From: a virus
Direction: 5' to 3' (one strand)
IMG/VR virus record: IMGVR_UViG_3300017963_000568
Span: 1-32,211 of that record
Length of the DNA stretch: 32,211 bases
The notes beneath the pieces were generated by a model. It did no database searches. It was not told the origin of the DNA and saw only the letters and a list, made by a program, of their open reading frames with translations. The translations under genes were made by a program, and so were the position numbers. Shown one piece after another: positions 1-32,211 of the stretch (the stretch's first letter is position 1; each line of letters starts with the position of its first letter).

Positions 1-1
1 C

Positions 2-175
2 TGCGATCATATTAATGAAGAAGTGACAAAAGTCGATGCGCTGGTGGATACGGTCCGTGTAGCGATGAGTCGGCTTGAAGCCAATACAAAAATTACCTGG
101 ACGCTGTTACTTCTCGTCATCGGTGGCCTCATCAGCATTGCCTTTCAGATGTGGCAAGCAGGGGGGACCCCATGA
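2..175 (+). CDS. C-terminal part of a coiled-coil plus membrane-anchor protein (holin/XhlA-like)
   Basis: The gene is cut by the left edge; 57 codons remain in frame from base 2. The visible part is a charged, heptad-like stretch (EEVTKVDALVDTVRVAMSRL) followed by one hydrophobic segment (TWTLLLLVIGGLISIAFQMW) and a short tail. A short coiled coil followed by a C-terminal membrane helix is the layout of XhlA-type phage haemolysin/holin accessory proteins, which act with the endolysin at the inner membrane. The stop codon overlaps the next start (ATGA), so translation is probably coupled. The family call rests on layout only, because the N-terminus is missing; a tail-associated membrane protein is also possible. 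Confidence 0.55.
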   Translation, partial: CDHINEEVTKVDALVDTVRVAMSRLEANTKITWTLLLLVIGGLISIAFQMWQAGGTP

Positions 176-306
176 TTCTCTATCAGCGCATTAGTGCTCT
201 TGTGTTGGCAAGTCTGCTTCTCTGGATTATCTTGATGATGGTCCTGCCGTTTGTCACGGATGGCTTTTTTACACAATTACCAGTCCAGTCCCGGTCCAGC
301 GCGTGA
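172..306 (+). CDS. Small membrane-anchor ORF (44 aa), probable N-terminal half of a frameshifted gene
   Basis: It starts with ATG inside the stop of the upstream gene. Residues 8-28 form a single strong transmembrane or signal-anchor helix (ALVLASLLLWIILMMVLPFV), followed by about 15 residues ending SRSSA. A run of six T at 265-270 lies in the codons for Phe-Phe just after the helix. Moving -1 there joins it in frame to the following 96-residue reading frame with no stop between. The joined product would be a membrane-anchored periplasmic protein of about 140 residues, which looks more natural than either half alone. Either ribosomal frameshifting or a base miscount in the T run could explain this. 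On its own it could be a holin-sized peptide. Confidence 0.55.
   Translation: MILYQRISALVLASLLLWIILMMVLPFVTDGFFTQLPVQSRSSA
265..271 (+). other. Possible -1 frameshift point (T-run)
   Basis: In the upstream frame the codons are GGC TTT TTT ACA. A -1 slip on the T-run gives Phe-Phe-Tyr-Thr and enters the downstream frame, which is open from here to 593. The P-site re-pairing would be TTT to CTT, so this is not an ideal X-XXY-YYZ heptamer; an indel in the homopolymer is an equal alternative. Confidence 0.35.
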
Positions 307-593
307 CAGGAAACAAGCTTCTGTTGTCGTTGCATCGTCAGGCCCGGTTCCCAATGAATGGAACCTGTTCAAGAGAATTGGCCTGTGAATATACCGTGGA
401 ACTGGGAGAGTATCCGTGCCCCATTGAACCAGGGGAGCAGACCATCACATTCTTATATGTCCTCCCTCATGGCATGACGGGGGATTGTGTGCTTCGCGGG
501 CATGTTCGCTATCGTCCTTTTGGATGGATAGGCCCAGAGTTGACCACGCCCTGGCAGAGTGAAGTGTTTACGATACCAAATTCTGAAGGTTAG
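303..593 (+). CDS. Putative periplasmic beta-domain protein (C-terminal half of the split gene)
   Basis: As a separate gene it would start with GTG, overlapping the previous stop, and give 96 residues without a signal peptide or membrane helix. The sequence alternates hydrophobic and polar residues (EYTVELGEY, QTITFLYVLPHG, CVLRGHVRYRPFG) and has four cysteines, which suits a small disulphide-bearing beta-sandwich outside the cytoplasm. That location requires the anchor encoded just upstream, supporting one frameshifted gene. I recognise no family. Its position beside a holin-like gene suggests a lysis or superinfection role, but this is inference. The gene ends at 593 and the cassette-like region begins right after it. 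Confidence 0.5.
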   Translation: MTGNKLLLSLHRQARFPMNGTCSRELACEYTVELGEYPCPIEPGEQTITFLYVLPHGMTGDCVLRGHVRYRPFGWIGPELTTPWQSEVFTIPNSEG

Positions 594-610
594 TGAACGA
601 TAACTAAGTC

Positions 611-695
611 GCTTCATAACGCTCCATTTCAGCCGTCAAACACACGCCCTGATGACGGGCAACGCCTTTGATGCTGGCACGAACCGTTATGCGAT
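611..695 (-). repeat. attC-like recombination site 1 (leftmost)
   Basis: An imperfect palindrome with perfect 7-bp outer arms, CATAACG (615-621) and CGTTATG (685-691), and inner arms CAGCCGTCAAA (630-640) and TTTGATGCTGG (667-677) that pair with one wobble and one bulged base. GCCC/GGGC closes the tip. Read on the - strand it ends GCGTTATGAAGC; the same 12-mer ends the site at 1766-1877. Outer cores ending in GTTA, paired inner arms and a bulged base are the marks of integron attC sites. Confidence 0.5.
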
Positions 696-696
696 A

Positions 697-840
697 GGAT
701 TATACTGAAACTACAGCGCGCGGGTTTGGTCGCGCTGCAAATGTTTGTTAGAATGCCCCTGTGATAGATTCCGCTATCACTTTAACGGGCTGGCCGCCCG
801 TATCACTGCTCACCAGAGTTAGCATTCTGATTATTGTCAG
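697..840. repeat. Gene-free stretch with stacked hairpins
   Basis: No convincing gene lies here. It contains CAGCGCG/CGCGCTG (714-720 with 731-737), GTGATAG/CTATCAC, ACGGGC/GCCCGT, and an outer pair AGAATGC/GCATTCT that encloses the last two. On the - strand the element starts with TTCTAACAAAC, again resembling an attC left core. It may be one or two degenerate attC-like sites or a small structured RNA. Confidence 0.35.
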
Positions 841-852
841 ATGCCATAATCA

Positions 853-915
853 TCAGGAATCGAACCTGACTCCCTCCACACCAGTCCTCGATAAACGAGC
901 AGGAATCGAACCTGC
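853..915 (-). other. Two tRNA T-arm-like sequences, tRNA fragments
   Basis: On the - strand, TCAGGTTCGATTCCTGA (853-869) and GCAGGTTCGATTCCTGC (899-915) are perfect T-stem/T-loop sequences 46 bases apart, too close for two full tRNAs. I could not find matching acceptor or D-arm sequence for either, although a weak anticodon-arm-like hairpin precedes the second. They look like tRNA 3' fragments, possibly left by integration, rather than working tRNAs. Confidence 0.4.
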
Positions 916-966
916 ACTCCCTGCGCCTGCATTTTTACAGGCATTATAACTACAAATTCAAGTTCC

Positions 967-1206
967 TTAGCTAAATTTGATATTTTTAATTTCAAACCCA
1001 TCTTCTCGAAAAATTACTTCTTCTTTTGGATGCTCGATTCTTCTAAGATTCCACATCTCAGAAGCTAATTGGATGCTAATGTCATTCGGGCCAGTAGCAC
1101 CACAATTTTCACAACAGACGGCGTATTCTATCTCGCCGTCATCGTTCCCGAAATCAACTACTTCAACTTTTTTATTTAAACAAAAAGGGCATGGTTTCAA
1201 TTTCAC
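967..1206 (-). CDS. Lar-like zinc-ribbon protein
   Basis: This 79-residue protein begins with GTG preceded by CAGGAG at a good distance. It opens with KPCPFC and carries a second CENCGATGPN knuckle, then a WNLRR segment. CPFC, CxxCGA-GP and a following W-N-R are the pattern of the Lar/restriction-alleviation family. Lar proteins (Rac prophage, lambda Ral) relieve type I restriction, in part by raising host modification. Four cysteines should bind one zinc. It is a separate cassette on the - strand, flanked by attC-like sites at 1216-1345 and near 700-840, and lies two genes downstream of two DNA methyltransferases, fitting a modification/anti-restriction theme. The fold is clear; the anti-restriction role is inferred. 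Confidence 0.75.
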   Translation of the reverse strand: MKLKPCPFCLNKKVEVVDFGNDDGEIEYAVCCENCGATGPNDISIQLASEMWNLRRIEHPKEEVIFREDGFEIKNIKFS

Positions 1207-1215
1207 GATGCTTCT

Positions 1216-1345
1216 CCTGTAAGCCTGCTAACGCCTGCCATCAGATGGCGCAGCACAGAGTCAACCTGATAGCGGGTGATGAGTTAATAATTATCACTTA
1301 ATTTTTGCGGGCATCGGCTGCGCTCCTTTGCATGGCTTTGTTATG
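1216..1345 (-). repeat. attC-like recombination site 2
   Basis: It lies between the zinc-ribbon gene and the 1341-1748 gene. On the - strand it runs from TTCATAACAAAGCC to GGCAGGCGTTAGC. Inner arms GCGCAGC (1248-1254) and GCTGCGC (1317-1323) pair perfectly, and GCCAT/ATGGC pair outside them with unpaired bases between. The TAAC start and GTTAGC end match the outer cores of attC sites. Confidence 0.55.
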
Positions 1346-1748
1346 AAGTGACCACAGTATCTATCTTCTTGAAGTCACGGACAATTATAGTTTCTTCATG
1401 TGCTGAACATTCCAAAAAATATGCTTCATCCATCCAGGGGATACTATCGGGATCTCCATGTTTTCCACCGCCATACCAATATGTCCAGCCTACCCAAGTT
1501 CCATCACGTAATTGAGTTGCCACCGATTTTGATTCATAATTCCGTGACCAATCACAGCCAATATTCGTTTCTTCTCCACTCTCTCGAAAATTTGAAACAT
1601 AATCCCAGTGTATATTTTCTTTGACGAGTAATTCTTCATAGAATTTGTCAATATTCTTTTCTGTAATTGGACAGTTAGGTAGTGGGGCATCCCCATTTTC
1701 AAAAGCATCTTGCAAAATATCATATTTAATCGCTTGTTCTGGTGTCAT
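1341..1748 (-). CDS. Hypothetical cassette protein
   Basis: This 135-residue acidic protein starts at the ATG of MTPEQAIKYD, preceded by GAGGAAGG; an upstream ATG would run into the flanking palindrome. It has no signal peptide or membrane helix. The C-terminal half is rich in Trp, Tyr and Gly (TWVGWTYWYGGGKHGDPDSI), followed by a Cys-containing strand and EETIIVRDFKKID, suggesting a compact alpha/beta domain. I do not recognise the family. Its position as one ORF between two attC-like sites, facing the same way as its neighbours, is what is expected of an integron cassette gene, many of which are unknown. Confidence 0.6.
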   Translation of the reverse strand: MTPEQAIKYDILQDAFENGDAPLPNCPITEKNIDKFYEELLVKENIHWDYVSNFRESGEETNIGCDWSRNYESKSVATQLRDGTWVGWTYWYGGGKHGDPDSIPWMDEAYFLECSAHEETIIVRDFKKIDTVVTS

Positions 1749-1765
1749 AATCCTTCCTCGTCTAA

Positions 1766-1877
1766 GCTTCATAACGCCCGCCATAACCCGCCCAAAAGAG
1801 CGCGGAGACGAGCCTGTTATTAAACCGCCAATTTTGCGCCGCGCTCTTTGGGGTCGGCGTTCATGGCATTGTTAGCA
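1766..1877 (-). repeat. attC-like recombination site 3 (best stem)
   Basis: Inner arms CCCAAAAGAGCGCGG (1791-1805) and CCGCGCTCTTTGGGG (1839-1853) pair over 14 bp with one extrahelical A. Outer ends on the - strand are GCTAACAATGCC and GGCGTTATGAAGC. A long inner stem with a single bulged base and weakly paired cores is the structure the integron integrase recognises. The 3' end of the methyltransferase gene runs into this site. Confidence 0.65.
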
Positions 1878-2551
1878 AGCGACCCCACGCCAAACAGAGA
1901 CACTTGCCGTAATCGTTCGACAGCAACATCACAATATTCTTGTTCGACATCAATACCAATTGCCTGAAAGCCAAGATTCTGAGCAGCAACTAACGTTGAC
2001 CCGCTCCCCATATACGGATCACATATCACGTCTCTATGCTCAAGACGCAATTTCTGAATACACCATTCCATCAATGCCACTGGTTTCTGTGTAGGATGAA
2101 ACCGATCTTTCTCTGGCCTGACAAAACCCTGCTGCGTCAATGAAAAAATATAGAGTCCACGTCCGCCCGTCTTCGGGCCGATTCGATTATACCAGTTTTT
2201 CATCCAGGCGACTTCTCCATCTGCAAGAAATGCGCTCCCATTCTTAAACCGTTTATCCCATATAAGCAGCGTACCGGGAGGAACTTTCTGGGCAAAGTAG
2301 GAATATCCAAACAGTAGCACTTTCTTATATTTCAAAAGATGCTGAGGGTCAAATAAATCAGAATCACCGATAACAGGCTTATATACACGGTTCCTCTGTA
2401 CGCCACCCTTAAAGCGTGTATAATCAGTATCAAGTTGAGTCCCATACGGCGGGTCACTCACAATGACTGTAATATTCTGCAATTCTGGCAAAATAGCTTT
2501 ACAGTCTCCGTGATAAACTGTGATTCCGTTATGTTGATAATATGGACTCAT
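1820..2551 (-). CDS. DNA methyltransferase, beta-class order (DPPY)
   Basis: This 243-residue protein has catalytic motif IV DPPYG at residues 33-37, HPTQKPVAL at 152-160 and the AdoMet motif DPYMGSGST at 178-186. Catalytic motif before AdoMet motif is the beta-class order of N6-adenine/N4-cytosine methyltransferases, for example CcrM-like enzymes. It would transfer a methyl group from AdoMet to an exocyclic amino group; DPPY does not decide adenine or cytosine. No partner restriction enzyme is seen, so it is an orphan enzyme likely protecting phage DNA or changing host methylation. Its start overlaps the stop of the next methyltransferase (ATGA). The last 15 or so residues are read from the attC-like site, so the native C-terminus may have been altered by cassette joining. 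Confidence 0.88.
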   Translation of the reverse strand: MSPYYQHNGITVYHGDCKAILPELQNITVIVSDPPYGTQLDTDYTRFKGGVQRNRVYKPVIGDSDLFDPQHLLKYKKVLLFGYSYFAQKVPPGTLLIWDKRFKNGSAFLADGEVAWMKNWYNRIGPKTGGRGLYIFSLTQQGFVRPEKDRFHPTQKPVALMEWCIQKLRLEHRDVICDPYMGSGSTLVAAQNLGFQAIGIDVEQEYCDVAVERLRQVSLFGVGSLANNAMNADPKERGAKLAV

Positions 2552-3072
2552 AAGCCGCCTAACTTGTTATTATAAGGCTGGGTAGCAAAGGAAAACCCCA
2601 TAGAACCAGAATAACCAGTCCTAAAGTGAAAGGCCGTCACCGGTCTGTGTATTTCTGGGAATCCTACTGTCCTACCATCCCCATAAAAACGAGCATGAAC
2701 AATACCGCCTTTATCGTGAATCATTTTAACTGTCGAAAATACGTTAAAAGGCTTATCTGCTGGAAGAAGAAAAACAATATCTTTTGCAATATCGAAAGAG
2801 TGATCCATAAATTCAAAGAATTGCTTATACGGGGGATTCCCGATAATCCAATCAACTTGTTTCCCGTATGCGTAAAAGTCTTTCCCCTCTCTGATTTCAC
2901 ACCATTCAGCATCAGGTGGCAGATACTTCATAAAAACACCGGTTCCTTTTGACGGTTCAAGGATTGTGCCTGACGGTTTAAAAAAAGACACCATATCAGA
3001 CGCGATCCAATGTGGAGTATAAACCACATCTTGAGGGTCAAAAGCTATTTTTATGAGTTGCAACTGCACCAT
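2548..3072 (-). CDS. DNA N6-adenine methyltransferase (NPPY)
   Basis: The protein has 174 residues, starting at MVQLQLIKIA; reading further upstream would translate the palindrome at 3081-3215. It shows TPHWIASDMV, AdoMet motif LEPSKGTG (38-45), an acidic strand end (WCEIREGKDF), then NPPY at 79-82. This AdoMet-then-catalytic order with NPPY is typical of N6-adenine methyltransferases of gamma type. It is short and has no obvious target-recognition domain, so it may use a partner, perhaps the adjacent enzyme. No strong ribosome binding site precedes the start. The final codons contain GTTAGGC, an integron-type core, with no palindrome between the two methyltransferases, suggesting an old cassette fusion. 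Confidence 0.85.
   Translation of the reverse strand: MVQLQLIKIAFDPQDVVYTPHWIASDMVSFFKPSGTILEPSKGTGVFMKYLPPDAEWCEIREGKDFYAYGKQVDWIIGNPPYKQFFEFMDHSFDIAKDIVFLLPADKPFNVFSTVKMIHDKGGIVHARFYGDGRTVGFPEIHRPVTAFHFRTGYSGSMGFSFATQPYNNKLGGL
2557..2563 (-). other. Lone GTTAGGC core site inside methyltransferase overlap
   Basis: On the - strand the end of the first methyltransferase reads AACAAGTTAGGCGGCTTATGA. GTTAGGC matches the integron consensus GTTRRRY exactly and lies 6 bases before the next start codon. There is no hairpin here, so if real it is a remnant of a junction where the rest of attC was lost. Confidence 0.3.
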
Positions 3073-3080
3073 AGTGTGAA

Positions 3081-3215
3081 GCCTTATAACGCTATGCGTT
3101 ACAAGGCTTGCCATAGCGGGCTGTACCTTGTGAACCACACAAAAACTTGACCGGAAGTACGCTGCTGAAACTGGCGAGCGCGGGCAAGCTCTTGTGCACG
3201 CAATTGTTATGAGGC
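3081..3215 (-). repeat. attC-like recombination site 4
   Basis: On the - strand it runs from GCCTCATAACAATTGCG to GCGTTATAAGGC. Inner arms ACAAGGCTTGCC (3101-3112) and GGCAAGCTCTTGT (3183-3195) pair over 12 bp with one extrahelical T. The ends resemble known attC ends (TAACAATTCG start; the GTTATAA right core found in Vibrio cholerae repeats). It separates the gene-free structured block from the methyltransferase genes. Confidence 0.6.
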
Positions 3216-3675
3216 GGCCCCGCACCGCCTCTGCTTAGTCATATATTGCGAGTCACCCTCCCGGATGTGTGCTATGACTCCGTGGACATCGGGAATGTCA
3301 AGTTGATCAAGGGGCCACATCATGCCCTCTCTCGTCTATCCCTGCGGTTATTGGTGGTAATTCTCGCTCCGTAGTTCCCTGCTATCACCGGTCAATAGGT
3401 CGGGACGTATGCTAATAATTACCACCAAACGGGCCTCGCTGCGGGAATTCCGTTTAAAATTGCCCTGGTTACTCTCGTCCAGGGCCGCGCTGTATTATTT
3501 TTATGGCGGCAGGTTAGCCTGTCTTTCCAAGTGTCAACCCGTCTTTCTTTCAGGGTTCTCGCTCTTTCTAAGCTCAGAGAGCCTGCGGCATATGTACAGG
3601 CTATCCATCTTGCTGGCCGCTCGCTCAGGACGTCCCCGGCATTACCCGCTCGGTACTTCGTAGAAGCCTCATAAC
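3206..3675 (-). ncRNA. Candidate large structured noncoding RNA cassette
   Basis: No credible protein gene fits here. The block is bounded by 10-bp inverted repeats GTTATGAGGC (3206-3215) and GCCTCATAAC (3666-3675). Inside are many perfect stems: GGTGGTAATT/AATTACCACC (3353-3362, 3417-3426) enclosing a 54-base loop region, GCCCTGG/CCAGGGC (3462-3468, 3479-3485), AAACGG/CCGTTT (3427-3432, 3450-3455), AACCC/GGGTT (3536-3540, 3553-3557) and GAGGCGG/CCGCCTC (3211-3217, 3225-3231), which could end the transcript. Purine-rich loops such as ACGAGAGTAA on the - strand favour that strand. Candidates are a large phage RNA of the GOLLD/ROOL kind or a HEARO/omega-RNA; the block starts just after TTATGA, and HEARO RNAs are reported to sit after ATGA or GTGA. 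No HNH gene is present. Confidence 0.45.
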
Positions 3676-3712
3676 TTATTATTAGCAGGACGTTTTGCCC
3701 CGCCTCATAATA

Positions 3713-4105
3713 TTACTGTACGGGCCGTCGGAAAAAGAAGAAAAAGTACGTGGAGAATCCCCCATCCTCCGGGAGGTTCAGCACAGTGATAATTTCCCAG
3801 CCCTGCTTGCCATAGCCATTCATCATGGTCTGCATCCCACCAGGCCCTAACAACGCGAAATTTGCCACGTGCAGCGAATATTCCCAGGAGGGATATTTTA
3901 TAGCATCCGCCTCCAGATCATCGCGCTCCGTCGGAACGTGACAAAACACGCCTTCAAAAAGGGAAGCCGGCCCCGATTGGAGAACATCCTCGGACAGTGT
4001 GCGACTCATTTTCGCATACTCTGGTTGTGGAAATAGCTCTTGAAGCTCTTTATCTGCACAGCCAACACACACACAACAACACATCAAACAAATCAGTCGC
4101 TTCAT
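3713..4105 (-). CDS. Small lipoprotein with DUF4177-like domain
   Basis: This 130-residue protein begins MKRLICLMCCCVCVGC, a short signal peptide ending in a lipobox with the modified cysteine at residue 16. GGAGG precedes the ATG. The C-terminal part has WEYSLHVANF, then GYGKQGWEIITVLNLP and a YFFFFFRRP end. That W-E-Y, G-x-x-G-W-E and K/R-R-P pattern resembles the small DUF4177 domain. It is expected at a membrane facing the periplasm. It is the last gene of the left-facing group 4899 to 3713 and may be a phage-encoded surface or superinfection factor, but its function is unknown. Confidence 0.65.
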   Translation of the reverse strand: MKRLICLMCCCVCVGCADKELQELFPQPEYAKMSRTLSEDVLQSGPASLFEGVFCHVPTERDDLEADAIKYPSWEYSLHVANFALLGPGGMQTMMNGYGKQGWEIITVLNLPEDGGFSTYFFFFFRRPVQ

Positions 4106-4137
4106 TTGCCTCCTCCTTTTTTTTGTTGCAGAAACTG

Positions 4138-4347
4138 TTATCCGTTCTGAACCCTTCGAAGGTCTTTGTCTTGTTCCCGCTTCCTCAGGCGTTCAAAGAA
4201 CGAAATCTCCTTCACGATATACTTCGGGACATCTCGTTTTCCGGTTTCCCACATGTTCCAGACTGGTTGCCTGACACCCAACAGCACGGACACTTCTGCT
4301 TGTGTCAGGTGCCACCGTGCTCGAAATTGTTTCAGTTGTTCATTCAT
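4138..4347 (-). CDS. Small HTH protein (XRE-like)
   Basis: This is 69 residues with one helix-turn-helix, FRARWHLTQAEVSVLLGV then RQPVWNMWETGKRDVP, roughly residues 8-42. T-Q-A-E at the first helix and W-E-x-G-K-R at the end are standard XRE features. It ends in a charged helix that may dimerise. No good ribosome binding site directly precedes the ATG, so expression may depend on the gene just upstream (4378-4899), whose stop is 30 bases away. Next to an ADP-ribosyltransferase gene it could regulate or neutralise that gene, or be a general phage regulator. Confidence 0.8.
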   Translation of the reverse strand: MNEQLKQFRARWHLTQAEVSVLLGVRQPVWNMWETGKRDVPKYIVKEISFFERLRKREQDKDLRRVQNG

Positions 4348-4377
4348 AGAAAGAAAAGGGACTTGCCCCCTCCTCTC

Positions 4378-4899
4378 TTATATTTCTTCCAATTCAATAT
4401 TTCGACCATCCTTTGATACGGAAAGAACCTTGAATTGACTATTACAAGTAAACAGGACTTCTTTTTCATCGTCATCTGCATCAGGAAAAAGATGTATATA
4501 TGTCTTTCCTTGTTTGCTCTGGATTTTCAGGATGACTTCAAACTCATCCATGTCTGAAGTCTCCTGTGTCGGGGCCACATTATGATTTTCAACAAACTCA
4601 AATGACGTGGAGGCAGAGACAAACTCATCATATCGGACAATACAGCCGACCTTATGCCAAGCAGCAAAATTTTCTACCCAACTCTCATCGTACAGGCGGA
4701 CTTTCCGATATACCACACCCTGAAAGACTGGAAGATTCTTCAGAGCAGCAGAGAGTCGTTCTTTTCTGGCGATCTCATCTGCCGACAACTGAATGCCATT
4801 GCGAATCTTCATGTTCATGGCGCCGGTTACGCCATACATTATGTATGATCCAATGATTTCCTGATCACTCATAATTTTGATGTCATCTACTGCATTCAT
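4378..4899 (-). CDS. ADP-ribosyltransferase, R-S-E class
   Basis: This 173-residue protein carries the full R-S-E triad: Arg65 in VVYRKV, the S-T-S segment SASTS at residues 95-99, and E145-K146-E147 in DEKEVLF, an ExE motif as in arginine-specific toxins. VILKIQSKQGKTYIHL before ExE and FKVLSV after it match the core strands of VIP2/C3-like exoenzyme folds. It would move ADP-ribose from NAD onto a protein, probably arginine. There is no signal peptide, so it acts in the host cytoplasm or is packaged, as with T4 Alt. It has its own sigma-70-like promoter (4944-4971) and an upstream GGAGGAG. A small HTH gene follows. Host-takeover enzyme and toxin of a toxin-antitoxin pair are both possible. 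Confidence 0.82.
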   Translation of the reverse strand: MNAVDDIKIMSDQEIIGSYIMYGVTGAMNMKIRNGIQLSADEIARKERLSAALKNLPVFQGVVYRKVRLYDESWVENFAAWHKVGCIVRYDEFVSASTSFEFVENHNVAPTQETSDMDEFEVILKIQSKQGKTYIHLFPDADDDEKEVLFTCNSQFKVLSVSKDGRNIELEEI

Positions 4900-4943
4900 T
4901 GTGTGCTCCTCCGTGTTGTTAATGTTTCTTAATTACTATATCT

Positions 4944-4971
4944 AATATATAACATATTTATAATTTGTCAA
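4944..4971 (-). promoter_or_regulatory. Sigma-70-like promoter for the ADP-ribosyltransferase gene
   Basis: On the - strand TTGACA (4966-4971) and TATATT (4944-4949) are 16 bases apart in a very A+T-rich stretch. The predicted start is near 4937, giving a leader of about 38 bases with GGAGGAG before the ATG at 4899. Confidence 0.7.
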
Positions 4972-5092
4972 GAAAAAAATGCACTTTTTTTATAAAAATG
5001 TTATTTTTTTGATTTTAATCAATACCTTACACGGAAGAAGAAGATTCTTGTCCTCTACAGACTATCAGCACCACCGATGTAGCAGATCCCCC

Positions 5093-5380
5093 TCATTCCC
5101 AAAAGTGATCATCTACGAATTGGGAATATTGCAGGTCTCCCTCCTGTGAATACGTTTCCAGCCAGGCCCGCACCCCGCGCCACTGGGCCAGTTGGTCCAC
5201 GGTCATCAAGTCCTCGGCTTCGGTGATCAAGCGGCGCGCCTCTTCGCCATAGATGTGCTCTCGGCGCAGAACTTGCTCAACTTGTGTCAGATGCGCTTTG
5301 AGATCGGAAATCTCTGCACGCATCCGATCTAGCCGGGCTTGCCAAGTCCTATCTCGTCGAAATTCTGTAAGATCACTCAT
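5093..5380 (-). CDS. Hypothetical helical (coiled-coil) protein
   Basis: It has 95 residues if it starts at MSDLTEFRRD; an ATG four codons upstream directly abuts the GAGGAGG sequence. Residues 10-55 are a long charged helix (RLDRMRAEISDLKAHLTQVE) followed by a second helical part (EEARRLITEAEDLMTVDQLA). No cysteines, signal or membrane segments are seen. It is 17 bases downstream of the peptidase-like gene and probably shares its transcript. Residues 47 onward resemble no domain I know. A small structural or adaptor protein is likely, with function unknown. Confidence 0.6.
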   Translation of the reverse strand: MSDLTEFRRDRTWQARLDRMRAEISDLKAHLTQVEQVLRREHIYGEEARRLITEAEDLMTVDQLAQWRGVRAWLETYSQEGDLQYSQFVDDHFWE

Positions 5381-5397
5381 CTTCGTCCACATCCTCC

Positions 5398-5934
5398 TCA
5401 AAACAAGACATCCGTGAATGAGGAGCAATCCTCAATCACGCCATAATCGGACTGCGGGGACATTGCCAATTGGGGCTCTTTGCCACAGATTGCATAGCCA
5501 TCCCGCGTTTTTTTCACGATCAGAATCATCGCATGACGTGACGGAATTTCTGGAGAGCGCTTGACGCCTGTCGCGCCAAAGCCTACAGCCATTTTCGCAT
5601 TCCCCACGTCTTTCTGCCAATGCAAGACATGGCAAGTGTGCAGAAACGCTTTAAAATCCCAGGCAAATTCCATACAGACGTACACATCCGGCTGATAGAG
5701 ATCGTGTGGCTGTTTGCCCGTTACGGCCAGGTTAAAGGCATGGAATTTGGCAAGCGCTTCATGCATCCAGCCATCATCTGGCAGGATGTAGCGTACGGAA
5801 AAACAGCGGGGCACGATGATGCCGTGTTGATGCCAAAAATTCGTTTGAATGATGACAGGCGACACATATTGATAGGCGCCGCGCACCCCCCCGACGGGCG
5901 GGGGGAGATCTGGAATATAGTCATGCATGTTCAT
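5398..5934 (-). CDS. Putative papain-fold cysteine peptidase / transglutaminase-like protein
   Basis: The chosen start, MNMHDYIPDL, follows GAGGGG at nine bases and gives 178 residues; an ATG eight codons earlier overlaps the upstream gene. The pattern YVCMEFAWDFKAFLH, then SRHAMILIV, then GYAICGKEPQ places a cysteine at a helix start, a histidine in a strand and a Glu/Gln after the next strand. This is the Cys-His-acid order of transglutaminase/NlpC-type folds, which often appear in phages as lectin-like or peptidase proteins. There is no signal peptide. It belongs to the leftward group 6249 to 5093 and may act on cell wall or host protein. The assignment rests on motif order only. Confidence 0.5.
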   Translation of the reverse strand: MNMHDYIPDLPPPVGGVRGAYQYVSPVIIQTNFWHQHGIIVPRCFSVRYILPDDGWMHEALAKFHAFNLAVTGKQPHDLYQPDVYVCMEFAWDFKAFLHTCHVLHWQKDVGNAKMAVGFGATGVKRSPEIPSRHAMILIVKKTRDGYAICGKEPQLAMSPQSDYGVIEDCSSFTDVLF

Positions 5935-5947
5935 TGGATGGGTCCCC

Positions 5948-6055
5948 TCAGAAGGCATACGGCGTACAGCCAGTCAGCCACAGAATGAGCAGGAATAGAC
6001 AAACGCTGATTCCCACGGTCCACATTCCATACATGATCACGTCTTTTCCTGACAT
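5948..6055 (-). CDS. Tiny lipopeptide (35 aa)
   Basis: It starts ATG with AGGAGG six to seven bases upstream. The peptide has a short polar start, one hydrophobic helix (GISVCLFLLILWLTGC) and a lipobox LTGC, leaving a mature tail of only six residues (CTPYAF). Small lipopeptides of this type include entericidins and minimal outer-membrane spanin subunits. No inner-membrane partner of the usual spanin form is adjacent, so a spanin role is uncertain. It lies between the genes at 6037-6249 and 5398-5934 with tight overlaps, consistent with co-transcription. Confidence 0.6.
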   Translation of the reverse strand: MSGKDVIMYGMWTVGISVCLFLLILWLTGCTPYAF

Positions 6056-6249
6056 ATGGGATCCTCCTGTTCTTGTGCTCCAAGAGAGGGGAGCACATTA
6101 GCAAATGTTGTCAACAACCATTCTCGTGTATGCGTCCGATCCCCAGAGCGACAGCATGTTCGCTGAAACTGATCAAGAGTTTTCGCGAATTGGTCATCCG
6201 TGATGAAATAAAAGTCACGAGCATTGTGACTATAGGCAAAATAATACAT
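6037..6249 (-). CDS. Hypothetical protein
   Basis: This 70-residue ORF starts MYYFAYSHNARDFYFITDDQ. Aromatic residues dominate the N-terminus and two adjacent cysteines lie mid-way. The C-terminal region (GAQEQEDPICQEKT) is read from the stretch carrying the next gene's ribosome binding site, and the ORF overlaps that gene by 19 bases. No clear ribosome binding site precedes its ATG. It is plausible as the first gene after the left-facing promoter near 6521, separated from it by a structured leader, but it could be a chance ORF. No family is recognised. Confidence 0.4.
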   Translation of the reverse strand: MYYFAYSHNARDFYFITDDQFAKTLDQFQRTCCRSGDRTHTREWLLTTFANVLPSLGAQEQEDPICQEKT

Positions 6250-6520
6250 AGCAAAACTTCATAATAAGATGGAGGGAACCGACATCCCGCATGAGGTTTG
6301 ATATCGCAGCATGCCGACCCACTCCGGTGTGTAAGACCTCAGGTTGTATGTGCAACAGCTGCACGCCCGCCGCTGAGTAGAATGCTGAAACCACCGGAGG
6401 CATACAGACTCCTGGACCGGAATCAGGCCCCATCGAGTCCGCCCCCCGGACAGCCTCGATGGCTCTGGCCTGTGTGCACGATCCCGATCCAGTACATCTA
6501 CCATAATAGAGTCTGTGAAT
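6250..6520 (-). promoter_or_regulatory. Gene-free leader with a strong nested hairpin
   Basis: No supported gene lies in this 270-base stretch; open frames exist but lack ribosome binding sites. Its main feature is a nested hairpin at 6424-6472: CAGGCC (6424-6429) with GGCCTG (6467-6472), CATCGAG (6431-6437) with CTCGATG (6455-6461), and TCC with GGA at the tip. If the left-facing promoter at 6521-6526 is used, this forms in the 5' leader of the 6249 to 5093 gene group and may control its expression. Confidence 0.45.
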
Positions 6521-6542
6521 TTGTCAAGATATTTCTTGACAA
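6521..6542. promoter_or_regulatory. Palindromic operator in divergent control region
   Basis: TTGTCAAG (6521-6528) and CTTGACAA (6535-6542) form a perfect 8-bp inverted repeat around a 6-base spacer. Each arm also contains a TTGACA -35 box, one facing each way, so a dimeric repressor bound here would block both directions. The RHH protein encoded at 6597 is an obvious candidate repressor. Confidence 0.6.
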
Positions 6543-6563
6543 AAAAAGAAAAAACTTTATTAT
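6536..6563 (+). promoter_or_regulatory. Sigma-70-like promoter for the replication genes
   Basis: TTGACA (6536-6541) and TATTAT (6558-6563) are 16 bases apart. Transcription should start near 6570, upstream of AAGGAGG (6581-6587) and the ATG at 6597. The -35 box lies within the palindrome. Confidence 0.7.
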
Positions 6564-6596
6564 AGTATTAATTCCAATGAAAGGAGGCTGAGAATT

Positions 6597-6770
6597 ATGG
6601 ATGGGAAAGGATATCGCTATAATCATCGTCCTATTTATGTTTCAAAACATCACCATAAATTGCTAAAAGACCTTGCGAATGATGAGGACATTACGTTAAA
6701 AAAATACGTTGAAAAAATGATTGTCGAATTTACGGAGACTAAAGAGAAACAATTAACTCCTTGTCATTAA
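6597..6770 (+). CDS. Ribbon-helix-helix-like DNA-binding protein
   Basis: It has 57 residues with AAGGAGG nine bases before the ATG. The segment RPIYVSKHHHKLLKDLAND followed by ITLKKYVEKMIVEF has the strand-helix-helix layout of Arc/MetJ repressors: a short strand (PIYVS), helix 1, a turn with a small polar residue and helix 2. RHH proteins bind palindromes as dimers, and a perfect palindrome lies 55 bases upstream, overlapping this gene's promoter, so autoregulation is likely. It directly precedes the primase-helicase, so it may set replication gene dosage. The first 12 residues are basic and flexible. Confidence 0.65.
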   Translation: MDGKGYRYNHRPIYVSKHHHKLLKDLANDEDITLKKYVEKMIVEFTETKEKQLTPCH

Positions 6771-6779
6771 AAGGTCAAT

Positions 6780-9092
6780 ATGGAAAGTCCACTAAAAATA
6801 GCAACAGCAGAAGATTGTGACCGATTAGAACGCTATACTCCGGCAGAATTGCAAGATTGCCCTCAATGGGGGTTATGGCGGCTCGAACGAGATAAAGACG
6901 GCAATTTGACAAAAATTCCTTATCGTGTACAACCTGGCTTTAAACGCGCCCGGTCAACAAAAAAAGAAGATTGGACATCATTTCAACAAGCACTCTCTAT
7001 TTTAGAGACACGCTATACACAGTTCTCAGGATTGGCTTTTTGTCTCTTTGCCGAAGATCCATACACCTTTATTGATTTTGATCACTGCCTCAATGGAGGC
7101 AAACAAGTTCTCCCTGAATTTGAACAATGGATGCAGCGATTTAATTCATATATGGAACGTTCACAGGGTGGGGAGGGCTTTCATATTTTAGGACATGGGA
7201 AAAAGCCGGGGAACCGCTGCAAAAATGACAAAAAACATACAGAAATCTATGATAAAGACCGATTTTTAGCCTTTACAGCCGACGTCTGTCAAAATTTTGA
7301 CACGATTCACAATATTCAACAGCCCTTAAATGAGTTATATGCCTGGGCGTTTAACGATGAATCAACATCCCCACAGAAAATCCAGATACCGTCTGAACCA
7401 ACACTTTCTGATCAAGACATTCTTGCGCTTTGTCAACAAGCAGCGAATGCCTCGAAATTTCAGGCACTCTGGACAGGTGATACGTCTGACTATGCTGGAG
7501 ATGATTCAAGTGCCGATCTTGCCCTGTGTTCATTACTAGCGTTTTATACACAAATTCCTGATCAGCTCGACCGCCTGTTTCGTCAGAGCGCCTTATACCG
7601 ACAGAAATGGGATGAAAAACGAGGGCAACAAACCTATGGAGAGCGTACAATTCAAACCGCATTGAATTCTGTCAGAGAGACATATACTCCTCCCATGGCA
7701 AAGAGCGGACAAGAAAGTCAATATCTCCCTGAGTGGTGTTTTTGGTCTATATCAGAATTTCGAGGAACCTTGCTCTATCATATTGATGTTGTCAAGTTTT
7801 TAGCCTTTCTTGCCACGGAGTTTACATTTCGCGTATTTATGAAACGGAATGTCCCTGTCATCGTTGAAGAAACTTATGATGGCTTTAAGTATTGCATTCA
7901 TCGAGGAACACAAGTGCTGTGTGTCAAGAATGCAACAATTGATTTTCTTATTCATGAAGGCTTTCCAGAGATTGCAAGTGAACTGTTGCTCAAAACACGC
8001 CTTTTTTCCCTTGATGTGTTAGAAAATCTTCCAATTATTGACAAAGAGAAAGTTCGACTAAGTATTTTCACACATGGACAAACAAGAATTTCTTTGCAAG
8101 ATGAATATATTGATAAAGAATCTATTCTATACTATCAGGAGAGTGAAGAGAGTCGCAAGATCTATCTTCTTAATCGTCATGACATGGGGGTGATTGTCTC
8201 TCGACAAGGAATGGGCAAGTCTACGGCGATTGAACTCCTTATCAGTCAGGCACTTTACCCATGCGAGAAAAACAGTCCGTTTACCTTTCAGATGTCTTCT
8301 GATGAAATTATCCTCCATTTTGATACCGAACGAACCCATGACGATAATCTTCGAATGCTGAAACGAATTGCAAAAAGAACACATGTCATTAAACATGGTT
8401 TGTTGAATGCCCATGGAGACTTTCAACGACTCATTGTAGAAATGTGTGCCGATGACGTAGATGACATCGGATTTTGGCTCCTTGAAAAAATTGAATCTAT
8501 TCAACAACCGATTGGACTCATTGTAATTGATACACTTCTTGACACGGTTCCTGATATGAACAATCAAGAACTCGCCGTTAAGTTTTATCAAGACCTGCGG
8601 CACGCAGCGAAGGTTCGGAATTGCGCTATCCTAAGCACCATTCATGCCTCTCCTGATAGTAAAGATACTGACGGAAAAGGCATGGGGCATATTGGAAGTT
8701 TGTTCATGCGAAAAGCCTCAACATTCCTTCAAGTGAGAAATGCAGAAGAAAACTATATGATTAAATTATTGTCTTCTGATTTCCGAAATGCTAAAATTCG
8801 GAATTCTCCTGATCACGGTCTCCTCGCAGCGTTTACTTGGGGAGAAGATGGCCTCGCCCATTTTATTGACTATGCTCCGCCGGAAAAACTCAAGATGACA
8901 AAGCAAGAGGAAGCAAAACGGAACTATCGAGAATTATTACAACATGGAGGCAAAACAAAAGACATCCTCTTGAAAGAATATTGTGAGAAGTTTGGGGTCA
9001 CAAAGAAAACAGCCTACTCACATTTTGAGATGGTTAGGAAGCAAGGATGGTTGACGCAAGTTCAGGGCAGAATTCATTGGAAACTCTTGTGA
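6780..9092 (+). CDS. Primase-polymerase/helicase fusion (replication protein)
   Basis: This is 770 residues. The N-terminal third is an archaeo-eukaryotic PrimPol domain: FIDFDHC near residue 97 supplies the metal-binding D-x-D, SQGGEGFHILG near 127 the nucleotide-binding G-x-G-x-H, and TEIYDKDRFLAFT near 157 the third conserved strand. The C-terminal half is a RecA-type ATPase with Walker A SRQGMGKST near 474-482, Walker B LIVIDTLLD near 580, and STIHASPDSK after it. A winged-helix-like end (TKDILLKEYCEKFGVTKKTAYSHFEMVRKQGW) probably binds DNA. Such fusions start and unwind replication forks in phages and plasmids. The iteron region immediately downstream is a likely target. There is no good ribosome binding site before the ATG; translation may be coupled to the RHH gene, whose stop is nine bases away. 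Confidence 0.9.
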   Translation: MESPLKIATAEDCDRLERYTPAELQDCPQWGLWRLERDKDGNLTKIPYRVQPGFKRARSTKKEDWTSFQQALSILETRYTQFSGLAFCLFAEDPYTFIDFDHCLNGGKQVLPEFEQWMQRFNSYMERSQGGEGFHILGHGKKPGNRCKNDKKHTEIYDKDRFLAFTADVCQNFDTIHNIQQPLNELYAWAFNDESTSPQKIQIPSEPTLSDQDILALCQQAANASKFQALWTGDTSDYAGDDSSADLALCSLLAFYTQIPDQLDRLFRQSALYRQKWDEKRGQQTYGERTIQTALNSVRETYTPPMAKSGQESQYLPEWCFWSISEFRGTLLYHIDVVKFLAFLATEFTFRVFMKRNVPVIVEETYDGFKYCIHRGTQVLCVKNATIDFLIHEGFPEIASELLLKTRLFSLDVLENLPIIDKEKVRLSIFTHGQTRISLQDEYIDKESILYYQESEESRKIYLLNRHDMGVIVSRQGMGKSTAIELLISQALYPCEKNSPFTFQMSSDEIILHFDTERTHDDNLRMLKRIAKRTHVIKHGLLNAHGDFQRLIVEMCADDVDDIGFWLLEKIESIQQPIGLIVIDTLLDTVPDMNNQELAVKFYQDLRHAAKVRNCAILSTIHASPDSKDTDGKGMGHIGSLFMRKASTFLQVRNAEENYMIKLLSSDFRNAKIRNSPDHGLLAAFTWGEDGLAHFIDYAPPEKLKMTKQEEAKRNYRELLQHGGKTKDILLKEYCEKFGVTKKTAYSHFEMVRKQGWLTQVQGRIHWKLL

Positions 9093-9402
9093 TCGCCTGA
9101 TTTTCTAGGGAGTGTAATTTTTTGTGTAACTCATTTTCAAAAAATAGCGATTTTTTTCTGATAACCTATAGTATTTTAACGACTTATGCGGTTTTCCATG
9201 GTGTGTAAATTAGGATTTTCTAATATTGCTAACACATTGAATAATAAGGACTTAGCAGAAAATCAAAAAGTGTGTAATTTCTTGTGTAATTTGTGTAACT
9301 GTCAATTTGCTATGTCCTAAGAACCCCTAGTTGGCAAGGGGATTTGGGGATATAAAGGAGTGTAAAAAAGTGTGTAATTCTGTGTAGTGTAATTTGTGTA
9401 AC
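9093..9402 (+). repeat. GTGTAA iteron region, candidate replication origin
   Basis: This A+T-rich, gene-free stretch holds ten exact GTGTAA copies in the same direction, starting at 9112, 9124, 9203, 9272, 9284, 9293, 9360, 9372, 9387 and 9396, plus a GTGTAG variant at 9382. Most are extended to TGTGTAATT. Clustered copies are spaced 9, 12 or 15 bases, multiples of three rather than a helical turn. Direct repeats beside a primase-helicase gene in A+T-rich DNA are typical of initiator-binding origins. Confidence 0.65.
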
Positions 9403-9424
9403 CCCCCTTATATATATAAGGGGG
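9403..9424. repeat. 22-bp perfect palindrome at the end of the iterons
   Basis: Five C, then TTATATATATAA, then five G form a perfect palindrome; GTAAC and TTAC extend the pairing with one extra C. It directly follows the last iteron. The A/T core could be the unwinding site of the origin or a cruciform; a terminator role is less likely because no T-run follows. Confidence 0.55.
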
Positions 9425-9456
9425 TTACAACTACACACTCTCTTACATCTGAACCT

Positions 9457-10242
9457 ATGAAAACACAACAATTGTATTATCAGCATTATTCAAAACAAAT
9501 CCCAATCTCAAGCTTGCACGATATTCCTATTGATGGTGATGGATATCAAGGGCCATATCCTCAACAAGATTTTAGTATTCTTGATTCATCACCGCAGGTC
9601 TTTTTTAAAAATATTGAAGAACATTTGATTAACTTCATTCAGCAGACACGGTATTGTGTAGGGTGTATTGCATGGCTCACGAATTTCAGGATTTTAGAGG
9701 CTCTCTCATCTCTCAAAGGGGTCGCATTTCTCGTGCAAAAAGAGGACTTTCTTCGCCCTGAATATCCATCAGCACATTCAACAACTTGGAAACAGGATTT
9801 ACGGAAAGCCTATGAATCTCTTCCTGGGACTTTTGAGCGATATAATTTCATTGAGACGTCACAATTATCAGTTTGTTCAGATCCTAGCTTGCCTCCAGTT
9901 CGATGTGTAGGCTTTGCAAAACATAATGGACAAATTTCAGTTCCTAGGATGCACCATAAATTTCTTGTGTCGGGAAATCTTGAAACGGTTACTGAAACAT
10001 GGAAGGATTCTGAAGGCATAGTAAGAATGTATGAACATTATCACTTTGTGCCTGAAAGAGTCTGGACTGGTTCGTATAACTTTTCGCATAATGCTGAACT
10101 CTCTTTTGAAAATTGTATGATTCTAGATGATCCTAAAATCGTACAGGCATATATGAACGAATGGGGACAACTTGAGGCATTATCAGAAGATCTAGATTGG
10201 TCTTCACAATGGGCTGAACCAGAATGGAGAATCGGGACATAA
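9457..10242 (+). CDS. Phospholipase D-like (HKD) nuclease
   Basis: This 261-residue protein begins MKTQQLYYQHYSKQ; longer readings would translate the palindrome. It contains MHHKFLV near residue 164 and VWTGSYNFSHNAELSFEN near 203-219, the H-x-K and downstream G-S/N-x-N motifs of single-HKD PLD proteins such as Nuc and bacterial cardiolipin-hydrolase homologues. These act as dimers and cut phosphodiester bonds in DNA, RNA or lipids. The segment FIQQTRYCVGCIAWLTNFRIL is the usual N-terminal strand-helix of the fold. It has no signal peptide, so a cytoplasmic nuclease is likely, perhaps for host DNA breakdown or replication. No clear ribosome binding site is seen. The stop overlaps the next start (TAATG). 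Confidence 0.78.
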   Translation: MKTQQLYYQHYSKQIPISSLHDIPIDGDGYQGPYPQQDFSILDSSPQVFFKNIEEHLINFIQQTRYCVGCIAWLTNFRILEALSSLKGVAFLVQKEDFLRPEYPSAHSTTWKQDLRKAYESLPGTFERYNFIETSQLSVCSDPSLPPVRCVGFAKHNGQISVPRMHHKFLVSGNLETVTETWKDSEGIVRMYEHYHFVPERVWTGSYNFSHNAELSFENCMILDDPKIVQAYMNEWGQLEALSEDLDWSSQWAEPEWRIGT

Positions 10243-10463
10243 TGATTGAAATTATTAATTACAAACCATACCAAAAGAATACGCTTCAGGGCTTTCTTGA
10301 CCTTCGCATGACTCAGATCGGCTTAGAAATCCGGGGGATTTGTGTGCATGAAAAAAACGGAAGTCGCTGGCTGCAATTGCCCTCAAAACCGTACACGAAA
10401 GAGGATGGCTCGCAAGGCTGGCAATATATCCTTGAGTTTTACGATAAACCGCGCTGGCAGTAG
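10242..10463 (+). CDS. SpoVG-like small phage protein
   Basis: This 73-residue protein starts at MIEIINYKPY, with its ATG overlapping the previous stop. It shows LQGFLDLRMTQIGLEIRGIC, then HEKNGSRWLQLPSKPYTKED and a WQYILEF end. That pattern of an N-terminal strand pair, a G-x-R-W-x-x-L-P-S-K turn and a last strand resembles small phage proteins related to SpoVG, which bind nucleic acid. It is likely a DNA- or RNA-binding accessory to replication, translationally coupled to the PLD nuclease. The function is inferred from the fold-like pattern only. Confidence 0.6.
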   Translation: MIEIINYKPYQKNTLQGFLDLRMTQIGLEIRGICVHEKNGSRWLQLPSKPYTKEDGSQGWQYILEFYDKPRWQ

Positions 10464-10532
10464 TTTCAGGGGCTCGTGTTTGATGTCTTAGAGAAATTTC
10501 ACACGACATCCTAAAAAATCTCACACAAACAC

Positions 10533-10561
10533 TTGACACCATAGACACTCTGTATTATATT
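10533..10561 (+). promoter_or_regulatory. Sigma-70-like promoter placing +1 at a start codon
   Basis: TTGACA (10533-10538), a 17-base spacer and TATATT (10556-10561). The normal start distance puts +1 at or next to 10568, the A of the next ATG, so the transcript may have no leader. Confidence 0.7.
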
Positions 10562-10567
10562 AGGACT

Positions 10568-10753
10568 ATGGAACAAAAAACATGGACAAAAGTGAATGTG
10601 TGGCAGAGCACGAAAGACGTGCTTGATGCGCTGTATTGGCGCCTGAAGATTCCTCGCACGGTGATTTTGGATCAGGCCGTGCGGGAATTCTATCAACGAC
10701 ACCTGCATGAAGAGGCAGAGCATGAAAGAGCAACGACAAGCCACGCTGTTTGA
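10568..10753 (+). CDS. Small putative RHH-like DNA-binding protein
   Basis: It has 61 residues. WTKVNVWQSTKDVLDALYWRLKIPRTVILDQAVREFYQRHL has the spacing of a strand followed by two helices, as in ribbon-helix-helix proteins, with the polar turn at KIPR. It has its own strong promoter whose predicted +1 coincides with the ATG; only a weak AGGA lies just upstream. Its end overlaps the next gene by 32 bases. A regulatory role over the following glycosyltransferase operon is plausible, and the RHH assignment is moderate. Confidence 0.55.
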   Translation: MEQKTWTKVNVWQSTKDVLDALYWRLKIPRTVILDQAVREFYQRHLHEEAEHERATTSHAV

Positions 10754-10976
10754 CATGCCCGAGTGGTGGGAGGAACACTGGCAAGATATGCCAGAATTCC
10801 AACAAGACGATCAGACGGCATATAAACAAGTGATTGTCAATTTTCAGACGCTTGAGGATATGGAACAGTTTGCAGCACTTCTTGGGCAACGCCTTACGTT
10901 GCACACGAAAAGCATTTGGTATCCAGAAGTCAAACCGGCGGATCTCTTGCGCTTCCAATATCAGGAGGAATCATGA
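10722..10976 (+). CDS. Hypothetical phage protein with SIWYP motif
   Basis: It has 84 residues from MKEQRQATLF, preceded by AGAGG; an earlier ATG at 10707 lacks a ribosome binding site. It has an acidic, Trp-rich front (MPEWWEEHWQDMPEFQQDD), then KQVIVNFQTLEDMEQFAALL and TKSIWYPEV. The VNF-x-x-x-E-D-M-x-x-F followed by KSIWYP pattern recurs in phage proteins of unknown function. I do not know its activity. It overlaps the start of the glycosyltransferase gene, suggesting translational coupling and a shared pathway. Confidence 0.6.
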   Translation: MKEQRQATLFDMPEWWEEHWQDMPEFQQDDQTAYKQVIVNFQTLEDMEQFAALLGQRLTLHTKSIWYPEVKPADLLRFQYQEES

Positions 10977-12016
10977 ATCCTCAGTTCCCTGTCTACATTA
11001 TTTCCAAGGGCCGCTGGGAACCACGATTGACAAGCAAGGCGCTTGACAAAATGGACGTGCCCTATCACATTGTCATTGAACCCCAGGAATATGCTCAGTA
11101 TTCCGCAGTTATTGATCCACAAAAGATTTTGGTGCTCCCTTTTTCAAATTTAGGGCAAGGTTCAATCCCTGCTCGAAACTGGGTGTGGGCACACAGTATG
11201 CAACAAGGGGCTAGTTGGCATTGGATTCTCGACGACAATCTCAGAGATTTTTACCGATTGAACAAGAATTTGAAAGTCAGAGGGACCACAGGCGTGTATT
11301 TTAAGGTGGCAGAGGATTTTGTGTTGCGTTATGAAAATGTCGCTATTGCCGGGTTTCAATACGAACTGTTGACTCCCAGAAAGTCAAAAGTACCTCCATT
11401 TTATCTGAATACCCGGATTTATAGCTGTATTCTGATTCGGAATGACATCCCGTTTCGATGGCGTGGGCGTTACAATGAAGATACAGACATCTCTTTGCGA
11501 GTCTTAAAAGCGGGATGGTGTACCATCTTATTTAATGCCTTCCTCTGTGATAAAATGCCCACGATGACCATGAAAGGCGGCAATACGGACCAACTTTATC
11601 GGCAAGATGATAAATTCGATGGTCGGCTGGAAATGGCGAAATCCTTACAGCAGCAGCATCCCGATGTCGTCGATATTACGTGGAAGTGGGGACGCTGGCA
11701 GCATCAGGTCAACTATAATCCGTTTAAGCGCAACAAGCTCAAGTTTCGAGAGGACTATGTCAAGAAGCAAGGCATTAATAATTATGGCATGGTGCTCGTT
11801 GATGTCAAACAAGAGCAAGAAGAAGATCAACAGCTTGAATTTGAGAACATGCCTATTTACAGCCGGGCCTGGTGGATGGCGCAGGGGGTGCCGCCCTTGC
11901 AGATTCGCCGGGCACCAACACAGGCCCAGGTCTTTGACTCATTCGAGCCGAGTCTGGGGGATGGCGCAGAAGCGGCTGTCCTCATAGCTTCGTTGCCCGA
12001 TCGACAAACAGAATGA
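10973..12016 (+). CDS. TET-associated-type glycosyltransferase (TAGT-like)
   Basis: This 347-residue protein starts at MNPQFPVYIISKGRW, after AGGAGG. It has the GT-A-like opening PVYIISKGRWEPRLTSKAL, a metal-binding-type WILDDNLRDF near residue 83-92, and RWRGRYNEDTDISLRVLKAG near 163-182. These features, the length and the phage setting fit the TAGT/GREB1-related glycosyltransferases, which add sugars to hydroxymethyl bases in phage DNA. No TET/JBP oxygenase or hydroxymethylpyrimidine synthase is visible in the window, so its substrate is open: a modified base made elsewhere in the genome, or another acceptor. It lies in a coupled run from 10722 to 12790. The C-terminal 70 residues are low-complexity and divergent. 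Confidence 0.75.
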   Translation: MNPQFPVYIISKGRWEPRLTSKALDKMDVPYHIVIEPQEYAQYSAVIDPQKILVLPFSNLGQGSIPARNWVWAHSMQQGASWHWILDDNLRDFYRLNKNLKVRGTTGVYFKVAEDFVLRYENVAIAGFQYELLTPRKSKVPPFYLNTRIYSCILIRNDIPFRWRGRYNEDTDISLRVLKAGWCTILFNAFLCDKMPTMTMKGGNTDQLYRQDDKFDGRLEMAKSLQQQHPDVVDITWKWGRWQHQVNYNPFKRNKLKFREDYVKKQGINNYGMVLVDVKQEQEEDQQLEFENMPIYSRAWWMAQGVPPLQIRRAPTQAQVFDSFEPSLGDGAEAAVLIASLPDRQTE

Positions 12017-12222
12017 CATCATTTCGTGTCATCCAAGAAGGGGCTTCAGGGCCAGCGACCTGGATGTGTCGCCTCACAATTTATGACGCCGATGACCCGT
12101 GTGTGCATCTCTGCCTGTTTGAGCACCCAGGCGGGAGCTTTGTGCTGCCCCACGATGCGAAGGCGGAGCCGCTCTATCATCTGTTCTTGGCGCTACAACA
12201 ATATTATGGGGAGGGCCAATGA
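12013..12222 (+). CDS. Hypothetical small protein
   Basis: This 69-residue protein starts within the stop of the glycosyltransferase gene (ATGA). It looks like one small beta-rich domain (TWMCRLTIYDADDPCVHLCLFEHPGGSFVLP) followed by a helix (AEPLYHLFLALQQYYG). Four cysteines or histidines in the middle could bind metal but are not in a standard finger pattern. The coupling suggests it works with the glycosyltransferase or is simply part of the same transcript. No family is recognised. Confidence 0.6.
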   Translation: MTSFRVIQEGASGPATWMCRLTIYDADDPCVHLCLFEHPGGSFVLPHDAKAEPLYHLFLALQQYYGEGQ

Positions 12223-12548
12223 GAACGAAACATCAGCGACGCCAACACACGTATTGGAAACAGCAGCATCGGGAAGCGAAACTCGAAGCGATGTACTCCT
12301 GGCAAACGAAAGCACAATTGATGGCTGCCTTCCCGGCCGTCACATGGAAGGCGATTGTTGTTAAAGCGCATCGCATGGGGCTTTCCCGACACATGGCGCA
12401 CTTTCAGCCGTTTGACCAGCCGCTCAAGGGCTGGCGCAAACACCATAAAGATTTGCATCACAAATATGGTCTCTGTTATGATAAGCCGTTTTCATTTGAG
12501 ACTTTTTGTCAGCACCTCCAGGAGGAAGACGCATCATGCCAGATATGA
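12219..12548 (+). CDS. Putative HTH (Myb/SANT-like) protein
   Basis: This 109-residue, very basic and His-rich protein starts four bases before the end of the previous gene. The region YSWQTKAQLMAAFPAVTWKAIVVKAHRMGLSR, about residues 26-57, has the form W-x-x-x-E/A-L-x-x-x-F-P-x-x-x-x-x-x-I-x-x-K-A-x-x-x-G-L-x-R found in small HTH domains of phage regulators and HNH proteins. It probably binds DNA. Its end overlaps the next gene by 13 bases, and AGGAGG for that gene lies within its coding sequence. Confidence 0.6.
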   Translation: MRTKHQRRQHTYWKQQHREAKLEAMYSWQTKAQLMAAFPAVTWKAIVVKAHRMGLSRHMAHFQPFDQPLKGWRKHHKDLHHKYGLCYDKPFSFETFCQHLQEEDASCQI

Positions 12549-12790
12549 TCAATACCTTTTTACGCACACACACGACTTCACAGTTTCAATGTCTGGATGG
12601 CTATGAATATGTCATTCGCGTCGGGCCGGACTGGGCCTGTTTTCCTCAACGGCAGTATGGCCCATTTGAAGAAGTCGAAGTGTGGGATGAACAGCACGGA
12701 GTCCGGCTCGCGATGAATGTGTTTGACTTAGAGCGTGAAATCGTGCATGAGCATGGGGGCACACAATCGAGGGCCACACCTCCCAAGTAG
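12536..12790 (+). CDS. Hypothetical small acidic protein
   Basis: It has 84 residues from MPDMINTFLR, with AGGAGG 11 bases upstream. Strand-like sequence (FQCLDGYEYVIRVGPDWACF) is followed by GPFEEVEVWDEQHG and a helix (MNVFDLEREIVHEHG). There is no signal or membrane segment. It is the last gene of the coupled run begun at 10568. No family is recognised; the compact beta-then-helix layout suggests a small accessory protein. Confidence 0.55.
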   Translation: MPDMINTFLRTHTTSQFQCLDGYEYVIRVGPDWACFPQRQYGPFEEVEVWDEQHGVRLAMNVFDLEREIVHEHGGTQSRATPPK

Positions 12791-12840
12791 GCACAGGCGA
12801 CCAGCATGAGGGGTCCGATGAAAGTCGGTGCGTTCTTCAT
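12646..12840 (-). CDS. Doubtful antisense ORF with lipoprotein-like start
   Basis: This 64-residue ORF runs against the end of the preceding + gene. It has GGGGGGAGG eight bases before its ATG and an N-terminus MKNAPTFIGPLMLVACAYLG that resembles a lipoprotein signal (LVAC). The remaining two thirds is Ser/Thr/Cys-rich and fully antisense to a more convincing gene, as expected of a shadow. No promoter is visible. It is listed only because the ribosome binding site and signal-like start coincide. Confidence 0.2.
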   Translation of the reverse strand: MKNAPTFIGPLMLVACAYLGGVALDCVPPCSCTISRSKSNTFIASRTPCCSSHTSTSSNGPYCR

Positions 12841-12957
12841 GACAAGAACCTCCCCCCGACTGTCCTTGCTGTCAAGTTGCTCGGGGCAGACATGTTGAAA
12901 AGGTGAGACTCGTATAAGCCGTGTGAGCAGCCACGTTACGAGACGCCCCCGGTGCTA

Positions 12958-13050
12958 TCTAATACTAGATGAAATTCTTTCGATTTTCTAGTTAGGAATG
13001 ATCAAAAGGAAAAGGGTATACTATCCCATACCATCCTTCTTTTGATCGCT
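12958..13050. promoter_or_regulatory. Two hairpins in the intergenic region before 13096
   Basis: The 305-base gap 12791-13095 holds no convincing gene. ACTAGA/TCTAGT (12964-12969, 12987-12992) forms one hairpin. GATCAAAAG/CTTTTGATC (13000-13008, 13039-13047) forms a second, continued inside by GGTAT/ATACC (13015-13019, 13028-13032) for a stem of about 20 bp with small bulges. Neither is followed by a T-run, so an operator or leader structure is more likely than a terminator. Confidence 0.5.
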
Positions 13051-13095
13051 TAGATGCGAAATTTGAAAGCGAGAATCTATAAGGAGAATAGTCAG

Positions 13096-13314
13096 ATGAC
13101 ACCCTTCCATCGCATCACAGAGCAGGTAGACATGTTGCGCTTGCGCTCTGCGGCCCGCATTCTGCGGGCGGAGGCGCATGATAAACTTGACACGGCCCGG
13201 AAAGCGGGCACAGCCAACGACATCGCTCGCGCCCGACAGGAAGCGGACGACGCGGATGCGCTGTATGAGGACATCATGGAGTCAACCGCCGGGTGGGGCC
13301 ACCCGGACGGGTAG
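13096..13314 (+). CDS. Hypothetical helical protein
   Basis: It has 72 residues from MTPFHRITEQ, with AAGGAG nine bases upstream. It is almost all helix, rich in Ala, Arg, Asp and Glu (LRLRSAARILRAEAHDKLDT, ARARQEADDADALYEDI), suggesting a coiled-coil hairpin. There are no cysteines, signal or membrane segments. It is the first gene of the rightward run of small genes behind the paired hairpins at 12958-13050. Function unknown. Confidence 0.6.
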   Translation: MTPFHRITEQVDMLRLRSAARILRAEAHDKLDTARKAGTANDIARARQEADDADALYEDIMESTAGWGHPDG

Positions 13315-13322
13315 AGCGAACG

Positions 13323-13568
13323 ATGGATTACGTGGAATACGCTGAATGGATCGCCGAACACGAAGATGATTTTATCGAAGATTACGATCCATATACGGAT
13401 CTTGAGAATCTGTGTGACTGTGGTCAGCCGGGAATGTCGCAGTGTGCTTGTTGCGGGGCGCCCCTGTGTCATCAATGTGCGGAATGTGGGGGCAATTTTT
13501 GCCGTTCTTGCATTCGCAATCCCCATTTCAGCGACATGATGGAACGACGCTATGGCACGATGTATTAA
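13323..13568 (+). CDS. Small zinc-finger protein (B-box/treble-clef-like)
   Basis: It has 81 residues from MDYVEYAEWI. A very acidic N-terminus (EDDFIEDYDPYTDLEN) is followed by a cysteine-rich segment, residues 38-68: CDCGQPGMSQCACCG, PLCHQCAECGG and FCRSC. The paired CxxC/CxxH knuckles suggest two zinc ions in a cross-brace like small RING/B-box fingers, typically protein-binding. An acidic arm plus finger might mimic nucleic acid and bind a host factor, but that is speculation. The 3' end overlaps the next gene by 17 bases. Confidence 0.6.
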   Translation: MDYVEYAEWIAEHEDDFIEDYDPYTDLENLCDCGQPGMSQCACCGAPLCHQCAECGGNFCRSCIRNPHFSDMMERRYGTMY

Positions 13569-13854
13569 GGGGATGTTGTGTCTGTGCCTCTGTCTGCTTG
13601 TGCCTCTGGTTGCAGGAGCACAGGAAATCGATGAGACCAAAGTAGACAAGCTCTTATTAGTTATTTTTGAGGTTGCTACGGCAATCTATTTCATTTGGAC
13701 ACTCAGAAAGCCCCAGTTTTATCTCTTCTTTTTTATGGCGAGCCTGATCGTCTTGATTTGGAATGGTCTGTTCGTGGGGTGGAGCACCCTGTTTTATATC
13801 AATTTAGCCGCGATGCCTGTGACATTCGTGTTCATTGGCATTGGACACAGTTAG
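13552..13854 (+). CDS. Small multi-pass membrane protein
   Basis: This 100-residue protein starts MARCIKGML. Residues 8-22 look like a cleavable signal (LCLCLCLLVPLVAGAQ), followed by three hydrophobic segments (LLLVIFEVATAIYFIW, FYLFFFMASLIVLIW, FYINLAAMPVTFVFIG). A predicted cleavage after AGA would leave a three-helix inner-membrane protein. Holin, superinfection-exclusion or envelope roles all fit the shape, and none can be chosen from sequence. A second in-frame ATG seven codons later directly abuts AAGGGG, too close to act as a ribosome binding site. Confidence 0.6.
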   Translation: MARCIKGMLCLCLCLLVPLVAGAQEIDETKVDKLLLVIFEVATAIYFIWTLRKPQFYLFFFMASLIVLIWNGLFVGWSTLFYINLAAMPVTFVFIGIGHS

Positions 13855-13864
13855 AGGAATCTCT

Positions 13865-14074
13865 ATGCTCAACACATGCATCCAAACAATGATGCAGAGT
13901 CACCTCGCCCGACGGCGGGATCTGCTCTTGCAGTTGAAGGAAGACCTGCCCCCACTGGCGTATAGCCTACTCTGGGCGCAATTACAACAGGAAGAAGCCG
14001 AGCTTCTTTGGCTCTGCGAAAGGAGTCCTGCTCCAGATAGTGGCTATACGTATAGCTGGAATAATAATGCTTGA
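13865..14074 (+). CDS. Hypothetical small helical protein
   Basis: It has 69 residues from MLNTCIQTMM, with GAGG upstream of the ATG. Helical segments (ARRRDLLLQLKEDLPP, SLLWAQLQQEEAELLWLCER) form a likely helical hairpin, and the tail is Tyr/Asn-rich. There is no signal or membrane segment. It follows the membrane protein by ten bases. Function unknown. Confidence 0.55.
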   Translation: MLNTCIQTMMQSHLARRRDLLLQLKEDLPPLAYSLLWAQLQQEEAELLWLCERSPAPDSGYTYSWNNNA

Positions 14075-14097
14075 TAAGAAGTATCATGGAGAAACTA

Positions 14098-14151
14098 ATG
14101 AAATTCACGAAGCAAACCGCCATTTTTGACACATTCGGACACGTACAATAA
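14098..14151 (+). CDS. Possible micro-ORF (17 aa)
   Basis: The short frame MKFTKQTAIFDTFGHVQ follows GGAGAAACTA; the same leader GGAGAAACTAATGAA also precedes the gene at 14355. Its stop overlaps an upstream in-frame start of the next ORF (TAATG). It may be a real leader peptide or an upstream copy of the translation signal left by a small duplication. Confidence 0.25.
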   Translation: MKFTKQTAIFDTFGHVQ

Positions 14152-14165
14152 TGAGGAGATCAAGA

Positions 14166-14342
14166 ATGGACCATCTTCGTCGGGAAAACTTAAAAGCTCT
14201 TGCCCTCAGCATGGGCATCATTTTATCTGATGTCGAGATTGATCAACTTGATGCGCTTTGTGCGAAAGCAAGGAATGCAGGAGGGGGGAATCAGTCTCCT
14301 GAACGACTGCTAAACCTCTGGGGGATGTTTCAGAAGACATGA
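14166..14342 (+). CDS. Hypothetical small protein
   Basis: It has 58 residues from MDHLRRENLK, with GAGGAG nine bases upstream. It is mostly helical (ENLKALALSMGIILSDVEID, QLDALCAKARNAG) with a Gly-rich turn and an amphipathic end (ERLLNLWGMFQKT). No motif is recognised. Tight spacing with the genes on either side suggests one transcript. Confidence 0.5.
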   Translation: MDHLRRENLKALALSMGIILSDVEIDQLDALCAKARNAGGGNQSPERLLNLWGMFQKT

Positions 14343-14354
14343 AAGGAGAAACTA

Positions 14355-14525
14355 ATGAAGTCCATGTATCATTCCCCGTTTGATTGGCTCTTAGATCGGT
14401 GGAGTCTCTTACAGGATGACAGTCCAGGTGTTCCACAGGGGGAGCCGTCTCCTGATCGGGGCCGGCACGATGAGGAGCATTGGGATTTGATTGATCCGCC
14501 GCCGGAAGAAAGTGACACTTTCTGA
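14355..14525 (+). CDS. Hypothetical small acidic protein
   Basis: It has 56 residues with AAGGAG eight bases before the ATG. An aromatic N-terminus (MYHSPFDWLLDRWSLLQ) precedes a Pro/Asp/Glu-rich, probably disordered tail ending PPEESDTF. A disordered acidic tail behind a short helix suits a peptide that binds a protein partner. It is the last gene before the inverted-repeat cluster at 14540. No family recognised. Confidence 0.5.
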   Translation: MKSMYHSPFDWLLDRWSLLQDDSPGVPQGEPSPDRGRHDEEHWDLIDPPPEESDTF

Positions 14526-14539
14526 CACCCCATGTTTGT

Positions 14540-14739
14540 CAGGCGCTTTCAAAAGCCTGGGATTGCCTATGGCACTAGGCAAGAGCACTATGCAATGACC
14601 TGCATAGCATGTGACAAAACATGTCACAATTTGACATGCTTTTGAGGCTTTTTTGAAATGTCAACAATGTTGACATGGCCTGTGGAGAACTTTTTTTACA
14701 GACTATGATCTATAAGTCATGAGAATGTCATGACTTATA
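14540..14739. repeat. Cluster of six consecutive inverted repeats
   Basis: The gap 14526-14868 holds no gene but six palindromes in order: CAGGC/GCCTG (14540-14559), TTGCCTA/TAGGCAA (14563-14582), CTATGCA/TGCATAG (14588-14607), TGTGACA/TGTCACA (14610-14628), ATGTCAAC/GTTGACAT (14658-14676) and TATAAGTCATGA/TCATGACTTATA (14711-14739). All arms are perfect and loops are 3-10 bases. Several contain TGACA or TGTCA. This could be a multi-hairpin RNA, a set of operators, or an origin or partition site. Confidence 0.6.
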
Positions 14740-14796
14740 CCGCATAGAAAAAAAGATTCAAAAAAATGCAAGAATTTTGTGTGCATTCACAGGAGT

Positions 14797-14812
14797 TTGC
14801 ATGAGATTTGCA
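14797..14812 (+). promoter_or_regulatory. Sigma-54-like promoter motif 1
   Basis: TTGCATGAGATTTGCA matches the -24/-12 pattern TGGCAC-N5-TTGCA except for T in place of the first G. It is identical at 13 of 16 positions to the motif at 15791. Its GC at the -12 position lies 58 bases before the ATG of the next gene. Confidence 0.4.
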
Positions 14813-14868
14813 TTATATATAAGTGTAAGTGAACACAAAATAAGAATCATTCAACAAGGAGAAACACC

Positions 14869-15072
14869 ATGAACAGCCGCAAATGGGAAGTAAACGGACA
14901 GAAAACAGCAAATTCAGCATGGGAATCTGTGACAGTTAGGTCCGCACAAGAAGCGGAGCAGACAGCACAGACAATGGCAAAGATGGGCTGGGTTAATGTG
15001 AATTGGAGGGCGGAACACTCGTCCACCGAGACACAAGCTGCCTGGGTGGTCCGGAATGGCCGCAAAGTATAA
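14869..15072 (+). CDS. Hypothetical small protein (possible double-strand-fold)
   Basis: This 67-residue protein has AAGGAG eight bases before the ATG. The sequence WEVNGQKTANSAWESVTVRS, AEQTAQTMAKMGW then VNVNWRAEH suggests strand-helix-strand, with Trp at regular positions. There are no cysteines, signal or membrane segments. It begins a new transcription unit behind the sigma-54-like motif, so it may be expressed later than or separately from the upstream small genes. Function unknown. Confidence 0.6.
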   Translation: MNSRKWEVNGQKTANSAWESVTVRSAQEAEQTAQTMAKMGWVNVNWRAEHSSTETQAAWVVRNGRKV

Positions 15073-15090
15073 ATAAGGAGGAGAATTCCT

Positions 15091-15288
15091 ATGAAAGCAC
15101 AAGCAGAAATCAAAAAGTCCATCCCCATTCCAGATGGGAATGGCAACGGGAAATGCCTCAAATGTGGTAAACCAGTTGAGGCAAAAGAGTATGGATATTT
15201 TGGGGATCGCGTGACTCGATTTTACTGCCGTCCCCATAAGGTAGCATTCTATGCTACTTTGAAGATGAAGAGCCTGAAAGCTACCTAA
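15091..15288 (+). CDS. Small zinc-ribbon-like protein
   Basis: It has 65 residues with AAGGAGGAG upstream. A C-x-x-C (KCLKCGKPVE) is followed by YFGDRVTRFYCRPH, giving four likely zinc ligands C-C-C-H. The N-terminus is Lys-rich and flexible, and the C-terminus (FYATLKMKSLKAT) is basic. Small phage zinc ribbons usually bind nucleic acid or regulate transcription. It lies 18 bases after the previous gene. Confidence 0.6.
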   Translation: MKAQAEIKKSIPIPDGNGNGKCLKCGKPVEAKEYGYFGDRVTRFYCRPHKVAFYATLKMKSLKAT

Positions 15289-15304
15289 TCACCAGGAGAT
15301 TATT

Positions 15305-15742
15305 ATGAAAAAATATGTAAGAATTCAAAGCGGAATGTCCCCATGTATCCGGGGAATCGTGGAACGATGGCTATTAGATCGATCCCAAGCATACAGTTTC
15401 AAATCATATGGGATCGATCAAAGTCCTGTCCTGATTTTTGAGAATAATCAGGACTTTCAGAGTTTCTATTCCAATCTTTTAGATGATGTAAAGGTCGGAA
15501 AGATTCTTACTTCAACCGAATGGTTGATGAAGAATGCTCCTGAAATGCTTCTCCCCCTTCCCGATGCTAAGGATCGGGAAAAACAATTTTATGAAGTGTG
15601 TCTCTTTCTTGAAGAGGAACAGATTCATCCGAATGATAAAAAAATGATTGCAGAAGGATACCTTCGGCCACACTCCAAAAGTCGGGGATACGCAGATCCC
15701 ACAATGATCAAAGAAATGTCGAAAAATATGGTTTCAAAATAA
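15305..15742 (+). CDS. Hypothetical protein
   Basis: This 145-residue protein has CCAGGAG before the ATG. It begins KKYVRIQSGMSPCIRGIVER, with a mixed alpha/beta middle (SPVLIFENNQDFQSFYSNLL, VKVGKILTSTEWLM) and a helical, basic end (DPTMIKEMSKNMVSK). No catalytic motif, signal or membrane helix is seen. It is the third gene of the unit starting at 14869, and the next gene has its own promoter-like motif. No family recognised. Confidence 0.6.
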   Translation: MKKYVRIQSGMSPCIRGIVERWLLDRSQAYSFKSYGIDQSPVLIFENNQDFQSFYSNLLDDVKVGKILTSTEWLMKNAPEMLLPLPDAKDREKQFYEVCLFLEEEQIHPNDKKMIAEGYLRPHSKSRGYADPTMIKEMSKNMVSK

Positions 15743-15790
15743 TTCTTTGAAGGGGCCAGGATTGTGAGAATGTATTGGTATCAGTAATGC

Positions 15791-15806
15791 TGGCATGAGG
15801 CTTGCA
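15791..15806 (+). promoter_or_regulatory. Sigma-54-like promoter motif 2
   Basis: TGGCATGAGGCTTGCA has GG and GC exactly ten bases apart and matches TGGCAC-N5-TTGCA at nearly every fixed position. Its -12 GC lies 56 bases before the ATG at 15861, almost the same as at 14797. A standard sigma-70 reading fails because the spacing to TATAAA is only about ten bases. Confidence 0.55.
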
Positions 15807-15860
15807 TATAAAGAGAGTAGTAGAAGACGAATTATAAACATTGAACTAAGAGGAAACACC

Positions 15861-16610
15861 ATGATACTTGAACATGGACAATCAGTCAAAGTCAATCGCA
15901 AAGAGGGAGAGTGGGGTACGTTGCATGAGGTGAAACAGCCTCGCAAGCCGTGGACGTGCCGCCGGTGCAATCAGCCGATTGCGGTCGGTGAATTCCATTA
16001 CAAACAGAACTGGCATACCGTGCCGGGGGATGTGTCCAGCTATTTGCCGACGCGCATCCATACGGCTTGCTATTACATGGGCACGGCCGTCAAGCAAGCC
16101 GAGAAGCTGTTCTTGACGAAAGTGGCCCTGATCTTGAAAGAGAAACAGGGGGACTGGGCGCTCGTGGCAGAGGATGACCCGGATCCGCATTGGGAGCGCA
16201 TTGCGTTTCCAGATGTCTTGACTTGGGTCGGGCCGACACGGCTTGACGGAATCCCTTCTCATTTGAAAGCCATCGCCTACAATGGCGATACGGACCCTAC
16301 GACACGATACTATGAATGTACGGTCAAGCCGTACACGATCCGCATGATGCAAGAGACGAAAGCCCATCTCGATTTTGTGCTGAACCATGAACAGCCAAGC
16401 CTGGAAAAGCTGTTCAAAAAGAAAGCGCCGGTGCGACTGGCAGACTATCGCAAGATGAAACAGACCCCGACGTGTACTGGGCAAGGGGAGGCGGCTCACC
16501 CAGCCGCCTCGATGACCTTAGTGTCAGCTCCGGCAGATGAAAGTTTCCAGTATTATGAATGTGGCGAGTGTCATCGGGCAATTGATGCCCGGCTCGTGAA
16601 CTTTAACTAA
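15861..16610 (+). CDS. Zinc-binding protein of unknown function, upstream of RecT
   Basis: It has 249 residues from MILEHGQSVKV, after AGAGGAAACACC. There are two metal-like sites: WTCRRCNQPIAVGEFHYKQ with a later H-T-A-C near residues 33-74, and a C-terminal YYECGECHRA near 236. The centre (VKQAEKLFLTKVALILKEK) is helical. The first motif resembles PARP-type or small treble-clef fingers that contact damaged DNA. It is read from the sigma-54-like motif and ends 11 bases before the RecT-like gene, so a recombination or repair accessory role is likely. The family is not recognised. Confidence 0.55.
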   Translation: MILEHGQSVKVNRKEGEWGTLHEVKQPRKPWTCRRCNQPIAVGEFHYKQNWHTVPGDVSSYLPTRIHTACYYMGTAVKQAEKLFLTKVALILKEKQGDWALVAEDDPDPHWERIAFPDVLTWVGPTRLDGIPSHLKAIAYNGDTDPTTRYYECTVKPYTIRMMQETKAHLDFVLNHEQPSLEKLFKKKAPVRLADYRKMKQTPTCTGQGEAAHPAASMTLVSAPADESFQYYECGECHRAIDARLVNFN

Positions 16611-16621
16611 GGAGGGACATG

Positions 16622-17557
16622 ATGAACACATTACAGAAGTATGACTCACAGGTTCCCATGCTGGACATGGGAATCTCGCAACTCGGCCAAGTGTTTTATG
16701 AATCGAAATTGTTTCCGAACGTGACGAGCGCGGCGCAAGCGCAAGTCAAAATCATGGCTGGGGCCGAGAATGGCTTCGGCCCATTCACCTCGATGTCAGG
16801 GATTCATCTCATCCCTGGCAAGGGCGGCACGCGCGTTGAATTGGGCGCAGACATGCATGCCACCGCGGTCAAGCGGTCAGCCCGGTATGATTATCAGGTC
16901 AAAGAATCCACCCGGCAACAATGTGTCATCGAGTTCTGGAGCATCTCGAAGCGCACAGGACGCTGGGAAGTCCTAGGCATCTCGACCTATACATTGGATG
17001 ATGCAAAACAGGCCGGCTTGACCGGTCGGGATAATTGGAAGAATTACCCGGATATGATGCTGTTTGCCCGCGCGATGACGAATGGCGTGGCCCGGTTTTG
17101 TCCGGATGTCTTTGAGAGTCGCATCTATCATGAAGGGGAACTTACAGGGGATGCCATTGAGACAGAGACGGATGAGAAGGACATCCCCCCGGACCCCCTG
17201 TCCTATGATGACACCCTGATCCACGATTTGCATATGGTCCTGCGACAAGGGATTGAACGGGGAGCCTGGACGGGGGCCCGCCTGGATGAGGTGGATGGTT
17301 GGTTGGAGTCCGGGCAGATGTCCAATGGCAAGTCGGTTTCGGATAAAACGATCACGGCGATGATCACGAAACTGAACAAAGAGCTGACGGCGGCTCAGCC
17401 TCAGATCGCCCAGCCGGATGAGGCCACACTGGCGCTGTGGTTGGATGAACTGATTGACGCGGAGGGTGATGGCGATGCTTTTCGGGCAGCGCGTGATCAA
17501 GAAGACTGGAACGAATGTCAACGCCTCTATCTTGAGGCAACGGGGGGGACAGTATGA
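16622..17557 (+). CDS. RecT-like single-strand annealing protein
   Basis: It has 311 residues; the second of two adjacent ATGs is taken because it lies six bases from GGAGG. The family signature is TSAAQAQVKIMAGAENGFGP near residues 37-56, GTRVELGADMHATAVKRSAR, then DDAKQAGLTGRDNWKNYPDMMLFARAMTNGVARFCPDV near 123-160. The D-A-x-x-A-G-L, N-W-x-x-x-P and M-L-x-A-R-A-x-x-x-x-x-R-x-x-P-D sequence is characteristic of RecT-type annealing proteins. These coat single strands and anneal complementary ends for phage recombination. The usual partner exonuclease is not evident. The C-terminal 120 residues are acidic and variable. The stop overlaps the next start. Confidence 0.8.
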   Translation: MNTLQKYDSQVPMLDMGISQLGQVFYESKLFPNVTSAAQAQVKIMAGAENGFGPFTSMSGIHLIPGKGGTRVELGADMHATAVKRSARYDYQVKESTRQQCVIEFWSISKRTGRWEVLGISTYTLDDAKQAGLTGRDNWKNYPDMMLFARAMTNGVARFCPDVFESRIYHEGELTGDAIETETDEKDIPPDPLSYDDTLIHDLHMVLRQGIERGAWTGARLDEVDGWLESGQMSNGKSVSDKTITAMITKLNKELTAAQPQIAQPDEATLALWLDELIDAEGDGDAFRAARDQEDWNECQRLYLEATGGTV

Positions 17558-17670
17558 ATACCAAAGCGATGAACCACAAAAAAGCAGAACTCAGGCGGAA
17601 ACGGGCACGGGCGAAACGCTACACAAAGCGGTATCCGCCGGTGGCAGAGATTCGGAGAAAACAATCATGA
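17554..17670 (+). CDS. Tiny basic protein (38 aa)
   Basis: The frame starts one base before the RecT stop codon and ends one base into the next start (ATGA), so it is sandwiched without gaps. The peptide is strikingly basic (KKAELRRKRARAKRYTKRYP) with few acidic residues, so it should bind nucleic acid. Gap-free coupling on both sides supports a real gene despite its size. It might help RecT or the resolvase bind DNA, which is inference. Confidence 0.55.
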   Translation: MNTKAMNHKKAELRRKRARAKRYTKRYPPVAEIRRKQS

Positions 17671-18155
17671 ATTATATTGGGATTGACCCAGGTTTATCAC
17701 AACAATCACCGGGGGGGATGGCCTTCCTCCCCGCAGGGGATCTTGGCGGCGCTCAGGTGGTGAGCCTCCAGGACTTGACACCGTATGACATTCGTGATCA
17801 ATTGTGTGATTGGTACACCGTCGGACCTTGTGTGGTCCTGTTGGAAAAACAACAGGCATACCCCAAACAGGGGCTGGTGAGTACCGCAAAATTGATGGCC
17901 CATTATGGCGAACTGCGAGGGCTGGTCGTAGCCTTTCAGCGCATCTATACGATTGCATTTGTAGTGATCTCCCCGAAGCAATGGCAAAAGAAAATGCTGG
18001 TGTCCATCGATGGCCCGGATACCAAAACCCGCTCTCGCATGGCAGCGCAACGGCTCTTTAGTCATCTGGATTTTCGCCGCAAGACGAAAGACCACGGCAA
18101 AAGCGATGCGCTGCTCATTGCATTGTGGGGCAAACAGTATGGAGGCTATGAATGA
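17667..18155 (+). CDS. RuvC-like Holliday junction resolvase
   Basis: It has 162 residues. The RNase H-like fold is marked by MNYIGIDPG at residues 1-9 (first Asp), VVLLEKQQAYPKQG near 55-68 (Glu), VVISPKQWQKKML near 99-111, and KTKDHGKSDALLIALWG near 138-154, with the last Asp pair. These are the four acidic positions of RuvC and its phage relatives. The enzyme cuts four-way junctions and branched DNA before packaging. It has the length expected for RuvC. Its start overlaps the tiny basic gene and its stop overlaps the next start. Confidence 0.85.
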   Translation: MNYIGIDPGLSQQSPGGMAFLPAGDLGGAQVVSLQDLTPYDIRDQLCDWYTVGPCVVLLEKQQAYPKQGLVSTAKLMAHYGELRGLVVAFQRIYTIAFVVISPKQWQKKMLVSIDGPDTKTRSRMAAQRLFSHLDFRRKTKDHGKSDALLIALWGKQYGGYE

Positions 18156-18388
18156 TAGAATCAACTCTCTTGCGCCTCACAAAGGCACAAGACAAAAAAC
18201 TAGGAGACCTCGCGGCACTTTCCTGTCAGGTGCTCGCCTATTACTGGGGAGCAGGGGTTCTACGGGTGATTCCTGTGCCGCAGAAACAGGCGGATGAATT
18301 CGCCAAGCTGTTGCAACGCTACAAAGAAGAGCAGGAGCAGGCTGAGGGACACGAAACACAGGCTTGGAGGGCAATTCATGATGAGTAA
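18152..18388 (+). CDS. Hypothetical small protein
   Basis: This 78-residue protein starts within the resolvase stop codon. Helix-rich sequence (LTKAQDKKLGDLAALSCQVL), a short strand (GVLRVIPVP) and a highly charged helix (EFAKLLQRYKEEQEQAEGHE) are seen. It might dimerise through the last helix. There is no signal, metal site or known motif. The next ORF overlaps its end by 11 bases. Confidence 0.55.
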   Translation: MIESTLLRLTKAQDKKLGDLAALSCQVLAYYWGAGVLRVIPVPQKQADEFAKLLQRYKEEQEQAEGHETQAWRAIHDE

Positions 18389-18494
18389 CTATACGCTCAA
18401 GCCCTGTCAGTATTGTGGGGAAGTGCCAACAATTGCGGTCCCTCTTTCCCGCGTTTGCATACACTCACAACGAGCCAGAGTCATCTTGCGATAA
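18378..18494 (+). CDS. Very small zinc-ribbon-like protein, possibly truncated
   Basis: It has 38 residues: the N-terminus LKPCQYCGEVPTI is a C-x-x-C-G knuckle as in Lar-like ribbons, but no second pair follows, only a single Cys later. Compared with the 79-residue Lar-like protein at 967-1206 it is half length. A shift after codon 20 would lengthen it with a different tail, so a frameshifted remnant is possible. It ends just before the next gene's AAGGAG. Confidence 0.35.
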   Translation: MMSNYTLKPCQYCGEVPTIAVPLSRVCIHSQRARVILR

Positions 18495-18505
18495 GGAGAA
18501 AGCGA

Positions 18506-18853
18506 ATGATTAAAAAACTTGTCAATCTGTTATTCAAAAATTACATGCCGAAAATTCATGCCTTTGTCACCGAACGCGAAGAGCGCAACAAACAATTGTA
18601 TGCCTTGGGGGTGGAAAGTGGCGAGGCGATCAATCAATTGACCGCAGACTTTAAGAAGTTTGAAGACCGGCAGTATCAGGTCTTTGAAGAGATGTTTGCG
18701 ATCTATCACGAAATTCTGCGACAAGAGGACGCCCTGGAAAAAGGAACCCCTCCGAGTGAAGAGACTGGATTGCCACGCACCATTGGGGATCCCACGTTGC
18801 GAGAAAAAGTCGCATATTATCTGGAGATGCTCCATCACGATGACGACAAGTAA
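18506..18853 (+). CDS. Hypothetical helical protein
   Basis: It has 115 residues from MIKKLVNLLFKNYMP, with AAGGAG eight bases upstream. The start is amphipathic, followed by long charged helices (FVTEREERNKQLYALGVESG, INQLTADFKKFEDRQYQVFE) and a final helix (LREKVAYYLEMLHHDDD). No catalytic motif is visible. A coiled-coil scaffold or membrane-peripheral protein fits. The next gene starts inside its last codons. Confidence 0.55.
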   Translation: MIKKLVNLLFKNYMPKIHAFVTEREERNKQLYALGVESGEAINQLTADFKKFEDRQYQVFEEMFAIYHEILRQEDALEKGTPPSEETGLPRTIGDPTLREKVAYYLEMLHHDDDK

Positions 18854-19037
18854 GGCGTTTGAGCGATGGAACACCCTGAGCCTGAGATTTCTTCAGGCGA
18901 ACACCTGGCGGCGGCGACGGCGACTATATAAGCAGTTGGTCGTTGTCGCTGCTGTGATTCGTGATGATGAGCACGTGCTGGACATCGTCAAACAAAATCT
19001 TCAGACCCGGCTTGATCAGTATCGATGCCGTTTGTGA
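18840..19037 (+). CDS. Small basic protein
   Basis: It has 65 residues; its ATG overlaps the previous gene by 14 bases. The core is arginine-rich (FLQANTWRRRRRLYKQLVVV) followed by a helix (DEHVLDIVKQNLQTRLDQYR). It probably binds nucleic acid or acidic protein. No ribosome binding site is obvious, so translation is likely coupled. Function unknown. Confidence 0.5.
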   Translation: MTTSKAFERWNTLSLRFLQANTWRRRRRLYKQLVVVAAVIRDDEHVLDIVKQNLQTRLDQYRCRL

Positions 19038-19092
19038 TATTCATGAATGGTGTCATGATAATAATTTGTTATCTGTTTGGAAGGTTATATAA

Positions 19093-19398
19093 ATGATCAT
19101 TTTTGAATATGTGGACCATGGTTCATGTGGAACCATAGAGAATATTATAATTGCTATTGGCGAACACCAAAACTGGTGCGTATTACAGACACCAGAGAGA
19201 ACAGAACAGAATGATGGGTTGCTTGAATGCCTTCAGGAAGACGAAGAGAATCAATTTTATGATATTGAGGAATCCCCAGGTGTTTATTTAGCCACCTATC
19301 AATATACGTTTACTCCCCCTGATAATGGGGAAGGGGGATTGATCAACTTGAGATTGCTGTGGAATGCCAAGGAGTTCGACAAAAAAGACGCGGCCTAA
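19093..19398 (+). CDS. Hypothetical acidic protein
   Basis: This 101-residue protein has GGAAGG nine bases before the ATG. It has alternating strands and loops (MIIFEYVDHG, ENIIIAIGEHQNWCVL) and many acidic residues (LLECLQEDEENQFYDIEESP), with a YLATYQYTFTPPDNGEG end. The A+T content is higher than in flanking genes, suggesting separate acquisition. There is no signal or membrane segment. It is the last gene before the structural module. Unrecognised. Confidence 0.55.
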   Translation: MIIFEYVDHGSCGTIENIIIAIGEHQNWCVLQTPERTEQNDGLLECLQEDEENQFYDIEESPGVYLATYQYTFTPPDNGEGGLINLRLLWNAKEFDKKDAA

Positions 19399-19434
19399 AT
19401 TTGGGTGGCGTTGTATCGGAAATGAACTAAAAAC

Positions 19435-19462
19435 TTGACAAAAGTGTCATTTGTTGTACATT
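19435..19462 (+). promoter_or_regulatory. Sigma-70-like promoter at the start of the structural genes
   Basis: TTGACA (19435-19440) and TACATT (19457-19462), 16 bases apart. TGACA/TGTCA around AAAG makes a small palindrome on the -35 box. AAGGAG and the ATG at 19497 follow after a leader of about 28 bases. Confidence 0.6.
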
Positions 19463-19496
19463 AAAACAAACCGTTTGACACAAGGAGAAATTGGTT

Positions 19497-19871
19497 ATGT
19501 TACCCGGTGTATTGCAAATGACAATTGAAGAAGATGCCACATATGACCCGCCTACGTTGACCTTGCGCTACAAAGATACGCTCTTGCCCTATGATTTGAG
19601 CGTGTATGCCTCCCTGTATCTTGACATCAAAAATAATTGGTGGGACACGTCCACCGTCTTTTCAATGACCACCACGAATGGGCGCTTGACCTCTGGTGGA
19701 GCAGCAGGCACAATTGCCCGCTATATTGCCAAGGCTGATGTCGCCACGCTCATCGATGCCCTTACGCAGAAAAAAGGGGTGTATGTTTTGCGAGGGGTCA
19801 AGGAGACAGGCGAAGAGGATCCGATCTTGCGTGGCACGCTCCTGATCAATCAGTGGGCGCCGACCTCCTAA
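19497..19871 (+). CDS. Putative virion beta-sandwich protein (BppU-like N-domain)
   Basis: It has 124 residues from MLPGVLQMTI, after AAGGAG. The body is a single beta-rich domain: PPTLTLRYKDTLLPYDLSVYA, SLYLDIKNNWWDTSTVFSMTT, AAGTIARYIAKADVATLI, then GVYVLRGVKETGEEDPILRG. The theme of a strand, a structured linker, a domain of about 100 residues and a final G-T-L-L-I strand resembles the immunoglobulin-like N-terminal domain of baseplate/fibre proteins. Its place before terminase fits a virion or neck part. The call is from pattern only. Confidence 0.45.
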   Translation: MLPGVLQMTIEEDATYDPPTLTLRYKDTLLPYDLSVYASLYLDIKNNWWDTSTVFSMTTTNGRLTSGGAAGTIARYIAKADVATLIDALTQKKGVYVLRGVKETGEEDPILRGTLLINQWAPTS

Positions 19872-20255
19872 ATGATGAAAGCCGCCACGTTTGACAAGAC
19901 GCTGGAAAACTTTCAACGAGCGATCTATGACTTGTCAGTCGTGTTGCCGCGTGTGACGCGGGATGTCAAAAAAGACCACTCCCTCTATGACCTCAAAGAC
20001 TTGGCACAAGCCTGTCATCTCATCATTCGCACCGTCCAGATGGCCATTGAGAATGCCAAATTTTGGGAAGTCAAATCCCGTATCGAAGTGATGGAACAAA
20101 TCAAGGCTGATCTCCCGTTCTGCTCTGTCTTCACCGAAGAGGAGCGAACGACTGCAACCAAGGTCTTGACCTGGATGCAAGAAGATGCCCTCGCTCAGGC
20201 CGGCAGTTATGAACCAAAACGCGATCAGTTCGTCTTGCCATTGGGGGGTGTATGA
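19872..20255 (+). CDS. Hypothetical protein, candidate small terminase
   Basis: This 127-residue, mostly helical protein sits directly before the large terminase, whose start overlaps its stop. It has an N-terminal helical region (TLENFQRAIYDLSVVLPRVT), LKDLAQACHLIIRTVQMAIE and a second helical half (EERTTATKVLTWMQEDALAQ). Small terminases are helical oligomers of roughly this size with a DNA-binding HTH; the HTH is not obvious here. Position is the main argument, so the assignment is tentative. Confidence 0.4.
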   Translation: MMKAATFDKTLENFQRAIYDLSVVLPRVTRDVKKDHSLYDLKDLAQACHLIIRTVQMAIENAKFWEVKSRIEVMEQIKADLPFCSVFTEEERTTATKVLTWMQEDALAQAGSYEPKRDQFVLPLGGV

Positions 20256-21655
20256 GTTTAGCTACGTATTGTCGTACCGCCGGAACACGCATCCACCAGA
20301 CGGCCTGTTTTCTGCCCTCAACCTTTGCTCCGCCCGCCTATACGCCGGTCAATGTCAAGGCCGCTCAATTCCATGCCTCTTCTGCGAAGGTCAACATCCT
20401 TCCTGGAGGCAATCAATCCGGGAAAACTACCACGGCGGCCCACGACCATGTCAGTAAGGGACGGGCGATGCCTCCGGGCTGTCAGGGTCTTGCCCTGACG
20501 AATACGTACAAAGATATTGGCAAGCAATTGTGGAAACACTATCGCGAACAACTTCATCCTCAAGAATATACTGTGGCCTGGCAAAACCGAGCCTTAGAAA
20601 TTCCACAGATGATGAAATTGAACGCCAACGGATATAAGATTTTTTTTGGGAGCTATGACCAGGGACGAAGTGCGCATCAGGGCGCTATTTGGGATTATGT
20701 GCATTTTGACGAAGAGGCCCCATATGATATTTGGCTTGAAGTCTATCGCGGGACATTGGCCCATAAAGCAAGAATTGGCTATAGTTACACTCCTATTGAG
20801 GGCTACGACTATCTTGAAGAATTGATCGACAAGGGCCATGACCCGACAGAGTTTGCATACTGGACTCCAGACAAACCTATGTCCCTCTTCGAAAATCCAC
20901 ATATCAGTCAAGAAGAAATTGACATGTGGATGGCGATGCTAGGGGAACGGGCGCTTCGTGTTCGTATTTATGGCGAAATGATGGGCGCAGAGGGGCTCGT
21001 GTATCCTGATTACTCTGATGCGACGCATCTCTGTGACCCCTTTCCGATTCCGAGCGATTGGAAGATGTATCGGGTGATTGACTTTGGGAAAGTGCATCCA
21101 ACGGTCAGCCTAATTTTGGCAACAGATGGCTGGCGGATGTATGTCATTGATGAATATTATCAGGCCAACCGGCTCGTTGAATATCATATCGAGCAGATGT
21201 GGGAACAATGGGGACGAATAAAGCTCAAGGATACGACCTTGCGCCCTCGGCTGATTACGATTTCTGACCATGATGCGCAACTTCGCTTGGAATATGCAAA
21301 TCCCCGATTTGGGGACAAGCGCATTCATTCGATTCCGGCCATCAAACACCATCCGACCAAACAAACCAGTAGTGGCATTATCGCCGGAATTGAAGTCGTA
21401 GAGAGTCTGCTGAAAATTCAATCAGATGGCAAACCCCGGCTCATGATTTTTCCGCAGTGTGTCGAGACGCGCAAAGAATTCAAAAAGTATAAACGGCCAG
21501 ATCGAGATAAGCGGGGGATGTTGAAACCAGGAGAGAAAGCCGAAACACCAGTCCCAGAACATGATCATTGCATGGACTGTATCCGATACGGCTGTGTCCA
21601 GGAATTTGGCTATCTCAACCAACAAATCTATCAGATTATTTCAGTGAGGAAATGA
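20252..21655 (+). CDS. terL: Terminase large subunit
   Basis: This 467-residue protein has Walker A GGNQSGKTTT near residue 51, Walker B VHFDEEAP near 149, and an RNase H-like nuclease domain with VIDFGKVHP near 275, SDHDAQ near 337 and EHDHCMDCIRYG near 435. The ATPase drives DNA into the prohead; the nuclease makes the genome ends. Length and motif spacing are normal. It starts in the stop of the preceding gene and ends in the start of a small zinc-finger-like gene. Which packaging mode it uses (pac, cos or headful) cannot be read here. Confidence 0.93.
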   Translation: MSLATYCRTAGTRIHQTACFLPSTFAPPAYTPVNVKAAQFHASSAKVNILPGGNQSGKTTTAAHDHVSKGRAMPPGCQGLALTNTYKDIGKQLWKHYREQLHPQEYTVAWQNRALEIPQMMKLNANGYKIFFGSYDQGRSAHQGAIWDYVHFDEEAPYDIWLEVYRGTLAHKARIGYSYTPIEGYDYLEELIDKGHDPTEFAYWTPDKPMSLFENPHISQEEIDMWMAMLGERALRVRIYGEMMGAEGLVYPDYSDATHLCDPFPIPSDWKMYRVIDFGKVHPTVSLILATDGWRMYVIDEYYQANRLVEYHIEQMWEQWGRIKLKDTTLRPRLITISDHDAQLRLEYANPRFGDKRIHSIPAIKHHPTKQTSSGIIAGIEVVESLLKIQSDGKPRLMIFPQCVETRKEFKKYKRPDRDKRGMLKPGEKAETPVPEHDHCMDCIRYGCVQEFGYLNQQIYQIISVRK

Positions 21656-21858
21656 GTATGCTCTGTCAAGGATACTTACGAGGGAAGCATCAGGTGTCAA
21701 CACTCCATGCTAAAGGACTGTGTGATGCCTGTTATCAGAGGAAATATCAGCATGACCATCATGAGGAGATCGTTAAATATCAACAAGCCTATAGAGCCGA
21801 TCCGGCCTATGCAGAAATGAACCGGCTCTATGTCCGTATCTATCGCAAGCGGCATTAA
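21652..21858 (+). CDS. Small zinc-finger-like protein
   Basis: It has 68 residues starting in the terminase stop codon (ATGA). LHAKGLCDACYQRKYQHDHHEEIVKYQQAYR shows a G-x-C-x-x-C-Y knuckle followed by a basic helix, with one earlier cysteine. This C-x-x-C-Y-x-R-x-Y arrangement recurs in tiny phage proteins and in the N-termini of HNH/VSR-type nucleases. Here no nuclease domain follows. It may bind DNA near the packaging machinery. Its stop codon overlaps the stop of a gene on the opposite strand. Confidence 0.5.
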   Translation: MSMLCQGYLRGKHQVSTLHAKGLCDACYQRKYQHDHHEEIVKYQQAYRADPAYAEMNRLYVRIYRKRH

Positions 21859-21992
21859 TCGGTTTTGACTTCAGTCCGTTTGCGGTCTTTGGCCGGGGCT
21901 GGTTTCTTCTCAAGCGCCTCCACCCGTTTAAATACCTCATCCAATTTTTTTTCTAAGGCTGTGATTCGTTCACGGAGTTCACGTGGTCCCAT
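21855..21992 (-). CDS. Small antisense-oriented coiled-coil protein (45 aa)
   Basis: It has GAAAGGAGGTGAG, a near-ideal ribosome binding site, a few bases before the ATG and a matching promoter (22020-22048). The peptide is a coiled coil: LRERITALEKKLDEVFKRVEALEKK, in clear heptads, with a basic Pro-containing tail. It is the only - strand gene within the structural half of the window, and its stop codon interlocks with the stop of the + gene (TTAA). Coiled-coil length of about 25 residues suggests a dimer. A regulator or an antirepressor-type peptide is possible. Confidence 0.7.
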   Translation of the reverse strand: MGPRELRERITALEKKLDEVFKRVEALEKKPAPAKDRKRTEVKTD

Positions 21993-22019
21993 AATCCTCA
22001 CCTCCTTTCATGCTGGACT

Positions 22020-22048
22020 AGCATAATATTTCCTCTAGAATTTGTCAA
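22020..22048 (-). promoter_or_regulatory. Sigma-70-like promoter for the coiled-coil gene
   Basis: On the - strand TTGACA (22043-22048) and TATGCT (22020-22025), with a 17-base spacer. TTTGTC/GACAAA (22041-22057) is an inverted repeat over the -35 box, a possible operator shared with the divergent portal promoter. Confidence 0.6.
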
Positions 22049-22087
22049 ACAGACAAAAAAGTTATTCTTACATTTTTGTTCAAACAC

Positions 22088-22117
22088 TTGACAAAAACTG
22101 TCACCCTGTTGTATTTT
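22088..22117 (+). promoter_or_regulatory. Promoter placing +1 at the portal start codon
   Basis: TTGACA (22088-22093) and TATTTT (22112-22117), 18 apart. The expected +1 falls at about 22124, the A of the portal ATG. Only GAAAG lies before the ATG, so translation may begin on a leaderless transcript. Confidence 0.55.
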
Positions 22118-22123
22118 GAAAGT

Positions 22124-24106
22124 ATGCCACAGCCGAAATACCCTGTTCGTTCTTTATTGCGCCCGATTGTCGATTGGTTCGGGCGTCTTGGCAAGAAAAA
22201 CGCGCCGACGGTGTCGGTCAAATGCAAGACAACGGCCTTTGGTGCTTCAGAGACCTGCCTCACACAAAAGTCTGATACTGATCTTTGGGACATGTTTTTT
22301 ACGCCGTATATCTGGGCCGGGGTCCGCTTTCGGGATCTCTCTGGCAAATGGACTGGCGCGAGTCCGACCAAAGATGAGGCCGGACAGTTGACCTCCCCTG
22401 CTCAAGTGCAAAGCCTGGATCTTGAGGGGAATGAAGTTGCCTCGGAGCAGCTTGACGCCACGCGCTGGCTCTTTGACAGCCGATTGCATGAGGGCACAAT
22501 GGCGCACGTGCTTAAAGAAATCTGTTATGCGAAACTCCTTCTCAAGAAATCCGTGCATGAAATTCTGTGGGTGAAAGAAACTGAAGGGGACTATGCCGGG
22601 AAATTCGTCATTGATGGGTTTAAGCATGTGGATCCGACGCTCTTTGAGTATAACCCCCAGGGATACGAGCCAGGATTGTATGTGCAGCGAGTCAATGATC
22701 GCGGGGTCCGCATGAAGACCTTTGAACCGGTCGATGAACGGCGGTTTCTGATCGTGACCAATCAGCGGCTGTTTGCGGACAAGAATGGCATTTCGGAACT
22801 CGAACCCTTACGCGATGCCGAACCCCGGCGAGCCGATGCGGAAAAGTCCTGGGGCCGTGGAGCGCAACGCCATGGGCACGGCCATATTATCGGCTATTAT
22901 GGGTCAGCCCTCCTAGGGGCAAGCGCCGAGACTGAGCGCACTGCCTATCAGACAGCTTTACGGGAGATGGGGTCTGATACTATCACGATGATTTATGGCG
23001 GCATCGGCGCGGATGATGGGAATCGCATTGAGCAACTCAATGTCGAAGTTGATGCTGATGTGTTCCGGGAATACATTGATGAACTCAAATCACAAATTTC
23101 TGTCGTCTTGACCGGTAGTCCCTTGACATTGAAAGAGGGCAAATTTGGCTCACGGAGCATGGCTGAAAGTACCCAGGTGCGACAAGAAGCCGGGCTCGAA
23201 CAACGGGATGCCGCTGAAATCTCGGTGGCCTTTACGGAGCAAGTCATCCGGCGGTTTTGTGATTTCAATTGGTTGCAAACGGACATCTATCCGAAAATGC
23301 AATTGATTTCAGAAGAGTATAGCGCCCCGACCACACCGGACAGCCAGGATCTCTTGACTGAAGAGCAACCATCCTCACCGTCCCCGATTGCGAAAGAAGC
23401 CCTAGTCAAATTACAGGCAGAGGATGAGGAAGAGAACGCACCTACACCACCTGTGGCGATCCCGGCAGGGTATGAACATTTCCCGGAAACATCCCCGAAT
23501 CCTGAAATTTATCAGACGGTAGCTGAGCGGGCGAAAGCAATTCTAGCAGATTTCCCCGTTAAGCGATTTCAAGACCTGAACGAAGGGGAGAGCAAGGGAG
23601 TCTTTTCGATTAAACAATTACGGTCTTTTGACAATGAACTTTCTATTTTGATTGCTTTGCGAGATGCCTTGATTCCGACATTGGACGCCCCCACAGAAGC
23701 TGATGCCTGGAAAGCTTATTATGATTCAGCCATTGCAATCTTTCAACAGCATGGAATCAACATGACGCCCACGATCCGAACAGACTTGCTTGTCTCGTTT
23801 CGACAAGCCCGGCAAACGGCCGTGAATCAGGCCATCAAAGAAACCCCTGATGTGATAGGGTTTCGAATAAAGGCCATTCTCGATGACCGGACCCGCCCGA
23901 TTTCCCGACTATGGGCGGACATTACCTTGCCTAAACACGACCCCCGGTGGGAGGTGCTTGACCCTCCGTCAGATTTTGGGGATCGGGGCTGGCTTGAACC
24001 TGTTTACAATTTGTATGACTTGACGCCAGAAAGTGAAATTCCAACGACCATGCCGGGGGAAACATATAAATATTATATCGTGGGCCGTCAAGCGGAGGCG
24101 CAATAA
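22124..24106 (+). CDS. Portal protein (DUF935/Mu gp29-like) fused to MuF-like domain
   Basis: It has 660 residues from MPQPKYPVRS. The portal part includes KHVDPTLFEYN, DERRFLIVTNQ, ELKSQISVVLTGSPLTLKEG and GSRSMAEST, matching the DUF935 portal layout, in which a late L-G-x-x-L-T-T-x-x-G-x-x-G-S segment precedes the clip region. Portals form the dodecameric ring through which DNA enters. The last 130 residues (VSFRQARQTAVNQAIKETPD, GFRIKAILDDRTRPISRLWAD, DPRWEVLDPPSDFGDRGW) look like the C-terminal part of the MuF minor head protein, normally a separate gene. An acidic, Pro-rich linker near residues 400-455 joins them. The stop overlaps the protease start. Confidence 0.85.
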   Translation: MPQPKYPVRSLLRPIVDWFGRLGKKNAPTVSVKCKTTAFGASETCLTQKSDTDLWDMFFTPYIWAGVRFRDLSGKWTGASPTKDEAGQLTSPAQVQSLDLEGNEVASEQLDATRWLFDSRLHEGTMAHVLKEICYAKLLLKKSVHEILWVKETEGDYAGKFVIDGFKHVDPTLFEYNPQGYEPGLYVQRVNDRGVRMKTFEPVDERRFLIVTNQRLFADKNGISELEPLRDAEPRRADAEKSWGRGAQRHGHGHIIGYYGSALLGASAETERTAYQTALREMGSDTITMIYGGIGADDGNRIEQLNVEVDADVFREYIDELKSQISVVLTGSPLTLKEGKFGSRSMAESTQVRQEAGLEQRDAAEISVAFTEQVIRRFCDFNWLQTDIYPKMQLISEEYSAPTTPDSQDLLTEEQPSSPSPIAKEALVKLQAEDEEENAPTPPVAIPAGYEHFPETSPNPEIYQTVAERAKAILADFPVKRFQDLNEGESKGVFSIKQLRSFDNELSILIALRDALIPTLDAPTEADAWKAYYDSAIAIFQQHGINMTPTIRTDLLVSFRQARQTAVNQAIKETPDVIGFRIKAILDDRTRPISRLWADITLPKHDPRWEVLDPPSDFGDRGWLEPVYNLYDLTPESEIPTTMPGETYKYYIVGRQAEAQ

Positions 24107-25470
24107 TGCCTGTCCAACGATGTCAACGTGATGGAGAGCAAGGGTGGCAATATGGCGACTCTGGGAAATGCTATCTTGCGAGCGAAGAAGGCTCTGATGA
24201 TGAAGCGAAACGGAAAGCCTATCTTCAGGGGGCAGCGATTGAAGGGAGTGGCTATAAGGAGGAAGCCCAACATATGGCAACATTAGATGTGCCGATTTTG
24301 AAACCAGGGGTTTTTAATGGCCTGGCGATCAAAGATATTCCTGGTCTGGTTAGTGATACGCTCAAAGCCATGCCGTATCTCTTAGAGGCGCAACAAACTG
24401 GGCAATACCGAGGCGAAAAGAATGCACGCTTTAATACTGAGCCGGTCCCGCCGTTTATTCATTTGCGGCACTTTCCGACAGACATCGCCGGCTCGAAATT
24501 GCACGACTGGGCCGCAGGAGTCACAATGACCCCAGAAACTCGGCTGTTCAACGCCGAAGAATGGAGTTTTGTCCGCTTTGATCATGTGGACCCCGACCTG
24601 GCGAAACTCTTAGCCGAAGGGTTCCCGTATCGAAGTGCCGAACTCCTCCCGAATTTTGAAAATCCAGACACCGGGGAAGTGTATCCGGTGGTGTTGCGGT
24701 CTGTGGCGTTTTTGGGCGCAAACACAGATCCGGCTGTGCCCCAGGAACCGGGGTATAGTGTCAAGCTCTCTCGTGATGAGATGGGCATTCAGACGGTGCG
24801 CTGTGACGTACCAGATATTATTAATCATGAGACAAAGGAGACTGATATTATGGCAGATGCACAAGAAGCCAGTACAGTCAAGCTCTCCCGTGAGGAATTC
24901 CAGGAGTTCGCAGCGATGAAAGGCCGTCTCGAAGCCCTGGAACAAGTACAGAAAGAAAACACCACTCTCAAGGGAGTTGTCGATGAGATGAAAGGACAAA
25001 ATGATGCCCTTTCCTCAGAGGTTCTCAAGTTACAACAGGAGAATAAGGCCACAAAAACTGAGGCCACGCTTCTGAAACTGGAGAACGAATACCATTTGAC
25101 GCCCGCGGCGCTGGAGGCGATTCGGCCTGTCGTAGTGGCAGAGAATGGCGTTGTGAAATTTTCGGAGGATGCAGATCCGGTGCCCACTGACCAGGCGTAT
25201 TTGACAAGTCTTGAACACATCTTGAAGCTTGCCAAAGACAAGGATGCCTTGTTTGTGCCGGAGTCATCTGACCTCCCGACGGGAAAACACACTGAGCCCA
25301 CGTTGACTGAGTACGAACGCCAGGAAGCTGAAATTAAAAAGTTTCAGGCCGAAGCGAAAGCTCAGGGGAAGGACATGGACTATTGGCAAGCCCGCGCACA
25401 ATGGGCCTCGAAGTCGAATGATATTCTCGACAAGATTACCAAGCTGCGTAATGCCGAAGGAGGGGAATAA
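24106..25470 (+). CDS. Head maturation protease with C-terminal scaffold (Mu I/Z-like)
   Basis: This is 454 residues. The first 50 (MPVQRCQRDGEQGWQYGDSGKCY, then KAYLQGAAIEGSG) form a small Cys-containing module often seen ahead of such proteases. The body has YPYRSAELLPNF-type sequence (EGFPYRSAELLPNFENPD) and RSVAFLGANTDPAVP, matching Mu gpI-family serine proteases. After residue 250 comes a long coiled coil (ALEQVQKENTTLKGVVDEMK, LSSEVLKLQQENKATKTEAT) typical of scaffolds. The protease cuts itself and the scaffold during capsid maturation. An internal start at 24850 probably makes the scaffold alone. Confidence 0.8.
   Translation: MPVQRCQRDGEQGWQYGDSGKCYLASEEGSDDEAKRKAYLQGAAIEGSGYKEEAQHMATLDVPILKPGVFNGLAIKDIPGLVSDTLKAMPYLLEAQQTGQYRGEKNARFNTEPVPPFIHLRHFPTDIAGSKLHDWAAGVTMTPETRLFNAEEWSFVRFDHVDPDLAKLLAEGFPYRSAELLPNFENPDTGEVYPVVLRSVAFLGANTDPAVPQEPGYSVKLSRDEMGIQTVRCDVPDIINHETKETDIMADAQEASTVKLSREEFQEFAAMKGRLEALEQVQKENTTLKGVVDEMKGQNDALSSEVLKLQQENKATKTEATLLKLENEYHLTPAALEAIRPVVVAENGVVKFSEDADPVPTDQAYLTSLEHILKLAKDKDALFVPESSDLPTGKHTEPTLTEYERQEAEIKKFQAEAKAQGKDMDYWQARAQWASKSNDILDKITKLRNAEGGE
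24850..25470 (+). CDS. Nested in-frame scaffold protein start (Z/Nu3-like)
   Basis: Inside the protease gene, AAGGAG (24835-24840) lies nine bases before an in-frame ATG (MADAQEASTVKLSREEF), giving 206 residues that cover exactly the coiled-coil scaffold part and C-terminal capsid-binding tail. Mu (I and Z) and lambda (C and Nu3) both make scaffold from an internal start of the protease gene. The strong ribosome binding site at the domain border supports the same here. Confidence 0.65.
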   Translation: MADAQEASTVKLSREEFQEFAAMKGRLEALEQVQKENTTLKGVVDEMKGQNDALSSEVLKLQQENKATKTEATLLKLENEYHLTPAALEAIRPVVVAENGVVKFSEDADPVPTDQAYLTSLEHILKLAKDKDALFVPESSDLPTGKHTEPTLTEYERQEAEIKKFQAEAKAQGKDMDYWQARAQWASKSNDILDKITKLRNAEGGE

Positions 25471-25472
25471 TC

Positions 25473-25880
25473 ATGGGAAATGCCTATGGAAATCGCATTG
25501 ACCCTCATCAGGTCGTGTTTGCTAAAACAGAAGCCGCGATCACTGTGGCCGCCGGGACAGCCCTCTGTGTTGTAGCGACCGGGGATGAATACGGGGAAGT
25601 GAAACTCCCTGCGGCGGATGGTGCCGCGATTTATGGATTTATTTATGAGTCCACCACCGCAGCGGCTGAAGAAGCCCGCGTCGCGCGCGGAGAACTCTTC
25701 TGGGTTCCTGTGGCTGAAGCGATCTCAATTGGAGATGAATTGATGTGTGAATCGGCCACTGGACACGTCAAGGTGTTGACGGCCACCAAATATAAAGTCG
25801 GTACTGCCCTGACAGCACAATCCACCGAGCATGGCTATTGTCTTGTTCAGGCAGAAATCGGACCACAAAAGGAGACATAA
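25473..25880 (+). CDS. Head decoration protein (DUF2190-like)
   Basis: It has 135 residues. The small beta domain reads AITVAAGTALCVVATGDEYG, AAIYGFIYESTTAAAEEARV, GELFWVPVAEAISIGDELMC, ATKYKVGTALTAQSTEHGYC. The repeated A-G-T/G-D-x-L pattern and the place between protease/scaffold and capsid are those of DUF2190 decoration proteins, analogous to lambda gpD, which stabilise the expanded capsid. It starts two bases after the protease stop, within one transcription unit. Confidence 0.8.
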   Translation: MGNAYGNRIDPHQVVFAKTEAAITVAAGTALCVVATGDEYGEVKLPAADGAAIYGFIYESTTAAAEEARVARGELFWVPVAEAISIGDELMCESATGHVKVLTATKYKVGTALTAQSTEHGYCLVQAEIGPQKET

Positions 25881-25883
25881 ACC

Positions 25884-26885
25884 ATGAGTTTTACCTATCG
25901 AGTCCCTGATGCGGTGGACATGGCTCTGGCGTATTACGATCCTGATGAATGGTTCGTCGCTGACCAAATTTTTGTCCGCCAACCCAAACCGTCCAAAAAA
26001 GGAAGTTATTATGTGGACGCATCGACGATGTGGTATCAACGCTATGACTTCCGTCTCGGCAAAGACGGCTATCCGTTAAATGTCGATGTGTCAGATAGTG
26101 AAGTCACCTGGGATTGCCAGGTCAGAGGTCGAAGTTACCCGATTGATGTGAGTGATTTGGAAGATTATAAATCACATGGGTTCAACTCGGCAGAAGAATA
26201 TCGGCAACATGGCTGGGAATACATTATTCACATGGCGATGATCAATAAAGAGATTGCTGCCGTGACTGCCATTGCCGATACGACCAATAATTATGATGCC
26301 GCCAACGTGCATACGATTGGCGCCGGGGATTTTGCAGGGAGTTCGGCCTGGTCAGATGCCACGAACGGCACGCCGATTACGGATGTGAACTTTCTGAAAT
26401 ACGAAAATCCGTTTGCCACACATATTGCCTTTAGCTGGCTGACGATGAAGGATTTGATGAATAATTCACAGATTCTCGATTTCGGCAGTGTAACGGCGGC
26501 AGATCGTGATCAGATGAGTGCCCGTGTCACACAGCAGTATCTGTCCATGTGTTTCGGGCTGGAAGTCATCGTGTCCCGTGCGCAAGCCGTGACAGCAGCC
26601 ACGGCAGATCTGCCTGTAGCCAGTCAAACCAAAGGCGCATTGTGGGGTGATTATGTCTGGGTGGGGTTGGTGAATCCACAAGCAACCGGCTCACGGGTGC
26701 AACGTCCGACCTGGGGACATGAATATGTCTTTGCTCCGGTGACGGATCCGAGTGGTTGGATTATGAAAGAAACCTATGATGAGTTGAAAGGCATGACCGG
26801 CGAGTTGAAGCTGAGTGCTGGGTATTTCAACCAGTATAAACCGTATGCGAAATCGTATGGTCAATTGCTCTCAGGGGTCAATTAA
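25884..26885 (+). CDS. Major capsid protein (Mu/HK97-fold)
   Basis: This 333-residue protein follows the decoration gene by three bases. Features include KGSYYVDASTMWYQRYDFRLG near residues 38-58, INKEIAAVTAIADTTN near 120, YENPFATHIAFSWLTMKDLMN near 172, GLEVIVSRAQAVTA near 225 and a long late region TWGHEYVFAPVTDPSGWIMK. Length and gene order fit an HK97-fold capsid of the Mu T type. It should make the icosahedral shell. It has no long N-terminal delta domain, consistent with a separate scaffold. Confidence 0.82.
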   Translation: MSFTYRVPDAVDMALAYYDPDEWFVADQIFVRQPKPSKKGSYYVDASTMWYQRYDFRLGKDGYPLNVDVSDSEVTWDCQVRGRSYPIDVSDLEDYKSHGFNSAEEYRQHGWEYIIHMAMINKEIAAVTAIADTTNNYDAANVHTIGAGDFAGSSAWSDATNGTPITDVNFLKYENPFATHIAFSWLTMKDLMNNSQILDFGSVTAADRDQMSARVTQQYLSMCFGLEVIVSRAQAVTAATADLPVASQTKGALWGDYVWVGLVNPQATGSRVQRPTWGHEYVFAPVTDPSGWIMKETYDELKGMTGELKLSAGYFNQYKPYAKSYGQLLSGVN

Positions 26886-26887
26886 TC

Positions 26888-27361
26888 ATGGCTGAGGCGT
26901 ATTTTTCAACCCAGGCATCCGTGCAGATCAAAGCTGATGCGCTCGTGCTCCAATGGTGGCTTGATGAGGATCAAGACGGCAGCATTGATGCAGATGCCTT
27001 TGATGCCGCTCGACAAGAAGCGAAAGATGAAATCTTGTCGTATGTCGAGCCCCGCTATGGCAGTACGATTTGTGACGCATGGAATACAGACACCCGACCT
27101 GAATGGGTCGGGACTGTCTCCGACTGGTTGACGTTGTATCATTCCCTCTCCGGGAATAATGCCGCGCACCCCGTCGCCGTACGTCGTTATGAGGAAACCA
27201 TTGCAAAGCTCGAAAAGGTGGCAACCTATACACTGATGATTCCTGGGATAGATTATGTGTCAGGTCAACAGAATGAAACCGCACGGGTGCAATATCTTGA
27301 CTGTACAGAGGCTGAGGCTGAGGCAGGAGATTGTGATCCGTGCGCCTATGAATATCTATGA
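26888..27361 (+). CDS. Head-tail connector (gp36/DUF1320-like)
   Basis: It has 157 residues, mostly helical. FSTQASVQIKADALVLQWWL, then ADAFDAARQEAKDEILSYVEPRYG is close to the family pattern of an N-terminal helix, D-x-x-x-x-x-x-A-x-x-x-A-x-x-x-I-D-x-Y-L-x-x-R-Y. A second helix pair (AVRRYEETIAKLEKVATYTL) follows. Such proteins form the ring below the portal. The C-terminus is Cys- and Glu-rich (CTEAEAEAGDCDPC), unusual for the family. The stop overlaps the next start. Confidence 0.75.
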   Translation: MAEAYFSTQASVQIKADALVLQWWLDEDQDGSIDADAFDAARQEAKDEILSYVEPRYGSTICDAWNTDTRPEWVGTVSDWLTLYHSLSGNNAAHPVAVRRYEETIAKLEKVATYTLMIPGIDYVSGQQNETARVQYLDCTEAEAEAGDCDPCAYEYL

Positions 27362-28278
27362 GAACACGAGATAAAATTATTATTGTCACTATTTTAATCG
27401 TCGCCTTTGCTGGGAGTATGTTTGTGACGCGTCCACAATGGATTATGGCGCAATCTGCCTTTATCGCACAGTGGTTGCGCGACAATATGGCGGCGTCATC
27501 CGATGGCGTGAGCCTCAAATTTGAGACAACGTCCCCGGCCACGCTAACGCGGGATTTCGCGACAACAGATAGCGTGGAAACGGTCCAAACCTTAACCCGA
27601 ACGAGTACAGGCACGCCTGCGGCGGGCATCGGGGGATCCCTTGATTTAGGCGCGGAGACAGCAGCGGGAAATAATGAGGTCGGCGTTCGACTTGCCGCCA
27701 GAACAACTGATGTCACGGGAGCGAGTGAAGATTTCGCTCTCGATTTCATGCACATGGCCGCTGGGGCCGCCGCTGCGACCAAGATGAGTCTCGGATCCAC
27801 TGGCATCGTGACTCTGGTCAATAGTGCAACCCTCGATAATGCAACTAGTGCAACAGATCTGGATATTACAGAGACTACGATCACATTGACCGCATCAGGG
27901 GGCGTGACAGCCTCTGCGGATCTCTCTGTTACAGATGATCTCACTGTCGGTGGCTGGGCCACATATCCGTCCACGACTATCTCGGCGCAGAGTTATACGA
28001 TGTCCAGCACCGGCAAGTCCTCCGTCTATATTTCTGAGTATTCTGATACCGCCGCCTCAACGATCTTTCTGCCAGACACCCCCGCTGATGGGACATGGAT
28101 TGTCATCAAAGATGGCGATTTGAACGCGAATACGAATAATATCGTCGTGGCAACTGAAGGGTCTGATACCATTGATGAGGCAGCCTCCTATACGATGGAT
28201 GCCGACGGGGAAGCAGTCGAGGTCGTCTATGATACCGGCGGCACAGACTGGAATATCATTGGAGGCTATGGCGAGTAA
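27358..28278 (+). CDS. Signal-anchored beta-structured protein inside the head-tail module
   Basis: It has 306 residues. The first 30 (IIIVTILIVAFAGSMFVTRP) form a signal peptide or anchor. The rest is low in charge, rich in Thr, Ala, Ser and Asp, in repeated strands: ATKMSLGSTGIVTLVNSATL, TETTITLTASGGVTASADLS, VTDDLTVGGW, then a C-terminal domain TIFLPDTPADGTWIVIKDGD and GGTDWNIIGGYG. The L-G-x-x-G and V-T-D-D-L-T-V-G-G phrases are typical of phage fibres. A secretion signal on such a protein between connector genes is unusual. It could be an envelope-displayed adhesin-like product or a fibre with a hydrophobic anchor. Both neighbours overlap it, so it is in the same operon. Confidence 0.6.
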   Translation: MRTRDKIIIVTILIVAFAGSMFVTRPQWIMAQSAFIAQWLRDNMAASSDGVSLKFETTSPATLTRDFATTDSVETVQTLTRTSTGTPAAGIGGSLDLGAETAAGNNEVGVRLAARTTDVTGASEDFALDFMHMAAGAAAATKMSLGSTGIVTLVNSATLDNATSATDLDITETTITLTASGGVTASADLSVTDDLTVGGWATYPSTTISAQSYTMSSTGKSSVYISEYSDTAASTIFLPDTPADGTWIVIKDGDLNANTNNIVVATEGSDTIDEAASYTMDADGEAVEVVYDTGGTDWNIIGGYGE

Positions 28279-28748
28279 TGGTGACAAATCCTGACATCGA
28301 TTTGCTTGATGCCATCGATCAGCGCATGGCCGAGCAGACACTTGACGGGTTTGCCCTGGAAGCGATTGCTCAGTATTACGTCATGCGTACCGAGTATGAT
28401 ATGCCGCCTGACTTTGGCACGGCATTTCCGGCGTGTCGGGTGCGAATGCTTCCGATCACAGGAGATGTCGTGTCTATTCCCGCTTGTATGACGCGCTATC
28501 AGTGTCCCGTTGAATGGCAAGTCTACACGGCGCAAGCCGGTCGGTATCGACAGAAAACGGCTGCTGAGTTAATTAATCTCATTCATGAGGTGTTTTGGCA
28601 GAATCACCTTGGACAGTCGAATCTCTTAATTCATTTCACGAGCAAAGATTTTTCGCTCCCCACGGATATTGAGTTTGCTGAACGACTCAATGGGGGCGCA
28701 TCCTTAGTGTATACTTACGAGTATACGGATACGCGATCATTACCATAA
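28278..28748 (+). CDS. Putative tail terminator/completion protein
   Basis: This 156-residue protein starts in the previous stop (TAATG). An N-terminal helix (DLLDAIDQRMAEQTLDG) is followed by strands with conserved-looking Cys and Pro (FPACRVRMLPITGDVVSIPA, YQCPVEWQVYTAQAGRYR) and a helix (TAAELINLIHEVFWQNH). The alpha-beta-beta order and place between connector and tail tube match tail terminator proteins that cap the tube. Function is assigned mainly by position. Confidence 0.6.
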   Translation: MVTNPDIDLLDAIDQRMAEQTLDGFALEAIAQYYVMRTEYDMPPDFGTAFPACRVRMLPITGDVVSIPACMTRYQCPVEWQVYTAQAGRYRQKTAAELINLIHEVFWQNHLGQSNLLIHFTSKDFSLPTDIEFAERLNGGASLVYTYEYTDTRSLP

Positions 28749-28763
28749 GAGGAGGGCCACATT

Positions 28764-30158
28764 ATGGCCGTTGAAAAAATTGTCTTACGCTCACAACGTG
28801 TGAGCCTCGAAGAAGAAAGTACCGAAGGAACGCCAGTGGCCGAAACTGCAAACGGGGCGATCATGACCTCGGAAGAAGGCGCACAATTCACCCTTGACCG
28901 TGAGAGTATTCCAGGCGGCATGATGTCCGGATCATTTACCCTGGATGCCCCGGAAGCGGGGATGTGGTCAGATGACCTGGGGATTACGATTCCAACCAAA
29001 ATGCGGGGAATTGGGACACTCAGTACCCATGGGCCTGATTGGCAGATGCTCGCGAAGAGTCTGTTCGGCACGGAACTGCGGGCGACCTCTGGCACGATTG
29101 ACACGGGAGCTACAGCGATGACGATTCCAGTCAAAACAGGGGGCGCTTCCTTGGCGGCTGGCATGTTGTTGTATTTCCCCACACAGGGGGAAGTTCGTCG
29201 GGTGTCTGTCTGGTCCACTCCGAATTTGACACTAGATACGCCGCTCAGTGCCATTCCCTCAGAAGATGATGAGTTCAAATGTGGCGTTAACTGGATGCTC
29301 ACGAGTTCGCCTGACCATCCCTTTTTTACCGCGTATGGCTATTTTGGCGCATCGCAGGGGAAACGCGTTCGCTTAACCTCGTGCAAGACGCGAGAAATGG
29401 TGCTCAATGCGACCGTGGGAGGGCATTGTGATTTGACTTTCACAAGCGTGGCGCTAGAACCCCTGTATGACACGACAGCTCAGGGCGTCACTCCCAATTA
29501 TGATGACACCACGCCAGAGGTGACATGTCTCAATATGGATGGCTGGTCAAAGGTCGCTGGCACGATTACTGGGACGCCCACTACGACAGAAACTGTCCTA
29601 CTCGCGCCAAACTTTGATGTGCGCGTTGGTGATGACATTGTCGTCGATACGGGATCGAGTGTCTGGGAAATTAAGGCGATTACGGATGTCTCTGGGGATG
29701 CCGGGGGCAATCTTACAATTACCCACGGCGCACTGTCAGGCGCTGGCACGGCCACAGAAACCGCGTATATTCTGCGGTCGGGCTGTGCTGATGTCGGTGA
29801 GACTCTCTCGGTGACGATGTCCTGCCCGGTGACCCCGCAGAAATGTATGTTTTCCACGTATGGGAAAACAGGGCTGACGAATGTCGGACGGACGATTACG
29901 ATTGACTCAGAGCCGTACTTTCAGTCCTGGGAACAATTTCTGATGCGTGATAATGCGGTCGGGCGATCCTTCCTGGCGATCTTTGGTGATATTGCAGGCG
30001 ATGACCAGAATAATATTCTCGCATTGTATGTCTCGAAAGCTGTCAACCAAACCGTCTCTTTGAATAACAATGACATCATGACTCAATCGGTCACCAGCCA
30101 GGCGGCCAAAGATGCCACGCTTGGTGATGAATACGAGATTGTACTGGCGGCCTTCTAA
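28764..30158 (+). CDS. Major tail tube protein
   Basis: It has 464 residues with GAGGAGGG before the ATG. The N-terminal part (MAVEKIVLRSQRVSLEEEST, then FTLDRESIPGGMMSG) is a tail-tube start, with T-P-V near residue 20 as in several siphovirus tube proteins. It carries alternating beta segments over the whole length and an extra domain near residues 255-350 (FDVRVGDDIVVDTGSSVWEI, GNLTITHGALSGAGTATETA) that may protrude from the tube. It polymerises into the hexameric rings around the tape measure. It is longer than many tube proteins because of the extra domain. Function rests on place and beta-rich layout. Confidence 0.72.
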   Translation: MAVEKIVLRSQRVSLEEESTEGTPVAETANGAIMTSEEGAQFTLDRESIPGGMMSGSFTLDAPEAGMWSDDLGITIPTKMRGIGTLSTHGPDWQMLAKSLFGTELRATSGTIDTGATAMTIPVKTGGASLAAGMLLYFPTQGEVRRVSVWSTPNLTLDTPLSAIPSEDDEFKCGVNWMLTSSPDHPFFTAYGYFGASQGKRVRLTSCKTREMVLNATVGGHCDLTFTSVALEPLYDTTAQGVTPNYDDTTPEVTCLNMDGWSKVAGTITGTPTTTETVLLAPNFDVRVGDDIVVDTGSSVWEIKAITDVSGDAGGNLTITHGALSGAGTATETAYILRSGCADVGETLSVTMSCPVTPQKCMFSTYGKTGLTNVGRTITIDSEPYFQSWEQFLMRDNAVGRSFLAIFGDIAGDDQNNILALYVSKAVNQTVSLNNNDIMTQSVTSQAAKDATLGDEYEIVLAAF

Positions 30159-30168
30159 AGGAGGGGAT

Positions 30169-30585
30169 ATGGCTTTATTTGACACAGAAGCCATCCTTGA
30201 TCAGAGCCCGAAAACGGAAGAAATCATTCTCGGGTATCTTGAAACAGATGGCAAGAAGGAAAGCGTCTCACTGACCTTACGGGTCACGGATACGTTACGT
30301 GAAAAGTTTGTCGAGGCGGATGACAAGTATATCGCGAGTCCGCGCTATTCGATCAAAGATGGCAGTGAGGGCCGGGCCGTGAATGACTTTCCAAAGTTCT
30401 GTGAAGTCATTTTGAGAGAAGGCTATTTAGAAAGTCGGAATATTCTGACAAAACCCTCAAAGGAGGCGATGCTTGCACTCGTGCACAAAGAACTCTTGTT
30501 TGCCGCACGGCTGGCGCGTAAACTCCGGGCCTTCTTTCTGGGTGATGATCGACTGCTCGAACTGAAAGACGATGAAAAAAACTAA
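30169..30585 (+). CDS. Tail assembly chaperone, short form (G-like)
   Basis: It has 138 residues from MALFDTEAIL, with GGAGG upstream. Beta-rich first half (ESVSLTLRVTDTLREKF) and helical second half (SKEAMLALVHKELLFAARLA), ending DDEKN. It precedes the tape measure gene, as chaperone G does. The last sense codons are GAA AAA AAC TAA, containing the slippery heptamer A-AAA-AAC at 30576-30582. Some ribosomes should slip -1 and make a longer form. It keeps the tape measure soluble during tail assembly. Confidence 0.8.
   Translation: MALFDTEAILDQSPKTEEIILGYLETDGKKESVSLTLRVTDTLREKFVEADDKYIASPRYSIKDGSEGRAVNDFPKFCEVILREGYLESRNILTKPSKEAMLALVHKELLFAARLARKLRAFFLGDDRLLELKDDEKN
30576..30582 (+). other. 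Programmed -1 frameshift site (A-AAA-AAC)
   Basis: The heptamer fits X-XXY-YYZ exactly in the zero frame and sits immediately before the stop TAA. The -1 frame is open from 30582 to 30950. Tail chaperone genes of long-tailed phages use this arrangement. Confidence 0.85.
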
Positions 30586-30950
30586 GACGGTTTGTGTTGT
30601 GGCTCCGCCGAGACAATCGGGAGATGTGTGAAGAGTGTCATGAAGAGGCAATTGCCAACAAAATTCCGGCGCTGCACATGCGGCACTACATTGAAACATA
30701 TCCCTGTAGCAAGCATGGGGATCCCCGTATTCTGTCCCCTCGGCTGAGTGCTTGGCTCGCATTTTTCAATGTCGTGGCGCCCTACTCCACGGCACAAACC
30801 CTTGACCATCGACTCATTGACAAGTTCTGTCAGGAATATGGCATTCCATTCGCGAAAGCGTTTGAGATGCTCACGATGATTTTACGAATCGTAGGAGAGG
30901 CAGATGCCCATCAACATGAAAACAGACGGCTACCGGAAGGCGAAAAATAG
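30582..30950 (+). CDS. Frameshift extension of tail chaperone (T part of GT)
   Basis: Read after a -1 slip at 30576-30582, this adds 122 residues, making a fusion of about 260. The added part has a Cys/His-rich segment (MCEECHEEAIANKIPALHMR, TYPCSKHGD), possibly a zinc finger, then helices (RLSAWLAFFNVVAPYSTAQT, YGIPFAKAFEMLTMILRIVG). As a separate gene it would need a TTG start near 30594 without a ribosome binding site, so frameshifting is the better reading. In lambda, GT binds both tape measure and tube protein. The end overlaps the next gene by 47 bases. Confidence 0.78.
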   Translation, partial: LRRFVLWLRRDNREMCEECHEEAIANKIPALHMRHYIETYPCSKHGDPRILSPRLSAWLAFFNVVAPYSTAQTLDHRLIDKFCQEYGIPFAKAFEMLTMILRIVGEADAHQHENRRLPEGEK

Positions 30951-31326
30951 ATGGAAATCCTATGGAACAACCTTTTCCGGGCAACATTCAACCCTCTTTG
31001 ATCAGGCAGCTGAGATTATTTCACGCGAAGGCATCAGTCAGAATTTTGATCGAAAAGGGACCCCGCAGAAATGGCCGAAACGCGCCCATCAGTACCCGTG
31101 GCCGATCTTGTGGAAAACGGGACGAATGCGCGCCCGGCTAGAACGCACCGCCATGACCTGGACACACCGGGGCCGCAAGCATATTAATCAGATTTTCGGG
31201 CCGATGTATGCCAAGTATCATCATTTTGGTACAGTCCGCTTGCCGATTCGCAGAACCGTGCAATTTACTGACGCAACCCTCAAAAAATTGCGAGACCTTC
31301 AACGCAAGGTGTTTTTAAGGACATAG
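30904..31326 (+). CDS. Virion morphogenesis/tail completion protein (Mu gpG-like)
   Basis: This 140-residue, very basic protein starts inside the chaperone reading frame. WPILWKTGRMRARLERTAMT matches the L-x-x-T-G-x-L-x-x-S-I signature, and FGPMYAKYHHFGT matches the later Y-A-x-x-H-x-x-G motif, of phage virion morphogenesis (gpG/gp10-like) proteins. It has a Pro- and Arg-rich C-terminal strand (RLPIRRTVQFTDATLKKL). Such proteins finish the tail or neck. The position between chaperones and tape measure is unusual, because the family usually comes before the tube gene. Confidence 0.72.
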   Translation: MPINMKTDGYRKAKNRWKSYGTTFSGQHSTLFDQAAEIISREGISQNFDRKGTPQKWPKRAHQYPWPILWKTGRMRARLERTAMTWTHRGRKHINQIFGPMYAKYHHFGTVRLPIRRTVQFTDATLKKLRDLQRKVFLRT

Positions 31327-31327
31327 C

Positions 31328-32211
31328 ATGGCACAAACAAAAGATACGCTGATTCATGAAATTATCTGGGATGACGGCGACGCCAAAAAGAAGGCGGAGC
31401 AGTGGGGTGATGTCCTGGAGAAGAATGAGAAGAGTACATATCGGCTTGCCGAGGCATTCATCAACCTTGGCCAAAAGCTGCTAGAATTCAGTGTTGAAGC
31501 CGGAGCAAACTTTGCCAAATTTGAAGATACTCTTGGACATGCCCGCCGAACAATGAACTTGAGCCGGGAAGAGACGCTGGCCCTGGGGGATAGTCTGATT
31601 CAATTGTCCGCCCGATTTGGGGAAGCCGAACTCAATGCTGGGGTCGCGGCGGATGAACTTGCGAAAATTACTGGTATCCTCGGGCAATTAGGCTTTAGCG
31701 CCCAACAGGTCGGGGAAGAAGCCTTCCTGAATTTAACAGCCACGACAGCCAAGTTGAGTGTCGCCTTTGGGTTTTCCTCCTCGAAAGCCGCCGAGTTCTT
31801 AGGGATTCTGTCGAACCTCTACAATTTGAACGTTGATGAACTTGAAAACATTGCAAGTTCGGTGACTGTGCTCGGGAATTCTACGGTTGCCACGGCGCAA
31901 CAGATTCTTGACATCATGCAACGCATGGGCGGCATCGCCGGGTTACTAGGCGTGACAGCACAAGAGGCAGCGGGTCTAGCGGCGACCTTACGCGAGGCGG
32001 GGGTCTCAACCCAAGTTGGCGGGACAGCAATGTCCCAAGTCTTTTCGCGGCTGGCCGCGGATGTTGATAAGTTCGCTGAAGTGCTAGGCAAAGGCGGATT
32101 GAATGCCGAGATGTTGCGCTTTCAAATTGAATCCGGCAATGCGACGGATGCTCTGAAAGGCGTGTTGCAGGCCATCCAAAACATTCGCTCCTCACAAGGC
32201 AAGATCGCTGC
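31328..32211 (+). CDS. Tape measure protein, N-terminal part
   Basis: The gene runs off the right edge; 294 codons are visible. The start follows the previous stop by one base. It is long and helical, rich in Ala, Gly and Leu (LIQLSARFGEAELNAGVAAD, FSSSKAAEFLGILSNLYNLN, RMGGIAGLLGVTAQEAAGLA). Phrases of the type G-V-x-x-x-E-L-A and the A-A-T-L-R-E-A-G-V-S-T-x-x-G-G-T-A-M run are typical of the TP901-type tape measure N-terminal domain. The tape measure sets tail length and takes part in DNA entry. Confidence 0.88.
   Translation, partial: MAQTKDTLIHEIIWDDGDAKKKAEQWGDVLEKNEKSTYRLAEAFINLGQKLLEFSVEAGANFAKFEDTLGHARRTMNLSREETLALGDSLIQLSARFGEAELNAGVAADELAKITGILGQLGFSAQQVGEEAFLNLTATTAKLSVAFGFSSSKAAEFLGILSNLYNLNVDELENIASSVTVLGNSTVATAQQILDIMQRMGGIAGLLGVTAQEAAGLAATLREAGVSTQVGGTAMSQVFSRLAADVDKFAEVLGKGGLNAEMLRFQIESGNATDALKGVLQAIQNIRSSQGKIA

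Follow-up and report, generated by a model that had tools for sequence, protein, structure and literature searches.

The virus record IMGVR_UViG_3300017963_000568 of IMG/VR very probably harbors an integrase-less cassette array of the integron type (CALIN) within the genome of a tailed phage. The whole record of 32,211 bases, hereafter called the window, was analyzed; it is classed as linear and therefore may be a fragment, so that an integrase gene may lie in another part of the genome. Its assignment to the tailed phages is based on genes for the large terminase subunit, the portal, the head maturation protease and the major head protein. The term CALIN was chosen because four attC sites were detected but no integrase within the 32-kb fragment. 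Searches with TIGR02249 gave no match in the record at E-values up to 10 and an IntI profile matched none of its six reading frames. A complete integron comprises intI and attI; no intI was found in the fragment and no attI was identified. An earlier note on this DNA had proposed an integron-like cassette array inside a phage genome and had seen no integrase gene, and both statements agree with the four attC sites, the tailed-phage genes and the integrase searches.

For the detection of attC sites, a profile comprising paired R''/R' and L''/L' arms, the extrahelical base and the spacers was built and trained with attC sites at 80 bacterial loci with an integron-integrase gene and in one integron of a Vibrio phage. 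Of the 210 hits with scores of at least 8 at the bacterial loci, 204 had the strand that the geometry of integrons predicts. Within the window, the profile revealed four sites on the minus strand, attC1 to attC4, with scores of 30.2, 29.7, 29.3 and 16.1, respectively, compared to a best score of 9.9 in 2.58 Mb of the dinucleotide-shuffled window. When window positions 1-4000 were shuffled 1,500 times, one maximum reached 16.2, the next was 12.9 and none came near 29. The sites attC1 to attC3 are far beyond chance, while attC4 stands at about one in 1,500 shuffles. The earlier note had named a covariance-model search of the minus strand as a check, and a model built here from 43 bacterial attCs returned exactly the same four sites (E-values 2e-6 to 1e-3) and no further attC in the window at E-values up to 10. 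Thus, where a CALIN has at least two model-recognized attC sites, the window has four by the profile and by the covariance model. The attCs of phage TJE1 scored in the same range with both models. On the other hand, the profile and the covariance model both failed to find the P12002L attCs that Qi et al. described, so neither of the two detects every real attC. For phage PH101, the first 50 kb were searched.

All four sites possess the R''-L''-L'-R' layout, their spacers measure 4 and 5, and an extrahelical G occupies the same position in each. Both pairs of arms (R''/R' and L''/L') with an extrahelical base in L'', by which an attC is recognized, are present in each of them. On the minus strand, attC1 (614-753) consists of R'' TTCTAAC (747-753) and R' GTTATGA (614-620) and gave 23.3 bits with the covariance model (E 0.0012). 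The corresponding boxes are TCATAAC and GTTAGCA in attC2 (1226-1346; 26.9 bits, E 2e-4), TGCTAAC and GTTATGA in attC3 (1769-1877; 34.6 bits, E 2e-6), and TCATAAC and GTTATAA in attC4 (3084-3212; 25.2 bits, E 4e-4). The palindromes with attC anatomy on the minus strand, noticed from the letters, were recovered in this way, including the paired arms with bulged bases, the TAAC- and GTTA-type ends and an end (GCGTTATGAAGC) that is exactly shared by two sites. The extent of the first site had to be revised from 611-695 to 614-753, since both models place its R'' box at 747-753 and not at a left end near 695. It is most improbable that the sites are simply terminators, or palindromes that arose by chance, in the spaces between phage genes. 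Folding energy, by itself the weaker kind of evidence, would allow this explanation for attC2, which did not fold better than its own shuffles, while a z value of -3.6 was obtained for the DNA folding of attC3. Terminator-like patterns, however, occurred only in slight excess (6 versus 3.5 in shuffles), none of them corresponds to a whole site, and the two attC models singled out the same four sites.

The array can be divided into four cassettes, whose genes and attC sites (4/4) all have the same orientation on the minus strand, as is required of a CALIN. Cassette A (3090-3674), defined by the crossover points, contains only small ORFs and no evident gene. Cassette B (1775-3089), bounded by the R' cores of attC4 and attC3, carries two overlapping DNA methyltransferase genes. 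The product of the first (2548-3072, 174 aa) has an NPPY motif, matches PHROG 799 (E 4e-23 for the longer reading frame) and is 44% identical to proteins of Klebsiella phages; that of the second (1820-2551, 243 aa) has a DPPY motif and matches Pfam N6_N4_Mtase (E 5e-21) and PHROG 67. In cassette C (1232-1774), orf147 (1341-1748, 135 aa) encodes a phage protein of unknown function belonging to PHROG 25120 (E 1e-37). Its likely start is position 1748, as homologs align from about there, and relatives of this family were found in six phage records and at 70 viral loci. Cassette D (620-1231), lying between the R' cores of attC2 and attC1, combines a structured RNA with a gene for a restriction alleviation protein of the Lar family (967-1206, 79 aa, GTG start), which scored above the curated cut-offs of Pfam and NCBIfam TIGR03655. 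Judged by these matches, the cargo is likely to be largely of the anti-restriction type, and the methyltransferases and the Lar-like protein reported earlier are confirmed by Pfam, PHROG and NCBIfam. The minus-strand orientation of all genes also held, but not the assumption of one gene per cassette, as B contains two genes and A, the most upstream one, no evident gene. In each coding cassette, the first gene starts 12-21 bp past the R' core. Gene starts of compact integron cassettes lie similarly close behind the R' box.

At the 5' end of cassette A, a lone R'-type core (GTTATGAGGC, 3666-3675, minus strand) was detected, whose 10 bases can all pair with the R'' end of attC4. From its sequence, this core is the probable 5' boundary of the array and the start of cassette A. 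Since the crossover falls in G|TT, the 5' end of a cassette is the expected pairing partner of its R'' box. Counted over the seven outer bases of 200 bacterial cassettes, this partner indeed gave 5.94 matches, versus 3.19 in place. The R'' of cassette A revealed 7/7 matches with its own 5' end versus 6/7 in place, and that of cassette C 6/7 versus 3/7. Cassette D showed a slight preference for its own end (5/7 versus 4/7), while cassette B paired slightly better in place (5/7 versus 4/7), which counts against the array reading. The strand contains 508 GTT trinucleotides, about 16 per kb, and the chance of an exact seven-base match behind a GTT in the upstream kilobase is estimated at about 16/16,384, or 1 in 1,000. 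At the other side, the flank past attC1 (TTATGAAGC) is identical to the sequence with which cassette C begins and may, by this resemblance, be the remnant of a lost cassette. The left boundary of the array would fit either an attG insertion (Loot et al. 2024, as cited in PMC12901181) or the transfer of a block. Cassette A had no match among plasmids or phages, nor had its longest plus-strand ORF. It contains a perfect 12-bp inverted repeat (TTGGTGGTAATT / AATTACCACCAA) within window positions 3351-3428, and its folding as RNA is little better than that of shuffled sequence (z -1.4).

How the array arose may be explained in two ways. It is known that integron integrases recombine the bottom strands of attC sites and that five of six attCs from virulent phages were recombined with IntI1 (PMC9892861). 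An integron integrase supplied by the host could act in trans on the phage array, its attC sites being folded and recombined as single strands. The cassettes would have entered at G|TT and might still be lost or exchanged there, and the phage would retain them for the relief from host restriction that Lar and the methyltransferases would provide. In this account, both the mobility of the cassettes and their role in counter-defence are inferred. Alternatively, the array could be a fossil, a block of a host integron that entered by illegitimate or homologous recombination and whose attCs are now inert and serve as spacers or weak terminators. This entry route was raised by Qi et al. (2023) and is a possible, if somewhat doubtful, explanation here. 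It fits the absence of an integrase in cis, the lower score of attC4 and the flank TTATGAAGC, whose resemblance to the start of a lost cassette would be expected of a block that was cut out. However, none of the four sites has lost a box, an arm or its extrahelical base, and cassette A starts precisely at a core matching its own R''. Recombination by a host integrase is the preferred explanation. Among the relatives searched, no second phage with a rearranged, different or empty array was found. Only one phage relative was detected; it shares the structural genes but not the array region with the window and has no attC, and scans of viral contigs yielded no relatives by either methyltransferase.

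Between the Lar gene and attC1, cassette D contains a conserved structured RNA of 171 nt (757-927, minus strand), which shows covariation in eight phages and ends 3 nt short of the R'' box of attC1. Matches were found in large phages of Klebsiella, Salmonella, Pseudomonas and Shewanella and in one IMG/VR contig (L326:5623-5793). The other homologs are located at L284:1497-1668, L285:1497-1670, L327:1172-1345, L328:1173-1345, L329:1111-1281, L330:1090-1267, L331:1492-1665 and L332:1492-1665. In jumbo phages, the element mostly occupies unannotated stretches in or near tRNA clusters, and its shape includes hairpins resembling the T-arm of tRNAs. In the eight-sequence alignment, 92% of the cells of the 37-pair structure are paired and 22 of the 37 pairs are altered on both sides. 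The covariation score of this alignment is 0.594 compared to 0.19 for shuffles, and sliding the structure gave no more than 0.11, though the latter control favors the structure because it came from that alignment. Two Pseudomonas putida phages outside the RNA model gave full-length matches with 155-157 bits; in both, the RNA lies upstream of a gene annotated as encoding a tellurite resistance protein. Neither ARAGORN nor Rfam reported a tRNA or tmRNA at 757-927, and this reading was dropped. Rfam 15 holds no family for this stretch, the only hit being a 17-nt tmRNA T-arm at E 1.2, and its matches in the homologous regions were of tRNA type or due to chance. The RNA model found nothing in 369 genomes of a gammaproteobacterial class in a search run without a positive control, and a narrow literature search revealed no prior description of the RNA. 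The element presumably moves together with cassette D. It may be proposed, tentatively and with considerable doubt, that integron cassettes also carry non-coding phage equipment, with a phage-specific RNA as cargo beside Lar. If true, host integrons would be a route by which counter-defence modules are exchanged between unrelated phages. As the RNA is common to several large cultured phages, its role is directly testable.

Cassette arrays have been reported from phages before, though they are rare, and this kind of array is among those reported, because CALINs with methyltransferases have been published for phages (PMC9892861). They were described for the virulent phages TJE1, P12002L and PH101 (Qi et al. 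2023, PMC9892861), and the attCs of TJE1 recombined with IntI1 in the published assay (PMC9892861). What the window has in common with these phages is an attC cluster without integrase and DNA methyltransferases in the cargo. What separates it from them are four attCs, Lar, a gene-less cassette, the structured RNA and an unrelated phage, and recombination of its attCs is a prediction from their sequence. The complete integrons of the temperate phages Vibrio Va_90-11-286_p16 and Shewanella M16-3 likewise include an attC array in a phage genome, but they possess an integrase gene, unlike the window fragment. The few cassette arrays known from phages thereby gain a well-supported case with four attCs, and its cargo, likely to be largely anti-restriction, makes it more pressing to ask whether host integrons supply phages with counter-defence genes.

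There are hints that the array originated outside the gammaproteobacteria. The combination of a spacer of 5 and an extrahelical G, present at all four window sites, was found in 4.5% of attCs of a mainly proteobacterial set, compared to 50% in Chloroflexota (14/28) and 24% in Desulfobacterota (6/25), samples that are small and contain sites not independent within one array. The likeness to integron arrays of these two groups lies in the attC spacer and the extrahelical base. The phage terminase was not found in the 400 Chloroflexota genomes searched, again without a positive control, and the source of the array is therefore only a hint.

Two other putatively viral contigs pair attCs with cargo families of the window. 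IMGVR_UViG_3300033553_000822 (L269) apparently bears, as far as its sequence tells, a complete integron (3464-6709) with an integron integrase (5714-6709; 410 bits versus a curated cut-off of 265), several attCs and a Lar gene. Three attCs were found by the profile and four by the covariance model, two of them in common. As a second putatively viral contig combining Lar with attCs, here along with an integron integrase, it counts for the array reading, while the orientation of its Lar gene against the attCs counts against it. On IMGVR_UViG_3300020045_001881 (L282, 3272-9660), attCs lie on both sides of a phage integrase gene, near which there is also a relative of orf147, and the contig further has a DNA methyltransferase; the attCs beyond the phage integrase may be host sequence.

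Outside the array, some further genes of the phage were noticed. The protein encoded at 6780-9092 (plus strand) contains the helix-bundle domain found in the NrS-1 phage primase-polymerase. The product of 4378-4899 (minus strand) resembles the ADP-ribosyltransferase family PF03496 only weakly, with a score that stays under the curated cut-off. ADP-ribosyltransferases are known among some phage proteins. A TET-associated glycosyltransferase (Pfam TAGT) is encoded at 10916-12016 (plus strand), and this match suggests that the phage may hypermodify its DNA, which would be a further anti-restriction trait.
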